From: Daphnia pulex | Lineage: Eukaryota; Arthropoda; Branchiopoda; Diplostraca; Daphniidae | Assembly (NCBI RefSeq): GCF_021134715.1 | Contig: NC_060019.1 | Location: forward strand, 7,130,001 to 7,194,000 | Direction of reading: 5' to 3' | DNA: 64,000 nt | Part shown: positions 1 through 64,000 of the stretch, piece by piece | How the letters are laid out: each line of letters starts with the position of its first letter | Position numbering within the stretch: the first letter of the stretch is position 1 | The notes under the pieces: model-generated | Databases searched by the model: none | What the model was told of the DNA's origin: nothing | What the model saw: the letters and a program-made list of their open reading frames with translations, nothing else | Translations under genes and position numbers: made by a program

Positions 1-1549
1 TGCCAATGTCCGGCGACCTCATTACGGCGGCCTTGTCGACGTCCTGACGAGCATGACGAGAACTGACGGCCTACACGGTTTGTACAGAGGCGTATCGCTG
101 GGCATACTGACCGCCGGATGCACTTGGGGATCCTACTTTTTCTTGTAATAATAATACTGCTCAAATACATTCAACTTGTGACTCACTGGAGGGTGACGCA
201 TATAATATTAGTAAAAAAACAAAACTTTCTTTCCCACGTCCGTGTGTTGTGTGTGTGTGTGTTTACGCCTACAAAATTCACCATTAGTTACGACGCACTC
301 AAAGCAGAGCTGCAGCGAGGTGATCCCACTATACCCTTGGGTCCAGCCCAGCATATGATGGCGGCCGCCGAAGCCGGAGTAGTCACGCTAGTCTTGACAA
401 ATCCCATCTGGGTGATCAAGACTCGACTGTGTCTTCAATGCGGCGACGGTTCCCATTACCTTTCGGAGCAGAAACGTTACAAGTATATATTATTAGTTGT
501 TATAACATTTTCTCCCTCCCATCAAAGAGACGATATTGTCGTTAGAAATAACTAAAAACCGGCCAGAGATATTGCTCAATATGTTGCACCAGTTAGTTAC
601 TAGAGATAAATCTAGAACAAACTGGTACTATACATGAATGATGAATTTGTAATTAGGGGAATAATGGATGCGCTGGTCAAGACTTACCGCTACGAAGGGC
701 TTAGAGGTTTGTACCGAGGATTCCTTCCGGGTTTCTTGGGTGTTTCGCACAGTGCCATCCAGTTTATGGTCTACGAGGAGATGAAGAGCAGTTACAACAA
801 CCACCGCAACATGTCCATTGACACAAGAATGGTATGTTTATAGCCCCCGTTTCTCCAACTTTTATTGTTACCTTAATCGTTTCGTCTATACATAGTTCGT
901 AAAATTTTACCAACCAAAGATCTTTTTTTTTTTAGTAAATGCTGAAGTAATGATGTAATAATTGGAGAAAGAAAATTTCAAAATACGGCGGTTGATTAAT
1001 AATTTCAAAATTTCAATTATTCAGAACACGACTGGGAATTCCACTGTTACATAATATCCTATAAAATTACTTCAAACTAGATAATCTCTGTGTAAAACTG
1101 TAAACCAATATTTATTTTCGCTTTGATTCAGCAGAGTACGATGACGTATTTAGCCTTCGCCGCCATATCCAAGCTGGTTGCGGTCACAGCCACTTATCCT
1201 TACCAACTGATGCGGACCCGGATGCAAGACCAGTATCACGAATACAAAGGCGCCATGGACGTTCTCACTCGGACGTGGAGGTCGGTCGCTGAAATACTAC
1301 TTACTATGCACAGCATGTTTAATTTCAATAAATTTCCAATGTAGACATGAAGGTGTTCGGGGATTCTACAAAGGAATGCTGCCAACCTTGCTTAGGGTTA
1401 CGCCAGCAACAGCCATCACTTTTGTCGTCTATGAGAACGTGTCTCACAGACTAATTCAAATTTCGGCGGCATCATCAAGCAACTCTAACTTGAAAATTGG
1501 CGATGACGACACTTTAAGTTCTGCCCCTCTTACTCCAGCTGTGCTTTAA
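1..1549 (+). CDS. Mitochondrial carrier, SLC25A32-like (copy 1, 5' partial)
   Basis: Inner-membrane mitochondrial carrier of the folate/FAD transporter type; the 5' end lies before the window. Visible exons by splice consensus and frame: 1-144, 288-482, 657-831, 1135-1280 (or from 1132) and 1345-1549, stop TAA. Family marks are the second-repeat signature [13 protein letters not shown] and the third-repeat signature [14 protein letters not shown]. The Trp in PIWVxKTRL is typical of SLC25A32 rather than of other carriers. The coding frame stays open across all junctions and the introns are short. A near-identical gene follows 2.3 kb downstream, so this is a tandem duplicate pair. An AATAAA lies at about 1729. 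Substrate is inferred from family resemblance; a related FAD or pyrimidine carrier cannot be excluded. Confidence 0.85.
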
Positions 1550-3894
1550 ATAGTATTCCTTATAATGCGATTGCAGCAGACAGCGCACCAAATTCTCTTA
1601 TTTTTTTTTATTATAGAATATTTCTCTTTGAATGTGGTACTGGGATGTGTTACGATCATTATGATTTCATAATGAAGATTATGAATTAAAACCAGTCAGA
1701 ATGCCAGATAATGGGGTTGGATTGATTAATAAAGTGTATATTTTTAATTCGAAAATAATGTATAGCGCCACCTAGACGAAACATGGCATGAATGGCAATT
1801 TTCCAATCTCTTGTGTAATACAAATGTCAATTTAAATTCGCATATTTATGAAAGGGAACATGGGGAAAGTTATCCGACTAGCAAATGTAGGCCTAGTATA
1901 GAAATGACTTGAATGTGAAAGTAAATTCTTCAAATTTCTATCAACCAATAATTATATAACACCATGTTACTTCCACGATGTTAACGAGGAGGTGAGGTTG
2001 CGGCGGCAGGTCCCTCTTGGTCATAAAATTTTCAAGTTAAAATATTTTTCGAATTTAATTGTCTACCCACAGGCAAAGTTGTAAGGTACAAATAGGGCCT
2101 GATCTGAATTCGTTCTACAATATTAGTTATTTGATGAACCCTTACTGGGTACACAAAAAAGGCAAGAGAAAACAGTCCCAGTAAACCGCATAGCTCAGGA
2201 ATAATCGTACTCCGTGCTGTGTCACGACTTATAACCAACGCCATAAATTATCCCTACCGAAATACGGCTTCCTACTTTTCTTATTTGTGTTATTTTTCAT
2301 GTTGGCATGTAGCCACGTGCGTTCCAAAAAAGTGAACTTCGTCTCTTTTTCGAAACTAAGTATAGATATGATTAAAAATTGCAATCTCCCCTTAAATCCA
2401 AATCGCTCAAGAACGATAAAAGCAGTTGCTCGTACTCGTGCTCGATATCCGTTGAACTGATCAGAGTTATTTTAGTAATGAATGGTTCATCTCATCATGT
2501 TACAGTGAGCCCCCCTAACGCAGACAAAAGATAAAAGTAAAAATTTGCACGAAACCCGCAGATAATTACTTTGAGCCCAATACCGCCACAATAAGACCCT
2601 CCTGGACCCTTGGAAGCAAGAGGGAATAAGATACATCAAGTTCTGAGCGAATTGAATGTTCGCGCCCAGCCGCCCACCTATAAGATTCCAGATTTCTGTG
2701 GGTATACACACAGACCAATTTGACCAATACATTTTCAAATTACAAAATCAAGAAGTAACATGTAAAATGAATGATATTTTTTCAAGTTCCGATATACCTC
2801 AGATGATTTTTTATTATACATTATTACTTTTTGCAAAAGCAATCTTGCTTGTTATATAACGGCGCCAAATTCACAAAATTTTTTGAAAAAATAAAGAAAC
2901 GAAAAACTCGCCACTAGGCTAGGTAGGCGTAGGCCTAACTAAAGTCCAAGTGGTCCACGACACGAGTAGGCCGTAACAACAATCCAATCTGACAGTTCAT
3001 TCATATCACTATATATAATTTGGTAATTTTCCAATTGTGAATTTGGCGAAATTGTTTGACAGATGGAAAAATAATTCTGACGTCTGCTTTTTTTTATTTT
3101 GTTTTCTTGTGAGTTGTGACTCAGTTTCGGTTGCGTAACTTTTGAGCTTGTTGCAATAGTAGCATCACATGCTGCTTTATACCGGCTATGTTATAGGCTA
3201 CATATGAAAGGTTGCTTATTTACTTCATTGTGGGCATTGTGAAAGGTATCATGAAAGCAGTCCTGTGAAATTTCTGTAAGTAGATTCAAGCAATATACTA
3301 CCAAGCACTTTTAGATCCATATGAAAATGTGCTTAAAAGATGCACGCAGCTATAAAGCTAACAGCTGTGAACCACAAGAACTTTCAAGAAGCTGCTTTAA
3401 AAAGTTATAATACTACCTCATTAAGACAGCATGAGCTAATAACAAAATAACTATTACTAACAAAAACAAGATGATGAACATCAATAGTAATGTCTGTTTA
3501 CTTTCTATTCAGGATATTTCAGGTTTTTGTTTGGACAGCTGCTGATAAAGAACCAATGTACCAAAATTGAGGCACGCTAATCTGTGTTATTATCTCAAAC
3601 ACAGCCCTTTTTATAGGTGAGTTAAACAGGTAGCTTGTAGCACCTATTACTTTCTATCCGTAACCTTAAAACCTGAATCCTCAAAAGATGTCCACAGGAA
3701 AACATATAAGTAAAAGGCTAGTTATAAGTAATTTTGTTTTGACAGACTGATGTGTTTGTACTAAACACAGTATGCATGAGTTTCCCATGTGATTATCAAG
3801 CATTCCAAATCATGACTGAATTTTTTTTTAAATCTTATAAATTACCAGGACGAATAAAAAATTCACAGAGAAGAATATTTAAAGTCTACACATA
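1550..3894. other. Intergenic, tandem carrier genes
   Basis: AT-rich spacer between the two carrier copies. I see no convincing coding sequence; the short ORFs have no splice context or recognisable product. It probably holds the 3' end of copy 1 and the promoter and 5' UTR of copy 2. Confidence 0.6.
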
Positions 3895-5547
3895 ATGAAG
3901 TCTTCAACCAATTGTAATGAAAATGAAAAAACACTCTTTACAAGTTTTTGTTATCCCATGACGGCCCTCTTCGGTCGCTATGGAATAATCAAGTACGAAC
4001 CCCTTCTGGCCGGCATAGCGGGCGGAGTGGTATCCACTACAATCCTCCATCCACTGGACACGATAAGAACCAGATTAGCAGGTGCCAAATCCACGCCAAA
4101 TAGTCATTTACCAATACGAATATAATAGTTAAATTATTTTTAAAAAGTAAGCGGCAGTCCGTTGATCGCAGCCGGTATACGAAGACCATCCTACGGCGGT
4201 CTTGTTGACGTCCTGACGACTATCACGAGAAGCCATGGCGTGCAAGGTGTCTACAGAGGAATAACTCTGGGAGTTTTAGCCGCCGGATGCACTTGGGGCT
4301 CTTACTTTTTCTTGTAATGGTTCACATTGTTGTAATACGCAACACGTCCACCCCCGTGTAGGATGCATATTTATGTATTTAATTTTCCCACGCCCATGTA
4401 CCTGGCTGCATTACGCTGACATTCACCATTAGTTACGACGCACGCAAAGCACAGATGCATCGAGATGATCCTACAAGAGCCTCCTTAGGAGCCGTAAACC
4501 ACATGATGGCGGCCACTGAATCTGGGCTGATCACGTTAGTTTTGACAAACCCCATCTATGTGATAAAGACCCGACTTTGTCTTCAATTCGGTGCCCAAGA
4601 ATTTTCAGAGGAGAAACGCTACAGGTAACTTACGAAGATTTCCAAACTCCCGTTTGAATGCAGTTATTGCACTGAATTGTTTGTTTTACTAAAAGAAGGG
4701 CATGTTGACAACGGACTAAACGGTTCATTTCTGTTTTTAGTGGAATAATTGATGCGCTGGTCAAGACTTACCGCAACGAAGGTATTAAAGGTTTCTACAA
4801 AGGACTTCTTCCTGGATTCTTTGGTGTTTCGCACACTGCCATCCAGCTTATGATGTACGAAGAGATGAAAAGCACTTACAAGGAACATCACAACATGTCT
4901 TCCGACTCTCGAATGGTATATTTCCCACAATTAAATGCCTAAAATATCCGTTCCAGAGTTCGTAAAAATGTTTGTCAACATGAGACGGTTTGAAATTCAA
5001 TTTTGATTCAGTATTTTCTAAAAGAACTGTTATTTTAAAATGAATTTGATACCGGATATTGGGTTTAATTCAAAAGTCGACTTTCGCCAACCTCCGTAAT
5101 TGCTTAGATAATTTTTATTGCTTTGATTCAACAGAGTACAATGACGTATTTATCCTTCACTGCTTTGTCGAAACTGATTGCGGTCATAACCACGTATCCT
5201 TACCGACTGATGCGGACTCGTATGCAAGACCAGCATCACGAACATAACGGCCCAATTGACATGGTCACTCGGACGTGGAGGTTGGTTCACAAGAAAAAAA
5301 TAATAAATACAAATACTTTGTTTGCTGAACACAAAATATGCGCATATTAACTTGAAGATCCTTTTACAATCTTTTTTTACAAAATAATCTGATTTTTAGA
5401 TACGAAGGCATCCGAGGATTCTACAAAGGTATGCTGCCCACATTGTTAAGGGTTACGCCAGCAACAGCCATCACTTTTGTCGTCTACGAGAACCTGACTC
5501 ACTATTTTATTGAGAATTCAGTGGCATCAAAGAACAAGACTCAATGA
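3895..5547 (+). CDS. Mitochondrial carrier, SLC25A32-like (copy 2)
   Basis: Complete tandem paralogue. Exons by frame and splice consensus: 3895-4081, 4172-4313, 4433-4624, 4741-4915, 5135-5280 and 5400-5547 (TGA), giving 329 residues, close to the family length of about 310-320. All three carrier signatures are visible: [24 protein letters not shown] and [14 protein letters not shown]. Intron positions match copy 1 exactly. The Trp of the second signature, present in copy 1 and typical of SLC25A32, is Tyr here, which may alter substrate contact. The start was chosen as the first Met of the open exon; an upstream exon is possible. Predicted role is transport of a folate- or FAD-like substrate across the mitochondrial inner membrane. 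Confidence 0.83.
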
Positions 5548-6109
5548 GAAACTAGCCGAATTGACGAGAAGCTTCAACTAAAGGCCTCTTTGTTTCAAAA
5601 TTCCTAATGTGCCTTGCCGCATTCGTGCAACGATCGCAGCTCAGGCTCGATACTCAACCATTTTAAATTATTAGATAGCATTATTTTCATCCGTATGTCT
5701 ATGATACTCTTTTTATTTCAATTTGTAATAATCCTAACTTTAAAAGTGCTGATATTTCTTGGAGATTCCGGTAGTTGCAACAGTAGGATTTCGTCACGTT
5801 CTTCTAGAACCTTTGTATACAGGGTAATACACACAAACCGTTTAAAACCAGCAAGAATTTAAATTCGCTTGATAATTCGGTCACATAGTTCATGAATTGG
5901 AACGTGAATAGCATAGAAATAATATATTTTTATTAATACCATGTAAATTAAAATTCAATACAGAAAGTGGGGAAAACCAAATATCCAGCCAGGATGCACG
6001 AATTGCTTATAAGTATGGGAAGCAGCAGCAGGCAATAAGGAAATAATAATAAAATGCTACCCTCAACATGATTTGGGTTACTGGAATCCATTTCATAATT
6101 TTTTTAACT
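5548..6109. other. 3' flanks of convergent genes
   Basis: Non-coding stretch between the carrier (+) and the disordered-protein gene (-), whose 3' ends face each other. Nothing else is recognisable. Confidence 0.5.
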
Positions 6110-8239
6110 TTATTGATATTGACTGGTCTCTTCATCTCTTGCCATCATAATATTACTGTACAACACATAACTGGACAGCGGGCTGGTTTGCCTCAAATTT
6201 TCCACCGATCTGGTTCTCACTGCGCTTCCAGTTGAAGGGGGTTTAATCCTACTCGGCATATTAGTAACAGACTTGGCTTTATTAAAAGCGCAATTTTTCG
6301 GCGTCGGAATATAACTTCCCTTCTCGACGTAAGCGACAGATGGCGTCGTCAAGGTTGAATTGCTTCCGGAATGAGAACAAGCGGAACTACTCGCAGGTCT
6401 AGGGATCCGCAACGGAATTTTAGATTTGATCGGCGATCGCCCACGGTTATGATGGCCAGCATATCGTTGATCCTGAGCCGATCCTGGTTGATATTCAGGA
6501 GAACCGCTGGAAGTGGATTGCGCAGCAGGAGATTGGTAGGCGTGCGAGATGGATATTGTTTGGTCTCCGGAATTCATCACGTCCACTGGCTTCTTATCGG
6601 TTACTAATGAAGCACTTTGACTGCTATCAGTATCTTCTTCATTTCCGGTATTGAAGAACTGTCTAACAAGCTCGGTTGCTTTGGAAAGATCCATACCAGA
6701 CGAAAGGGTAGGACTGCTCGTTCCATCCTGAGTGTTGGAATTCTTTTTCCAAGAGCCGGAGGAGCTGAGTGATTTCATGGAATTGATCTGGTTTTTATTG
6801 ACAATTTCCACACTGTTGGGAGTGCTGGCTCTGTCCACTAAAAAATGGAACCAATAAAATTAAAAGCGTGAAATCAAACTGAAGTCAAATTGAAATAATT
6901 GTTAATTACCTTTCATTGCAATGGATAAGCCGTTTGCTGGACAATCTTCCACAACCTTAGGAGTGGCGGCAACTTGATTTCCTTTGGTGGGAATAACTTT
7001 GCTGGATTTCGTATAATCCGATTTTCCAGCCAAACTGACAAGGCTTGAAGAGGATTTTTCAACAGTCCAATCTTGTGCGTGTTTGGTATTAATTAGCGAG
7101 TTGATGGGCTTCGTCAGTGATGCCTTGAAAACTTGTGGACTGACTTCGCCAACGATTCCTGCTACTACATCTTTGTAAGGTTGATTTTTAATCAAATTAA
7201 CTTTCTCCTGACGAATTTCACAGTTGGATTCATTCTGGACATTTTTCAAGATGCTCTTGGGAGAACTTGCAACCAAATTGACGGATTGAGTCGTGTTACT
7301 AGATTTATTGACTTCTCCGGCCGAGCTTCCGGCAAGAGGGCAATCAGTAAATTTCAGTAATTTGGTGTCTCGATGCTTCTTCTTATCATCATCTGACGAG
7401 TGCGCCTGATTGGGGTACGTCTCTCCTTCAAGTCGATCAAGCGACTTGAGCCATTCGTGATAGCCAATCGGAGAACGAGAAATGGAATTGGTCTGAAGCT
7501 TTTCGACTTTACGGACACTTTTTTCGCTGCCGGTTGTGTCCATCAAACGAAGGATCTTGGTTTCGTCACCAAAAGTCATCTTGAAAGTCGGTTTCAAAGT
7601 GATTTTGGGCGATTCAAATCCTTGGCTGGTTATTCCATCAGAGTTGACACTTCGACTATCCACCGATGGACCCAGGTCGATCTCGGTTAGCTTGTAAGAG
7701 GAGCTCTTGTTACTCAGAGTCCTGTACAGCTTCTTGTTATCTGCCAAAGTCGAATCGACATCCTGCGACGATGTCTCATCTTTCCATGGAGGCCGTTGGA
7801 GAATTTTCGACGAATAAGATCGATCCGGCTTGGATGGGACGTAAATCCACGAAGGATCGCTAACAGACGACGATTTGAAAGGGACGGTGTCTCTCGCAGT
7901 CCATTCTTCTTCCGCATGAAGGTCAGGACTGAAGGTGGGACTTGCTGGAATCGCCCGGATACTTGGTGTCTTGGGGATAGTCTTGACTGTGATACTAATT
8001 CGACCGCAAGCCGTTTCACCCACTTCCGATGCGGATATAGTTTGATCTTCCTGTTGATAAATCGAGCCGTTCGATTCGGTCGTCGACCCGATGGTAATAA
8101 CAGTCCGCCGGCGGACGATCGGTGCAGTGTCTGGATTCGTCAACTTATTATTGACAGGCGAAATTTTTCTTATCCGCCAGTCTCGCACGAAGGCCGCCGA
8201 AGTATTATCGTCATGGCTGGAACAGGAATTGAGCTCCAT
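6110..8239 (-). CDS. Large disordered Ser/Thr-rich protein with SxIP motifs
   Basis: Two exons on the minus strand: 8239-6910 and 6837-6110, joined across a 72-bp GT..AG intron (phase 1), giving about 685 residues. I do not recognise the family. The protein is rich in Ser, Thr, Pro, Lys and Asp, with no membrane segment or globular domain that I can see. Near the C-terminus a basic, Pro-rich stretch contains RSPIKSKIPLRIPRP and later EKGSYIPTPK. SKIP and SYIP fit the SxIP motif by which proteins bind EB1 at microtubule plus ends, so a cytoskeletal linker role is a reasonable guess but only that. The start is the first Met of the long exon; upstream non-coding exons are likely. Both exons keep an open frame over more than 2 kb, which argues strongly that it is real. 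Confidence 0.7.
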
Positions 8240-9747
8240 CCCGGTTTCTCACGTGTGAACACTTGAATATCCCAAGTTAAACTGAGACTCGGAGAACAAG
8301 AACACACCGTCAAAACCCTGGGGTTCTTCTTCTACGACGCTCCACCTTGTCTGTTGAAGCGGACGAGCGGCTTCTGGGGATAAGATAAGAATAAGAGCAA
8401 TATCAGTCCAACCCAACCGTGACTTTTTTTTCATTAATTTGGACTAGGAAGTGTAGGAAGTAAAATAGTAGTAATCAGATAACTTTAGCGTGAAAAGAGA
8501 GGCAACTCGCCTGAACGCATTGGCGATTTTTAAATGCTATTAATTAAGGGTCTATTCCTAAAACAAAGTTTCTCAACCAAAAACGTGTAGTCGATTACAC
8601 TTGTGTGATCGGGGCTTGGACGAGAAATAGAATCATGACTTATTGCTTCCTCAATCCATACGTAGATTGGTGTAATAGATAATCAACAGCAAAGAGAAAA
8701 AACACAGGTTGCAAGAACTACATGATCTAAAGGTATATGGTGAGCAAGAAGCCCGAGTCACGCTCTAGCGGCTGAAGCCCGCTTGCTTTAACCGCAGCTA
8801 TATACAATAGAATGTTTCCGGATGGCGGCGATTCCACCAACTCGTCAGTAAACACCGACCCTTACCCTTCCCTCTTTCCCAGCTATACGTATGCTGTAAT
8901 TTACCTGAAACTCCTCCTCCCCCACCCAAAACCCCCCTCCTACGTCGTTTGTATCGAGAGAAAAAAAAATAGTTTTCTCTGGTCCACAAATATCTCGACA
9001 GCTGGAACTTTTGCATAGCTGGACTTTCGGACAATGACATAAGAAAGACGGAGAGCGATAAAAATAAAATGGAGTGCCAAAACTTTGTTTCAAACAGACT
9101 ATATCGCACAAACATGTGTGTCTCGGTAACCGAATGCCATCAACCTTGTAATTAACAATCGAGAGCACGAATAAACTTAGTTCCACCACATTTGAGCCAG
9201 TCTAATAAATTTCGAAATTTCAGATGAAAACAAGGGCAATAGCTTTCCGCCAGTAAAAGACCGGAGATGCGTACTCTGCATACGCCTGAATGGCAATTCG
9301 ATCGAACCAGAAAATGCACATAAAAGCGACCGAGTGCAAATAGACGCGGATCCATTATTCGGCGTGACCACGAGCGAGTCACCGACTTGGGCACAAAAAG
9401 AAAAAGGCGACCACAAAGGATGTTGACGTTAAAAAGGAAAACGAAGCTACAAAAATATCTTGGGAAGATTACACGTCTTTGAAATGTCGGTTTTATAATC
9501 GAAATTTCAAAGAGGACATGTAATAACGCGTTTTAAATACTAAAGAAAATGGCCAAAATATAAAAAAATTACTTTGTTATATTTACCAATGAATAACACG
9601 AGCAATATGCTTACAACAGTGACCCAAGAGAATGGCATAAATCTTTATGGTTTAATTACGTTGACTTCTAGGGATGGTAACCAGGATATTGGACGCTTTA
9701 TTTTAGAGACTAAATTTCTAAAAGAAAATAAATAAATAAAAAAGGCG
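8240..9747. other. Intergenic / probable promoter region
   Basis: Contains the likely 5' UTR and promoter of the disordered-protein gene and the 3' flank of the Myb/SANT gene. Pyrimidine-rich and purine tracts occur around 8870-8980. I could not assign any ORF here. Confidence 0.5.
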
Positions 9748-11116
9748 TCACATGGTCGAGTAAACGGTCGTGTAGTCGTTCGGACGGACGCCGCAGCCGT
9801 TGACCTGTTCCTGTCCCGTGCCGTTGACCTGTGGTCCGTCCTGTTTAGACGGATCGCCACCTGGGCCGCCACCTGGGCCACCACCATTGCCACCCGCGGA
9901 CATTTCAATGGGTGTGGCGACAGTCTCACAGCGGGAACCGGTAAATGTCAGCGGGTTTAGGCTCTTTTGATTGTTTCAAACATAAACGCTAAAGTATTTT
10001 CGCGTTAAGACAGTTAAATATGAAAGTTGCACTTACCTTGAGAACACAGGCCATCTGTTGAGTCATCATGCTCAACAACCTGATTTCGTGTTGACGCTGC
10101 GCCTCTTGTCGATGGGCCTCGGCTTCTATGCGCTTCTCTTCCAACTCCTTGTCCAGCAAAAGCCGCCTTTACGCAGAAAATTTCAATTCAAAATTATTAT
10201 TATTATTCGGTAATTGATGTCACACAATTTTTCCGACTTACCTCTCTTCCAAAGCTGCGAATCGTTCATTAGCAGCAGACTGGGCAGCAATAACCTTGTC
10301 AATAAGAACGTAGATCGCCGAAAGCCTTTTGGATCGTTTGTTTTTTCTTCTTCGTGAAAGTTTTGTACTTCTGACTCTATTTTTTGAAACTTGGGTTTGT
10401 GTAGGAACTTCGGCATGATCCATGTCAGAACTTGACATCGATTCTGGATCCGAGCTTACGCTGCTGTCACCTTCATCTTGGAAATCTCCTCCTGAGCCCA
10501 TTGTGATGATTTTTACTGGTATTCCAAAGTTGTTCCCAGCAAATTCATCACCCAGAACATTATTTGTCCTCTGCCCTTCAACCTCTGCACCATCCATTTC
10601 TTCTTGATTAACAGCAGCAGACATATCTGAACTTTTATCAGTTGCAGGTAGAACGGAGATTCCACCCATAACTTGATGAAGTTTATGGATCAATTTGCCT
10701 CTGATCTTTCTTGAAACCTTGCCACGATTATTCAAATTTCTGTAAATGGTTTTCAATTTCTTTATCTTCTCACGACACTGGCTTGGGGTCTTGTCCATAT
10801 GGTGTTGTGCAAGATTGAATGACACTCGTTCAAAAGCCTGTAACAACATTTTGAGGATATCATCAATGTGTCAGAAACTTGTTTTGCCAATTAGCTACAT
10901 TATACCTGCCTGTTGTGTGGACCATTTTCAAGAAGGAGTTGCACATCCCGATCAGACCAAGCTTCTAGCAATTGTTCTGTCTCTTCCTGATTGTAAGAAA
11001 AAGTTGGTAAAGCAAACACAACTTAATGTATTAATTTAACATACTTCTGTCCAGTTCACACCTCTTGATCTTCTGAACCCTCCACCACTATTGGAAGCTC
11101 CTGAAGGCCCTTCCAT
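9748..11116 (-). CDS. Myb/SANT-like DNA-binding protein with coiled coil
   Basis: Five exons on the minus strand: 11116-11045, 10986-10906, 10837-10242, 10166-10037 and 9924-9748 (TGA). They sum to 351 residues with every junction in frame. An acidic start is followed by a trihelix/Myb-SANT-like domain (about residues 20-80) with WSDRDVQLLLE, then SQCREKIKKLKTIYRNL in the last helix. An acidic linker and a basic RRRKNKRSKR patch follow. A predicted coiled coil (ERFAALEERRLLLDKELEEK onward) precedes a Gly/Pro-rich tail. This layout matches DNA-binding proteins related to Harbinger accessory proteins and host regulators derived from them. No transposase or TIR flanks it, so it looks like a host gene. 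A splice-acceptor-like sequence just before the ATG suggests a 5' UTR intron. Confidence 0.75.
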
Positions 11117-11492
11117 CTAAGTTGAAAACAAAAGTCATCAGTTTTCAAACTTTGCCGCCATTTTGCAAATGAAGCTCGTATTGTGAACTCACTTTATTGT
11201 ATGTAGTCGAAAGTGTGTCTAATACCTAGAAAGACGAAGGTGAAATTTAAATATACTCATCTTCTCGCACGAACTCTCCACTTGAGTTTGTAGCCCTGGT
11301 TGAGGGGTTATTACTATAAGTTGTTTAAATGATTAGTTCGTTATTTAACACGTAAATTACAGGCAAAAGTATTTGCTTTCGAGTTTCGAGTCACGGTCAA
11401 CTTAGCCCAAACGAGACAAACATTTTAGCTCGATTGACGTCTGTATTGAGTCATCTGGTGGCGCACGAACGAACTCGCCGATGCCACACAAT
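11117..11492. other. 5' flank of Myb/SANT gene
   Basis: Non-coding; probable promoter of the minus-strand Myb/SANT gene, ending at the left border of the 8.4-kb TIR unit. Confidence 0.5.
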
Positions 11493-11882
11493 TATGGCAT
11501 GCCGTGGGGACAATCTGTTTCCTTAAAATTGGAAGCTTGAATTTTAAAAAATACTTATTTAAATATTAAAGTAAATGCTTAATTACATTCAATTCTCTTA
11601 TCTTTCTATTAACTTTTAATGTGTTTAAGTCTTAAATTTAAAAATAAAATTTTCAATGTTGAACGCTAAACGGCTAAAGTAGAAGTCTATCGCTGAAATT
11701 TGAAGTCTCAAGTATGTGAATTCGGTGTCTACTAGCGCCACCTATCAGTGAAAATACATACTCAAAAGGGCAATAGCTGTATTTAGGTATTGTTCACTAT
11801 TCTGCGGAATGTCGCGGGAGCACAAATCGAACAAGTCACTTCAAACTTTGATTTCGTTTACCGTCGTAAAATTACGAGTTCT
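11493..11882 (+). repeat. Left terminal inverted repeat (390 bp) of 8.4-kb unit
   Basis: Near-perfect inverted match to 19472-19860. Differences seen by eye include single-base changes near the TAGCGCC/AAGCGCC position and a short indel near AAGTCACTTC. Confidence 0.85.
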
Positions 11883-12164
11883 TTGACGATTTTTACGAGA
11901 ATTTGAATTGAAATTTGATGCAGGCGTTGTAAGTAACGTTGTTAGTCAAAACAATGTTACTCGTGTCTCGTTTTAAAAAGAACATTTTATAAGACAATAT
12001 CGCCAGAGGATATCCCTTGTCTTTTTTGTTTTAATGTTGAATTTGCTTCCTCTTCCAAGAGATAATGATGCTTCTACTACAGTCTATAGCGAACCCTTTG
12101 GAAAAATTCTTTAGTAGTTTTATGGATGCATTCCACCGTGGGTGAAAGTAAAATTTCCCAAATC

Positions 12165-13796
12165 ATGAAAATCCTAGTCGTTAGTCTTCTTCTCTTCCTT
12201 CAGGTAAAAATCGATTGATTATTATTATATTTTGTCTCTCGTCAAAAATGTGAATTGAAATCCAACAAGGGTATTCAATCAGCGCCATGGTCTCCGTCTT
12301 GTCCTCACGAATGCTGGTGTCACGAATCCTACTTGGCCAGCATAGTCGACGAATGGCATCTACTCAATAAAATGCAGCCGGATTCATCCACCAGCCCCAA
12401 TAGCAGCGCCCTTAATGACCTATTATTCCGTGCCGTAATTTGTGTCCAACAACACGACATGGAAATTGAAACCCTATTGGCCCGCTTGCCGTCTCAAACC
12501 GAGGTTCGTTGGAATACCTATAAATATCCTTCAATAACCGTGTCTAATGAATTTCAAATGAATTTTTAATAGGCCATGAAGATTATCCAAGCATCCGACG
12601 CACCGGAAATCCGCTTGACGGCCACTCATTTGTCGAAATTTGTCAACTTGAGAGCTCTGGGTCTCGAAGGATCTCAACAACAGGAGTCTAGTAGTGCGCC
12701 ATCAATCATTTTACATTCGGATAGCCTCAAATCTTTGATTCAACTTCAATATTTGAGTCTTGTCAACTTGGAATTGCTGGATCAGCCTTCGCCGGAACCG
12801 GTCACGGTGGTCGAAATAGCCGACGACGAACAATCAGCCCCTTCACAACGGTTGACGTATGACGTTCCCGAAGAAATCCTGCCTTACGAAGAGTTCAAAA
12901 AGTTGCACCAACAAACGGAACTAAGCGTTCCGTGGAATGGCTTTTCAATGTTGACCCAACTCGAGTATTTGCTGATCGTCGGTTGCCAGTTGCCGGAAGC
13001 TTTTAGCACGGGTCACTCTGGTGCGTTCACGAGTCTGAGTCATCTGAAAGAGTTGACCATCCGCACGAGTCAACTGCGAGTGCGGCTGGAAATGGAACCG
13101 GGCGATTTAATGGAATTGGAATCCCTTTCGCTAGCGGACAACGAGTTGCTGGAGATCAAGCCGGGTGAGCTGCAAGGAATGGGCGCACTCCAGCAGCTCG
13201 ATCTGTCCGGTAATCAGTTGACTCACCTCACCGAAAACTCTTTCCCTTTCCTGCCCGATTTGGAATCGCTGGATTTGAGCGACAATCCGCTTTCGACTCT
13301 CTACCCAAACACTTTCGCCAACGTCTCGTCCATCCGCCGCCTTTTACTCGGATCTTATCGCTGGAAGGAAGGCGAAATCGTCGTCAACCGAGAGCCCTTG
13401 GAAGGCATGCAGGTCGTTTCCATGGAGTTTGAACCTGACAGTTTCAACGGATTGGTGAAATTGCAGGAGCTCTGGATCAGTCAGGGCCCCCCTTGAAGGA
13501 AATAAAAGCCTCGATTCAAACTACTTTAAAGATTTGCTTTCCATTTCCGAGTTGCATCTACGCGGGCGGATCGTATCGATCGACGCCGACACGTTCAAGG
13601 CCAACCGACGACTTCAACATCTCGACTTGAAAAACTGTCAACTCCGCCGCTTGAGCGTCGACGCTTTCCAATCGTTACGCAAATTGCGCCTTTTAGACCT
13701 GTCGTCCAACCAACTGGTCCAGCTTCCGCCGGGCCTGTTCGACCCTGTCGTCTCGTTAAAAGAATTGTGGCTCAACGGCAACAAGTTGACGACTGA
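12165..13796 (+). pseudogene. Leucine-rich-repeat extracellular protein, truncated and frameshifted
   Basis: An exon with a signal-peptide-like start (12165-12203, MKILVVSLLLFLQ) splices to 12270-12503, which carries a Cys-rich LRR N-cap (CPHECWC). That splices to 12573 onward, with many LRRs of the type LxxLxLxxNxLxxL; examples are LESLSLADNELLEI and LQQLDLSGNQLTHL. The frame breaks at about 13485 (run of C residues, then TGA). LRR coding resumes in another frame from about 13534 (LRLLDLSSNQLVQLPPGLF) until it is cut by the left end of the nested element at 13795. No C-terminal cap or membrane anchor remains. It is a decayed fragment lying inside the 8.4-kb TIR unit. The parent gene cannot be named. 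Confidence 0.75.
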
Positions 13797-16505
13797 CGTA
13801 ATATTTTGGGGGGAGCAACTCTTTAGGCGTGAAAATGTGTTCACAGCTCGAAGCAGAGCAATTTTTCCCTTCTGTTTCTTGGCCAGCAATATCGGATGGG
13901 GGTCTATTGTTGGTGTTGGTCTCCTGTATTGGAATACGCTGCTTTATTTGAAAATTCTGAGTTTTTTAAACGATTGTAAATCAAATGAAATCATACTGAA
14001 GAAAAGTAAAGACAATGCGCTGCTGATATATATATTTCTTCCTTTTTTTATGTGTGTAGGGCCAGATCCAATGCTGCTAATTACAACTGATCGAGATATT
14101 CGCTTCTTCTCAAAGAGTATGGACTCGTTGTATCAGGCATTTCACAAACGCACGGCGTCGCAGCTGATTATGAAGATGGGGTCGTCTACTGGAATGAAAA
14201 GAGCGAGGGCAAGGCTGGTATTTACAAATCCATGTTGGATGGATCAGCTTTCCAGTACGTTGTTTCGGTTGGTGTGGAGATTGTTGAAGACTTGGTGATC
14301 GACTGGGTTGGCAGACACATTTATTTCGCGGACTCCGGCCGGAAGCACATCGTCGTTTGCGATTTTTATGCTGCCATTTGCAGTGTTGTCATTAGTGGAC
14401 AACTAGACAAATCTCGTGCCGTGGCCGTCTATCCTGAAGAGGGTTTGCTTTTCTGGTCTGACTGGAGTTCTAGTTCACACATTGGTTCTGCTGGCATGGA
14501 TGGATCGCAGCGGACAAACGTAATCACGGCAGACATTATTTGGCCTAATGGATTGGCTGTGGACGAAACCATTCAACGTATTTATTGGGTAGACGCCAAA
14601 CTCAATCGCATTGAAAGTTCGCGGATTGATGGATCCGATCGTAAAATCCTTCCCGTTAAAGTGACCCATCCGTACGCTCTCGATATATTTGAAAACACAA
14701 TCTTTTGGTGCGATCCTCTGGAGCACGAAGTTCTTTCCGTCAACAAGTTTACCGGCAAGGATTATAAGGTATTATTTATCTTCAGATTTGCGAGTCAATG
14801 ATGGCAAGTAAATTCTGAAAATCCAACTTTTCCAGATTTTGATCAAGGAAGCTTCGATAACTCCAACTGGCATCCACGTTCATCATCCTTACAAGCAAAG
14901 CCATCTCACCAACCCCTGTCGAAACGTGATTTGCAGCCATCTCTGTCTTCTTTCACCAACTCCTACAAGGTTATAAGTGCGCTTGCCCTGTCGGAATGAC
15001 TTTGAACAAACACGGTCGTACCTGCGAGTCTATTTCCGCTCATGAATCTTCCATCGTCATCGCAACTTACACCGACATCTATCGCATGACTCATCACCAG
15101 ATTGGCAAGGATTCCGTCTTTCGTCTGCCTACGCGTAACGTGGAATACATCGGTGCATTGGCGTACAGCCCCTTAGGCCACTCAATCGTCTACAGCGACA
15201 TGATTCAGAGGACGATCTACTCGATCCACCTGGATACTTATCGACAGACGGTTCTCTTCGAAAACGTCGACATGGTCGAGGGGTTGGACGTGGATCCCTT
15301 CACGGAGAACATTTACTGGACGGAAGTTACTCGGGAAACTGTTGTAGTTGGCCAAAAGAAACACGATGGTAGTTACGACCGTCTAGTATTGGCCCGAAAT
15401 CTTAACAGCCCCCAAGGTGTTACCATTGGATCCCAATCCGGCAGGATGTTCATCGTCGAGGGCCGCATCAGTCACGTCATCAGCGTTTGGCATATGGATG
15501 GAACTAACCGACAGGAGTTGGTCAAAGTTCGTAGAATTGTATCGGCGATGGCTTACGACGGCAAACATCTACTTCAGCGCCTCCCTGCGAGGTACAATTG
15601 AACGGATCGAAGTCAACGGTGAAAATCGAACCATCCTTCGCTCTCATCTGGGCACTCCGGTTGCCATGGACGTCAGTGCAGATTCCGTCTTTTGGCTGAC
15701 TCAATCCTCCACTCGCATCAGCTGGTTGAACAAGCAAGAGACGAAAACTATGCGCGGCTTCGTTATCGACGCTTCCGACGACATAACTGTTCAGTATCGT
15801 TTGATGTCCGATCGATTTCAACAGTCACGATCATCATTGCTTGGGGGATACTAGAGGTTGTAGCGACATTTACGCACCAACACCTGATGGAGTCACTTGC
15901 CTATGTCCATTGGGTAAAGTATTGGGAGAAGATAAACACGCATGTACTAAAGCCGACTGCGTTGGTGTTGAATGGTTTAAATGTCGAACCAGTTGTATTC
16001 CCGCCAAGTACCGATGCGATGGGGTCAACGATTGTGCCCTAGGTGAAGATGAGCTCCAGCGCCGCAACACGACGACAGAAGTAAAGTATTCTTTAAAGGT
16101 AGGTAATATAAATTACTTTTTTCTGAAAAAGACCGAGTGATTGTAAGGTGTGAAAGTGAATGCTTAGATGGATTAGGGCAATAATAGGCGTGGTTAACCG
16201 TTCTACAATTAGATGGGTAGGGAGAAGAAATGTCAACACGCACTGACGAGCTCTCCTTTACCGAAGATTACATCAGCAGCGCATTGTCTTTTCTTCAGTA
16301 TAATTTCATTTGGTTTACAATCGTTTACAAACTCAGAATTTTCAAATAAAGCAGCGTATTCCGTTACAGGAGACCAACACCAACAATAGACCCCCCTGCC
16401 GATATTGCTGGCCAAGAAACAGAAGGGAAAAATTACTTAGTGCTTCGAGCTGTGAACACATTATCACGCCTAAAGAAAGAGTTGCTCCCCCCAAAATATT
16501 ACGTC
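13795..16505. mobile_element. Nested 2.7-kb TIR unit carrying an LRP fragment
   Basis: The left arm 13795-14027 and right arm 16271-16505 are inverted copies of about 234 bp, starting GACGTAATATTTTGGGGGGA, with several substitutions and small indels. ACT occurs on both outer sides (13792-13794 and 16506-16508), a possible 3-bp target duplication as in PIF/Harbinger elements. The left arm interrupts the LRR fragment exactly where the LRR pattern stops. The payload is a frameshifted LRP-type receptor fragment. I see no transposase. It is probably a non-autonomous element that captured host DNA and then inserted into, or formed within, the larger unit. Confidence 0.7.
14060..16080 (+). pseudogene. 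LRP/LDL-receptor-family fragment (YWTD, EGF, LDLa), decayed
   Basis: Coding homology in order is YWTD propeller repeats (14160-14769; IYWVDAKLNRIESSRIDG, WPNGLAVD), a 66-bp intron, an EGF module (NPCRNVICSHLCL then GYKCACPVG), and a second propeller (14996-15780; ENIYWTEV, GLDVDPF). A second EGF-like piece (CLCPLGKVLGED) and one LDLa repeat (CIPAKYRCDGVNDC, about 15955-16055) follow. At least four frame changes are visible: near 14130, near 14965, near 15590 and near 15850. Each continues the same homology in a new frame, so it is a pseudogene. The domain order resembles the C-terminal ectodomain of LRP proteins; the exact member is unclear. It begins just after an acceptor-like TGTGTGTAG. 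Confidence 0.8.
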
Positions 16506-17154
16506 ACTGGTTCTTAATTTATTTTTAAAAATACGTTTTTTTTTGTTCTGAAAAATATGTGTAAGATTAAAAACTGAAAGATGACTTTAATGTTATATAA
16601 TACGAGTGTATTATGAAGAAGCTTTGTTACTTTTGCCACGCAGCGTATAGAATATAGAATATCGAAATTTCTCAACACATACACATGTTATGTAAACATT
16701 CACTGAAGCGTGGATGCTGCCCGTCTATTGTATAAAATGTTTATGGTTCTGAACGATCATCGACAGGTGCGTTGGGTTTGACGACTAATGCGCTTTTCAT
16801 CTCACCCAAAACATGTTACTTTTAACCAAGAACAAAACTCAAAAAAAGGGATCAAAACCTTAATTCTAATTTCATTTTGAGAAATTTTGAATTTTTTTTC
16901 TAATTTATGAAGTTTCTCTTATTGCGGTGCAGACAAGAGGATAGTGTCATCTCTGGATCCCAGACGGCGTTGTAAATTCACTTCCAAAAGCAGCACTAGA
17001 TAGAGCTTTTTGACGATTGTAGTCGTCTGCTTTTCGTGGTTTGTCATTTATCCACATGTCTTTTTCTTCTTCGTGTTTTCAGTAAAACTTTTTTACTTGA
17101 AGTCAAAGTTATTACAGATTTTTAAAGTATTTTCAAGTGAAAAAGGAAGGAAGA

Positions 17155-19270
17155 ATGGAGGACCATGTTGATGAAGACAAGAAAAAGGCTCACCGGGAAC
17201 GCCGTGCTGGTAAACTATTTTGCAGCACACAGTATTTGAAGACTATAGCATTTAACGATGGTTGAAAAATTATTAGGGCGCAAAGCGGACAAGAAAAATT
17301 CAAGGATCCACACATCCAAGAAATGGATGAGAAAAGCTTTTGCTATCCAGTCATTAGCCAAGGCTCGGAAACATTTTCACAGGTAAATCGGTTTGGTTCA
17401 GCCCAGATCAATCAAATCTTGCATGACATGTCTTTCATAGCTGACCAAAATTTATTTCCCACGTTGGTTAGCAATTTCTTATTCTTTTCTTTTTTTTTCA
17501 GGGCCCGTAAATGAAAAAGCAGCATATTCCATTACTAGACAGGACTCCCCTAGAACCCACACCAATCATGGTAGCCATTGTTGGCCAACCTCAAGTTGGA
17601 AAAAATACTCTTCTCCAAGCTCTAATAAAAAACTCTACACGAAAGAATATCACATCCATACAGGGGCTCGTTACCATCGTCACGGGTAATGCGTTATCCG
17701 TTCATTATTACTAAAATGAATATCAAATAAATTTATTTCTCTGAAAAAATGTAGGGAAAGAAACGAAGGATGACTTTTATGGAATGCAATAACGACATCA
17801 ACTCGATAGACATCGCTAAAGTGGCTGACCTTGTTCTTGCTTGCTTTTGAGTTTTGACTGATGCTTCGTTTGGCTTCGAAATGGCAATTTTGAATTTCTC
17901 AACATCTGTCAGGTAAGGTCTACTGAAGCATACTCCTCATGTTCAAAATTAATGATCTCGAACGACTAACAGGTGCATGGATTTCACCGAGTAATGGGTG
18001 TTCTGACTCATTGGACATGTTCAAGTATAACAAGTAGCTGAAAAAACGAAACAAGTTCTGAAGCACAGATTTTTTAAAGAAGTGTACCAGGGAGCAAAAT
18101 TGTTTTACCTAACTCCACGGAACCTACCCTAAAAACGAGATCAAGAACCTCGGTCGCTTCATCTCGGTCATGAAATTCCGACCTCTGCTGTGGAGATTGA
18201 CTCTTCCTTACGTTTTGGTGGATCGGTTGGAAAACATGACACCTCCCAGTCGATTGCACGAGAATCTGAAATGCAATCGGGACATTTTCCTTTACGGTTT
18301 TGTCCGTGGTGTCCACTTGAGAAATCAATGTCCCGTCCACATCCCAGGCTGTGGTGATTTCCGCCTTAAATACGTTTCATTTCTTCCTGATCCTTCCCTT
18401 TACCGGATAAATTGAAGAAACGTTCGCTGGTCGAAAAGGAGAAGCTTATCTATGCCCCCATGTCTGGAGTGGGCGGTATCATCTACGACAAGGATTCCAT
18501 CTACATTGAGCTTGGCAGCAGTCACTCGCACTCCAAGCAGGAAGACCCTACGAATCCTAAATCAGAGATGATTTCGTCGCTGATGAAGTTGCAAAGGACG
18601 CTGGATGCGCAGATGTATGAATCGAGAGGAGAAGGACCTACTCTGACGCAGGCGCATGACGAGGACGAGGAACTACTAGACGATGACGGCGACGTATCCT
18701 ATAAACGAGAGATCCGCTGATCCTGTCATTGGGCTGGCGCCGATTTCAAAAAATTCCGCTCTACTCGATCCACGATCACAACGGACGTCACAGACAGCTC
18801 AAATACACGCCAGAGCATATGCACTGTACATCTTTGTTTTGGAATCCATTGACACCTGGAGACAAAGGTCTGCTGGCCATTCAGTCCATCTCTCAAGTTC
18901 AGGTACAATTCCCTAAATGTGTGATTGAAATTTGTCTTCAAAGTAATTTTCATTGTGATTTGTTTCTTGCTTTGGCATAGTCTGGATTTAGGCTGGATTT
19001 CGATTTGGACAAGTCGACTCAGATTGTCAAGAAACTCAAATTAGTCGACACGCCGTTACAGATTTAACGCAAAACGGCCTTCATCTAGGGCATGTTCTCG
19101 TCGACCCTGGAAATGGACAAATTCGATGTAGCATTCATCCGCAGCGTTTCCGGCATTCGCGGTCAGATTTAAAAAAGCCATCCGCAGTCCGGAAGGATCG
19201 TTCCGTGCCACTTTTGAAGAGAAAATCAAACTTAGCGGCAAATGCCGAAATGTTGTATATATTTTGAAGT
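17155..19270 (+). pseudogene. BMS1: BMS1 ribosome-biogenesis GTPase, internally deleted pseudogene
   Basis: BMS1 is the GTPase of the 40S processome. The N-terminal exons are 17155-17209, 17277-17382 and from 17502. They read MEDHVDEDKKKAHRERRAG, then KAFAIQSLAKARKHFHR, then an in-frame TGA at 17512, then QHIPLLDRTPLEPTPIMVAI. The P-loop reads GQPQVGKN, with Asn where Ser/Thr is essential. VADLVLACF is followed by TGA. From 18170 the homology continues (VMKFRPLLWRL, GCGDFRLKYVSFLPDP), with a 1-nt loss near 18405 before KKRSLVEKEKLIYAPMSGVG. At 18720 it jumps directly to the C-terminal region ([13 protein letters not shown]), so several hundred residues of the middle are missing. Introns are retained, so it came from genomic DNA and not from an mRNA. 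Confidence 0.85.
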
Positions 19271-19471
19271 TGATGGCGTTCCGCCTGATGCCGATTGTGT
19301 GTGACTACTTGTATCTTCAATGGAGACGTGACAAACGGAATACACTTTCAATTCCCGACTATTTTTCGTCGTATCTTTATCTTCAATCTGATGTGCAATT
19401 TACCATTTGAAATACGTTCCCATGTTAATAGGTCACACGTTGGGTGCTCGTTTCGAACTGGCTGGCGAATT

Positions 19472-19860
19472 AGAACTCGTAATTTTACGACGGTAAACGA
19501 AATCAAAGTTTGAAGGACTTGTTCGATTTGTGCTCCCGCGACATTCCGCAGAATAGTGAACAATACCTAAATACAGCTATTGCCCTTTTGAGTATGTATT
19601 TTCACTGATAGGTGGCGCTTGTAGACACCGAATTCACATACTTGAGACTTCAAATTTCAGCGATAGACTTCTACTTTAGCCGTTTAGCGTTCAACATTGA
19701 AAATTTTATTTTTAAATTTAAGACTTTAACACATTAAAAGTTAATAGAAAGATAAGAGAATTGAATGTAATTAAGCATTTACTTTAATATTTAAATAAGT
19801 ATTTTTTAAAATTTAAGCTTCCAATTTTAAGGAAACAGATTGTCCCCACGGCATGCCATA
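19472..19860 (-). repeat. Right terminal inverted repeat of 8.4-kb unit
   Basis: Inverted partner of 11493-11882. It abuts the end of the BMS1 fragment region and ends CGGCATGCCATA, followed by the CACAAT direct repeat. Confidence 0.85.
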
Positions 19861-19991
19861 CACAATAACAAAAAACCAACGGTTAGCGCACATTTGATCA
19901 TTTATACATACGAAAGTGATTATACATTTGTGGAATTCTTGGAAGTATTTAAAAAACAAAAGAATGCGAATTTTTAAAAGAGTTGATCAAT

Positions 19992-22099
19992 GGCTGTCCC
20001 TAAACTGCGAAAGCGAAACGCGAAACGCGAAACGCCTAAAATGCGGAAAAGCTGTGCGAAACGGACCCAAAAGTTGGGACCCTGTTTCGCATTTTAGGCC
20101 TTGGGTCCGTACTAAAATGCGAAATCGGTGGGTGCGAAACGTCAACAGAACGTCAACAGACGACGCCATTAACATACGTACTTGCGTCACAAAAATCTAC
20201 TCGTCAAGATAAAAACACCTTGCCTTCGAGTTAGTTTATCCTAGTTTCTGTTTTGTATATAATTCGTTAAATTAAAAGGATATTACAGTTTTGTGTATTT
20301 ACCTATTGTATTCATGATTTTGATTTGTGATTCACGTTATTTGCCATTCAATCACCGCAATACTTCTTAAACTTGGTATGTAATTTCGTGGGTTTTTGCA
20401 ATCTTTGTTGATGATCTAATGGAGGGAATGGATTGAATTTGACATAGTCAATTTATTGATTCCAAACTTAACTCATCTGATGTTTAAGATACTTTGTTTT
20501 TTCTAATATTTTTCTTTGCCCAACTAATTGATGCATTTTTTTTAGATAATTAAAGTCATGGGAGATGTCCACTTCATGAAACTCGCTTTGTCGTTTTGCT
20601 GAAGTAAGCTGTCTTTCTGCAAAGAAATAAATGAGAGTAAAGAAAAAACTTCCCAATGTGAGGTGACATGATGTTTCACCTGATACATTGTAACCTACAT
20701 TCTCTGAGGTATTTTTTAGTTAAAATTATCATGCTGTCTGTATGTTATTCTCATACTTGTCTGTTCTCACAGGTAATACATCTACTGTTTCTGAGGTGAC
20801 GGAAAAATGATGCAAGTGTTTTCTTTTCTAATCGCTTTTCTTGTTCAAAGCAATAATTTGGTTATCCCTGTCATAGAAAACCTTGGTGGAATTCTGAGAG
20901 TGGTAATAGTTCCATAGCTCATGCTGCCCAAGTAATAGTGTGGAGCAGGCGTATCTGTGCTTTACTTTTGCTACAAGCGCTAGAAGATTGGCATCACAAA
21001 TCAAATCTTTGTATTTTCAATCTACAATTCAGGTATCAAAGAATCATTTTTATGTTTAAGGAAAGTTTCGGTTCTTGATTTTTCTTCTTCTGTGATGGCT
21101 AGGTGGATTATACAATATGTGTGCATGTGCGCATGGAAAGTGCGTCGTGTCGATGACTTTGTCAACGGGGGAAAAATGTTAAGCTTAATTTGCTCGATAA
21201 TAGAATTTGTTTTAATCTTTTCTTCTTTTATTATCATTTATTTCATACCTCGGTTGAATCACTCATCAGCCCGTCCCAAGACGCATAGCTGACTTTTGAC
21301 TTCAATTTTTCATAATTTAAACCGAAATAGTGTAGCGGCTGAAGAAATAAAATTTGATTGCTCCCCCCTTTCAATGTCTTAAATAAAATAATCCCACAGC
21401 GGGGTACATTAACACATTGTTACGTCGTCGACGTTCTCTATGTCATTCGATCAATCTGTGTTTCTCTTAGCCGGAATTTCTTTCAACAGTTGTTCGCCGA
21501 GGAAAATCGGCTGACCAAGTCGAATGGAAAAACTATCAGCCGATAGCTGCAGCCCGGCGTCTAAATATATATAGCTATTCGATTGAAATTTATTGAAAAT
21601 GCCACCCAGCTAAAACGTGCTGAAAGCTTCTTCCGCCTCTATTCCACAAAGACTTAATAATTGGAGATTTCTCATTCAAGAGCTCATCCGAGGGACCCCC
21701 GTGCTCTTGAAGAAACAAGAGTAATCGAGTCGACTAAATAAATTTAATTTGATAAGACTGTTTTCCCATGAAATACAAACATTTTATTTTCAAAACTCTA
21801 GCGAAAAGTAATATTCGTTAATATATAGTGTACACACATTCATATCCATACATACATTCACATTACATATACTATGAGTCATGAAACATGGCGGCCTCAA
21901 CGGGCCTCATCCGTCAATTTGCACTCTGGTGGGGAAAAGAAAACATTTTCGTTTCGCATTTTGAGGTTTCGCATTTTAGTATGCCCTCCGGCATTTGGTC
22001 CCGCGAAACGGTCCAAAAATTTTGGTCCGTTTCGCACAGCCTTTCCGCATTTTAGGCGTTTCGCGTTTCGCGTTTCGCTTTCGCAGTTTAGGGACAGCC
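19992..22099. mobile_element. 2.1-kb TIR element with iterated GCGAAAC termini
   Basis: The inverted ends start GGCTGTCCCTAAACTGCGAA and match for about 80 bp (19992-20073 against 22018-22099). The 9-bp direct repeat TTGATCAAT flanks both sides (19983-19991 and 22100-22108). Each end contains tandem GCGAAAC units plus ATGCGGAA/ATGCGAAA motifs in both orientations, suggesting clustered transposase-binding sites. No credible ORF lies inside, so it is non-autonomous. The target size would fit a Mutator-like element, but the superfamily is not established. Confidence 0.8.
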
Positions 22100-22244
22100 T
22101 TGATCAATCCCTTTCCTTCTCTTCTCTGACAGCCACATTCCATAAAGTTCCGAATTCTTCAGGAGATTGTCCGTAAATCTTCAATGAACGACACAAAATT
22201 GGGAAACATGAATAGAATTAGCAAATTCAATAATTTGCAATTAA

Positions 22245-23244
22245 TTAGTACTGTACCCGAGCAGCAAATTTGAGAATTTCTATTTTAGAAAATTCAACCT
22301 CTGCCCGTTCGCCCCATTTTAAGGTAAGCTTAGGCGGATCCGATTGCGGTACAGCCTCAATATTGATATATAACTGGCGAACAAAATCATTGGTAACAAG
22401 CTTCTTGTAGTCTTCTGTTTTGTATCCAAGAATACTAAGCATGTTCCAAATTTCATCTAAAAAAACAAACAAAGAAAAATGATTTAAAATTGCGTGAAAG
22501 TTAAAATTACATTTTGAATGGCAATTGAAATTATCAGACTTAAACTTATTGAGTAAGGAAGTGGTGTAGTATCTAGTCTACATGAGTTCTTCAGATGTTT
22601 TTGATCATCATTAAAATATTAGAAATGTTTTGATTATGAGAATTTATACCTTCCATAATTTGTCCCTCTGATAAGAAAATTGCTGATAATGTCAGAAACA
22701 AAACAGTGTTGCTTTCAGACAAATCCTGATGAGACAAGTTCTTTGGCATAATAACTTTATTTATGAGAATATAGTGTCCACTTTTTTCATCAAATTCATG
22801 AAGGTAGAAGCCAAAAACCTAAACAAAAATTGCTATTACACATGCTTTAAAAAACATCATTAATTCTCTTACATCCAATAGGTATTTCTGCGCATGGGAA
22901 ATAACAATTTTGAAATTCTTTGAGGTAATTCCATTGAGAAGCTTTATTATTTCTGCCCTCTTAATTGGAAATTTCTTCTGCTCCATAACCAAAAAATATT
23001 GTATAACTTCAGCAACCAATCTGTCAACATCAACTGGTTCCTCTACAGCCTGAGATGAGTTAGCTCGCTGTGACTGAGATCTCTGAGAAGATGCATTCCT
23101 TTGAGAAGATGGAGTCCTCTGAGAAGATGGAATCCTCTGGCTTGGAGTTGATTTCTATCATACATTTAATACAAAAGATTCAATATACTTGATGGTTTAT
23201 ACACAGTATGTACAATTAGTATGTTTGATTACCCTCTGAGACAT
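22245..23244 (-). CDS. NSMCE3: NSMCE3-like MAGE-domain protein (SMC5/6 complex)
   Basis: Four exons: 23244-23233 (MSQR), 23154-22873, 22818-22650 and 22456-22245 (TAA), giving 224 residues in frame. A Ser/Gln/Arg-rich N-terminus contains several SSQR units. The MAGE homology domain starts at LVAEVIQYFLVMEQKKFPIK and continues through VFGFYLHEFDEKSGHYILIN, LTLSAIFLSEGQIMEDEIWN and FVRQLYINIEAVP to the end. The single short MAGE gene of invertebrates is NSMCE3 (Nse3), which binds Nse1 and Nse4 in the SMC5/6 complex for DNA repair, and length and motifs fit. It is divergently arranged with SMIM15, 583 bp apart, so the two probably share a promoter region. Confidence 0.88.
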
Positions 23245-23827
23245 TGTAAACTAGGTTGTTTCGAAATGGGACCTAGGTAAAGCCTTTCAGAGCTAGCAAT
23301 TAACAAATTTCAAGATTCAACCAAATCCAAATTTTATTATACTCAATCAAATAGATAGTGTGTTACCATTTACCAACACAGGAACTTTATCTTAAAGGTG
23401 CTTCTGGAGTGGAAGTTTTCAAAGAAATCCATTAATCCAAATCTTTATTCTTTAACATGTGATCTGTGTTGCCATATCACAAATATAAGTGCTTGGCATG
23501 AATAGCAATTTCTTTTTACATATTTCTAATAAATGTTTTAGAAATATAGTCTAAATTTAATTTTACTTCTGAAAAATAAATAAATAGTATTTAATAGTAA
23601 TCGCTCAAAAGCTTCTTTTTAATTGCGCAATTTGAAATCTGGCGTGTTTGTGCTAACTTGACAGAATATTGTTTATCAAGGTTTGTCGTCTGAACTGAGC
23701 GATTTCGAAACCTGATTAGTCTAGACTCTAGATTCTAGGTGTGTTTTTATTTTGTTACATTTGCGTACTTTTTTTGTTTTGAATTCCTTGATTAATTCCA
23801 TTTTAACCTTAATAAAGGTAGTAAAGA
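23245..23827. promoter_or_regulatory. Divergent promoter region NSMCE3 / SMIM15
   Basis: A 583-bp spacer between genes that read away from each other. It must contain both transcription starts; no specific motif can be named. Confidence 0.45.
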
Positions 23828-24151
23828 ATGGACGAATTTGAAACAATTGGTGATGATTTGTCTGGAACCGTGGAAGAGTTGCTCAATGGAGAGCCGACGG
23901 TTATTAGACCGAGCTTGAATCTAGATCAAGCAACTTGGGAAGGCTGGTTCAATAATATCATTCTCTACGCTGCCCAGAACCCTTGGGATTTCATATATTA
24001 TGTTCTCCTGTGTCTGTCTCCCTTTTTTCTACTGTCTGTTTTTCTGTCAATGAAGCTTGCCAAAGCTCTGGAAGCCCAGGAGAAAGACTCAAAGCGCAAA
24101 GCAAAACGAGACACCAATATCTCCAAAACAAGAAAAACTAAAGGAGATTGA
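23828..24151 (+). CDS. SMIM15: SMIM15-like small membrane protein
   Basis: A single-exon 107-residue protein. The C-terminal two-thirds fits small integral membrane protein 15: an amphipathic stretch (WEGWFNNIILYAAQNPWDF), one hydrophobic segment (YYVLLCLSPFFLLSVFLS), then a Lys/Arg/Glu-rich tail starting KLAKALEAQEKDSKRKAKR. Known members are about 74 residues; here an acidic N-terminal extension of about 30 residues precedes the core. The start is the first Met after an in-frame upstream region without other Met codons. An AATAAA lies at about 24216. The molecular role of the family is unknown. Confidence 0.85.
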   Translation: MDEFETIGDDLSGTVEELLNGEPTVIRPSLNLDQATWEGWFNNIILYAAQNPWDFIYYVLLCLSPFFLLSVFLSMKLAKALEAQEKDSKRKAKRDTNISKTRKTKGD

Positions 24152-24366
24152 AAGCATACTGATCTATTTTTCTTTTTTTTTTGTGTGTATTTTGAAAATT
24201 TTTGTATTTACTTACAATAAAAGTGCTTACAAAATGTTTATTACAGATTTCTGTGTTTTATTATTGAGTAAATAGGCAACTTTTTCAATGCCTAATGTAT
24301 TTTAACTTTATTAATTTACATTTTATTCATCACTTTCATGTTGCAAAGAAAGGTATGCATAACAAA

Positions 24367-25051
24367 CTATTTCTTCTTTATTACCTGATCTGGTAGTTCA
24401 TACTCGGAGATGACAGGAAACTTGTGTTCATTTGGATTAACTTGACTTTCTTCATGGACAAATGGGTTTTCTATAGCTACTTTTTTGGCATTAGTTTTCT
24501 TCATCTGCATGATTCCCAAATTCTTCAAGACTTCTTCAGTGCTTGGAATCTCTTTCCTTCTTCCTCTAAGCCAAGCTGAAATTTTGTTTGCATTCATGAA
24601 AGATATAGTTTTTATGTTTTTATTATCATTTTTATGTTATCCACAACAGTATACATACCTTCCCACTCAGCTGGTAACTCTTGTTCAAAGTTGCCCTTTT
24701 CAATGGGTTCAAACCAACGTGATGGGTTTCTTTTTCCTCTTCGAGGGTCTGCAAAAAGAAACACATATAAAAAAAATTTGAAATATAAATAAAAGTACTA
24801 GCATATACTATATATCTACTACTGGATGTCACCTAAATCTTAAAAAAAAAACTATAATACTCTTATAATCGATATAAAGATATAATTATACGACTTTTCA
24901 CTGTGAACTGAAATGGACTAGTAGTACCTGCAGGAATTTCGAAATATTTGTTGTTCATGTAGTCTTCGCCCATGAGGTTACCTTTTGCTTGGCGAGGTCT
25001 CAAAGAATTAACGAAATTTGTAAAAACTTTTGACCAAATACTCCTAGACAT
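24367..25051 (-). CDS. NDUFAF2: NDUFAF2-like complex I assembly factor
   Basis: Three exons: 25051-24928, 24748-24659 and 24575-24367 (stop), giving 140 residues, all in frame. Features of NDUFAF2 (mimitin, B17.2L) are an N-terminal amphipathic start (SIWSKVFTNFVNSL), a core with NKYFEIPA and RWFEPIEKG, then LPAEWEAWLRGRRKEIPSTE followed by EVLKNLG. It acts late in the assembly of mitochondrial NADH dehydrogenase. Met-25051 is preferred to the upstream Met at 25135 because family members start immediately before this helix. The gene is tail-to-tail with SMIM15, with about 215 bp between stop codons. Confidence 0.88.
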
Positions 25052-25761
25052 TTTGCGTAAACGTTTCAACTGAAATTTGAAATAAAGTTGCACAACAGAT
25101 GAACAGAAGTTTAATACAAATAACGCAAACTGCAAAATGTAGACGACTAAAACAATATTTTGGTTTCGTTCGTGAGTTACGTGATTTGATTTAGTTCGTC
25201 TGCTACGATGTACCCTCTCAGGAGGACAGTAGGAGGAGCCATAGGTGGGCAGCTACTGGATGGATTTGGCCAGCAATTGAGCTGCCGCATGCTTCGTCGT
25301 GACAGCAACGACGCCATTCACCGTTGTCGTAGATTTCAAACATTTCATCGTTGTCGTCACCGTTGTTCCGGCTTCCACTTTCATCATCGCCTTTGATCCG
25401 CCGGATCCACGGTTGCTGGTCCATCAGTAGCTGGACCGCCAACAGCGGCACGTCCGTCGTTGTAAGCATCCGGGATGTAACGATTTCGGACAAACTTAGG
25501 CATAAATCCCACCCAAAAATATCATAATAATCATCATAATTCTAAATAACGACGTCAGAGGAACTTTAAAAAAGAAAATTCAAGTGAGATTTAGTGCGTC
25601 ATTCCTTCATTCGATTGTCTCCTCGACGTCGCGTAGAAACCGGTTATTTTTTTTTAAACAAGTAACAAAAAAAATAAATTTAAATTGATGTTATCAGTTA
25701 TAGTGCACAGTAACAGGTCCTTGAGACTTTACGTCTTGTAGCGACTTAACAAAAAGCTACA
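25052..25761. other. Intergenic
   Basis: Upstream flank of NDUFAF2 and a stretch (25200-25500) with open frames on both strands rich in CGNCG codons. Neither translation resembles a known protein, so I do not call a gene. Confidence 0.4.
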
Positions 25762-25835
25762 TGGCCCGTAAGAGGATCGAACTCATGACCTCCGCGTTAT
25801 TAGCACGGCGCTCTAACCAACTGAGCTAACAGGCC
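25762..25835 (-). tRNA. tRNA-Ile (AAT)
   Basis: 74 nt on the minus strand that folds as a full cloverleaf. The acceptor GGCCTGT pairs with ACGGGCC, followed by a discriminator A. The D arm is GCTCAGTTGGTTAGAGC, the anticodon stem CCGTG/CGCGG closes the loop CTAATAA (anticodon AAT), and the T loop is TTCGATC. A and B boxes are canonical. A TTTTT terminator follows about 6 nt past the 3' end. No intron is present. Confidence 0.96.
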
Positions 25836-26614
25836 GTTTCGTTCAAAAGTTTGTTGCACGGCAAAGATTTTTACAATAAAAAAGACTGCAAAAAAAAAAA
25901 AAAAAAAAAAAAATTAATTGTTGTAACAAAGAAGAAATTTGTGCCAACAGCATCCCAAACGGTCACCCCTTTACTCCAAAGTGAATATATAAAATAACCG
26001 AAAATAACGGGATTGGAGAGCTCGTCGACTTCCGGGAGTTGCAGAGAGGATTAAGTTCGTTGACAATGAGTCGTATTTATTTAATTGAGCAATCTCGACT
26101 CGTAGTCCTTTTTTTTTGTTGGCTTTGTTTTAATTACAAAATATTATTAATTTTTATGCGTCACGAGACTCTCAGAGAGAACCGGGCGCAGATTGGCACC
26201 GATAACGAGAGTCTGACAGGGCGATATTGATTCATAGTCCAAATTCCGCAATAAATCAGCAAAGGGAGCCACACAGCTCGTTAAATCGAAATCTGATTGC
26301 CTTCATTTTTTTAAACTAAAAAAGTCCCCCCGCACTCTATGCGACTCTATGATTCTGATTACTCATTAGTAGGGCGGGTTTTGACTTTGTCGGCTCTTAT
26401 TCTTTCCCAACGTACTTTGTCATTGGCATCACACAATTTTTTGAGTTGAAGAAACAAAATAGGGAAAAAATGGACTCTTTTTAAAACTCTAGCTGCTGCT
26501 GCTGCTGCATATGTATAAATATAGTCACATGACGAGCTGGACCCCGAGAATTTATAATGACCAGTAGAGGACTTCCCCGTTCATTAAATCTGATTTATTT
26601 GAAGTTGCGGATTA
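25836..26614. other. Intergenic with 25-nt poly(A) tract
   Basis: Contains a homopolymer A run at about 25888-25912 and a short GCT trinucleotide run at about 26492-26506. No gene is recognised. Confidence 0.5.
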
Positions 26615-27172
26615 TTACTTGTCTGCGTGACCGGCGAGAGAGCGTAGAATGGCGATGCAACGGATGGCGATGTTGGCCTCCAAGTGGCTGACGTCCAGGT
26701 GCTTGAGGATTGGGCTGTCGGCCAAGGACGGGTGGTTCCTCGACGACGCTGCTGAACGCAAGAGCGTGCGATGGCAATAGTCGATCAAGTCGACGATTGA
26801 GTCGCCCATGGCCTCGCAGGCGGCCGAATGGTACAGCAATAGCTCCAGCAAGCTAATGACGGCTCCTTCGTGGTACAGCTGTCAACAATAAGGTAAAAAG
26901 GGAATGTGTGTTTGTTAGAAAGAAAACTTTTGGGTTTCTCTTCTTTTTATTTTTCTCTTGTTGTCGTTTTGGGTCTTTTGTTTTCGCAGACCAACACACA
27001 CTGGAAGGCTGGCTCTGGTCGTTATACAGATTTTTTTTTTTTTTTGACAACTCACCACCGAGTAATAAATCATCAAAGGTGAAAGGGAAGACTCTGTCTT
27101 GAGCAAGTGAGGCAAGATTTCCTCTCTCCAAATCTCAATCAGGATGGCATCGTAGACCAGCAGGGAGACCTG
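26615..27172 (-). pseudogene. ZMYND10: ZMYND10 fragment (two exons)
   Basis: Two consecutive exons on the minus strand: about 27172-27056 (AILIEIWREEILPHLLK, then LMIYYSV) and 26878-26615 (LYHEGAVISLLELLLYHSAA, then IVDLIDYCHRTLL and NIAIRCIAILRSLAG). These match the N-terminal armadillo-like part of ZMYND10, a dynein-arm assembly factor for motile cilia. The exon before, the long C-terminal part and the MYND zinc finger are absent. The upstream end abuts a Gln-rich gene fragment on the other strand. The splice sites are intact, so this is a recently displaced genomic fragment rather than a processed copy. Confidence 0.7.
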
Positions 27173-28085
27173 TTTTCGGTGGACAATCCGTTGGTCCGGG
27201 TGGAGCGTCGGCCGCAGCGACAGTTAATCCGTACCACCACCAGGGACCCAATCCGTTTCACCAAGGTGCTGCACCCGGTACTAACTCGGACTGGTGGCAT
27301 TCGAGTAGTTCACATTCTCTTGTTCTTATTCATTACAATTTTTTTTTGTTTCCTCCCCAAAGCGATGGACAAATTTAACCGACGATTCTGTTTTTTTTTT
27401 GAATTCCAGGTGGAGGTGGACCCTCTCCATATCAGCCGTCATCCGTCGGAGGAGCTTGGAGCGGCCAGCCGCCGCCTCATCAACACAACAACCGGCCGCA
27501 TACCGAACTGCCCAATTTGGCCGCCCTCGGATCGTCTCTGGGACTGACTGGAGCCACGGCAGGTAGTCCGGCTCCACCTGGCGCCACTCAACTGGGAATG
27601 GGGGCCCTCAATTTGGGAGCTCTTCCGGGCGGATCGGCTCTAGTTGCCGCTCTCAGTTCGGCCGCTATGAGCTCGGCGACTCTCAACACGGCCGCCAATT
27701 GGAGTGGATTGTTCAACAGCCTGCAGGGACCTCAGGCTCCTCCTCCTCAACAACAGCAGCAACAACAACCGCAGGATGGATCCGGAGGTCCTGGTAGTTA
27801 CCCGACGGCTCAACAGCATCAACAACAGCAGCAGCATCAAGCCATGGTCTCGGTTGGCATGCCGTTACCGGCTCCTAACAACGGTCCCGGTGGAGGAGCT
27901 TCGGGACTACTGGGATGGGGAGAAAGTCCCGGTCCAGTGACGGTGGCTACACCCAGTGGCGTCCAACAACAGCAGCAACAGCCTCAACAGACAGGCACTC
28001 CGCAGTCGCAGCAACAGCAGCAACAACAGCAACAGGCTCCTTGGGGTCAGACTGGCTTGAACATGTCTTCGGGGCCAAAAACATT
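27173..28085 (+). pseudogene. Gln/Gly/Pro-rich protein fragment (two exons)
   Basis: Reading frame from about 27173 (FGGQSVGPGG, NPYHHQGPNPFHQG, DWWHS) to donor 27304, then acceptor 27409 and exon 27410 onward (GGGPSPYQPSSVGGAWSG, LAALGSSLGLTG, ALSSAAMSS). Several poly-Gln runs follow (CAG/CAA), then WGQTGLNMSSG. The low-complexity composition resembles C-terminal tails of RNA-binding or transcription proteins; I cannot name the gene. Both ends are cut: the left end runs into the ZMYND10 fragment and the right end into gypsy pol on the opposite strand. The stop at 28096-28098 therefore probably comes from the retroelement. Confidence 0.55.
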
Positions 28086-29790
28086 TGAGTTGAGATAACC
28101 AACCGCTCCAATGGCAACGCAACGCTCCTCCTCGCCAGAACTTTCGACGTGTAACAGAAACCGTGATAGACAATCAGCATTGGTGTGCAGTTTACCACTG
28201 CTACCGGATTTCGACGTCGTATTCTAGCAGACAGAGGCTCCACCTGGCCAATCGACCCGCCAAGTCATTTTTCGTTCGTAGCCAACAGAAAGCTTCGTGG
28301 TCCGTTACAATGATAACTTTACAGCCCCAAATAAAACATCGAAATTTCTGCAAAGCCCAAATGAGAGCTAAACACTCTTTCTCCGTGATGGAATAATTTA
28401 TTTCGGCTTTAGACAGCAAACGACTTTCGTAAGCTAGTGGGCACTCTTTCCCGTCTTTGGTTTGTGATAACACGGCACCAATTCCATATAGCCACAAGCA
28501 TCCGCCATTATTACCATTGGGGATTCGTAGTCCGGGTGTGCGAGAATTGGGGCCGACGTCAACGCTTTCTTTAAGGCAAGGAAACTATGTTGTTGCGCTT
28601 CTCCCCAAACAAATGGTGTTCCTTTCTTCGTCAAGGCTGTCAGCGGCTGTGCAATTTTGGCAAACCCCGGAATATGTCGCCTGTAATAAGAGTAGAGGCC
28701 TAAAAAGCTTTGAATGCGTTTGATGATGTTACTAGGGTTTTGCCCTGATTACATTCTGGAAAGTCGTTAACTGCTGCGATTTTGTCGGGGTAAGGCGAGA
28801 TTCCTGCTTTAGATACCACGTGTCCCAGAACTTTCAACGTAGTCATTGCAAACTGACACTTGGATCCCTTTAATTTTAAACCTGCGTTACTCAGACAGGT
28901 TAAGACGAGGTGTAGTCGGTGAATGTGAGATGCAAAAGTCGGCGCGTACACCACTAGGCCTATATCATCCAAGTACACCAAACACGACGACCAGCGAAGT
29001 CCTCCTAAGATGATATCCAACGACCATTGAAATGAGCTGGGACCGTTTGAAAGGCCGAAAGGCAATACTTTGAAATGGTACAGACCATTGGCTGTAATGA
29101 AAGCCGTTTTCTCCCGATCTTCCTTACGTAAAGGAAACTGGTGATAACCGGATTGAAGATCTATTATTGAAAAATAATCTGCCCCCTCCAACTTGCTTAA
29201 AATGTCCGAAAAGCGTGGTAATGGGTAAACATCTTTGATCGTGACATCATTCAACGCGCGATAATCGACACAAAATCGCCAAGAACCATCTTTTTTCTTT
29301 ATGAGAACCACTGGGCCCCCCCAAGGACTATCCGACGGTTCAATAATACCCAGCTCTAACATGGCATCGGATAAAGATTGAATGATTTTACGCGCTTTCC
29401 AAGCGCTAGGGTATGGGCGTTGACAAACAGGAATTGTACCTTCTTTTATGTTGATTGGGTGCTCCGTAGCGGTGCAGCAACCCAAATCCTTATCGTTGAT
29501 TGCAAATCCCCGTAAGTGATGTTGTAATAAGGCCATTAGAGTTGCTTTATCTTGTGATGGCAGCTCCAGATTGATTTGTGTCTCCAAGCTTTGTAATAAA
29601 CCCATTTGTTCGCATGTTAAGCCGTCGGACTCGTCGTCTTGATCGATCCGTAGTGTAGATTGCTCCGTAAAATCACAAGTAACTACGTCATTCATGTACG
29701 GTTGTATCGTTCCTAACGTGGATCCTTTGTCCAACCAAACGGGAACCGCTGAAAGGTTGGCAACTGGAAGTGGTATAAGCCGTTATAGGA
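28085..29790 (-). pseudogene. Ty3/gypsy pol fragment (RT, RNase H), frameshifted
   Basis: Minus-strand pol of a Ty3/gypsy element. The RT core is visible at 28700-29734: GGPVVLIKKKDGSWRFCVDY, FSIIDLQSGYHQ, and the catalytic LVYLDD. A shift near 28735 is followed by the connection region. The RNase H region (ESRLLSKAEINYSITEKECL, TDHEAF) follows after another shift near 28490. It ends at the NADCLSR motif typical of the gypsy RNase H end, in yet another frame. No gag, integrase or LTR was found here. It is therefore a dead, truncated copy joined to the Gln-rich fragment. Confidence 0.88.
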
Positions 29791-29887
29791 GAAAATTGCA
29801 TGCCCCACGGATAATGATTTAGTTGACATTAGTTTGTTTGATGGAGTAAACAGTGAAACATCCGAAATCATTGAGTGTTGTGAAGTA

Positions 29888-31248
29888 CTCTCTAAGAAAC
29901 GCTGTGTTGAAAAAGGGAAACATGACCATGCTTTGAAAATATTCTAAATTCTATGTTTTCAAAACGGAAACACAAAGTTTAAAAAATGAAGTAAATTTCT
30001 TTTTCTCATTTTTACCTTCGCGCCAGTTTTGACATTAAACCTAATAAACGCCCCTCATTAAACGACACATGATTTAACTAAACATTGCGTTAAGAAAAGG
30101 AAAAAATGTTAACTTTTTGCATCTCTTTGGCGGGATGTAAAAAACAAACATTTTGAAACATCAACAAATGAAATAAGTAAAATTGGTTTGATAATCAAGT
30201 TTATTGCAAACCTTATCTTTAGTTTGTATACATCCTAGCAGAAAATTATCAACGGCTTGTTTCGTCCAAATTTCACACAGCGGCGGTAGAATAATTATTC
30301 AACATACTTAATAAAAGGCCCGTGCCACTTGTTTGATATGACTGCGATGGGTATTGAACTCGGGACTCCCGGTTCCTAGTTCGATGCTGAACCACTGTGC
30401 CATTCTAGATATGTTTCGAATCCTTCACAATCATGTCATATTAGACGATGGGCGTTGGGACCTTTGAAAATTTTTCCGAATATCCAAACATCACTTCCAA
30501 TTCGCTTTGTAGCACCCATCACAAACACCACACAAATGAATTAAAAAACATTATGTGAGCCATTTGGCGACACACTCGATGCATAGATATGCTTAGTCAA
30601 CAATATCGACGGACAAACTAGATGTATAGGCCATTTCACACACCGTGCCTATGCACGTTACGTATGTTTAGGCAATACGCATACATATAGCATACGAAAG
30701 AAACAGTACTTAATCAAAAGCTTTTTTTACACTAGTTGTATTAAAGTATGTTGACTGATAGTACTTTTGGGACTTTAAGTACTTAATCTCTTGAATCCTA
30801 GTTATTTGAAAAAGTTGTTTATGGCTTTCTTGAAACTATGTTTGGAATTGTCCCCTCAATGAATTATTTTTATCTATTAAAATGAATATATAGAGGATGC
30901 AGAGGATTAGATTTTTACCAAATTAGGTATAAATGCATTAGCTGCAAATTAAGGTATTCAACTTTAAAGTTAATTCATTTATTTATATAAATAAAATTTT
31001 GTAAGAATTTCGAGAAATATGCAAATAAGGGGAGGGATAACAAGGCCATGGCTTCCAGCATAGCCTGAGGTTCTTTCGGGGCGGTTAGGTTAAAAACAAA
31101 AAGAAAACAAATGTGTTTGGTTGGGGGGAATCATTTTTGTTTCGAAAAAAATTTCTAAACATCGTGTGTCGGAGGAGGTGACAAACAAGTCATGTTTAGA
31201 TATAGCAAAACATTAGTTTCCTTTTAGAACACAGCGTTTCTTAGAGAG
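29888..31248. mobile_element. 1.36-kb TIR element with TA flanks and tRNA-like core
   Basis: Inverted ends CTCTCTAAGAAACGCTGTGT (left from 29888, right to 31248) are flanked by TA on both sides (29886-29887 and 31249-31250), as for Tc1/mariner-type MITEs. The interior is non-coding and includes a tRNA-like block at 30343-30403. Confidence 0.55.
30343..30403 (-). repeat. tRNA-like sequence
   Basis: On the minus strand an A-box-like TGGCACAGTGGTTCAGC is followed 24 nt later by a B-box-like GAGTTCAATACCC. The acceptor stem does not close, so it is not a functional tRNA gene. Confidence 0.45.
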
Positions 31249-31250
31249 TA

Positions 31251-32262
31251 GGTAGGGGAGAGCGGTGTCATTTTTGACGCGTCAGGGGTTGGACAAATGG
31301 TTTAATTCCAAAAATATTTGAAAATAATTATTTAAAAAAATATCAGGGAGTGTAGAAATTCATTCCTCATTTGGGGATGAAATTTTACGTAACCATCTTG
31401 GTTACTTTTCAGGCTATCAGCAAAAATAAAAAAAGGCTCGCGATATTTTTTAGGATAAAGATTTTTTTTTTTAGTTATTTTAGGACACATAGTAGTAAAA
31501 TTTAAAAAATATATATCCTACAATTTAGATTGCCCATCCCTTTATAAGTTGCGATAATTTTAAAATAAAATACATTTCTAATTTGGCAAATTCTTTCAAT
31601 ATTTTCCGAGGACCATGGTTGGGGTCTGTCTTAGACAAGCCTTTAGGGGTGATTTTGGACCTGCAGAATGGCTAGAAAAAAGGGGGAGAGCTTTTCATGG
31701 CCAGTTCATGGCCAAAAGCGCCAGAGAGGACGAATTTTCCAATCCACCCTCACTCAACTTAAACACTATAATTCTAGTATTAATAACTAAAATTCATGAA
31801 TAATTTTGTTCGAAATAAATAGTGAAGATATTAAACTTTCATATAATATAAGAAAAATTATGAAAAACTGGAGGATAGTGGGTTAACTTTTGTTTGTCCA
31901 ATTTTCCACCCCGACCGTCCTATTTCACCCCCGTTTTTTTTTTTTTTTTTTTTTTCTGACTTTTTCAAAATTCCATTACTCAAAAAGTTCTACACGGAGA
32001 ACTTCGAAAAAATAAGGGAATATGATCGTTACTATGGCAAGTTTTTAGTGCCACCCAGTTCACCCTCAACCCGGGGATTCAACCCTTCATCTCAACGCGG
32101 TTATTCAACCCGGTGACTCAACCCGGGGATTCAACCTAGCTGTTTTTTGGCGTCATCTAGCGGCCAATACAATAAATACGCCAACAAACTATAGAGACCG
32201 GCATTTCCCTCGATTTTTCCCTCGTTTTTGACACCACGAGCGCCACATGCTTGGTGAATTTT
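31251..32262. other. Non-coding, degenerate repeats
   Basis: AT-rich DNA with homopolymer T tracts and, at about 32055-32140, an irregular CAACCCGGGGATT-like reiteration. No gene is recognised. Confidence 0.4.
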
Positions 32263-32590
32263 ATCCCTGAGGTATATTTATATACGAAGGTCCTTAACAA
32301 TATAGGGTGTGGGGTATAGGGGGTAGGGTAGTAGTAGCTAGTAGTGAAATTCAGAGGGTTTAATGTCCATTTTGTAATCCTTTATACGTTTCTTCCCTGA
32401 ATGACCAATCGTCACCAAATTTTGTACATAATTCTGTCAAAATTTGATACATTGCGTAACGGGGTTTTCATTTGTTTTGATTACTGTTTTAGAAATTTAA
32501 TTTGCGTATTTGTTACATAGCTGGTTGCCGAATCCTAGTTAGTGAATTCGCTTTTTTTGCGTAACCTTCCCACTGTCAGTGCATGCTCAG
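32263..32590 (+). repeat. Repeat R, copy 1, left part
   Basis: Near-identical to 56348-56687. The repeat is interrupted at 32591 by the Harbinger element and resumes at 36228. Confidence 0.85.
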
Positions 32591-32735
32591 GGGTTCGTTA
32601 AGTGACCACTTTTTTTTCATTATTTTTATAGTTTTATGATGTTGCCAGATTACATAAAATAAAAATGTAGCTCTGTGTTGCAGACGGTAACTAATACATG
32701 AATAAAGTTTGTTTTTAAACGTGAATTCAAGTCAA

Positions 32736-34016
32736 ATGGATTTTATTCAAGAAGTTGCAGTTCTATTTAATCAATTTATGTTATTTGTCCAAGTTGCTGA
32801 CGAGGATGATAATAATATTATTGAAACTGTGATTTTGAGAAGAAGACAAGACATTCTTAGGCAGTTATTACAGCGCCAGCGTTTGATATTACATCGAATT
32901 CACGCAAACAGAACTATTTATTACACCGCATATGTAGGGACGTGGTTTGCAACGTACCCAGAAATTCAATTCAAACGAGATTTTCGCTTTACAAAAAGAA
33001 CGTTTCAGGTATGAAATATATGTCAACACAATTTTCTGTGTATATTCTATTTCTTTGTTTTGTAGCTTCTAGTGGAGATTGTCAGTCCGCAAATATTAAC
33101 TGACTATGTGTATACTGGCCTGCCTGTAACGGATAAGCTAATGATTTTGATCTGGTGTTTAGCAAACCGTGAAGCCTACCGTGTTTTGTCAAGGCGGTTT
33201 GGGATGAATCAAGGGACGGTACACTATGTGGTTATGAAAACCATGAAGGTTATTTATAATATGGCTGACCGCTTCATAGTATGGCCGAGAGAAGAAAGAT
33301 ATTTAGAGCTCTCAGAAAATTTTCAAATTGTAGACAGTCTAGGTAGTTTTTTTAACGATAGAAATCATTTTTGTTTGTCACTGAATAGCATTTTTTGTTT
33401 AGGGGCTATCGATGCCACAGAATTTGAAATACGACAACCACTAAACCAGCTGCCATCTTATACTAGCAGAAAATGCAAAACAACTATTAAGCTTCAAATA
33501 GTATCTACTCATGATTTGGAAATAATTGACGCTGCGGTTGGATTTCCGGGAAGTATAGGCGATGCAAGAGTTTTGCGTCTCAGTCCCCTCTCTAGAGCAT
33601 TAGGTGCTAAACTTGTACGATCCAACTATCATATTCTCGGAGATACAGCTTATCCACTTCGGCAACATCTGCTCGTTCCTTTTCGCAATAACCACGAACT
33701 AGAAGATCATGAAATGGCCTTCAATCGAGCTCTTAAGAGGGACCGACAGGTTGTGGAAAGAGCATTTGGCCTATTAAAAATGAAGTGGCGAAGAGTAAAG
33801 TTCCTGGATTACTTCCGAATGCGGTATGCACACCGTACGTTATTGGTTTGTTGTTGTTTCCATAATTTCGGTTTGCGCCATGACAACTGGCTTGACGATG
33901 CCCCAGACGTTGAATTGGATGACGAAGATGATCCTGATTACGAGTTTGACGAAGAGAGAGAGACCGAAGAGGGTGTACAAAAAAGACAGTTTATTGCAGA
34001 ACAATTCATCGTTTAA
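32736..34016 (+). CDS. Harbinger DDE transposase
   Basis: Exons 32736-33008, 33066-33342 and 33403-34016 give 387 residues. Intron 2 (60 nt, in frame, GTAGTT..TTTAG) would be translated in a naive reading. Removing it gives DSLGAIDATEFEI, the expected first catalytic Asp block. The second Asp is in GDTAYPLRQHLLVPF, and the Glu is in VVERAFGLLKMKWRR, giving the D-D-E triad of the DDE_Tnp_4/HARBI1 family. The N-terminal part has a helix-turn-helix-like region (RRFGMNQGTVHYVVMKTMK). The tail is strongly acidic. It acts in the nucleus, cutting and joining element ends together with the SANT partner encoded by the same element. Confidence 0.92.
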
Positions 34017-34475
34017 TTTCCTTTAGATTGTTGAAAATATGACGCAACACCTCGAACAACAAATACAATTTCAAATAATATTTGAAAGAGCTTTCGTATA
34101 TGCCTATTCATTTCATTTTGTTTGGTTTCAACACACGAATTTTTATGGTTTAATACATGGACATAAACAACATTGTGCTTGACACACAGAAACATAAACC
34201 GTTAGATCCCATGGTAACAAAAAAAAGATTTATTTACTGCTGCACAATGAGATCAGGTACAAGTTGAGGATATAACCGAAATAAAACAATGGTCAATTCT
34301 TTGGAAATGTGGATTACAAAAGGAAACGGGGTGGTAGTGCACTCTGACAAGTTTTGAGGTTCATTCGTTCACAATTTATCTTCTTCAATGTGTTCTGCCA
34401 TTAGTCGACCTCTTCTGACTGATGTATTACGCTCATCTAAAGAAAAATATTAAAGATAAAAAGAGTTAAATATAA

Positions 34476-35978
34476 TTAGAGACCAATTTTCTCTCTTACT
34501 TCTGAAGAAACAACGCCTTGCATATTTTGGAATTTGTTTAACATCCCATTAGCTAGTTTCTCGAAGGCCTTCGACGCTGATACGATAGCCTCAGTTTTCG
34601 TTAAACTAGCAGCATTACTGGCTCTTATTTCCTTTAAGAATTCCTGGTCCATCGATGAACGGTCCATTTCAATTTCAATTAAACGGGATATTGATTCCGG
34701 ATGGGTAATCCTAGCGTTCCTGGCTCTGGACTTCTTGAGTGGCGGAGGAGTAGACGGATTGGAGTCATCATCCCGCATTTTGGAGGAGTCAGCGCCTACG
34801 CCATGCACGTGTTTGAGCGTTGAGGCATCCGACAATCCTAGAAGTTCATTCATCTTAGAGAAAAACGGCCACTGAACCCTTCGGCCCTTTTCACCGTCGA
34901 CATTCTGATCATTTAGCTCGTTGAATCTCTTCTTCATGGCTGCAAATTTAACACTGCATCTTTCAGCTGTAGTCTTCACTCCTCTCTTTTCCATTTCTTT
35001 ATTGACCTAAACGGCATTGAAAAATGGTGTTAAATTTAGTTTAACCAAATTCATATTTCAATTGGCAGAAAACTAATAACAGTGTCCATAAGAAAAGGAA
35101 GGAAGGAAAGAGGGAGTAGGGAGGAAGGAAAGACTGAAGTAAGGAAGAAATATGAAAGTTTAGGAAGAGAGAGCAATATTTTTGAAGTATGTCACCTTTT
35201 CCCACAAAGTGGCAGTTCTTTCCATCTTCTTGGAGAAACGAGGCTCATAAATTGCATAACATTCTAGTAAGGTACTGACTTCATCAAAAGTCCATCGCTG
35301 AACCCCAGCACCAGCAGTACCAGCAACAGCTGCTGCACCTGAATTTGATTGACCTGCTTAGTGTGCAATACAAAGATTGCGATGAAAAATGTAAATGATA
35401 GCATATGGGAATAAAGCAAAAACAAAGAAGATAAATGAATATAATTGTACCATTGATCTCTTCGTTGACAGGGGCCTCAGTCCTTATAGCAATCGGCACT
35501 AAATTGTTTCTTGGTATTGCACTCCTTTTCTTGTCGATATGATTGTTGGCTTGGGCAGCTTTTGGCATTGGTGAGAGAGCACGATTACTTCCAGAAGTTG
35601 ATGGGACTAATTTCAGCTTAGTGGCTTCTCCTTCCCTAACTGAAATACACATCGAAATTAGCACCAATACTAAAAACAAAACTAATAAAAATAAAATACC
35701 TATTTCAAAACTGAGAAATTTGGGATCATTTTCTGCAATCTTAGCTTGCACCTTTTTAACAAATTCCAACCTTAACGTGGCATCTGCAACAAATTCATGC
35801 ATAACGTGTACTTTACAATTTTTGAAATAAAACGATGCTACAAAAGACTAAATTTACCTTGTTTGATGCGAGTTTCGAATTCCTTGCTGTTAATTGGAAC
35901 ACGAAAAAGTCGGCCACAATATTCTACATCAAAAAGGAAATAATTTAAATTTTGTGCTTGGGTGTAAAGATTCGCCAT
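34476..35978 (-). CDS. Harbinger Myb/SANT-like accessory protein
   Basis: Five exons: 35978-35858, 35783-35700, 35639-35451, 35356-35196 (or from 35353) and 35006-34476, about 361 residues with every junction in phase. The Myb/SANT-like domain spans exons 4-5: QRWTFDEVSTLLECYAIYEP, TLWEKV, then GVKTTAERCSVKFAAMKKRF. A helical C-terminal part follows (RLIEIEMDRSSMDQEFLKEI and on). In Harbinger elements this protein binds the TIRs and escorts the transposase. An alternative last junction (weak donor near 34484 to acceptor near 34440) would replace the final residue by a tail ending MAEHIEEDKL. Confidence 0.85.
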
Positions 35979-36227
35979 TTTTTGTCAAAAGATACGACAA
36001 AACGTCAAGTGGTTGCCAAATATATAGTCAATTTTTAAATGCAACATTGCCACAATAGCTTTAAGATTTTCAATTCGCTTTAATATCTTTTCATAAAAAT
36101 TCGACGAAGCTAAGTAGCTTGTCATTTTCCAGAGGAAAAACAGGCTTTTTATTGGTGATAGGGCAAAGTCACGTGAGGTTCGGCAACACCGATTGGCTTA
36201 CAAAAAAAGTGGTCACTTAACGAACCC

Positions 36228-36833
36228 CAGCAGTGTAAACCAAAAGAAAAAAAAGTTTGGATCTTCCCTAGCAAGACAAGTTTTCTGCTATGGGAGTGGA
36301 GAGTATTAATTATTGTATTTGGTTTTTATGTTCAATTTCGATTTCGTCTTTATTCTTCTTTTTACTTAGTATTTTCCCACTCTTATTTTTTTAACCCTGT
36401 TTGTTTTATTATTACCTCTTTTTGTTTACTATTTTTTATCTTGATTTTAATAAATTTGGTTGTCCAAGTAAAATTTCTATGCCTCCTTTTTTAACAGTTA
36501 GTCATCAACCAAGAAGTTGAGGAACATTTTAAAAATGTTAGATTATATTCATTTTGAAGCTCTGAGTCATCTCTTCCTTCTTCCTCTGTCCTCTCCTCGG
36601 TCATCAAGATCTTCTTGCGGTCGTGAAGAGTTACCACCGATCTTCCACTTCCATTTACCTCCGAAAGCTTATTAAGAGGAATTTTTCAAAAATTACAAAT
36701 TTAGTTTTCTTTACGACTTGATCGAGATTCGAACCGCGATCCATGCGAATGGCAGCCTGGGTTGATGACCATTAGACCATCATTGTTATATTAATAGAAG
36801 GGAAAAAATGGGTATGATGGTAGCTCGCTATTA
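36228..36833 (+). repeat. Repeat R, copy 1, middle part
   Basis: Matches 56688-57200 of copy 2, including a tRNA-like block at 36717-36783. It is interrupted at 36834 by a long-TIR element. Confidence 0.8.
36717..36783 (-). repeat. tRNA-like sequence in repeat R
   Basis: On the minus strand it shows A-box-like TGGTCTAATGGTCA and B-box-like GGTTCGAATCTC at tRNA-like spacing. Stems are imperfect. The homologous block in copy 2 is at 57131-57200. Confidence 0.5.
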
Positions 36834-37582
36834 GTCTGGGAGCTGGGTGACCAAAAAATGATTTTTGTTTAGCAAAAGGTTTGAGGCTAAAATCTGGTTA
36901 GGGGGGGTATGACACACACGAAAAGCCACGTCTGTCGACTGGCGGCCGGGGCGTTCAAGCGTGACGCGATCCCGAAATCGGCGTGAACGGTAAAAAAATC
37001 AACTTTGTTTAGCAAGCCCAAATTATATCTTAAAAAATAGAGGGATATCAACTTTATTTAGTTTCCGACAGACAGACGTCATAATCTGGGGCCTTGGGGC
37101 CATCAGACGTCGGTGTGTAAGAAATTTTACGAAATTTCAGTAAATTGTGAAAATGGCAACGCTGCATCCTAAGCGCCTAATTTTAAATAGAGAGAGTTGG
37201 GGAGGATCTGTGAGTTTTTAACTAAGTAAATGTGAACAGAAAATGCATTTTTCGGTTTTTTAAATAAGATTATGCATTTATTTTGTTTAACTGATAATTT
37301 TTTGATTATTTGGTTAGTGTAATTTGGTTGCTAAATTTTTGGCGGTTCAAATTTCTTCCCTATGTAACCCGCTTTTTTTCTGCTCCTCTTTCGTAAATGC
37401 ATACCGAACGTCACGGGAAACCCTTGACTAACATACGTTATGGTTTTCCCCTGTATTAGCATGGGTTGTTCCCCGCTTATGTGTATGCGCTTTGATGATA
37501 TCGGAAACAAACGCCAATCGGAGCTATCGACCAATACTCGTTCTTCTTCTTCTTTCTTTTTGACGATATCTTTTAAGTATAT
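36834..37582 (+). repeat. Left 749-bp inverted repeat
   Basis: Near-identical inverted partner of 38851-39599. Confidence 0.88.
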
Positions 37583-38649
37583 ATTATATAGCACCGTAGG
37601 ACTATAATAGACAACTTCCAAATAATATACCTAAACTTCTTACGTTTTAATGACTCACTCCCTCCATTTCGAAAGACATTCGTTTTTCCGCCCGGAGTTT
37701 TTCAATTCTTTTTTCTTTTCTGTTAGAAAATATAAGACGGCATCAGGCCTAAATACCCATTAACCTATATTGAATCGAAAATGTCCAAGAGATTCTTTTT
37801 TCTTTTGATTTTTTTATTTGGATGCATCAATCCAATCACCAAACGTTTTCTCTTTTTTTATTCTTTCGAAATTTTGGTCTCTTGTGTGGCTTCTCATATC
37901 TTTTCCCGCGGCTGATTGTGTCCATCACTACTCTACGTATAGCAGCAGTCGTCTGTGCTTGAAAGAAGGGCCTGCCACAAGGTCGTGATTGCAATCACGA
38001 CCGTATGCATGCATACGGAGCTAACCCCCTATGGCTTTTCGGAGTCAGGGTTGCGGTCCTGGAAGGTTGCGCTGTGTACCACCAATCGCCACCCAAAATA
38101 TAAAAATAAATAAATTTCTATATAGTCGGGCAAAAATGCTCCGAGGGCTCGTGACCAACCTAAAACACACAGGACCGGGTCAGCAACAGCGTGTGAGCCC
38201 TTAAAAAATAAAGGCTGGTCACACAACCAGCACATCTCTATATAATAGTTGTAAATATGCCCAGCTCAATATCTCTCGGACGTGACAGACTCGAGTTTTC
38301 TCCGGAATCGAAAATTGGGCCGGACCCTCGATGGATCGCGTTATCAAATTTCTTATTTTTCTTCTATACGACATCACGTCAAGGTGACGGCAGTCAAACT
38401 GCCCTATTTTACTTATTTATTCATGAATCTTTCTCGCCAGCTTATTTTTTACTGAACCAAATGATAACAGAAAATACTGACGTGCTCGTGACGGTGTGAC
38501 CAGCGCATCAACAGGTTGTTGCGATATAGTGGCACATCCATCTCTTTCCGCTCATTTATCATGTCTATTATAGTCCTACGGTGCTATATAATATATATAA
38601 GACTCTCTCTGTTGCGTCAATATAGCGAGAATAAGAAACCAAACGGTTG

Positions 38650-38816
38650 ACATCGTTGGCCGTCGTCGTCGATCGGATCAAATTGGTCGACACCAACTCC
38701 AGCTGCAATAGCGTGAAGCGTCCGATTTATTCGATGCGGATGGGCAAGTGGTTGGCCGCGGGACAACCAGAGAGAGTCCCGTCTCTCTTCAACAGCACGG
38801 GGAAACTATACACAAG
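38650..38816 (+). pseudogene. Possible captured exon in long-TIR element
   Basis: Open frame TSLAVVVDRIKLVDTNSSCN then SVKRPIYSMRMGKWLAAGQP, ending in a donor-like CAAGTAGG. Codon composition differs from the AT-rich surroundings. The protein is not recognised and no acceptor is clear. It could be a captured exon or chance. Confidence 0.3.
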
Positions 38817-38850
38817 TAGGCCTATATGTAGCCTATAGTATAAATAAGTA

Positions 38851-39599
38851 ATATACTTAAAAGATATCGTCAAAAAGAAAGAAGAAGAAGAACGAGTATT
38901 GGTCGATAGCTCCGATTGGCGTTTGTTTCCGATATCATCAAAGCGCATACACATAAGCGGGGAACAACCCATGCTAATACAGGGGAAAACCATAACGTAT
39001 GTTAGTCAAGGGTTTCCCGTGACGTTCGGTATGCATTTACGACAGAGGAGCAGAAAAAAAGCGGGTTACATAGGGAAGAAATTTGAACCGCCAAAAATTT
39101 AGCAACCAAATTACACTAACCAAATAATCAAAAAATTATCAGTTAAACAAAATAAATGCATAATCTTATTTAAAAAACCGAAAAATGCATTTTCTGTTCA
39201 CATTTACTTAGTTAAAAACTCACAGATCCTCCCCAACTCTCTCTATTTAAAATTAGGCGCTTAGGATGCAGCGTTGCCATTTTCACAATTTACTGAAATT
39301 TCGTAAAATTTCTTACACACCGACGTCTGATGGCCCCAAGGCCCCAGATTATGACGTCTGTCTGTCGGAAACTAAATAAAGTTGATATCCCTCTATTTTT
39401 TAAGATATAATTTGGGCTTGCTAAACAAAGTTGATTTTTTTACCGTTCACGCCGATTTCGGGATCGCGTCACGCTTGAACGCCCCGGCCGCCAGTCGACA
39501 GACGTGGCTTTTCGTGTGTGTCATACCCCCCCTAACCACATTTTAGCCTCAAACCTTTTGCTAAACAAAAATCATTTTTTGGTCACCCAGCTCCCAGAC
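38851..39599 (-). repeat. Right 749-bp inverted repeat
   Basis: Inverted partner of 36834-37582. Confidence 0.88.
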
Positions 39600-39601
39600 T
39601 A

Positions 39602-39897
39602 TATCTATTAGCCAAGACTCATGTAATGCAACATGTGACCGCATGATATAATTGTATTGTTACTATAGTAATAAGTGTTACTTTAACTTAATCTAAACAT
39701 CCACTCATAATATTGACAGATTATTAGTCAATTAGTTATAATAAGAATCAAATCATTTAAGAGAATAAAGGGAAACAGAATTTTCAAAACATAATAGTAT
39801 GTATACTATTTACTTTCTACTATTTAACCTTGATTTTCTGTCTCTTTAACGTTTAAAAAAATTCCCGAAGGACATTACCGAAGGAATCTTGTCAAGC
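39602..39897 (+). repeat. Repeat R, copy 1, right part
   Basis: From about 39660 it matches 57450-57703 (ACTCATAATATT and CCGAAGGAATCTTGT blocks) with moderate divergence. Confidence 0.7.
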
Positions 39898-39941
39898 TGT
39901 GCGCGGAACAGTTATTCCTGTCAGCTCAGTTCATACTTCAT

Positions 39942-40258
39942 AGTTAAAAATGTCAGTTTAATTCGAAGAGTGCCTCATTTGTGAAAAACCTTGGTAATAA
40001 TTACAATGGTGAAAATGACAAATTCAAATGACAAGATTCATTTTTGTGTATTTACCTTACACTTGCTGGGTAGCCCCACTCAACCAACAGATGGAATTAA
40101 TATGATATAAGGTTAGGTTGGTTTAAAAAATGGTTTAGTTTTAAATTTGGTGTCTGAAAGTTACCAGTTTGTAACGTGTTTTTCGCGGATGGAACTTCTA
40201 TAAACTATAAATGCCCCACAAATGAGGCACTCTTCGAATAAAACTGACATTCGTAACT
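39942..40258. repeat. Small foldback/MITE with ~42-bp inverted ends
   Basis: ATTCGAAGAGTGCCTCATTT and flanks (39942-39983) recur inverted at 40212-40258. About 230 bp of non-coding DNA lies between. Target duplication is not clear. Confidence 0.55.
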
Positions 40259-40578
40259 AACTCGCACACTTTGAAAACTGTCCAACTCGATAAAAGATCT
40301 CTCCCGTGCGTTAATTTCTTGGACGCGTATTGCGACCGCGAAAATGTAGCTGTCAGGTCGTCCATAATGGTGTAATAAGAGCCATTTATGCAAATCATGT
40401 CTTTTATAAGGCTCAAAAGAGCCAAAGGGTGCCAATTCTTTTGTTACCGTCATTGTTGCCATATAAGACAACTGTCTAAACGTGAGTTGCCAAATTTGTG
40501 AGCTGTATTGTCTCTTCATAGTCTTATTTTCGATACTGATGATTTAAATACAACATATTCGAAGATGGTTATATCAAA

Positions 40579-40653
40579 TATGGTGTAGTGGTTATAATAC
40601 TCGGGTGATAGTACAGGATGAGCAAGCATGTTCCAAGTTCAAATCCGGTGGCG
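40579..40653 (+). repeat. tRNA-like sequence upstream of gag
   Basis: A-box-like TGGTGTAGTGGTTATAA and B-box-like AAGTTCAAATCC; the T stem is poor. It lies 330 bp before the gag start. It could serve as an internal Pol III-type promoter or be an unrelated relic. Confidence 0.4.
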
Positions 40654-40978
40654 GGCAAAAATTTTTCGAAAAAAAAGACTCTCGGGAGTTAATGCTATTG
40701 CGGGCACGTTAACAAAAAAAAAACAAGAGAAGGTGCCAAAAAAACCTTAGTGTTTTTATGTATTTAAAGTGATCACTTTTCTATGAAGTGAATGGTTGTA
40801 ACCACATAGTCTTGTATAAGACTATCTGGCAACAGTGTTTCCAACACTGTAGCAGACAACTATTCACAAGCAAGTCCCGGCCGGGGAAACACGTGAAATT
40901 ATGTTACAGTCCTTCAATTTAGTGAAAATCAACATACTTGGATTAACTTGACATTGAATTCGAAGAAAAAGTGCTACT

Positions 40979-42589
40979 ATGGCGAAACCCTTTTTCCCAA
41001 AGGACTGGGAAACCCTCACGGCAGAAGATTTGGCCACTGCCAGAGCTAGATTGGCGGGATTCATCGAGGCCGTTCCGGATCGTGAAAAAGTTCTCCGTGA
41101 GGTAATAAGATTTTTAAATGCAAATCGTTCACCTGGAAGAATTGTATGTCACTGACGGGACATGATAGGCTGCATGTAACCAGTCATGAGCCAATTAAAA
41201 TTTATTAAAATTTTAGCCAACAACGACGACACGACGACGTGATATTTCATATTGCATGTCCCAGTCATGAGTATTGCATAGTCGTTTGTTTGGCTGCTGT
41301 ATCTTTTACCTTTATTTTCAGCAACTAAGTTCAATTTAACCAACGCCGGATAGGCAAGTGGCGTCAAATAAATTCAAATTTTTTAATGTAGATCGAGAAA
41401 AGCATTACCTTTCCGCCGGTGCTTTAATTAGCCAACATGGGCCCGTTGCCGAAAAATGTCAGAACCTAACGTGCTTAACGAACGTTATGTCTGAGAAAAT
41501 CGAATAATTTGCGGTTATGATTCCACTTATCCTTTCACTAATTGTGCTGCATGTAATAGACATGAGCCAAGACTCAACCGCATGTATTCAGCCATGGGTT
41601 GCAGTAATTGTAGATTACTTTGACGATGTTTTCCATCGATTCTTTTTTAACCTGTGAGCTGCATGTAATCAGACATGAGCCAGGACCGACCGCATGTATT
41701 CAGCCATGGGTTACAGTAATTGACAGATACTTCGACGTTGTTTTCAACCGATCTTTTTAAACTAAAGCTGCATGTAACCAGACATGAGCCGGGAATTAAA
41801 CGCATGTACACAGCCATGGTTTGAGAGAATTACACCAACAGTCGGACTGAATGTAACCAGACATGAGCCAAGAGAGAAACACCACCGATCCAATCTCTGA
41901 GAAACGTTTCTATCCGATCATAGGATATAGCCAAGATCTTTAGTCATAAGATGCTTGTTTACTGTAAATATGGAATTCTCCAATGACAACAACTGTTATT
42001 TGTTTGTCTATTACAGCAACTGGAAGCTACACAAAAGGCCCTGCTGCCTCTTCAAAATGGAATCCTTACATCAATAGCCTTGATTAATACAATGCCCGCC
42101 GGCGTCAAGAAACAAGCAGCCATGAATACTCTTGCCGAGTTCCGAAAATCGGATGAATCCATGCGAGATCGCCTCTTTGTACTACAAGTGTGGCGCAAAT
42201 ACGATCAAGAAACTGCCGACAAGCTTGCACAACGAAAGGCTGGTGAGTTCCTGGACCCGGAACTGGCAAAGGTGTTGGAAGAGCGGGAGAAGAAGATGGA
42301 CCGCGAGAAACGTGAACGTGAGAGAGAAAAAGAGAGACACGGCAGCCGATCAAAACGCTACAAAGGTGGCGCATCCTACCACGGCGACTACTCTTTAAGC
42401 CGATCGGATCATGGACCCTACCAATCTACCGGACGTGGTGGCCATGGACACGGTGGTGGTGGCTATGGACACGGAGGTCGAGGTGGGAACACGAGAGACG
42501 GAAAACGACCAGACAAGTCGGAATTCAAATGTCATCTCTGCGGGCAACCGGGACATTTTTTCAAACAATGTCCAAAGCAACACAAGTAA
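40979..42589 (+). CDS. gag-like zinc-knuckle protein of DIRS-like element
   Basis: Two exons, 40979-41101 and 42017-42589, joined over a 915-bp GT..AG intron in frame give 231 residues. The N-terminus reads MAKPFFPKDWETLTAEDLAT; a helical part and a very basic/acidic KKMDREKREREREKERHGSR segment follow. Next come an RGG/GHGGGGYGH-rich region and a CCHC zinc knuckle CHLCGQPGHFFKQC. It probably binds RNA as the capsid-like ORF1 product. The intron carries an unusual tandem repeat. Without splicing, translation could start at an internal Met in the second exon (42080). Confidence 0.75.
41169..41880 (+). repeat. Irregular ~110-bp tandem repeat in gag intron
   Basis: The unit core CTGCATGTAACCAGACATGA recurs at about 41169, 41546, 41658, 41767 and 41846 (the last as CTGAATGTAACC). 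Three copies are followed by a second motif CGCATGTATTCAGCCATGG. Spacing between neighbouring copies is 112, 109 and 79 bp. It may be a regulatory or recombinase-binding array; CATGT..ACATG within the unit is an inverted repeat. Confidence 0.7.
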
Positions 42590-42631
42590 ACATTCCGCTG
42601 TCTACTACTAATGAGTCAATAAACAATAAAT

Positions 42632-44830
42632 GTGTTGTACAGGAGACTTATACGGAATTTTTTATTATTTGTGTTCAACTACTGCAGTGAACTGGTAGAC
42701 ACTGGTGCCTCTGACACTGGACGGCATGTTGCTGAGGCAGACAGACCGAGGCCAGACGAGAGTTTTGCTCAACAAAAGAGCACTCCTGTGATAGAGTTCT
42801 ATCCTGGTTCAATCCATTCAGAAGATGTCAGGGCTTTCTGGCAGAATGACCTACAGGCCGGTGAATGGGTTATGGACGTATTAACCCAGGGATATGTAAT
42901 CCCTTTCGTTGAATCACCTCCAGCTTACGAGGAGGCCAACAACAAATCGGCTATGCAAGATATGCCTTTTGTTATTCAAGCGGTCGCTGAACTTCAAAAA
43001 CGTGGAGTTATTGAGTTCAGAGACAAGAAGCCGCTCTGCGTATCTCCTTTAACGGTATCAAAGAAATTCGGCCGAGACGGTATAACCAAAAACAGACTCT
43101 GTTGGGACGGGTCCAGATGTGTCAACTTGTATGTAAAGGAACAAAAAGTTGTGCTCTCCCATCTTCGGAGGTCGTTGGAGATAACAAGAGAAGGGGACTT
43201 CCAAGTGACGTACGATCTCAAGGCGGCCTACGATCACGTCCGGATTCACCCGTCACAAACAAAGTATTTAGGTGCTGCCATACCAAAACCAGACGGTGGT
43301 AAACAGTATTTTGTCTTCTTATACCTTCCCTTTGGACTGTCCTCAGCTGTACACTGTCTGACAAAGCTCTTCAAACCTGTGAACGCCTATATTCACGAAA
43401 AGGGGATTCGACATTCAATTTATCTGGACGACGGCAGGATCGTCGCAGAAACAAAGTGCAAAGCAGAAGATCAACGTACGTTCGTCTACAAAGTTCTAAA
43501 ATCTTCGGGATGGATACTGGAAGTCGAAAAATCCGACAAAGACGGAGATGCTAACCAGTCCAAGGAATACCTCGGATTCATTATCGACACTGCCATCATG
43601 ACAGTCCGTCTTCAGGAAGCCAAGAAACAACGCATACTACAACAAGTTTCGGAGACGATCTCACACGGATCGAAATCGTTTCCAGCCAAAGAATTAGCCG
43701 GAACTATCGGGAAAATAGTAGCAACGGAACCGGCACTAGGGCCGATAGTTGTAATAGCAGCCAGGGCTTCTTACGCAGTTTTAGAGGAGGCCACACAACG
43801 GAGAGGATGGAATTCGTCGTTGGTGATGAGTAAAGAAGCTCAAGACGGCTTACAATTCTTCGTCGACAATTGCTCAGAATTTGACAATTCCCCCATTCGA
43901 TCGGCGGCTACTGAAATTTCTGTCCTGTCCATCATCGGACCGCCCAGTTCATTCATGAAATCTAGTTTCGTCGCTAATCATGTGCGCACAAACGAAGAAA
44001 AAATCTGGGCCAGCGACGCGTCCGGATATGCAACCTGTGCCTACTCAATTAAAGGAGATCACCTTTATTTCCGTGGAATTTTAAACGAAGACGAAAGAAT
44101 GTTGTCTTCCGGTCACCGAGAACTACTGGCTGTCGCAAAAACAATGGAATATTATGAACAAACAGGCACGTTCACCACCAAGGCCATCAACATCTATTGG
44201 CTCACTGACAGCCAAAACTTGGTGACTTTTTTGACAAAAGGATCGGGAAAACGTCACATCCAAAAGGATGTTTTTCAAATAATGATTCGTTGCAAGAGAC
44301 TTAACACCAGAATTATCCCAATCCATCTACTACGAGACGACCCCCGAATTAAGATAGCAGACGATGGTTCAAAGACGACTGATACGGACAATTGGCAAGT
44401 CGATGACCAAACTTTCCAAAGGAACAGGACAAGATTTAAATTCACCATCGATCTATTCGCTTCCGACCGTAATTCAAAATGCCAACGTTTCTATTCCAAT
44501 TTCTTTTGCCCTGGTACGTCAGGCATTGACGCTTTTTCCCATTCGTGGGATGACGAAGTGGCTTGGATCTGTCCACCAATACAGGAGATCATCAGAATTG
44601 TTAGACGATTAAAGACTTCAAGAACTACTGGAATTTTGTTCGTACCGAAATGGAAAACGGCGGATTACTGGGTGGAAATCTTTAACAATGAAGGCAGACT
44701 TCTGTGGCCTTTTAACTACATGGAAACCTGTAGGCCTTTCATCATTCAAGGAACTTACAATCCACATTCTCCATTTGCAGGGAAAACCAAATTTGAATTT
44801 CTTCTACTTTGTTTTGACTCACGTCTGTAG
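42632..44830 (+). CDS. DIRS-like reverse transcriptase / RNase H
   Basis: A long open frame of 732 codons; the true start is uncertain because it opens without a nearby ATG. Acceptor-like sequences at about 42640 and 42688 suggest splicing from upstream. RT motifs are VTYDLKAAYDHVRIHP, YLPFGLSSAVHCL and the catalytic YLDD (SIYLDDGRIVAE). RNase H follows (WASDASGYATCAYS, GHRELLAVAKTMEYY, YWLTDSQNLVTFL). The C-terminal region has TIDLFASDRNSKCQRF and IDAFSHSW, a block characteristic of DIRS pol proteins. DTGAS near the start resembles an aspartic-protease motif, but context is insufficient. It lies 42 bp after gag on the same strand and converges with the recombinase gene. Confidence 0.88.
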   Translation: MLYRRLIRNFLLFVFNYCSELVDTGASDTGRHVAEADRPRPDESFAQQKSTPVIEFYPGSIHSEDVRAFWQNDLQAGEWVMDVLTQGYVIPFVESPPAYEEANNKSAMQDMPFVIQAVAELQKRGVIEFRDKKPLCVSPLTVSKKFGRDGITKNRLCWDGSRCVNLYVKEQKVVLSHLRRSLEITREGDFQVTYDLKAAYDHVRIHPSQTKYLGAAIPKPDGGKQYFVFLYLPFGLSSAVHCLTKLFKPVNAYIHEKGIRHSIYLDDGRIVAETKCKAEDQRTFVYKVLKSSGWILEVEKSDKDGDANQSKEYLGFIIDTAIMTVRLQEAKKQRILQQVSETISHGSKSFPAKELAGTIGKIVATEPALGPIVVIAARASYAVLEEATQRRGWNSSLVMSKEAQDGLQFFVDNCSEFDNSPIRSAATEISVLSIIGPPSSFMKSSFVANHVRTNEEKIWASDASGYATCAYSIKGDHLYFRGILNEDERMLSSGHRELLAVAKTMEYYEQTGTFTTKAINIYWLTDSQNLVTFLTKGSGKRHIQKDVFQIMIRCKRLNTRIIPIHLLRDDPRIKIADDGSKTTDTDNWQVDDQTFQRNRTRFKFTIDLFASDRNSKCQRFYSNFFCPGTSGIDAFSHSWDDEVAWICPPIQEIIRIVRRLKTSRTTGILFVPKWKTADYWVEIFNNEGRLLWPFNYMETCRPFIIQGTYNPHSPFAGKTKFEFLLLCFDSRL

Positions 44831-44915
44831 GACCAAACAATGTTTCGATTAAATAAATGACGAAACGGCGAATGTGACAAAGACTGCCAGTTACATTAAT
44901 TATTATTTGTACAAC

Positions 44916-45530
44916 TCAAACTTTCTTTTGCAACAACTCCGACATAGAGAGACGACTTGGGATGGAGAGATCAACATATTTGGCGGGCATTGCATCGGAA
45001 CGCCACCCTCCCAGACGTTTCAGCTGTTTGTCAGTAGCTCCATGAGCTGCTGCTGTAGTCGCTCCACCTCTCTTTCCAGAATGCTCACCGTAGAGTTTCT
45101 CGTCGTAACCCAACAAGTTCATCAACTTCTTCAGGTCAGTCAAAGCCCCACTGTACGGTACAGACTTGGCAGGATTTGGGGAATTTTTGGCAGTACACAA
45201 AGGAACGAGATAACCATCGTAGGAAAGGCCAAGGAATCGGAAATAGTTCAACGTAAGCTGAACAGGACAGCGTTTAACGTCTGGATTTGAGGCTACTACA
45301 CGCTCACCACCCTCGGTATACTGGTCGTTCTTCCCACCTTTGAATAAAATCCTCAGATGGGGCGAAGGGTCCGTGACGTAGTTGACGTCTTTTCTACAAA
45401 GCTTGACGATGTCGCTAAACCTTCCGAGAGTGTGATACTCCATCGAGATCCTCCATACTGTTCTCCTGAGAACAACAGACGCCCGCAGTCCGTCTCTTCC
45501 ATGTTGAGTTTGGTAGAGGTGGGCATACAT
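44916..45530 (-). CDS. Tyrosine recombinase, convergent to RT
   Basis: 204 residues on the opposite strand to RT, stop codons only 85 bp apart. The catalytic domain is recognisable: Arg I in EYHTLGRFSDIVKLC, a Lys loop in ILFKGGKNDQY, then GEHSGKRGGATTAAAHGATD with the His block, GGWRSDAMPAKYVDLS with Trp and the nucleophile Tyr. In the His block the canonical HxxR position holds Lys with Arg next to it. An in-frame stop lies 15 nt upstream of the chosen Met. Homology-like sequence continues in other frames, so the N-terminal DNA-binding part may be frameshifted or on another exon. Function: site-specific integration of the circular element DNA. Confidence 0.82.
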   Translation of the reverse strand: MYAHLYQTQHGRDGLRASVVLRRTVWRISMEYHTLGRFSDIVKLCRKDVNYVTDPSPHLRILFKGGKNDQYTEGGERVVASNPDVKRCPVQLTLNYFRFLGLSYDGYLVPLCTAKNSPNPAKSVPYSGALTDLKKLMNLLGYDEKLYGEHSGKRGGATTAAAHGATDKQLKRLGGWRSDAMPAKYVDLSIPSRLSMSELLQKKV

Positions 45531-46525
45531 CTTGTCCAGAATTCACGGAAGCCCGGTAAACCAAAAACTTTAAAGTCGATTTACTCAGGGATGCGTTCAT
45601 TTGCACAAACTTTCCCATACACCATTCGAATCGGCTTAACGAGCTCTATCGAATGGCGTTAAGTTTGATTAGATTGGAGATTCCGTGCCACTCTAGGCCA
45701 CTGCCGGACGTTACGCCTGAAACGAAAAAATAAAAAAAATGAAAATAAAAACGAAAGATAAAAGACCGACGTAATATGAAAAGCAACGTTTAGTAACCAA
45801 GGACGAGAGATAAAATTGGGCAGGGGATAAATGTAAGCAACAGACTGTGTCACCTGTAAGGAATCAAACAAAAAAAAAGAAGTAACTAATCAAAGACAAT
45901 AAAAAAAAAATGTAAAATGTAAAGGCGTAATTAAGAAGAAGAGAGGAAAAAAAAGTAGAAAAATTAAATGGAAAAAGACGAAACACACAAGTCAATATGG
46001 GGGAAAAAAATAATAATAAGGGAATGCGACCTGCTTCTCCACCAATTGTGACCCCTGGTCACGAGGAATAAGAAAAGTCGAGTAGAAGGAACTGAGGATT
46101 GAGGAAAACTTGTACTTCTGTTTCACGAACCAGCGAACTAAGAAGACAACTGAGGTCAAAAGCGAGGTCGACTTAGTAGTCATCCCCTATTTAAAGGGGA
46201 TCATCGCGTCATGACGCGGGAAGTAAAAGACATTAAGATGGTCACACAGTTACGTTCGGTGAGACCCTTGGAAAAGGAAAGAGTTACCGGAAGGTAAATG
46301 GTCAAGAAGAGAAATCCTCTTCTTGACCTTAAGATAGAAAGCTAGAAGGACTACACGAGGAATCAATTAACTCGTGTGTGACCCTTTCAGGCCTATTCCT
46401 CGTGACAATATTACATTCTCTCGTGCTGTAAGATGTTATTATTCAATCCCAAAGAAACTCAAAACTTTCCACAATTAAAATTCCTGAGCAAAAATGTCGA
46501 TGCAGCACCTGATTAACCCCAGAAT
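45531..46525. other. Non-coding 3' flank of retroelement
   Basis: A-rich tracts (45725-45990) and imperfect inverted words such as GTGACCCCTGGTCACGAGGA near 46050. It probably contains the terminal repeats of the retroelement, but I could not delimit them. Confidence 0.35.
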
Positions 46526-47555
46526 TATAGGGTAAAACAACGAATTCCGGACAGCATCTCGGATACGCGAATGCCGGACAAAAAAGTCGATTTTTTCAAT
46601 TTACAATTATAAAAAAACGACGAAATATTAACGAAAACTAATGAATGAATTTCAAAATATGACAGGGGATACACAATTGAGCCAAAGGGCATCTAAAAAT
46701 ACGCTGTATTAATTGAGTTATCATGAAATGAAATTTCTCAATTTTTCTATACGGCTGACAACTTTGGCTCTGTGTTGTCAGTTAGTAAACATATTTTACG
46801 GGGTAAGGAATTTCTAAGGTTAAAACAAGAAAAATCCCTTAACTAATTATATCAATCGATAGAGAATTGAAAGATCTACAATATTATATAAGGTTTTGTC
46901 GTTATTTTTAAGAATTTGCTTAAATATCGATGAAAATAGAAAACAGGCCAACACGCGAATGTCGGACAGCTGACGCGAATTCCGGACAGAAAATTTTGAA
47001 AAATTTCTATTTTCTGTTTTTTAATATGTCTATACATCAATCGACGCAGAATTGTAAGGCGAATCGATTGATGTGCAATGTTTATAAGTTTTTTTGTATA
47101 GTTTTTCCATTATTTAAAAAAAAAGATTTGAGCGACAAGAGGATCGAATCTTAGCAGATCCAAAAAAGCTGTCGTCATAATTTTTCTTTCCCGTTCCACT
47201 TGTTTATCAATATTTTTAAAAGGCGTAATAATTCAGTAATTTTAGTGAAAAAATTTTTGAAAAAAATCGAGCAGTTAGTTTTATAATGACTACCATTCCC
47301 CAAAATGGTGTATCTTTCGTCCGGAATGTTTCTTATTGTAAAATAATTAAAGTCTTTGTGATTTTTAATTTAATTCCCATGCCCGTAACCCCATTTTGCT
47401 TGAAATTCCCCCAAAAATGTTCGAAGGGCGTAAATTTTTTTTCAAAATCACTTATATGTAGCGTCAGTCTTGCTCCCATAAGGAGCCATGATGCGAATTC
47501 CGGACAGACTACATAGTCCGCTCGCTAATCGATCTTTATAGTTTGAGACAAGTAT

Positions 47556-47630
47556 CGTTATGGCAGTGTGGGTTAAGGTCCGCTTGTAAACGTGAAGGTT
47601 GAACGTTCAAATCTCATAACTGCAATAACG
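47556..47630 (+). repeat. tRNA-like sequence
   Basis: TGGCAGTGTGGGTTAAGG resembles an A box and AACGTTCAAATCTC a B box. The flanks CGTTATGGCAGT and ACTGCAATAACG can pair to make an unusually long acceptor-like stem with one bulge. Confidence 0.5.
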
Positions 47631-47860
47631 TTAAAATTAAATAGCGTGATGGTAACAGTTAAGAATATTTTACTTATTTCAATAATTGTTACAATTATGT
47701 ATTATTGAATATATTTATGGTTTAAGTAGAAGCCATTATTACGTATGAACCTAGCTGATGTCCATATTATTTTTGTTTCAATATGTCTGTTGCTTGCTTT
47801 GCATTTCTAATTGTATGTACGACTAAAAGATTTTACTAAATCTTTTAATGCAGATTTACC

Positions 47861-47924
47861 CTTTGCAGGTATCGAACGTCAGTCCTTCCGCATGGTAGGC
47901 AGATGTTATACCGCTGTGCTATGT
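47861..47924 (-). repeat. tRNA-like sequence
   Basis: Minus strand: A box TAGCACAGCGGTATAAC, a good anticodon arm TCTGC-CTACCAT-GCGGA (anticodon position ACC), and B-box-like ACGTTCGATACC. The acceptor stem is not closed. Confidence 0.5.
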
Positions 47925-48929
47925 TGTTATAGATACGACGGATAAAGAGTAATGCAGTGTCAGTCATATTTTTTCCGTCTGCTGTCCAGAATTCGCATCA
48001 AGGGCTTTATGGGGAAAGAACCTTCATTAATTAGACGAATTATATTAACGTCATGTTACCATTATGCAGCTAGACATAAAGAGGACTTAATTCTACATTT
48101 ATTGATACCAATTTTTCTATAAAAATCTTAACTTAGAAATTCTAAGAAAATTTTCAAATTTCGGTGGTTTTCGGACATTCGCGTCACGTATGGGCGACTT
48201 TCTACTTTAATTTCTCCAGAATTCCAATACGGATTTCAATTTCGTTTTTTGTTTTAGAATTCTAGGCCTATTTGTTCTTGTGAAATTTAGTAAACGAAAG
48301 GGATTTTCAAAATATTAATTTTATGTTGTTAAGTTCAGGGCATTCGCGTTTTGTCCGGAAATTCGCATTTCGGGTTTACACACAAACGCCATAAGTCGGA
48401 TCGCTGTCCGGCATTCGCTGTTTTACCCTATACGAGTTGGATTATTCAACGAAATTCTTATATAAAATGGCGACAAAGGTGCGGCCGGGTATGGCGGTTG
48501 GCTATGCGGCTGGCTCTATTAATATTTCTATTGTCTCAGAAATAACTTATTAGTTAGATTTTTATACTTACATTATTGTATTATATGTCTTGCGCAAAGT
48601 CAAAGTGTATAGTTGAGATGCGGTTTGATTTGAAACTCGGGTTGAAATCGTTGAAATGATTCCTTTTATACGATGGCGACTGATGGCTATACATACAATG
48701 TAATAAAACATCTAAATACATTTACCACAAACACGGGTGAGTGTGCGGTTCAAGTTTACCGCGCTCGCCGATAAAATTACAAAAATGGCGGTGGTGCGGG
48801 TAAAATTCAAATTTCGCTGTCGTCGATAATAACTGGAATTGCTCAGGAAATTAAAGTTGATATGATTTTTAAAATCAGTTTTCTTAATTTCTTTTGTATG
48901 CACACAAGGATGCAGTACAAGATATGCGA

Positions 48930-49152
48930 GGGGTTGGCAACTCCTCGAAAGGGTGTACGAGAAGCCAAATTTTGGCTTAGATTCAGAAGTTTTGGCTTAG
49001 ATTTAAAGGTTTTGGCTCAAGATTCAAGGTGAAAAAATCGTTTTTTTGGCGATTTTTTACCCTTATTTGCCCTTTTTCGGCCATTTAAGCCAATTTTCTG
49101 GCTTAGATTCAAAACTAAGTGTACGAGATTTGAATCAGTTGCCAACCCATCG
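48930..49152. mobile_element. 223-bp MITE with 11-bp target duplication
   Basis: The ends contain GGGTTGGCAACT and its inverse AGTTGCCAACCC. The perfect 11-bp direct repeat AAGATATGCGA flanks it at 48919-48929 and 49153-49163. The interior repeats TTTTGGCTTAGATTCA several times in both orientations. Size and duplication length suggest a Mutator-like MITE. Confidence 0.75.
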
Positions 49153-49163
49153 AAGATATGCGA

Positions 49164-50451
49164 TTGTCCATCCTCCGGAAGCACCAGCTAATATTGGCTA
49201 GTTATTGGCTGCTGGATGCAGACTTTATGGCCATAGTCTTTATCTGTGCTGTTATACGCAGTGCATAGATTTGTGTCCGATTAGACCGCCATTTTAATAA
49301 GGAAAAAAAAATTCTGAATAATATGACGAATTAGTTATTGTTTAATATCAACTGTTGATTATCCCTGAGAGATTTTCAACTTGATTGAAAATCTAGAAGG
49401 CTTTTAGCGGCAGAAATGGGCGGGGAGGAAAACAGGGCCAAAAACTATTATTTAAACACAAGGGAATCAATGGCTCTCTGTGATTGGCTGAATACCAGTT
49501 TACAGATTGTGGAACAGGTGTGGCTCGCATGTATTGACGTGAGCCCATGGCGTTAACTTTATTCGATTCCTTAGACGTTTGTCCAACTAACGCGCAAAAG
49601 TTTATAACGATAAGACAAGTTGTTAATTAGTTACGAATTGTTGTACGTGCAAAAGGGGCGGGAAAAAACGTGTTTTAAAGCTGCGACTCATATTCCAAGT
49701 TTGTTTGTTGTTGCGTGAATTCCTTCCGATTCCCCATTAAATTCTTCAAATAATGTGCTAGATTTTATCTCAACATCTGATTTGGTTTATTTTACAAGAA
49801 TATTTATATGTGTGAAATGGGAGGAGTTTCATTGACAGAGTGTGATACGGACTATTTCGTGATCTGGCAATGCAGGATATTACATCACAAAAAAGGAACA
49901 GGACAATTACGCCTGCTAGTTTCGCAGTACCTACGAATCATTTAGTCGATGTATAGATGATATTTCCCCGTGCCTATTGACCCCCGGATTTCGGGGGCCA
50001 ATAGCCAAAATAGCTATTGGCCCCAGCCGCCAGGATCCGGGTAGAAGGCCGCGCCTCGCAGCAGTCTTTTGTTTCTGATGTCGCTGGCTGTCCAGCTATT
50101 TTAAATTAAGCAAAACTTCGCCTTTTTTTATTTATGACGTTTTCGTTGTTCGATGGAAGACGTAACAGGTCGGTATTCGTCGCCATTCCCAGAAAACGTT
50201 GCAGCCAAAGCGGATACCATTTTACAGAGCACAGACATGGCGTGTGAATTCCGTTATTGCTAATTCGAAAAAAGACATGCATCCACTTGGTCTGTGGTTG
50301 TGAAAAAATAATGTGCGGAGATGAATATAAGTTTATAGCTGATTAGCTCGCTGATTAGCTGTTGAGTATAACTTCGATATCGAATTAACAACAATTCAAC
50401 GGATATCACACGCACATTCTATATATTTGATTGATTGTGATTGATTACAGG
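49164..50451. other. Non-coding with GC-rich hairpin
   Basis: At 49993-50024 a hairpin has GGGCCAATAGC pairing with GCTATTGGCCC around a short loop, preceded by a second small one (CCCCCGGATTTCGGGGG). Otherwise nothing is recognised; the last part is the promoter of the small secreted-protein gene. Confidence 0.5.
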
Positions 50452-50786
50452 ATGAAGGTCTTATCGTCTATTTTGTCGATTTTTCTCCTCATTTCGGCCG
50501 TTGCGATGACGACAGTGTCCACTGCTGGCGTGAGATGAGCAACGGACTGACTGTTAGCTGGGAAAACGATTGCAGATATCTTATTGAAGATTACGCCGAT
50601 GTGGTACCCAGTAACGGTATTGAGCATTGCGGAGATGATTGCGTCAAAAATTCTGCATGCAATTACTTCGATCATGTGGAAGGAGTTTGTTACATGTATA
50701 ACCATCCCAAAGGATTCCCTAATATGAACAAGGAACCAGGATGGACTTGTGGTTACATTTACCAGCGTATTAATCTGCCCCGATAA
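50452..50786 (+). pseudogene. PAN/apple-like small secreted protein (copy 1, frameshifted)
   Basis: The ATG at 50452 opens a signal peptide (KVLSSILSIFLLISAVA). After TTVSTA the frame is off by one base at about 50527. The mature domain continues in the next frame: NGLTVSWENDCRYLIEDY, then GIEHCGDDCVKNSACNYF, GVCYMYNHPKGFP and WTCGY, stop at 50784-50786. Six cysteines with HC...C...C spacing fit a single PAN/apple domain, a carbohydrate- or protein-binding fold used in secreted proteins. Paralogues downstream have the frame intact at this point, so the shift is either a real lesion or a sequence error. Confidence 0.6.
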
Positions 50787-50837
50787 GCAACTGATCCGAG
50801 CTGATCTAAAATATAGAGCATGCAAATCCTCACAGCT

Positions 50838-51155
50838 TTTTGAAAACGACGAAAATCACGTTCGGAAAATATATGGACACAATAATATAATATATGCAAT
50901 TGATTCCCTCACCAACAATAAAACAAGAAATTAGAATATTAATATAGTTGACAGTATCAAAACTATTCATTGGCAAATACATTTTGATTAAGAGTTCAAC
51001 TGTCTTAAATATACTTTTTTCTTATTCATTTATGACGCGTAAAAGTGATTCCCCTATATCAAACAGCTGGTGCCAAAAGTTGATTATAAGAAATATCTCA
51101 TTAGTCAATGAAGTTATTTCTGAGATAATTATATAAGGCCTATTAGAAACAGCAG
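50838..51155 (+). repeat. Duplicated block A (3' flank of PAN gene), copy 1
   Basis: Recurs in direct orientation at about 52402-52690 and 61935-62200 (shared GACGAAAATCACG, CATTTTGATTA and TTCTTATTCATT words). Marks segmental duplication of the small secreted-gene unit. Confidence 0.8.
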
Positions 51156-51349
51156 CAGACAACCGCACCAGTTTGTCGCCGTCCTTCCGCGCGGTGCAGG
51201 ATCGAGCGGACGGAATATAAGAAATGCATGGGGCCAACCTGCACCTATAGTAGGAGCAACTTACCCCAGACACGGGGCATCCATTTAAATTTTGAAATCA
51301 ATCTGCGTATAAAAAAAATTCATTATAACCAAATTTGCTATTAAAATAT

Positions 51350-51787
51350 ACCGTTTTTCGATATCTTTAATATATTCATAAACTTGGTTTCATATGAATA
51401 TAAGACTTGAAACCAAGTTTATTAAATGCTACGTCTGTTTTCTTTTGATTCCAAACGAACGAACTTCGAATAAAAAAAATGACAGTCCTTTTCCTTAATA
51501 ACCAGAATAATTATAATTTTTATGCATTATATGGCATCACTGGTGTAGTGGCTAGCAAGTAAGATTGCCGATTCATAGGTCTAAAGTTCAAAAACATACA
51601 TCGTGCAATTTTTCTTTTCTGTAACTTCAGGGAATTAAAATGTTAAAAAGTAAAATAATTAAACTATCATATTTCAGTAAATCTATAATACATTTTTAGG
51701 CACAACTAACGTTTTTTCAAAAACAGATATTAAAAAATGTCTTTCTGGCGGAAATCGGTTTTAGAGATTAAAAATATCGAAAAACAT
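51350..51787. repeat. Probable small TIR repeat with tRNA-like core
   Basis: GTTTTTCGATATCTTTAAT at the left recurs inverted, with mismatches, at about 51766-51787. A hairpin (ACTTGGTTTCAT...GAAACCAAGT) lies at 51381-51420. A tRNA-like block at 51533-51600 has A box TGGTGTAGTGGCTAGCA and a weak B box AAAGTTCAAAAAC. Confidence 0.4.
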
Positions 51788-51799
51788 ATTCTTTTTTAA

Positions 51800-52405
51800 C
51801 AGTGATCGTGTTGAATTTGAATGACATATTTAACTGGCGTTTGCTGCGCCAATCAACCCAAAATTCATTTTGGAATTTTAATTTTTGAAAACAGGAAAGT
51901 TATAGCGCTTAACAACTTAACAACACTTTCAAAATTTGCTATGTGGCGAGCTATGTTGTTGTTCCTATTTGGGTTCTCCAAACGATTTTTAAAGTGTCCA
52001 CAACAATCTAGATCTGTAAAAATGATTACAAAGTCAGAGCTGCTGAGCATTTGTTAGATGTGTATTATCAGATTTGGAAGGTTGAATATATCCATAATTA
52101 TACAAATATTGCTCGGGTTAATTGAAACCAGAAGATTTTGATAGGACAGCCTTGGATTTTCTTATTTATTCCCTATTTTTTGATTAAATCTGCAGTTGTT
52201 TCGGATAATCTCGGTCGGATAACAGATTCGGTCCAGTTCGGTTGCATGAAAAACAAGTGATGAACTACTATTTCGGTTAGGGTGATTCTGCACCACACCT
52301 ATCGGGTGCAACGCAGTGAACAGCAAAGAAAGGTCTGCAGCCACATCCTCCACCATCGCAACGCCAACGACAACAGTTGCCTTGGGATAAATCGCCATTT
52401 TCACA
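51800..52405 (+). repeat. Duplicated block B, copy 1
   Basis: Direct duplicate of about 59600-60330 (words such as CTGGCGTTTGCTGCGCCAAT). Includes the truncated Cys-rich gene below. Confidence 0.8.
52262..52401 (-). pseudogene. 8-Cys peptide gene, truncated copy
   Basis: Minus-strand frame with QGNCCRWRCDGGGCGCRPFF and a C-terminal CGAESP tail, homologous to the intact gene at 60217-60500. The signal-peptide part and first exon are missing; the homology stops at about 52401 and joins block A. Ser-Leu-Asn before the seventh Cys is replaced by Ala-Val-His. Probably a dead fragment. Confidence 0.65.
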
Positions 52406-52689
52406 GCAGTTTTGAAAACGACGAAAATCACGCTCGGACAAAACTGGACACGACGATGTATTCTGTAATTGATTCCCTCAACAACAACTAAAAAAGGAAT
52501 TGGAATAATATAGTTGACATGTTTGACATCATCAAAACTATTCATTGCTGGCCATGGCCAATACATTTTGATTAGAGTTCAGAAATCTTAAATGTTCTTT
52601 TCTTATTCATTGGTGACGTAAGCGTGCTGACTCCCCTATATATGGTGCCAAAAATGAACCTAAGAAATTTTTCTTATCAGAGTCAATTC

Positions 52690-53824
52690 CACTGGTAAAA
52701 AAGTTTCCCGATTTCTGGTAGCCATAGCCCCCAGAAACTGTTTTTACAGGATATGTGGTTATAGCCCCCTAAAATCGGGTAGCTTTTTCACAACTCTTTT
52801 TTGGGGGTTATAACAACCGATTTGTAGATCGCCTTTTAAATTTAAAAGTTGGCGAGATTAGGATTCGAACCTTAGTCCTCACGCGTCGTAGCTCGAGTTT
52901 CGAACCACTATACCAATCGCATTTATTATTCGCAAGTAATTCATTATAGACATGTCGGAACTTATTTTGTACTTAACGTTTTTGTATACGTTTTCAAAAA
53001 ATTTTTTAGACGTTTTCCATGAAATCAGTTATTGGAAAATTTTAATAGATATTATAAGGGAAAGCTAGGGAAAGTTTTTTACGACAATTGATTTGTATTG
53101 CGAATTTGTTTCAGAATATGACTATGATTTCTGGGGGGAAATCATAGCCATAAGAAACCTATATATATATCATTTTAAAAAAAGATTTCGTTTGTTGACT
53201 GATGGATGTATATAGGACTCTCACTCGAATAAACCCGACTCTAAAATCGCAATTTGAATTTAATTTTGAAATCTGCTATAATTCGAGTTGAACGAAATAT
53301 TTGGAAAGTCATCCAAAAGCATTCGAATTGAATTCAATCTTATTAATTAAACGCCAGCCCAGGCAGCACAATATACAGGTGGATGATTCTAGTTTTGTAA
53401 GTTAGACGGTTCAGTTTTTTTTTGTAAGGTTACAAGTTTTGTGGGGGGGGGGTAAGTGAGCAACTAGTAAGAGAAGATGGTTACAACCTTTTAAGTGATG
53501 ATAAAACTATAAAACCGCAAATTTAGATATTCATAGACTCCACTTGTTGGCAGGTTACCCATTTTTTGGTACGTCAGACCCCCGAAAAAATGTAGCCGTT
53601 TTTCGCCGTTTTTTTAAGTGATAGGGATTTGGTGGGATATTAAGTTTCTGCCAAAGTTTTACTGTTTTAAGAGTGCAAGTGATGGAAAGAGGTGGATAAT
53701 TTATACTTTTGGGGGGTTAAACCCGGTTAAACCGACAGAAAGGAAATGGATACCAATTTTAGGGGTTAGTTACCTCTTTTTTGCAAGGCGAACCCCCAGA
53801 AATCGGGAACCATTTTTAACAGTG
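52690..53824. mobile_element. 1.1-kb TIR insertion in duplicated block
   Basis: The inverted ends CACTG[G/T]TAAAAA..TTCCCGATTTCTGG face each other at 52690 and 53824. It splits a sequence that is continuous in the sister block (AGAGTCAATT then GTTATTTCT at about 62169-62190). The interior is non-coding, with C-runs and a tRNA-like block at 52850-52920. Confidence 0.65.
52850..52920 (-). repeat. tRNA-like sequence
   Basis: Minus strand: TTGGTATAGTGGTTCGA (A-box-like) and AAGGTTCGAATCCTA (good B box and T arm). GCGA/TCGC can pair at the ends. It is the best of the tRNA-like blocks but lacks a clean cloverleaf. Confidence 0.5.
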
Positions 53825-54479
53825 TCAGTTATTTCTCAGATATAATAACAATCCGAACCAGCAGCATCAGCAAACAACGCCGCGCCGATTGTCGCCGTCC
53901 TTCCGGTGCACGAGCGCGCACGAGCGGACGAAATCAACAGGAAAATCGGACAAGACGGACGAGTTGAACACCTGCATCCGGTTAATATGTGGAGGACTTT
54001 GCATCAAAACCCGGAATTTTAGTATTCTTGAATATATTCAACCGTATATTCAACAAATAAACTGCAATCATTAATCAAAATCCTCAGAGTGGATGCTTAA
54101 TTATCGTGAAATTATTGCTAGGGTTTTGGGTTGACAACAAATTTTGTAGTATAGCTACCAATAAACATTCTGTCAAATGCACAAACAATGGGATGAATGC
54201 GGTTAACGATTTCCGTGTGTTGATAATTTGATATATTTTAAAGACGACTGTGGTTATTTCAAATTGCTATATCGTTAAATAGGAACGGACAAGGCATTAA
54301 ATTTGTATCAATTATCTTCGTTTCTTTTTGCGGGGAAAGGGCGTGGTTGACATTGGCCACATCCCTTTTATCGTCATCGTCGTTTAGTTATTTGAAAATT
54401 CGAATTCATAATGAAGTTTCATATTTATAATATAAGGACAGTGCGAAATTGGATCGCAGGGAACTGTCAGAATTACTTG
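53825..54479. other. Non-coding
   Basis: Continuation of the duplicated flank (AACCAGCAGCA, GTCGCCGTCCTTCC shared with about 51150-51200 and 62215-62250). No gene seen. Confidence 0.4.
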
Positions 54480-55209
54480 TACAGATAAATAATCAAGTTT
54501 AAAAAAAGAACAGCGACGGCGACGGGGAGCAATAGAAAAAATGAGCGACAGAAGGAGCGCCGCTCGGCGCCGCTGATTGACGACATTCCAGCCGGACGCT
54601 GCTGGTTTGTTAAGGCGCTGATGGGAGCCGATCTGAAGCAAATCAAAGAAGAAGCGCCCATTTGCCGCGCCCATTTGACCAAAAATATCGGCGTCATAGT
54701 CGACGGGCTGCTGGGACAAAACGATTTCAATTATGGCCATCATGCAAGACTTTATAGGAGTAAGTAGAAGGCAGATGAGAAATTGGGTTAAATCAATTCA
54801 TTCCTTGTTCATTTTGACGATTCATTTGGGGGCAGTGCCATGGTCGACGATTGCACAAGAAAATAAAATCCATAATGAGCATAGTTATGACTGGCCTTTG
54901 GATACGCGGAGAGTACCAACGACTGGACGACATGGCCATCGAGTCCCAAGTGAATGAGAAAAACGTCATGGAAGAGATGCGCAACATCATAAAAACTCAA
55001 ACGCCCCGCCTGTCAAATGTTTGGCGGGCAAATATCTGTACGCCCTTCAAGTCGAGTGCAGTGCAGGAATCAGCAATTCGAAACGTTGGACGTACATCGA
55101 GAAAAGGCAAATTGTCAGCGCTGAAGGTTTCTGCTTGAGTGTTGGCGACAAGAGCGGTTACGTCATTTATAACTATTGCAAGAACGATCCTGAAAATCGA
55201 TGGTATTAG
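54480..55209 (+). pseudogene. Decayed gene with ricin-B-like C-terminal piece
   Basis: Frames in series: GRCWFVKALMGADLKQIKEE then APICRAHLTKNIGVI (54590-54770), RLDDMAIESQVNEKNVMEEM then RNIIKTQ (54920-55015), and after a shift LAGKYLYALQVECS, SKRWTYIEKRQIVSAEGFCL then CKNDPENRW to the stop at 55209. The last part resembles a QxW-type beta-trefoil lectin repeat (RW, GxCL, C, NRW). The whole is not recognised; it is likely a pseudogene, possibly joined from two sources. Confidence 0.4.
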
Positions 55210-56347
55210 CAAACAGATATCATTCAAAAAATAATTTTCCCTGATTTAACCATGATAACCAGCAACTTAATTTTTAAATGTAATTATTACACTTGTTTGA
55301 ATAGATACTTTAAATACGCGCTTTAAATTGAACCTTCCTCAAACGAGAAACACATTAAACAACGTAATACAAGTTAATAATAAATGAAGAAGTACTTATC
55401 CGTGATTCACACTGCGAAGGCGAATGAAGACTTGCAGACAATTTGGCGAACTCCTTTAATGGGAATGTTGTGCTAAATCACAGACGTTGCAAAATGAATT
55501 TCGATTAATTCACATTCCAATCTTGAAACACTTCCGTCATAATACGTACGTTACATTCAATTTCACACGGTCACAGCTGTAATCACTGAAATCGAAAGAA
55601 ACGACTTCTGGAACACGCCCGTCTTGAGTAGAAACTTGAAAGTGACTAAGTGAAAATTTTTAATGGACGGACTAAAATTCTTTGTCGTAACTATCTTACT
55701 CCCCCTTTCTTCGTTTCTTTTTTTTACGTTCAGGGAAATTACGCCTATTGTGTGACTATACTACGGTTTTACGTGTTGCAAGTTTTGGGTGTATTATTCC
55801 ATTTCTTTATTTTAAAAAATCGAAAACTTTAGGAAGGGAGAACCAAAAATCATTATGGAAAAAAAAATGATGGCGGGTAATCCGTAAAACATACTACAAC
55901 CTGCGATACAAATTACAAACCCGAAAAATTGAGTAGCAAATTCAAATTTAGCTGTTCTCATAGTAAAAAATTCACGTATCTAAAAAGAAGCTGGCATGTC
56001 TTGACTCATCGGGTTCATAAAGGTAAATCTTCCTCCAAATCTCTTTTTGAGAATCGCATAGGAAAAGATGAGGGTCGTGTTGACTTTTCCTTCGGTTGGG
56101 TTCTCGATTTTTCTCTCAACAACTCTCAACAATCCGTTGGAGTTGCGAGTTGCGTTCCCTCTTTTTCGTCCAGTTTTTCGTATAGCGCGTTCAGGTTCAA
56201 ATAATCAGCGGTGACTGACGACTCCATTTGGCCGCAGATAATCTCCTCCAATTGACTTATCTGCTGCTGGTTCTAATTTTGTTAGTGTCTCGGGTTAACT
56301 TTTGACACCAGCATTTTTGAAATAGGGGAATATCTTTTACGACATTA
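55210..56347. repeat. Duplicated block C, copy 1, plus spacer
   Basis: About 55690-56260 is a direct duplicate of 62560-63350 (shared TTGTGTGAC, ACGTGTTGCAAGTTTTGGG and GGCCGCAGAT words). Non-coding. Confidence 0.65.
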
Positions 56348-57703
56348 ATCCCTGAGGTATATTTATATACGAAGGTCCTTAACAATATAGGGTGTGGGGT
56401 ATAGGGGGTAGGGTAGTAGTAGCTAGTAGTGAAATTTAGAGGGTTTAATGTCCATTTAGTTATCCTTTATACGTTTCTTCCCTGAATGACCAATCGTCAC
56501 CAAATTTTGTACATAATTCTGTCAAAATTTGATACATGGCGTAACGGGGTTTTCATTTGTTTTTATTACTGTTTTAAAAATTTAATTTGCGTATTTGTTA
56601 CCTAGCTAGTTGCCGAATCCTAGGCAGTGAATTCGCTTTTGTTTGCTTAACCTTCCAACTGTCAGTGCAGTGAGTGCTCAGCAGTGTAAACAAAAAGAAA
56701 AAAAGTTTGAATCTTCCCTAGCAAGACAAGTTTTCATGATATGATATTGATATTTTGATGATATTTGATTTGATTTTTATTGTTCTTGTTCGATTTCGTC
56801 TTTATTGTTCTTATTATTGCCTCTTTTTGTTTACTGTTTTTAATAAATGATGATGTTGATTTTAATAAATTTTTTGATCAAGTAAAATTTCTATTCCCCT
56901 TTTTTTAACAGTTAGTCATCAACCAAGAAGTTGAGGAACATTTTAAAAATGTTTGATCATACTCATTTTGAAGCTCTGGGTCATCTCTCTCTTCTTCCCT
57001 TGTCCTTTCCAGAGTCATCAAGATCTTTTGGCGGTCGTGAAGAGTTACCACCGATCTTCCACTTCCATTTACCTCCGAAAGTTTTACAAGTGTAATGTTT
57101 CAAAAGTTACAAATTAAAATTTCCTAAATGACTTGATCGAGATTCGAACCCCGAACCATACGAGTGGAAGCCCGGGTTGCTAACCGTTAGACCAACATTA
57201 ACACATAGGCTAAGGGAAAGCGTGGTCCGTTTTGATGTGTACACACAATGTAACGAAAGACGAAGTGAAGCTATGGTAATATCGCTAGCGACGCTACCAT
57301 CGGTATCGATTTCGGAACCGATCATAAAACACTTAGGTTATTTGCCTGAATTAAGATTTTTTCAGCGGTGGTTTAATCTAACTGCTATAAGACCACATCC
57401 ATTTCTTTATAGTTTATATGTAACTAATAATTTTTCCAATTCCATGTTACTATAGTAATAAATGTTGTTGAAACTTAATCTAAACATGAAGTGCGACGTG
57501 GGGTCCTCCGCCACACCTAAGTCGCACCACTCATAATATTAACAGATTATTAGTCAATTAGTTATAAAGAATCAATTATGAAAGAGAATAAAGGGAAACA
57601 GAATTTTTTAAACGTTATAGTATGTATTATTCTACCATAACCTTTATTTTCTGTCTCTTTAACGTTGAAAAAAATTTCCGAAGGATATTACCGAAGGAAT
57701 CTT
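56348..57703 (+). repeat. Repeat R, copy 2 (uninterrupted by Harbinger)
   Basis: 1.36-kb interspersed repeat, the other copy of which spans 32263-39897 with two insertions. It includes a tRNA-like block at 57131-57200. Ends ATCCCTGAGGTATATTTA and CCGAAGGAATCTTGT; no clear TIR or target duplication. Confidence 0.8.
57131..57200 (-). repeat. tRNA-like sequence in repeat R copy 2
   Basis: Minus strand TTGGTCTAACGGTTAGCA and GGGGTTCGAATCTCGA. The T stem TCGGG/CTCGA pairs with one wobble around an enlarged loop. Homologous to 36717-36783. Confidence 0.5.
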
Positions 57704-60216
57704 GTTAATAAGAAAAAAGAATTTAAGATTTCTGAACTCTAATCAAAATGTATTAGATATGCCAATAGATATTTACATGATGCCGAACATGGGAATTTCA
57801 CCTTATGGAGCTCATTGGGCGATAACTTATGCGTCGTGACACGAAGAGGAAAAAGGAGATAGTAGGCGTGTCTAGGTTTTTTCCATGTCATTCCGCAGGG
57901 TTTGCCCCGCTGTGTGCTGGATGGTGCCAGGATTTTCACCAAAATTTGCATAACCAGGTTATTATGTCCATTTACGGAAATAAAATTAAGATCCACATTT
58001 CGTTCATCCACCACTATCGGATGAATTCACTAGTTAACCGTTAAATATTAGCCTCATTAAGCAGCAACAAGAAGAAGAGAGAGGAGCACGATGACCGCGG
58101 ATTTTTCCCGACGGTGCTTCGTGGCTTTTCCTTCGACTAATCCATTTGATGTATTTTATCATCTAGAAACACTTTATAAGAGGCCTTTGTTCTTCTTTGA
58201 TTTTCTATGAAGCCAGACCGGCTCCCATCAGCCCATCTGTACAAGTAATTCATCATTAAACCGTTGTCGCCTACCTCCCATGGGAATCTGCAGATTTGAT
58301 TGGACACTCTTGTCATCGACGAAATTTATTTTTGACTGAATTGCTTTCGTCAATTATTGCACATGATTTGATTTGATTACCAACAGCCGTCCTGACAGTT
58401 ACAGCACCGGGCGTTGCACTATCCTTTACCGCAACACGGTGTCCTCCCCCCTTTATCCATTTTCGCACTATTCCCTCTAAACGTTCATGCAACCACAACA
58501 ACAACAAGAAATTTGTTTAAAGTGGGTTATAAAAATCTATGAAAGTATGAACCTTTATTACTTCCGCCAATAATCAAACCCAATATTTTGGTTGGGGATT
58601 CCGGCAAACAACATGTAGCGTCAACTTCTTGGCTGAGAAAGGTCAAAGGTATTACGCTACTTATTAGCAACAGCGACTGAGGGAAAGACTGAATCGGAGT
58701 TTTTTTAAAATAATATACTGTCAAAATTCCAGAAAAAAAATTAAACATCAAATAATAAAAGAAGGACGCTGATAATTTACCTTTCGACAGCTGGCTTCGA
58801 CGAAATATACCTATATTTTAACAAGCAATGCGCAATGCACATAGTAATCTATTAAATTGGCATTAAATAAAGATTTGCTGATGCTGTTGTCTCTGCCTTT
58901 TCTATTATAAATCCAAACACTATTATACATCGGTCCTCTATAGACTAGATGGAAAAAGCTTTCTATATTATTATCACGAAATGCAAATGAGAGACCAATA
59001 AGGGTTGACCCACTGTGAGATTTATAGATAATCCGTTTTGAGGCATTTCCGGAAAAAAATCCAGTTGCTGCTGAGCGCAGATTCCCTGCAGAAGTTTATT
59101 ATTGAATTTTCTCTTCTAATAGCTAACTTTCAAAATTGGACGATAATTTTGGATGAAGTGCCATCAGAATTTATTATTGAATCTGTGTTCAAATATGCCA
59201 GGTCTTTCGTGCTGCTGCTCTCTCTCTCTCCTTGATTGATGTTGCGTATTGTGGCCAATATTAACTTTATTACCATTAACTATAGTGAATTAATCCGGTT
59301 TATGGAAATGTGAAAACATGGACCTCAATTTAGTTTCTAATACAAATATTATGGACACAACCTGGTCATGCGAATTTTGCGAAAAACCCGGCCCCACTGC
59401 GGAGAAAGCCCTGCTGGAATAACCTGGAAAAAACCTAGAAATGGACGCGATACAATCTCCTTATATTCCTCCTCTTTTTTCTGGATGTATAGACGCATAA
59501 ATTGTATCAATGCACGAGCACATATCACTGATTCAATAAAAAAAAACGTAGGCTATTGCACCTGATATCTATATGACCTTCTGAATTTAATTAATCGCTC
59601 GTTATCGTGTTGAATTTGGATTACATATTCAACTGGCGTTTGCTGCGCCAATCAACCCAAATTCATTTTGGAATTTTAATTTTTGAAGACAGGAAAGTTA
59701 TAACTAGCGCTTTACAACTTAACAACACTTGAAAAAAATTGCCATGTGTTGAGCTATATGTTTTTTTGTACACGGCAAATGCTCTTTGCTATGATAAATA
59801 GGTAGGGTTATTCTTTTTTGGGGAGGCATCATCGCCGATATTGCGGACTTTTTCGGAATTTGCACATAATGTTTGGGTACTCCAAACGATTTTAAAGTGT
59901 CCACAAAAATTTAGAGATCTATGTAAAAAAAGATTACAAAGTCAGAGCTGCTGAGCATTTGTATGATGTGTATTATCAGAGTTGGAAGGTTGAATATATA
60001 TTCAAGCGGATTATTTGAATACATCCACAATTATACAAATATTGCTCGGGTTAATTGAAACCAGAAGATTTAGATAGGAAAGACTTGGATTTTCTTATTT
60101 TTTTCCCCGTTATTCAAATTCTGTAATTGTTTCGGATAATCTTGGTCGGATAACAAATTCGGTCCAGTTCGGTTGCATGTAAAACAAGTGATGAACTACT
60201 ATTTCGGTTAGGGTTA
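57704..60216. other. Non-coding, dispersed duplicates and relics
   Basis: Holds a short repeat (57860-57910 minus; 59380-59460, 60930-61020 and 61380-61450 plus; word CCCGGCCCCACTGCGGAGAA) and block B copy 2 (59600-60330). At 58382-58455 minus, a Cys-rich frame (CNARCCNCQDGCW after PCCGKG and a stop) may be a relic of another secreted peptide gene. No intact gene was found. Confidence 0.4.
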
Positions 60217-60500
60217 TTATGCACCACAGCTGTCTGGTGCACCGCAGTTAAGAGAAAAGAAAGGTCTGCAACCACAGCCTCCGCCATCGCAACGCCAACG
60301 ACAACAGTTGCCTTGGGATGAATCGCACTGTCCATTCACGAGCCCACCGAACTCGTTGACAATTGCCAGCAGCACCAAAGACACCATCAAAATCATCAGA
60401 AGCTAAAAAGGTGCATATGCAGCAATATAAAACAAATAAACAAACATTGCGATAGAATAACTTTGGATTTGAGATAAATTGTTATTACCGATTTGGCCAT
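60217..60500 (-). CDS. Small secreted 8-cysteine peptide precursor
   Basis: Two exons, 60500-60489 (MAKS) and 60402-60217 (stop TAA), give 65 residues. A hydrophobic signal peptide (LLMILMVSLVLLAIV) leads to a Gly/Asn-rich junction and a mature part of about 37 residues. Its eight cysteines are arranged C-x6-CC-x3-C-x5-C-x1-C-x7-C-x6-C. The closest visible relative is the truncated copy at 52262-52401. The family is not recognised. Such disulfide-rich secreted peptides can be antimicrobial, regulatory or matrix components; nothing in the sequence decides between these. An intron placed just before the signal peptide core is typical of small secreted genes. Confidence 0.7.
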
Positions 60501-61555
60501 TTTTTACTGTAAGGAAGGCTAGACGAGTTCAACTGTTCAATAAGTTGTGATAATATTGGCTGATTTTCGAGCCCTTTTTATACTAGATCCTAAACGACCT
60601 CCCCACTGGCTCTACAGCAGCATGGCTCCTTCTCCTCCTACTAAGCTAGTATAAAACACGTGCCGTAACTGTGCCAAGCAGCGCTGCAAACGGGTGCGCA
60701 AAAACTTGGGCTTTCAGCAGTGTCTTTTGCTGGGTTCTTCCTGTTGCCAAATCCGGGATTTCCCCGCAAAAACTAGTACTCCTGCTGGTATGCCTTGCGG
60801 CGAAGAAAGGTCTTTGATCTTCTAATATATAGTTGTGTTTCTCCTTAAGAGATTCATGGCAAAAACTGGTTGAAACTGGTAATGAATAAAAGCTATTGGC
60901 TGTAACCATGGACACAAATACAATCTGGTCATGCCAATTTTGTGAAAAACCCGGCCCCACTGCGGAGAAAACACTTCTGGAATAACCTGGAAAAAACCTA
61001 CAAATGGACGCGATACAGTCTCCTTATTCCTTTTCTCTTATATCTGCATATAGACGCATAAATTATATCAGCCCATAGCTCCAGAACGTGAAATTCACGT
61101 GCGCGGAAACGAAAAGAAACTCGTCGTCACTCAATCTCCTTTGCACCGTGTAAAAATGGAATCATTTTCATCCGAATGTTCAAACAAGAAACATCTCAAC
61201 ATCCACTTTTAATTTTTTTCCAATCATTTTATCCTGCCTTATTGTCTGCAATAACATAAAATGTAAGTAATCAGACAATAAAGCTCTAACGATGCCATAC
61301 AAGTTTTGTTTATTGCAGTTTATTTATATTGAACGATTTTATTGATTATGAGAAGGTCTCGTCTTTTTTTTTTTGTCAAACAAAAAACCCAGCGTCACCA
61401 GCAAGCAGCGGGTAAAACCCTTCGGAATGACCTGGGAAAAACCTAGCCGCGACTACTACCTCTTTGGGTCACGACGCATACGTTATCAGCCAATTAGCTC
61501 CAGAACGTGAAATTCCCGTGCCCGGAAACGAAAAGAAACTATCGTCCATCAGTCG
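60501..61555. other. 5' flank of Cys-rich gene and duplicated spacer
   Basis: Probable promoter of the Cys-rich gene (TTTTTATACTAG near 60575 on the minus side). The 61080-61125 stretch is repeated at 61500-61545. No gene. Confidence 0.45.
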
Positions 61556-61885
61556 ATGACGACCGTGTCCACTGTTGACTGGAAGGTGGGCGACAACGGA
61601 TTGAGTCGCTGGGACAACAATTGTTATCATCTTATTAACGATTACGATTATATGATATACACTACTGATGTTGAGCATTGCTCAGAATTTTGCATCGCTA
61701 ATTCTGCATGCATTTACTTCTCTTATGGAGAAGACAATGGATTATCTGATTGAGATGGAAAATGTTACATGTATTACCATCCCAACGGAATCCCTAATGT
61801 CTACTCCCAGCGGGCACTAGAATGGATTTGCGGTTACATTATCGATCGTATCGTAAATGTAACCAATACGCCGATAAGCAGCTGA
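61556..61885 (+). pseudogene. PAN/apple-like small secreted protein (copy 2, nonsense)
   Basis: Same family as 50452-50786: TVSTVDWKVGDNGLSRWDNN then CYHLINDY, VEHCSEFCIANSACIYF, then an in-frame TGA at 61751, then DGKCYMYYHPNGIPN and WICGY to the stop at 61885. The N-terminal signal peptide is not evident. The six cysteines are retained in the flanking frame, so the single nonsense codon is the main lesion. Confidence 0.65.
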
Positions 61886-61934
61886 TCCCAGCTGATCTAT
61901 TTATAGCGCATCATGCAAAACGTCAGCTTTGTAA

Positions 61935-62384
61935 ATGCCAAAAATCACGTTCGGAAAATAAATGGACAAAATAATGTAATATGCAAATGATTCCCTTAAC
62001 AACAACCGACAACAACAAAAAAAGAAAAGAAATTGGAATAATTTATATCCGTCGGAAAATACATTTTGATTAGAGTTCTGCCATCTTAAATATTTTTTTC
62101 TTATTCATTGATGACGTAAAAGTGATTCCTCTACATCAAACAGCTGGTGTCAAAAGTTGGTCATACCAGAGTCAATTAAGTTATTTCTGAGACAGTAATA
62201 AAATTAGAACCAGCAGCAGACAACCGGCCGCACCGGTTGTCGCCACGCAGTTCGTTTATTTACCGCGGGATTAATGCAGTACCTTTTAATATAATACAGC
62301 ATATAAATAATTAAAGTGATTTGCAGTTATATAATATAGGGTACTATTCTATAAATAATAACGCGATTTGATTGTGATTACAAG
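61935..62384 (+). repeat. Duplicated block A, copy 3, and spacer
   Basis: Direct match to 50838-51155 and 52402-52690, followed by a region similar to the upstream flank of copy 1 (ATTGTGATTACA before the ATG). Confidence 0.7.
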
Positions 62385-62540
62385 ATGAAGGTCTCATCGT
62401 CTGTTTTTGTCGATTTTTCTCCTCATTTCGGCCGTTACGTGGATTATACTTTGTCCAGCACTTGGATGGAAGGTGACGACGGTTTAAGTCGCTGGAACAT
62501 GAATTGCCGCCGTTATGTTGGCGATTTTTTTGAAAGCAGG
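62385..62540 (+). pseudogene. PAN/apple-like gene (copy 3, truncated)
   Basis: The start MKVSSSVF matches copy 1, but an extra T in the signal-peptide codons shifts the frame. Homology resumes (WMEGDDGLSRWNMNC then RRYVGDFFESR) and stops at about 62540, where block C begins. Only the first cysteine remains. Confidence 0.6.
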
Positions 62541-64000
62541 ATCGATATACTTTACTCCTCCTTTCTTTCTTTCTTTGTTGTTTGTTTTACGTTCCGGGGG
62601 AAAGGTACGTTTATTGTGTGACCATTCTACGGTTTACGTGTTGCAAGTTTTGGGGCGTATTTTTCCATTTATTTAAAAAATCGAAAATGTTAGGAAGGGA
62701 CAACCAAAAATCATCGCGGAGAAAAAGAATGGCGAGTCATCCGTAAACAATACTTCAACCTGCCATAAAAACCCAACAAATACGGGTTCACTAGCAAATT
62801 CAAATTTACATACAGATCTCGTAGTAAAAATTCACGGATCCAAAAGCAAAGGGCTACACACTCGACAATGATGGGGACAACCAATGACTAGTGAATAATG
62901 AAAAATGTACGTCATACCTGTTGCTGATTGCTGGTGATTCATCAATTCCTGGTGCACACTGTCGCACACTGTGCGCTTGGCAAATTTTTTTAGTGAATTA
63001 AAGAGAAAAACATGGTAATACAAATCATTTAGATAAATGGAAATCGAGAATTCCATTAATCAACAAAATTGCCAAATCAATAACATGTCTTAACTCATCA
63101 TGTTTATAAAGGTAAATCTTCCTCGAAATCTCTTTTTGGGAATCGCATAGGAAAAGATGAGGATCATGATGACTTTTCCTTCGACTGAACTCTGCTATTT
63201 TTCTCTCAACAACTTCGCCAGTCCAAAATGATCCTTTTGGGTTGCGTTCTCTCTTTCTTCGTTCATTTTTTCGTATAGCGCGTTCATGTTCAAAAAGTCA
63301 GCGGTGACTGACGACTTCATTTGGCCGCAGATGATTTCATCCAATTGTAAAGGTCGACACAACGGAATCATTGTGTCACCGATACGAAGAACTTAAATAC
63401 TATGAGGCGACTTTACTCACAATGTCAAAGTGAAGTGTCTAAGACCAACGGGAATAATTAAGGCTAAACAATGTATTGATAACGGACAGATCATACAATA
63501 AGGTGAACTAATAATATTAAATAGTGAGACGATAAATAAGTCAGACAATACTACTTGTATGGAGAAAATGTGGTAGCGGGCTGAGCGGTTAGGCTTGTCG
63601 AAAAACGGCAAGTTTCGAGGTAAAGTTGGAAATGGCACTTAGCTTAAATAACAGGTACTGAGCACAAGGGAAAATATAACTAATACAATACCAAAAGGAG
63701 AGTGCGACTGGAACACAATGGTAGTGTGAATGCCGTGGGAGAATGCAGTACAGAATAACATTTACATACAGTTTTTATACTAATTCTGGCTGCACGGTTA
63801 GCATAGGCCTAGAGAGGAAGTATAGGGAGCAGACATGTTTAGGCCTAGAGAGGATAGTATAGGGAAACGTGACCAGACACGTTAAGACATGGTCAGAGCG
63901 GCGACGGACGAAAAGGGAGTTTGGTATTGAAAAGCGTTGAAGGAAAAAGGAAAAGGGGATAGTAAAAAGGGAAAGAGATGGGGCGAGTTGGCGGCAGAGA
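62541..64000. other. Duplicated block C copy 2 and non-coding tail
   Basis: 62560-63350 duplicates 55690-56260. Beyond it, 63800-63860 contains two copies of AGGCCTAGAGAGGA spaced about 37 bp. A weak tRNA-like A box (GGCTGAGCGGTTAGGC) lies at 63579-63594. No gene recognised. Confidence 0.45.

Follow-up and report, generated by a model that had tools for sequence, protein, structure and literature searches.

The 8.4-kb unit at positions 11493-19860 of the window (the whole stretch of Daphnia pulex DNA that was analysed, 64,000 nt in length) is a transposed element. With a probability of roughly 80%, it is a non-autonomous, gene-packing terminal inverted repeat (TIR) transposon of the IS3EU type that was loaded stepwise by template switching and then moved whole.

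The unit measures 8,368 bp, ends in TATGG...CCATA, and is flanked by a 6-bp duplication, CACAAT. Its inverted arms of 390 and 389 bp match over 345 nt at 99% and 44 nt at 100% in sequence comparison, and the aligned arms show four differences (three bases and one 1-nt gap). Enclosed between them are 7.6 kb with pieces of three host genes, namely LRR, LRP (LDL-receptor-related), and BMS1, and a second, nested inverted repeat (13789-14030/16269-16511) encloses the LRP piece. The features of the window copy are as follows, with source loci and identities in parentheses:

11487-11492, unstranded: left target-site duplication CACAAT
11493-11882, plus: left terminal inverted repeat, 390 bp, begins TATGGCATGCCGTGGGG
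11883-11912, unstranded: 30 bp between left arm and LRR piece; no origin found
11913-13795, plus: LRR gene fragment (C9:1547461-1549331, 96.7%)
13789-14030, plus: inner inverted repeat, left copy (~91% to right copy)
14034-16083, plus: LRP gene fragment (best source C9:7973516-7975587 minus, 91.1%; next-best C11:4062788-4064867, 90.1%)
16100-16242, plus: second piece of the LRP locus (C9:7971607-7971750 minus, 93.8%; ~1.8 kb of source skipped)
16242-16923, plus: segment with the right copy of the inner repeat, 16269-16511 (related to C5:1484461-1485182 at 73-79%, which lies close to the BMS1 gene and inverted relative to it)
16941-18686, plus: 5′ part of BMS1 (C5:1491424-1493180 minus, 85.1%)
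18689-19258, plus: 3′ part of BMS1 (C5:1489116-1489702 minus, 87.4%)
19294-19378, plus: last BMS1 piece (C5:1488134-1488214 minus, 83.5%)
19472-19860, minus: right terminal inverted repeat, 389 bp, ends CCCCACGGCATGCCATA
19861-19866, unstranded: right target-site duplication CACAAT

An earlier note on this DNA had described near-identical inverted repeats of ~390 bp with a CACAAT direct repeat, enclosing LRR, LRP, and intron-containing BMS1 fragments, the last without its middle, and each of these points holds. Among the 10 of the unit's 36 listed ORFs submitted to Pfam, matches include LRR_8 twice (E = 2.3e-19 and 1e-24), Ldl_recept_b (4.4e-25), Ldl_recept_a (3.4e-7), and the AARP2CN domain of BMS1 (1.6e-23), while a RIBIOP_C match at 18681-19199 reads through six stops, some of which are perhaps intronic. 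Alignment to the parental genes, which the earlier note had proposed, places the sources at C9:1.55 Mb (LRR, 96.7% identity), C9:7.97 Mb (LRP, 91%), and C5:1.49 Mb (BMS1, 84-87%), with no match to the arms in the 4.6, 7.1, and 13.6 kb examined there, respectively. The LRR piece comprises upstream DNA, a start codon at about 12165 (identified by eye), an intron, and an exon truncated at 13795; introns and upstream DNA are kept, as 1,883 columns are contiguous with the source. In BMS1, ~1.7 kb of the C5 gene is absent between 18686 and 18689, and a further ~0.9 kb is skipped after 19258. The description of the cargo as strongly decayed fails for the LRR piece, whose identity to its source indicates that this part is not old. 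The suggestion that the arms are young or homogenised is plausible, given that they differ by 1% while the adjacent BMS1 piece is 12-17% off its source. The inner inverted repeats suggested a nested transposon around LRP; this is disfavoured by the C5 relative, whose homology continues beyond the outer edge of these repeats (16242-16831, one aligned block), making an inverted duplication likelier.

The arms are present as four complete pairs in the genome, on C3 (the window), C9, C8, and C10. All four copies have TATGG...CCATA ends and, with gaps excluded, are 98.7-99.5% identical in the first 400 columns of their alignment (the C8 arms stand at 97% with gaps counted). Each has its own flanks and its own duplication: CACAAT (6 bp) on C3, CAACATG (7 bp) on C9, CACAAG (6 bp, plus four extra bases on the left) on C8, and TAGGGA (6 bp, plus three extra bases on the right) on C10. 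The flanks compared across sites are unlike except for one dispersed repeat near two of them, and all four copies have their left 5.5 kb arranged and joined in the same way. The C8 flanks (1,496 and 536 bp, 99.6-99.7%) join without the element at C5:1493744-1493751. This empty site is a paralogous one and concerns the C8 copy only. For C10, a search with joined flanks gave no site with both flanks among 40 matches (40 of 107 candidates scored); 38 of these fell in the repeat on its left side and two were its own flanks, which shows only that the insertion adjoins a repeat edge.

The terminal 21-mer of the arm, with up to three mismatches, has 17 matches in 133 Mb (reversed control, 0), and end sequences recur without a partner in remnants that are regarded as older. 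Two of the remnants, at C3:3563903-3564789 and C5:2940255-2940783, consist of an arm plus BMS1, and the 8.5 and 10.9 kb examined on their inner side match neither LRR nor LRP. BMS1 pieces near one of these two are 94-97% alike. Viral contigs searched with the terminal 24-mer of the unit gave no match. Relative to the LRR source, 50 of 1,871 gap-free sites differ in all four copies and 1-3 are private to each; for LRP, 146 of 2,049 sites are common to all four and 1-5 are private. Nearly all divergence from the source is thus shared, so both pieces had been acquired before the unit multiplied.

The C10 copy carries partly different cargo, its right part being changed. Sites that distinguish the BMS1 of the element from that of the gene are of the element type in C10 at 69 of 73 over 17001-17500 and of the gene type at 96 of 98 over 17514-18700, which puts the switch at an estimated C10:7151770-7151860. 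It aligns with C5:3077732-3080185 at 97.7% over 2,459 columns (77.4% upstream) and then with C5:3083476-3084196 at 98%. Its fresh DNA amounts to ~3.2 kb (~98% to this second C5 locus), 2.1 kb of which lies beyond the homology of the other copies. A gene-type patch also occurs in the C8 copy, where 29 of 31 sites at ~18101-18600 are of this type; BMS1 as a whole is mosaic among the copies. The C10 switch inside BMS1 looks like homology-led template switching: through its homology, the BMS1 piece aboard may have allowed a jump to a second BMS1-like locus, from which ~3.2 kb would have been copied with one skip before synthesis returned to the right arm.

The superfamily of the unit is probably IS3EU. 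The genome holds at least 91 matches to PF24764, which we take to be the IS3EU transposase family, an assignment supported by the element at C3:9151005-9157688. That element shares with the unit TATGG...CCATA ends, long arms (~1,349 nt), and a 6-bp duplication (TAGCAG), and differs in bearing PF24764 exons and in its arms, which have no significant likeness to those of the unit. Among eight PF24764 loci examined, one has complete TATGG-type ends, one has inverted arms that run off the piece, and six have no TATGG-type ends within the 3.3-7.5 kb inspected. None of these PF24764 matches lies inside the unit or, compared by eye, within 20 kb of any of the 17 terminal matches, which speaks against the IS3EU assignment. 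No transposase is recognisable by eye among the 7 and 11 ORFs at the end-like matches C9:8767608 and C10:5669484, nor was one found in six ORFs given to Pfam from a C6 locus (9 ORFs) and the C3:3563904 locus (8 ORFs), where weak RanBP zinc ribbon and retrotransposon-type matches were all below cut-off. The autonomous relative envisaged in the earlier note therefore appears only at the superfamily level, as an element that bears a transposase and has ends of the same kind; none was found with these arms. IS3EU elements are described as having TA..TA ends and duplications that are usually 6 bp (PMC10045372), with TAYGG..CCRTA in fungi (PMC12730594). TA..TA termini are present in all four copies and the duplication has the usual 6 bp in three of them and 7 bp in C9; these ends fit IS3EU better than Mutator. 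The three or four additional bases in C10 and C8, which separate the end of the element from its duplication, count against the preferred reading.

The unit is unlikely to belong to some other TIR superfamily (Mutator, Dada, P, or Polinton-like) and to have TATGG ends by coincidence. Duplications are 4-10 bp in the IS256/MuDR group, so that their length alone does not exclude Mutator, 6 bp in Polinton (PMC10045372), and 6-7 bp in Dada (PMC3706591), and long arms also occur in FB4, assigned to MULE by Tan et al. (PMC8277862). However, the FB4 duplications are 9-10 bp (PMC8277862), TAYGG..CCRTA with 6 bp matches the published descriptions of IS3EU (PMC10045372, PMC12730594), and a PF24764 element of the same genome has this structure. 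Dada, considered for its duplication length, is disfavoured by the 390-bp arms here, as no terminal inverted repeats were found in its U6 and U1 families as described in PMC3706591, and Pfam gave no Polinton/Maverick-type genes (polymerase B, capsid) in the 10 of 36 unit ORFs. Far less credible is an inverted segmental duplication beside a chance 6-bp direct repeat, the alternative that the earlier note had linked to arms occurring nowhere else and to the lack of an empty site. Large size and host-gene content suit it, and nothing further; four loci with different flanks, the same ends, and matching duplications, the uninterrupted paralogous site of the C8 copy, and the partnerless ends in older remnants speak for a transposed element. 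The packing reading of the earlier note is supported by the alignment of the cargo to source loci and by the recurrence of the arms, which are flanked elsewhere by different duplications of 6-7 bp and enclose partly different cargo in one copy.

Two further alternatives concern the cargo. Capture in a single event from a pre-existing chimeric locus would agree with the common order and junctions of the left 5.5 kb, but it is quite improbable: the sources lie at three separate loci, divergence is unequal (LRR 3%, LRP 9%, BMS1 15%), two remnants pair an arm with BMS1 alone in the DNA examined, C10 made a later, separate gain, and no armless locus joining LRR, LRP, and BMS1 occurs among the matches listed. 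That the cargo is a working chimeric gene under selection, not passive freight, is about as improbable. The LRR piece retains upstream DNA and a start codon. Nonsynonymous changes number 14 in the LRR exon and 73 in LRP (synonymous, 11 and 67), fewer than we expected under free drift. Yet a 1-bp frame break at 13493, present in all four copies, splits the LRR exon, where the source is open for 406 aa, and such a ratio could result from constraint acting solely on the source genes.

On the preferred reading of a stepwise-loaded IS3EU-type transposon, the space between the arms would have been filled with host DNA in successive rounds, through template switches that occurred while the element was being repaired or replicated. 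BMS1 may have been captured first, and LRP and LRR later, an order suggested by the unequal divergence. That divergence is confounded by selection on the source genes, and the mosaic state of BMS1 and the 94-97% alike BMS1 pieces near one of the two remnants also weigh against this order. The loaded unit would then have moved as one piece to at least four places, presumably through an IS3EU-type transposase acting in trans.

Packing TIR elements are already known in animals. A survey of 100 animal genomes recorded 370 Pack-TIR cases, 87.2% of them hAT or TcMariner and four multicopy (PMC8277862, Tan et al. 2021); IS3EU has no occurrence in its main text. Its limits (inner sequence of at most 5 kb, one unique best source), set against 7.6 kb and three sources here, imply that such a unit would be missed by design. 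Like those Pack-TIRs, the unit holds host DNA of known source between two TIRs, and like the few multicopy ones it has distinct duplications and spread by transposition (PMC8277862): three host sources are identifiable, these sources show no match to the arms in the DNA examined, and four loci have distinct duplications. Ssk-FB4 of Drosophila similarly has long arms, several loci with distinct duplications, and a captured gene drawn with introns, and differs in its single gene, its duplication length, and its MULE assignment by the authors (PMC8277862). Plant Pack-MULEs work in the same way, with gene fragments between TIRs and transposase in trans, and belong to a different superfamily (PMC6431247); for the unit, Pack-MULE is an analogy. 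Among those reported by Jiang et al. 2004, as given in PMC6431247, none extends beyond the 7-kb full-length element and most are 1-2 kb. Fungal IS3EU elements with passengers share the TAYGG..CCRTA type of ends, 6-bp duplications, and extra genes inside, and have TET/JBP and alpha-kinase genes next to a transposase of their own (PMC12730594); the cargo of the unit consists of fragments of host genes, among which no transposase was found. No three-gene, multicopy IS3EU packing example was found in the literature searched, where one Daphnia paper on captured gene fragments and TIRs concerns DINE-1.

Pack-type elements are one route of exon shuffling by DNA transposons, and those surveyed in animals are mostly single-copy, each with a single source (PMC8277862). 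The present unit, 8.4-9.8 kb in length and apparently IS3EU, is both multi-source and multicopy. Its source loci, an unoccupied site, and a fresh switch are all found in one assembly, which makes the capture mechanism testable from sequence alone. Tentatively, and at somewhat less than even odds, IS3EU transposons here may be serial collectors, in which fragments aboard prime switches into related genes and this repair also maintains the likeness of the arms; cargo would in this way be repeatedly extended and refreshed, as in the C10 gain and the C8 patch. If this is true, the choice of donor by pack-type elements would be predictable from the cargo already carried.

The 8,368-bp unit at window positions 11493-19860 (the window is C3:7130001-7194000; C5 to C11 are contigs of the same Daphnia pulex assembly) is bounded by terminal inverted repeats, or arms, of 390 and 389 bp that, when aligned, differ by three bases and one gap, and CACAAT abuts it on either side, directly outside the ends. 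Between the arms lie:

between left arm and LRR piece: 30-bp segment, source not found
11913-13795: LRR gene piece
between LRR and LRP pieces: inner inverted repeat, left copy
14034-16083 and 16100-16242: LRP (LDL-receptor-related) gene piece
between LRP and BMS1 pieces: 680-bp unit with the other inner repeat
16941-18686, 18689-19258 and 19294-19378: BMS1 gene piece, three blocks

The stretch 16242-16923, which holds the right inner repeat, has only one other relative among the matches listed, at C5:1484461-1485182, about 3 kb past the last BMS1 match on C5, with the order inverted.

The unit is a repeated, transposed element. A search of the genome contigs (133,188,837 bases, 13 contigs) with the arms, as proposed in the earlier note, recovered at least three further complete arm pairs (C9:2506727-2515105, C8:5342002-5350475, and C10:7145611-7155368). 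The four copies have identical ends, distinct 6-7-bp duplications (CACAAT in the window, CAACATG on C9, CACAAG on C8, and TAGGGA on C10), and compared flanks that are unlike except for one dispersed repeat, which lies ~140 bp from the window copy on its right side and borders the C10 copy on the left. Extra bases occur at the ends of the C8 copy (four, left) and the C10 copy (three, right). The terminal 21-mer, allowing up to three mismatches, has 17 genome matches versus none for the reversed control; ten are exact, namely both ends of each of the four copies, C3:3563904, and C5:2940760. For the C8 copy there is a paralogous uninterrupted site on C5, which its left flank matches over 1,496 bp and its right flank over 536 bp, at 99.6-99.7%; the two flanks join there at C5:1493744-1493751. 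In the joined-flank search for the C10 copy, 38 of the 40 matches scored among 107 candidates are the dispersed repeat outside C10's own flanks, one of them being the window's.

The dispersed repeat (TTTCGCATTTTAGGCGTTTCGCG...) occupies window positions 19997-20143 and 22003-22094, and its end also flanks the C10 copy. Immediately upstream of the BMS1 source gene lies C5:1493217-1495239, a stretch whose copy on C8 (99.6-99.7%) is the element's insertion place (flanks within C8:5340502-5351009); the stretch is possibly another young transposon. A lone 300-bp arm fragment (C6:6943322-6943621; 98% identical, truncated at either end) adjoins local C6 sequence that recurs, 98-100% identical, at C6:6881755 and C6:6930652. 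A 1.4-kb unit ~65 kb left of the window start (C3:7063896-7065317), whose inverted ends are 78% alike and whose similarity to the arms is 66-76%, is perhaps a short old relative.

Membership of the IS3EU superfamily is supported. Complete IS3EU families are described as always having TA..TA termini and usually 6-bp duplications (PMC10045372), and fungal members as having TAYGG..CCRTA ends and arms over 30 bp (PMC12730594). For the IS256/MuDR group, 4-10 bp is given (PMC10045372), so duplication length alone cannot exclude Mutator. In a published table, the IS3EU share is 0.05% for D. pulex and 0.00% for D. magna (PMC8594854). The termini and duplications of the unit match the IS3EU description. 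The transposase probe was PF24764, an integrase-core family that presumably fits IS3EU, and it gave at least 91 exon-sized matches in the genome. Among eight PF24764 loci examined, one has complete ends. In this element, C3:9151005-9157688, the arms align over 1,349 columns at 98.6%, the ends read TATGG...CCATA, and TAGCAG stands on either side; its terminal 25-mer has four matches (both of its own ends, plus two carrying three mismatches) versus none for the control. Another has inverted arms extending beyond the stretch compared, as seen at C10:3290800-3296179, where PF24764 transposase exons sit between arms that align over at least 2,006 columns at 99.8%. The remaining six lack such ends within the stretches examined, two of them having other inverted repeats. 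The autonomous relative sought in the earlier note has a counterpart at superfamily level only, in the IS3EU-like element on C3; no transposase-bearing element with the unit's own arms was found, and by-eye comparison placed no PF24764 match, among those listed, within 20 kb of the 17 terminal matches.

Alignment of the cargo to parental genes located a source for each piece. Besides the four copies themselves, the LRR piece has a match at C9:1547461-1549331 (96.7% over 1,883 columns, including an intron and ~250 bp ahead of the start codon), making at least five in all. The best LRP source is C9:7973516-7975587 (91.1%), with the second piece 1.8 kb further along the same locus (93.8%) and C11:4062788 nearly as close (90.1%). 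BMS1 derives from C5:1493180 down to 1488134 (83.5-87.4%), where, of three pieces matching the Pfam family RIBIOP_C, two are open and the third has one TAG, maybe intron read-through; a second locus, C5:3077048-3078811, has the BMS1 5' part in common at 97%.

Most divergence from the LRR and LRP sources is common to the four copies, so these captures and most of the divergence predate the parting of the copies. Across 1,871 gap-free LRR sites, 50 carry a difference from the source that all four copies share, one to three are private to each copy, and six more vary in other patterns; across 2,049 LRP sites, the figures are 146, one to five, and 22. BMS1 breaks this rule, being a mosaic between copies. 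The unequal divergence of the pieces suggests capture of BMS1, then LRP, then LRR. That BMS1 came first is supported by two remnants of arm plus BMS1 3' end (C3:3563903-3564789, 85%; C5:2940255-2940783, 91%), with no LRR or LRP match in 8.5 and 10.9 kb of their inner sides. Two features of the C5 remnant count against a simple age reading: one of its arm blocks is 78% alike and the other 97%, and 10 kb from it, in opposite orientation, lie BMS1 pieces that are 94-97% alike. The arms may have been homogenised, as they are 1% apart within the unit though adjoining strongly diverged cargo.

The cargo is unlikely to be alive. All four copies have a one-base frame shift at 13493 that breaks the LRR exon, which is open over 406 aa in the source. 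The window copy's match to RIBIOP_C runs through six stops, some maybe intronic. Nonsynonymous versus synonymous changes common to the copies number 14 versus 11 for LRR and 73 versus 67 for LRP, ratios less skewed than expected under free drift, though constraint acting on the source genes would be enough to explain them.

Gene-packing TIR elements (Pack-TIRs) in animals are already known as such: one survey counts 370 in 100 genomes, four of them multicopy, plus Ssk-FB4; it limited inner length to 5 kb, demanded one unique best source, and does not name IS3EU in its main text (PMC8277862). According to a review, none of the Pack-MULEs of Jiang et al. 2004 exceeds 7 kb (PMC6431247), and passenger genes are already known in fungal IS3EU (PMC12730594). 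A literature search outside preprints and most subscription journals found no multi-gene animal Pack-TIR, and none of IS3EU type, among the papers listed.

The C10 copy carries a fresh capture. In 400-column windows the copies stay 96.8-100% alike as far as 16651; beyond lies the mosaic, where 207 sites separate element-type BMS1 (window and C9 copies) from gene-type (both C5 loci). In the first 100 bases compared (26 sites), the types are evenly mixed, C8 and C10 alike. The C10 copy is then element-type at 69 of 73 sites in 17001-17500 and 8 of 10 in 17501-17513, and gene-type at 96 of 98 in 17514-18700. Past this switch it matches C5:3077732-3080185 at 97.7% over 2,459 columns, versus 77.4% over 704 columns ahead of it. 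A jump marked by ~9 filler bases then leads to C5:3083476-3084196 (722 columns at 98.2%), after which the copy joins the right arm at 19494 with a microhomology of about one base. The fresh DNA amounts to ~3.2 kb, ~2.1 kb of it past 18654, the last position at which the C10 copy matches the window. The C8 copy is gene-type over 18101-18600 (29 of 31 sites, as in C10); the two are nearly identical there, and this patch may thus reflect common history or inter-copy exchange.

The simplest reading of the C10 copy is template switching: during repair or replication, synthesis would have switched out of the element's BMS1 piece into the homologous host locus and, after copying it, returned to the right arm. 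Such a course resembles the template-switching steps proposed in the Pack-TIR model of Tan et al. (PMC8277862) and would go beyond that model as set out there, in that the donor was picked by homology already aboard.
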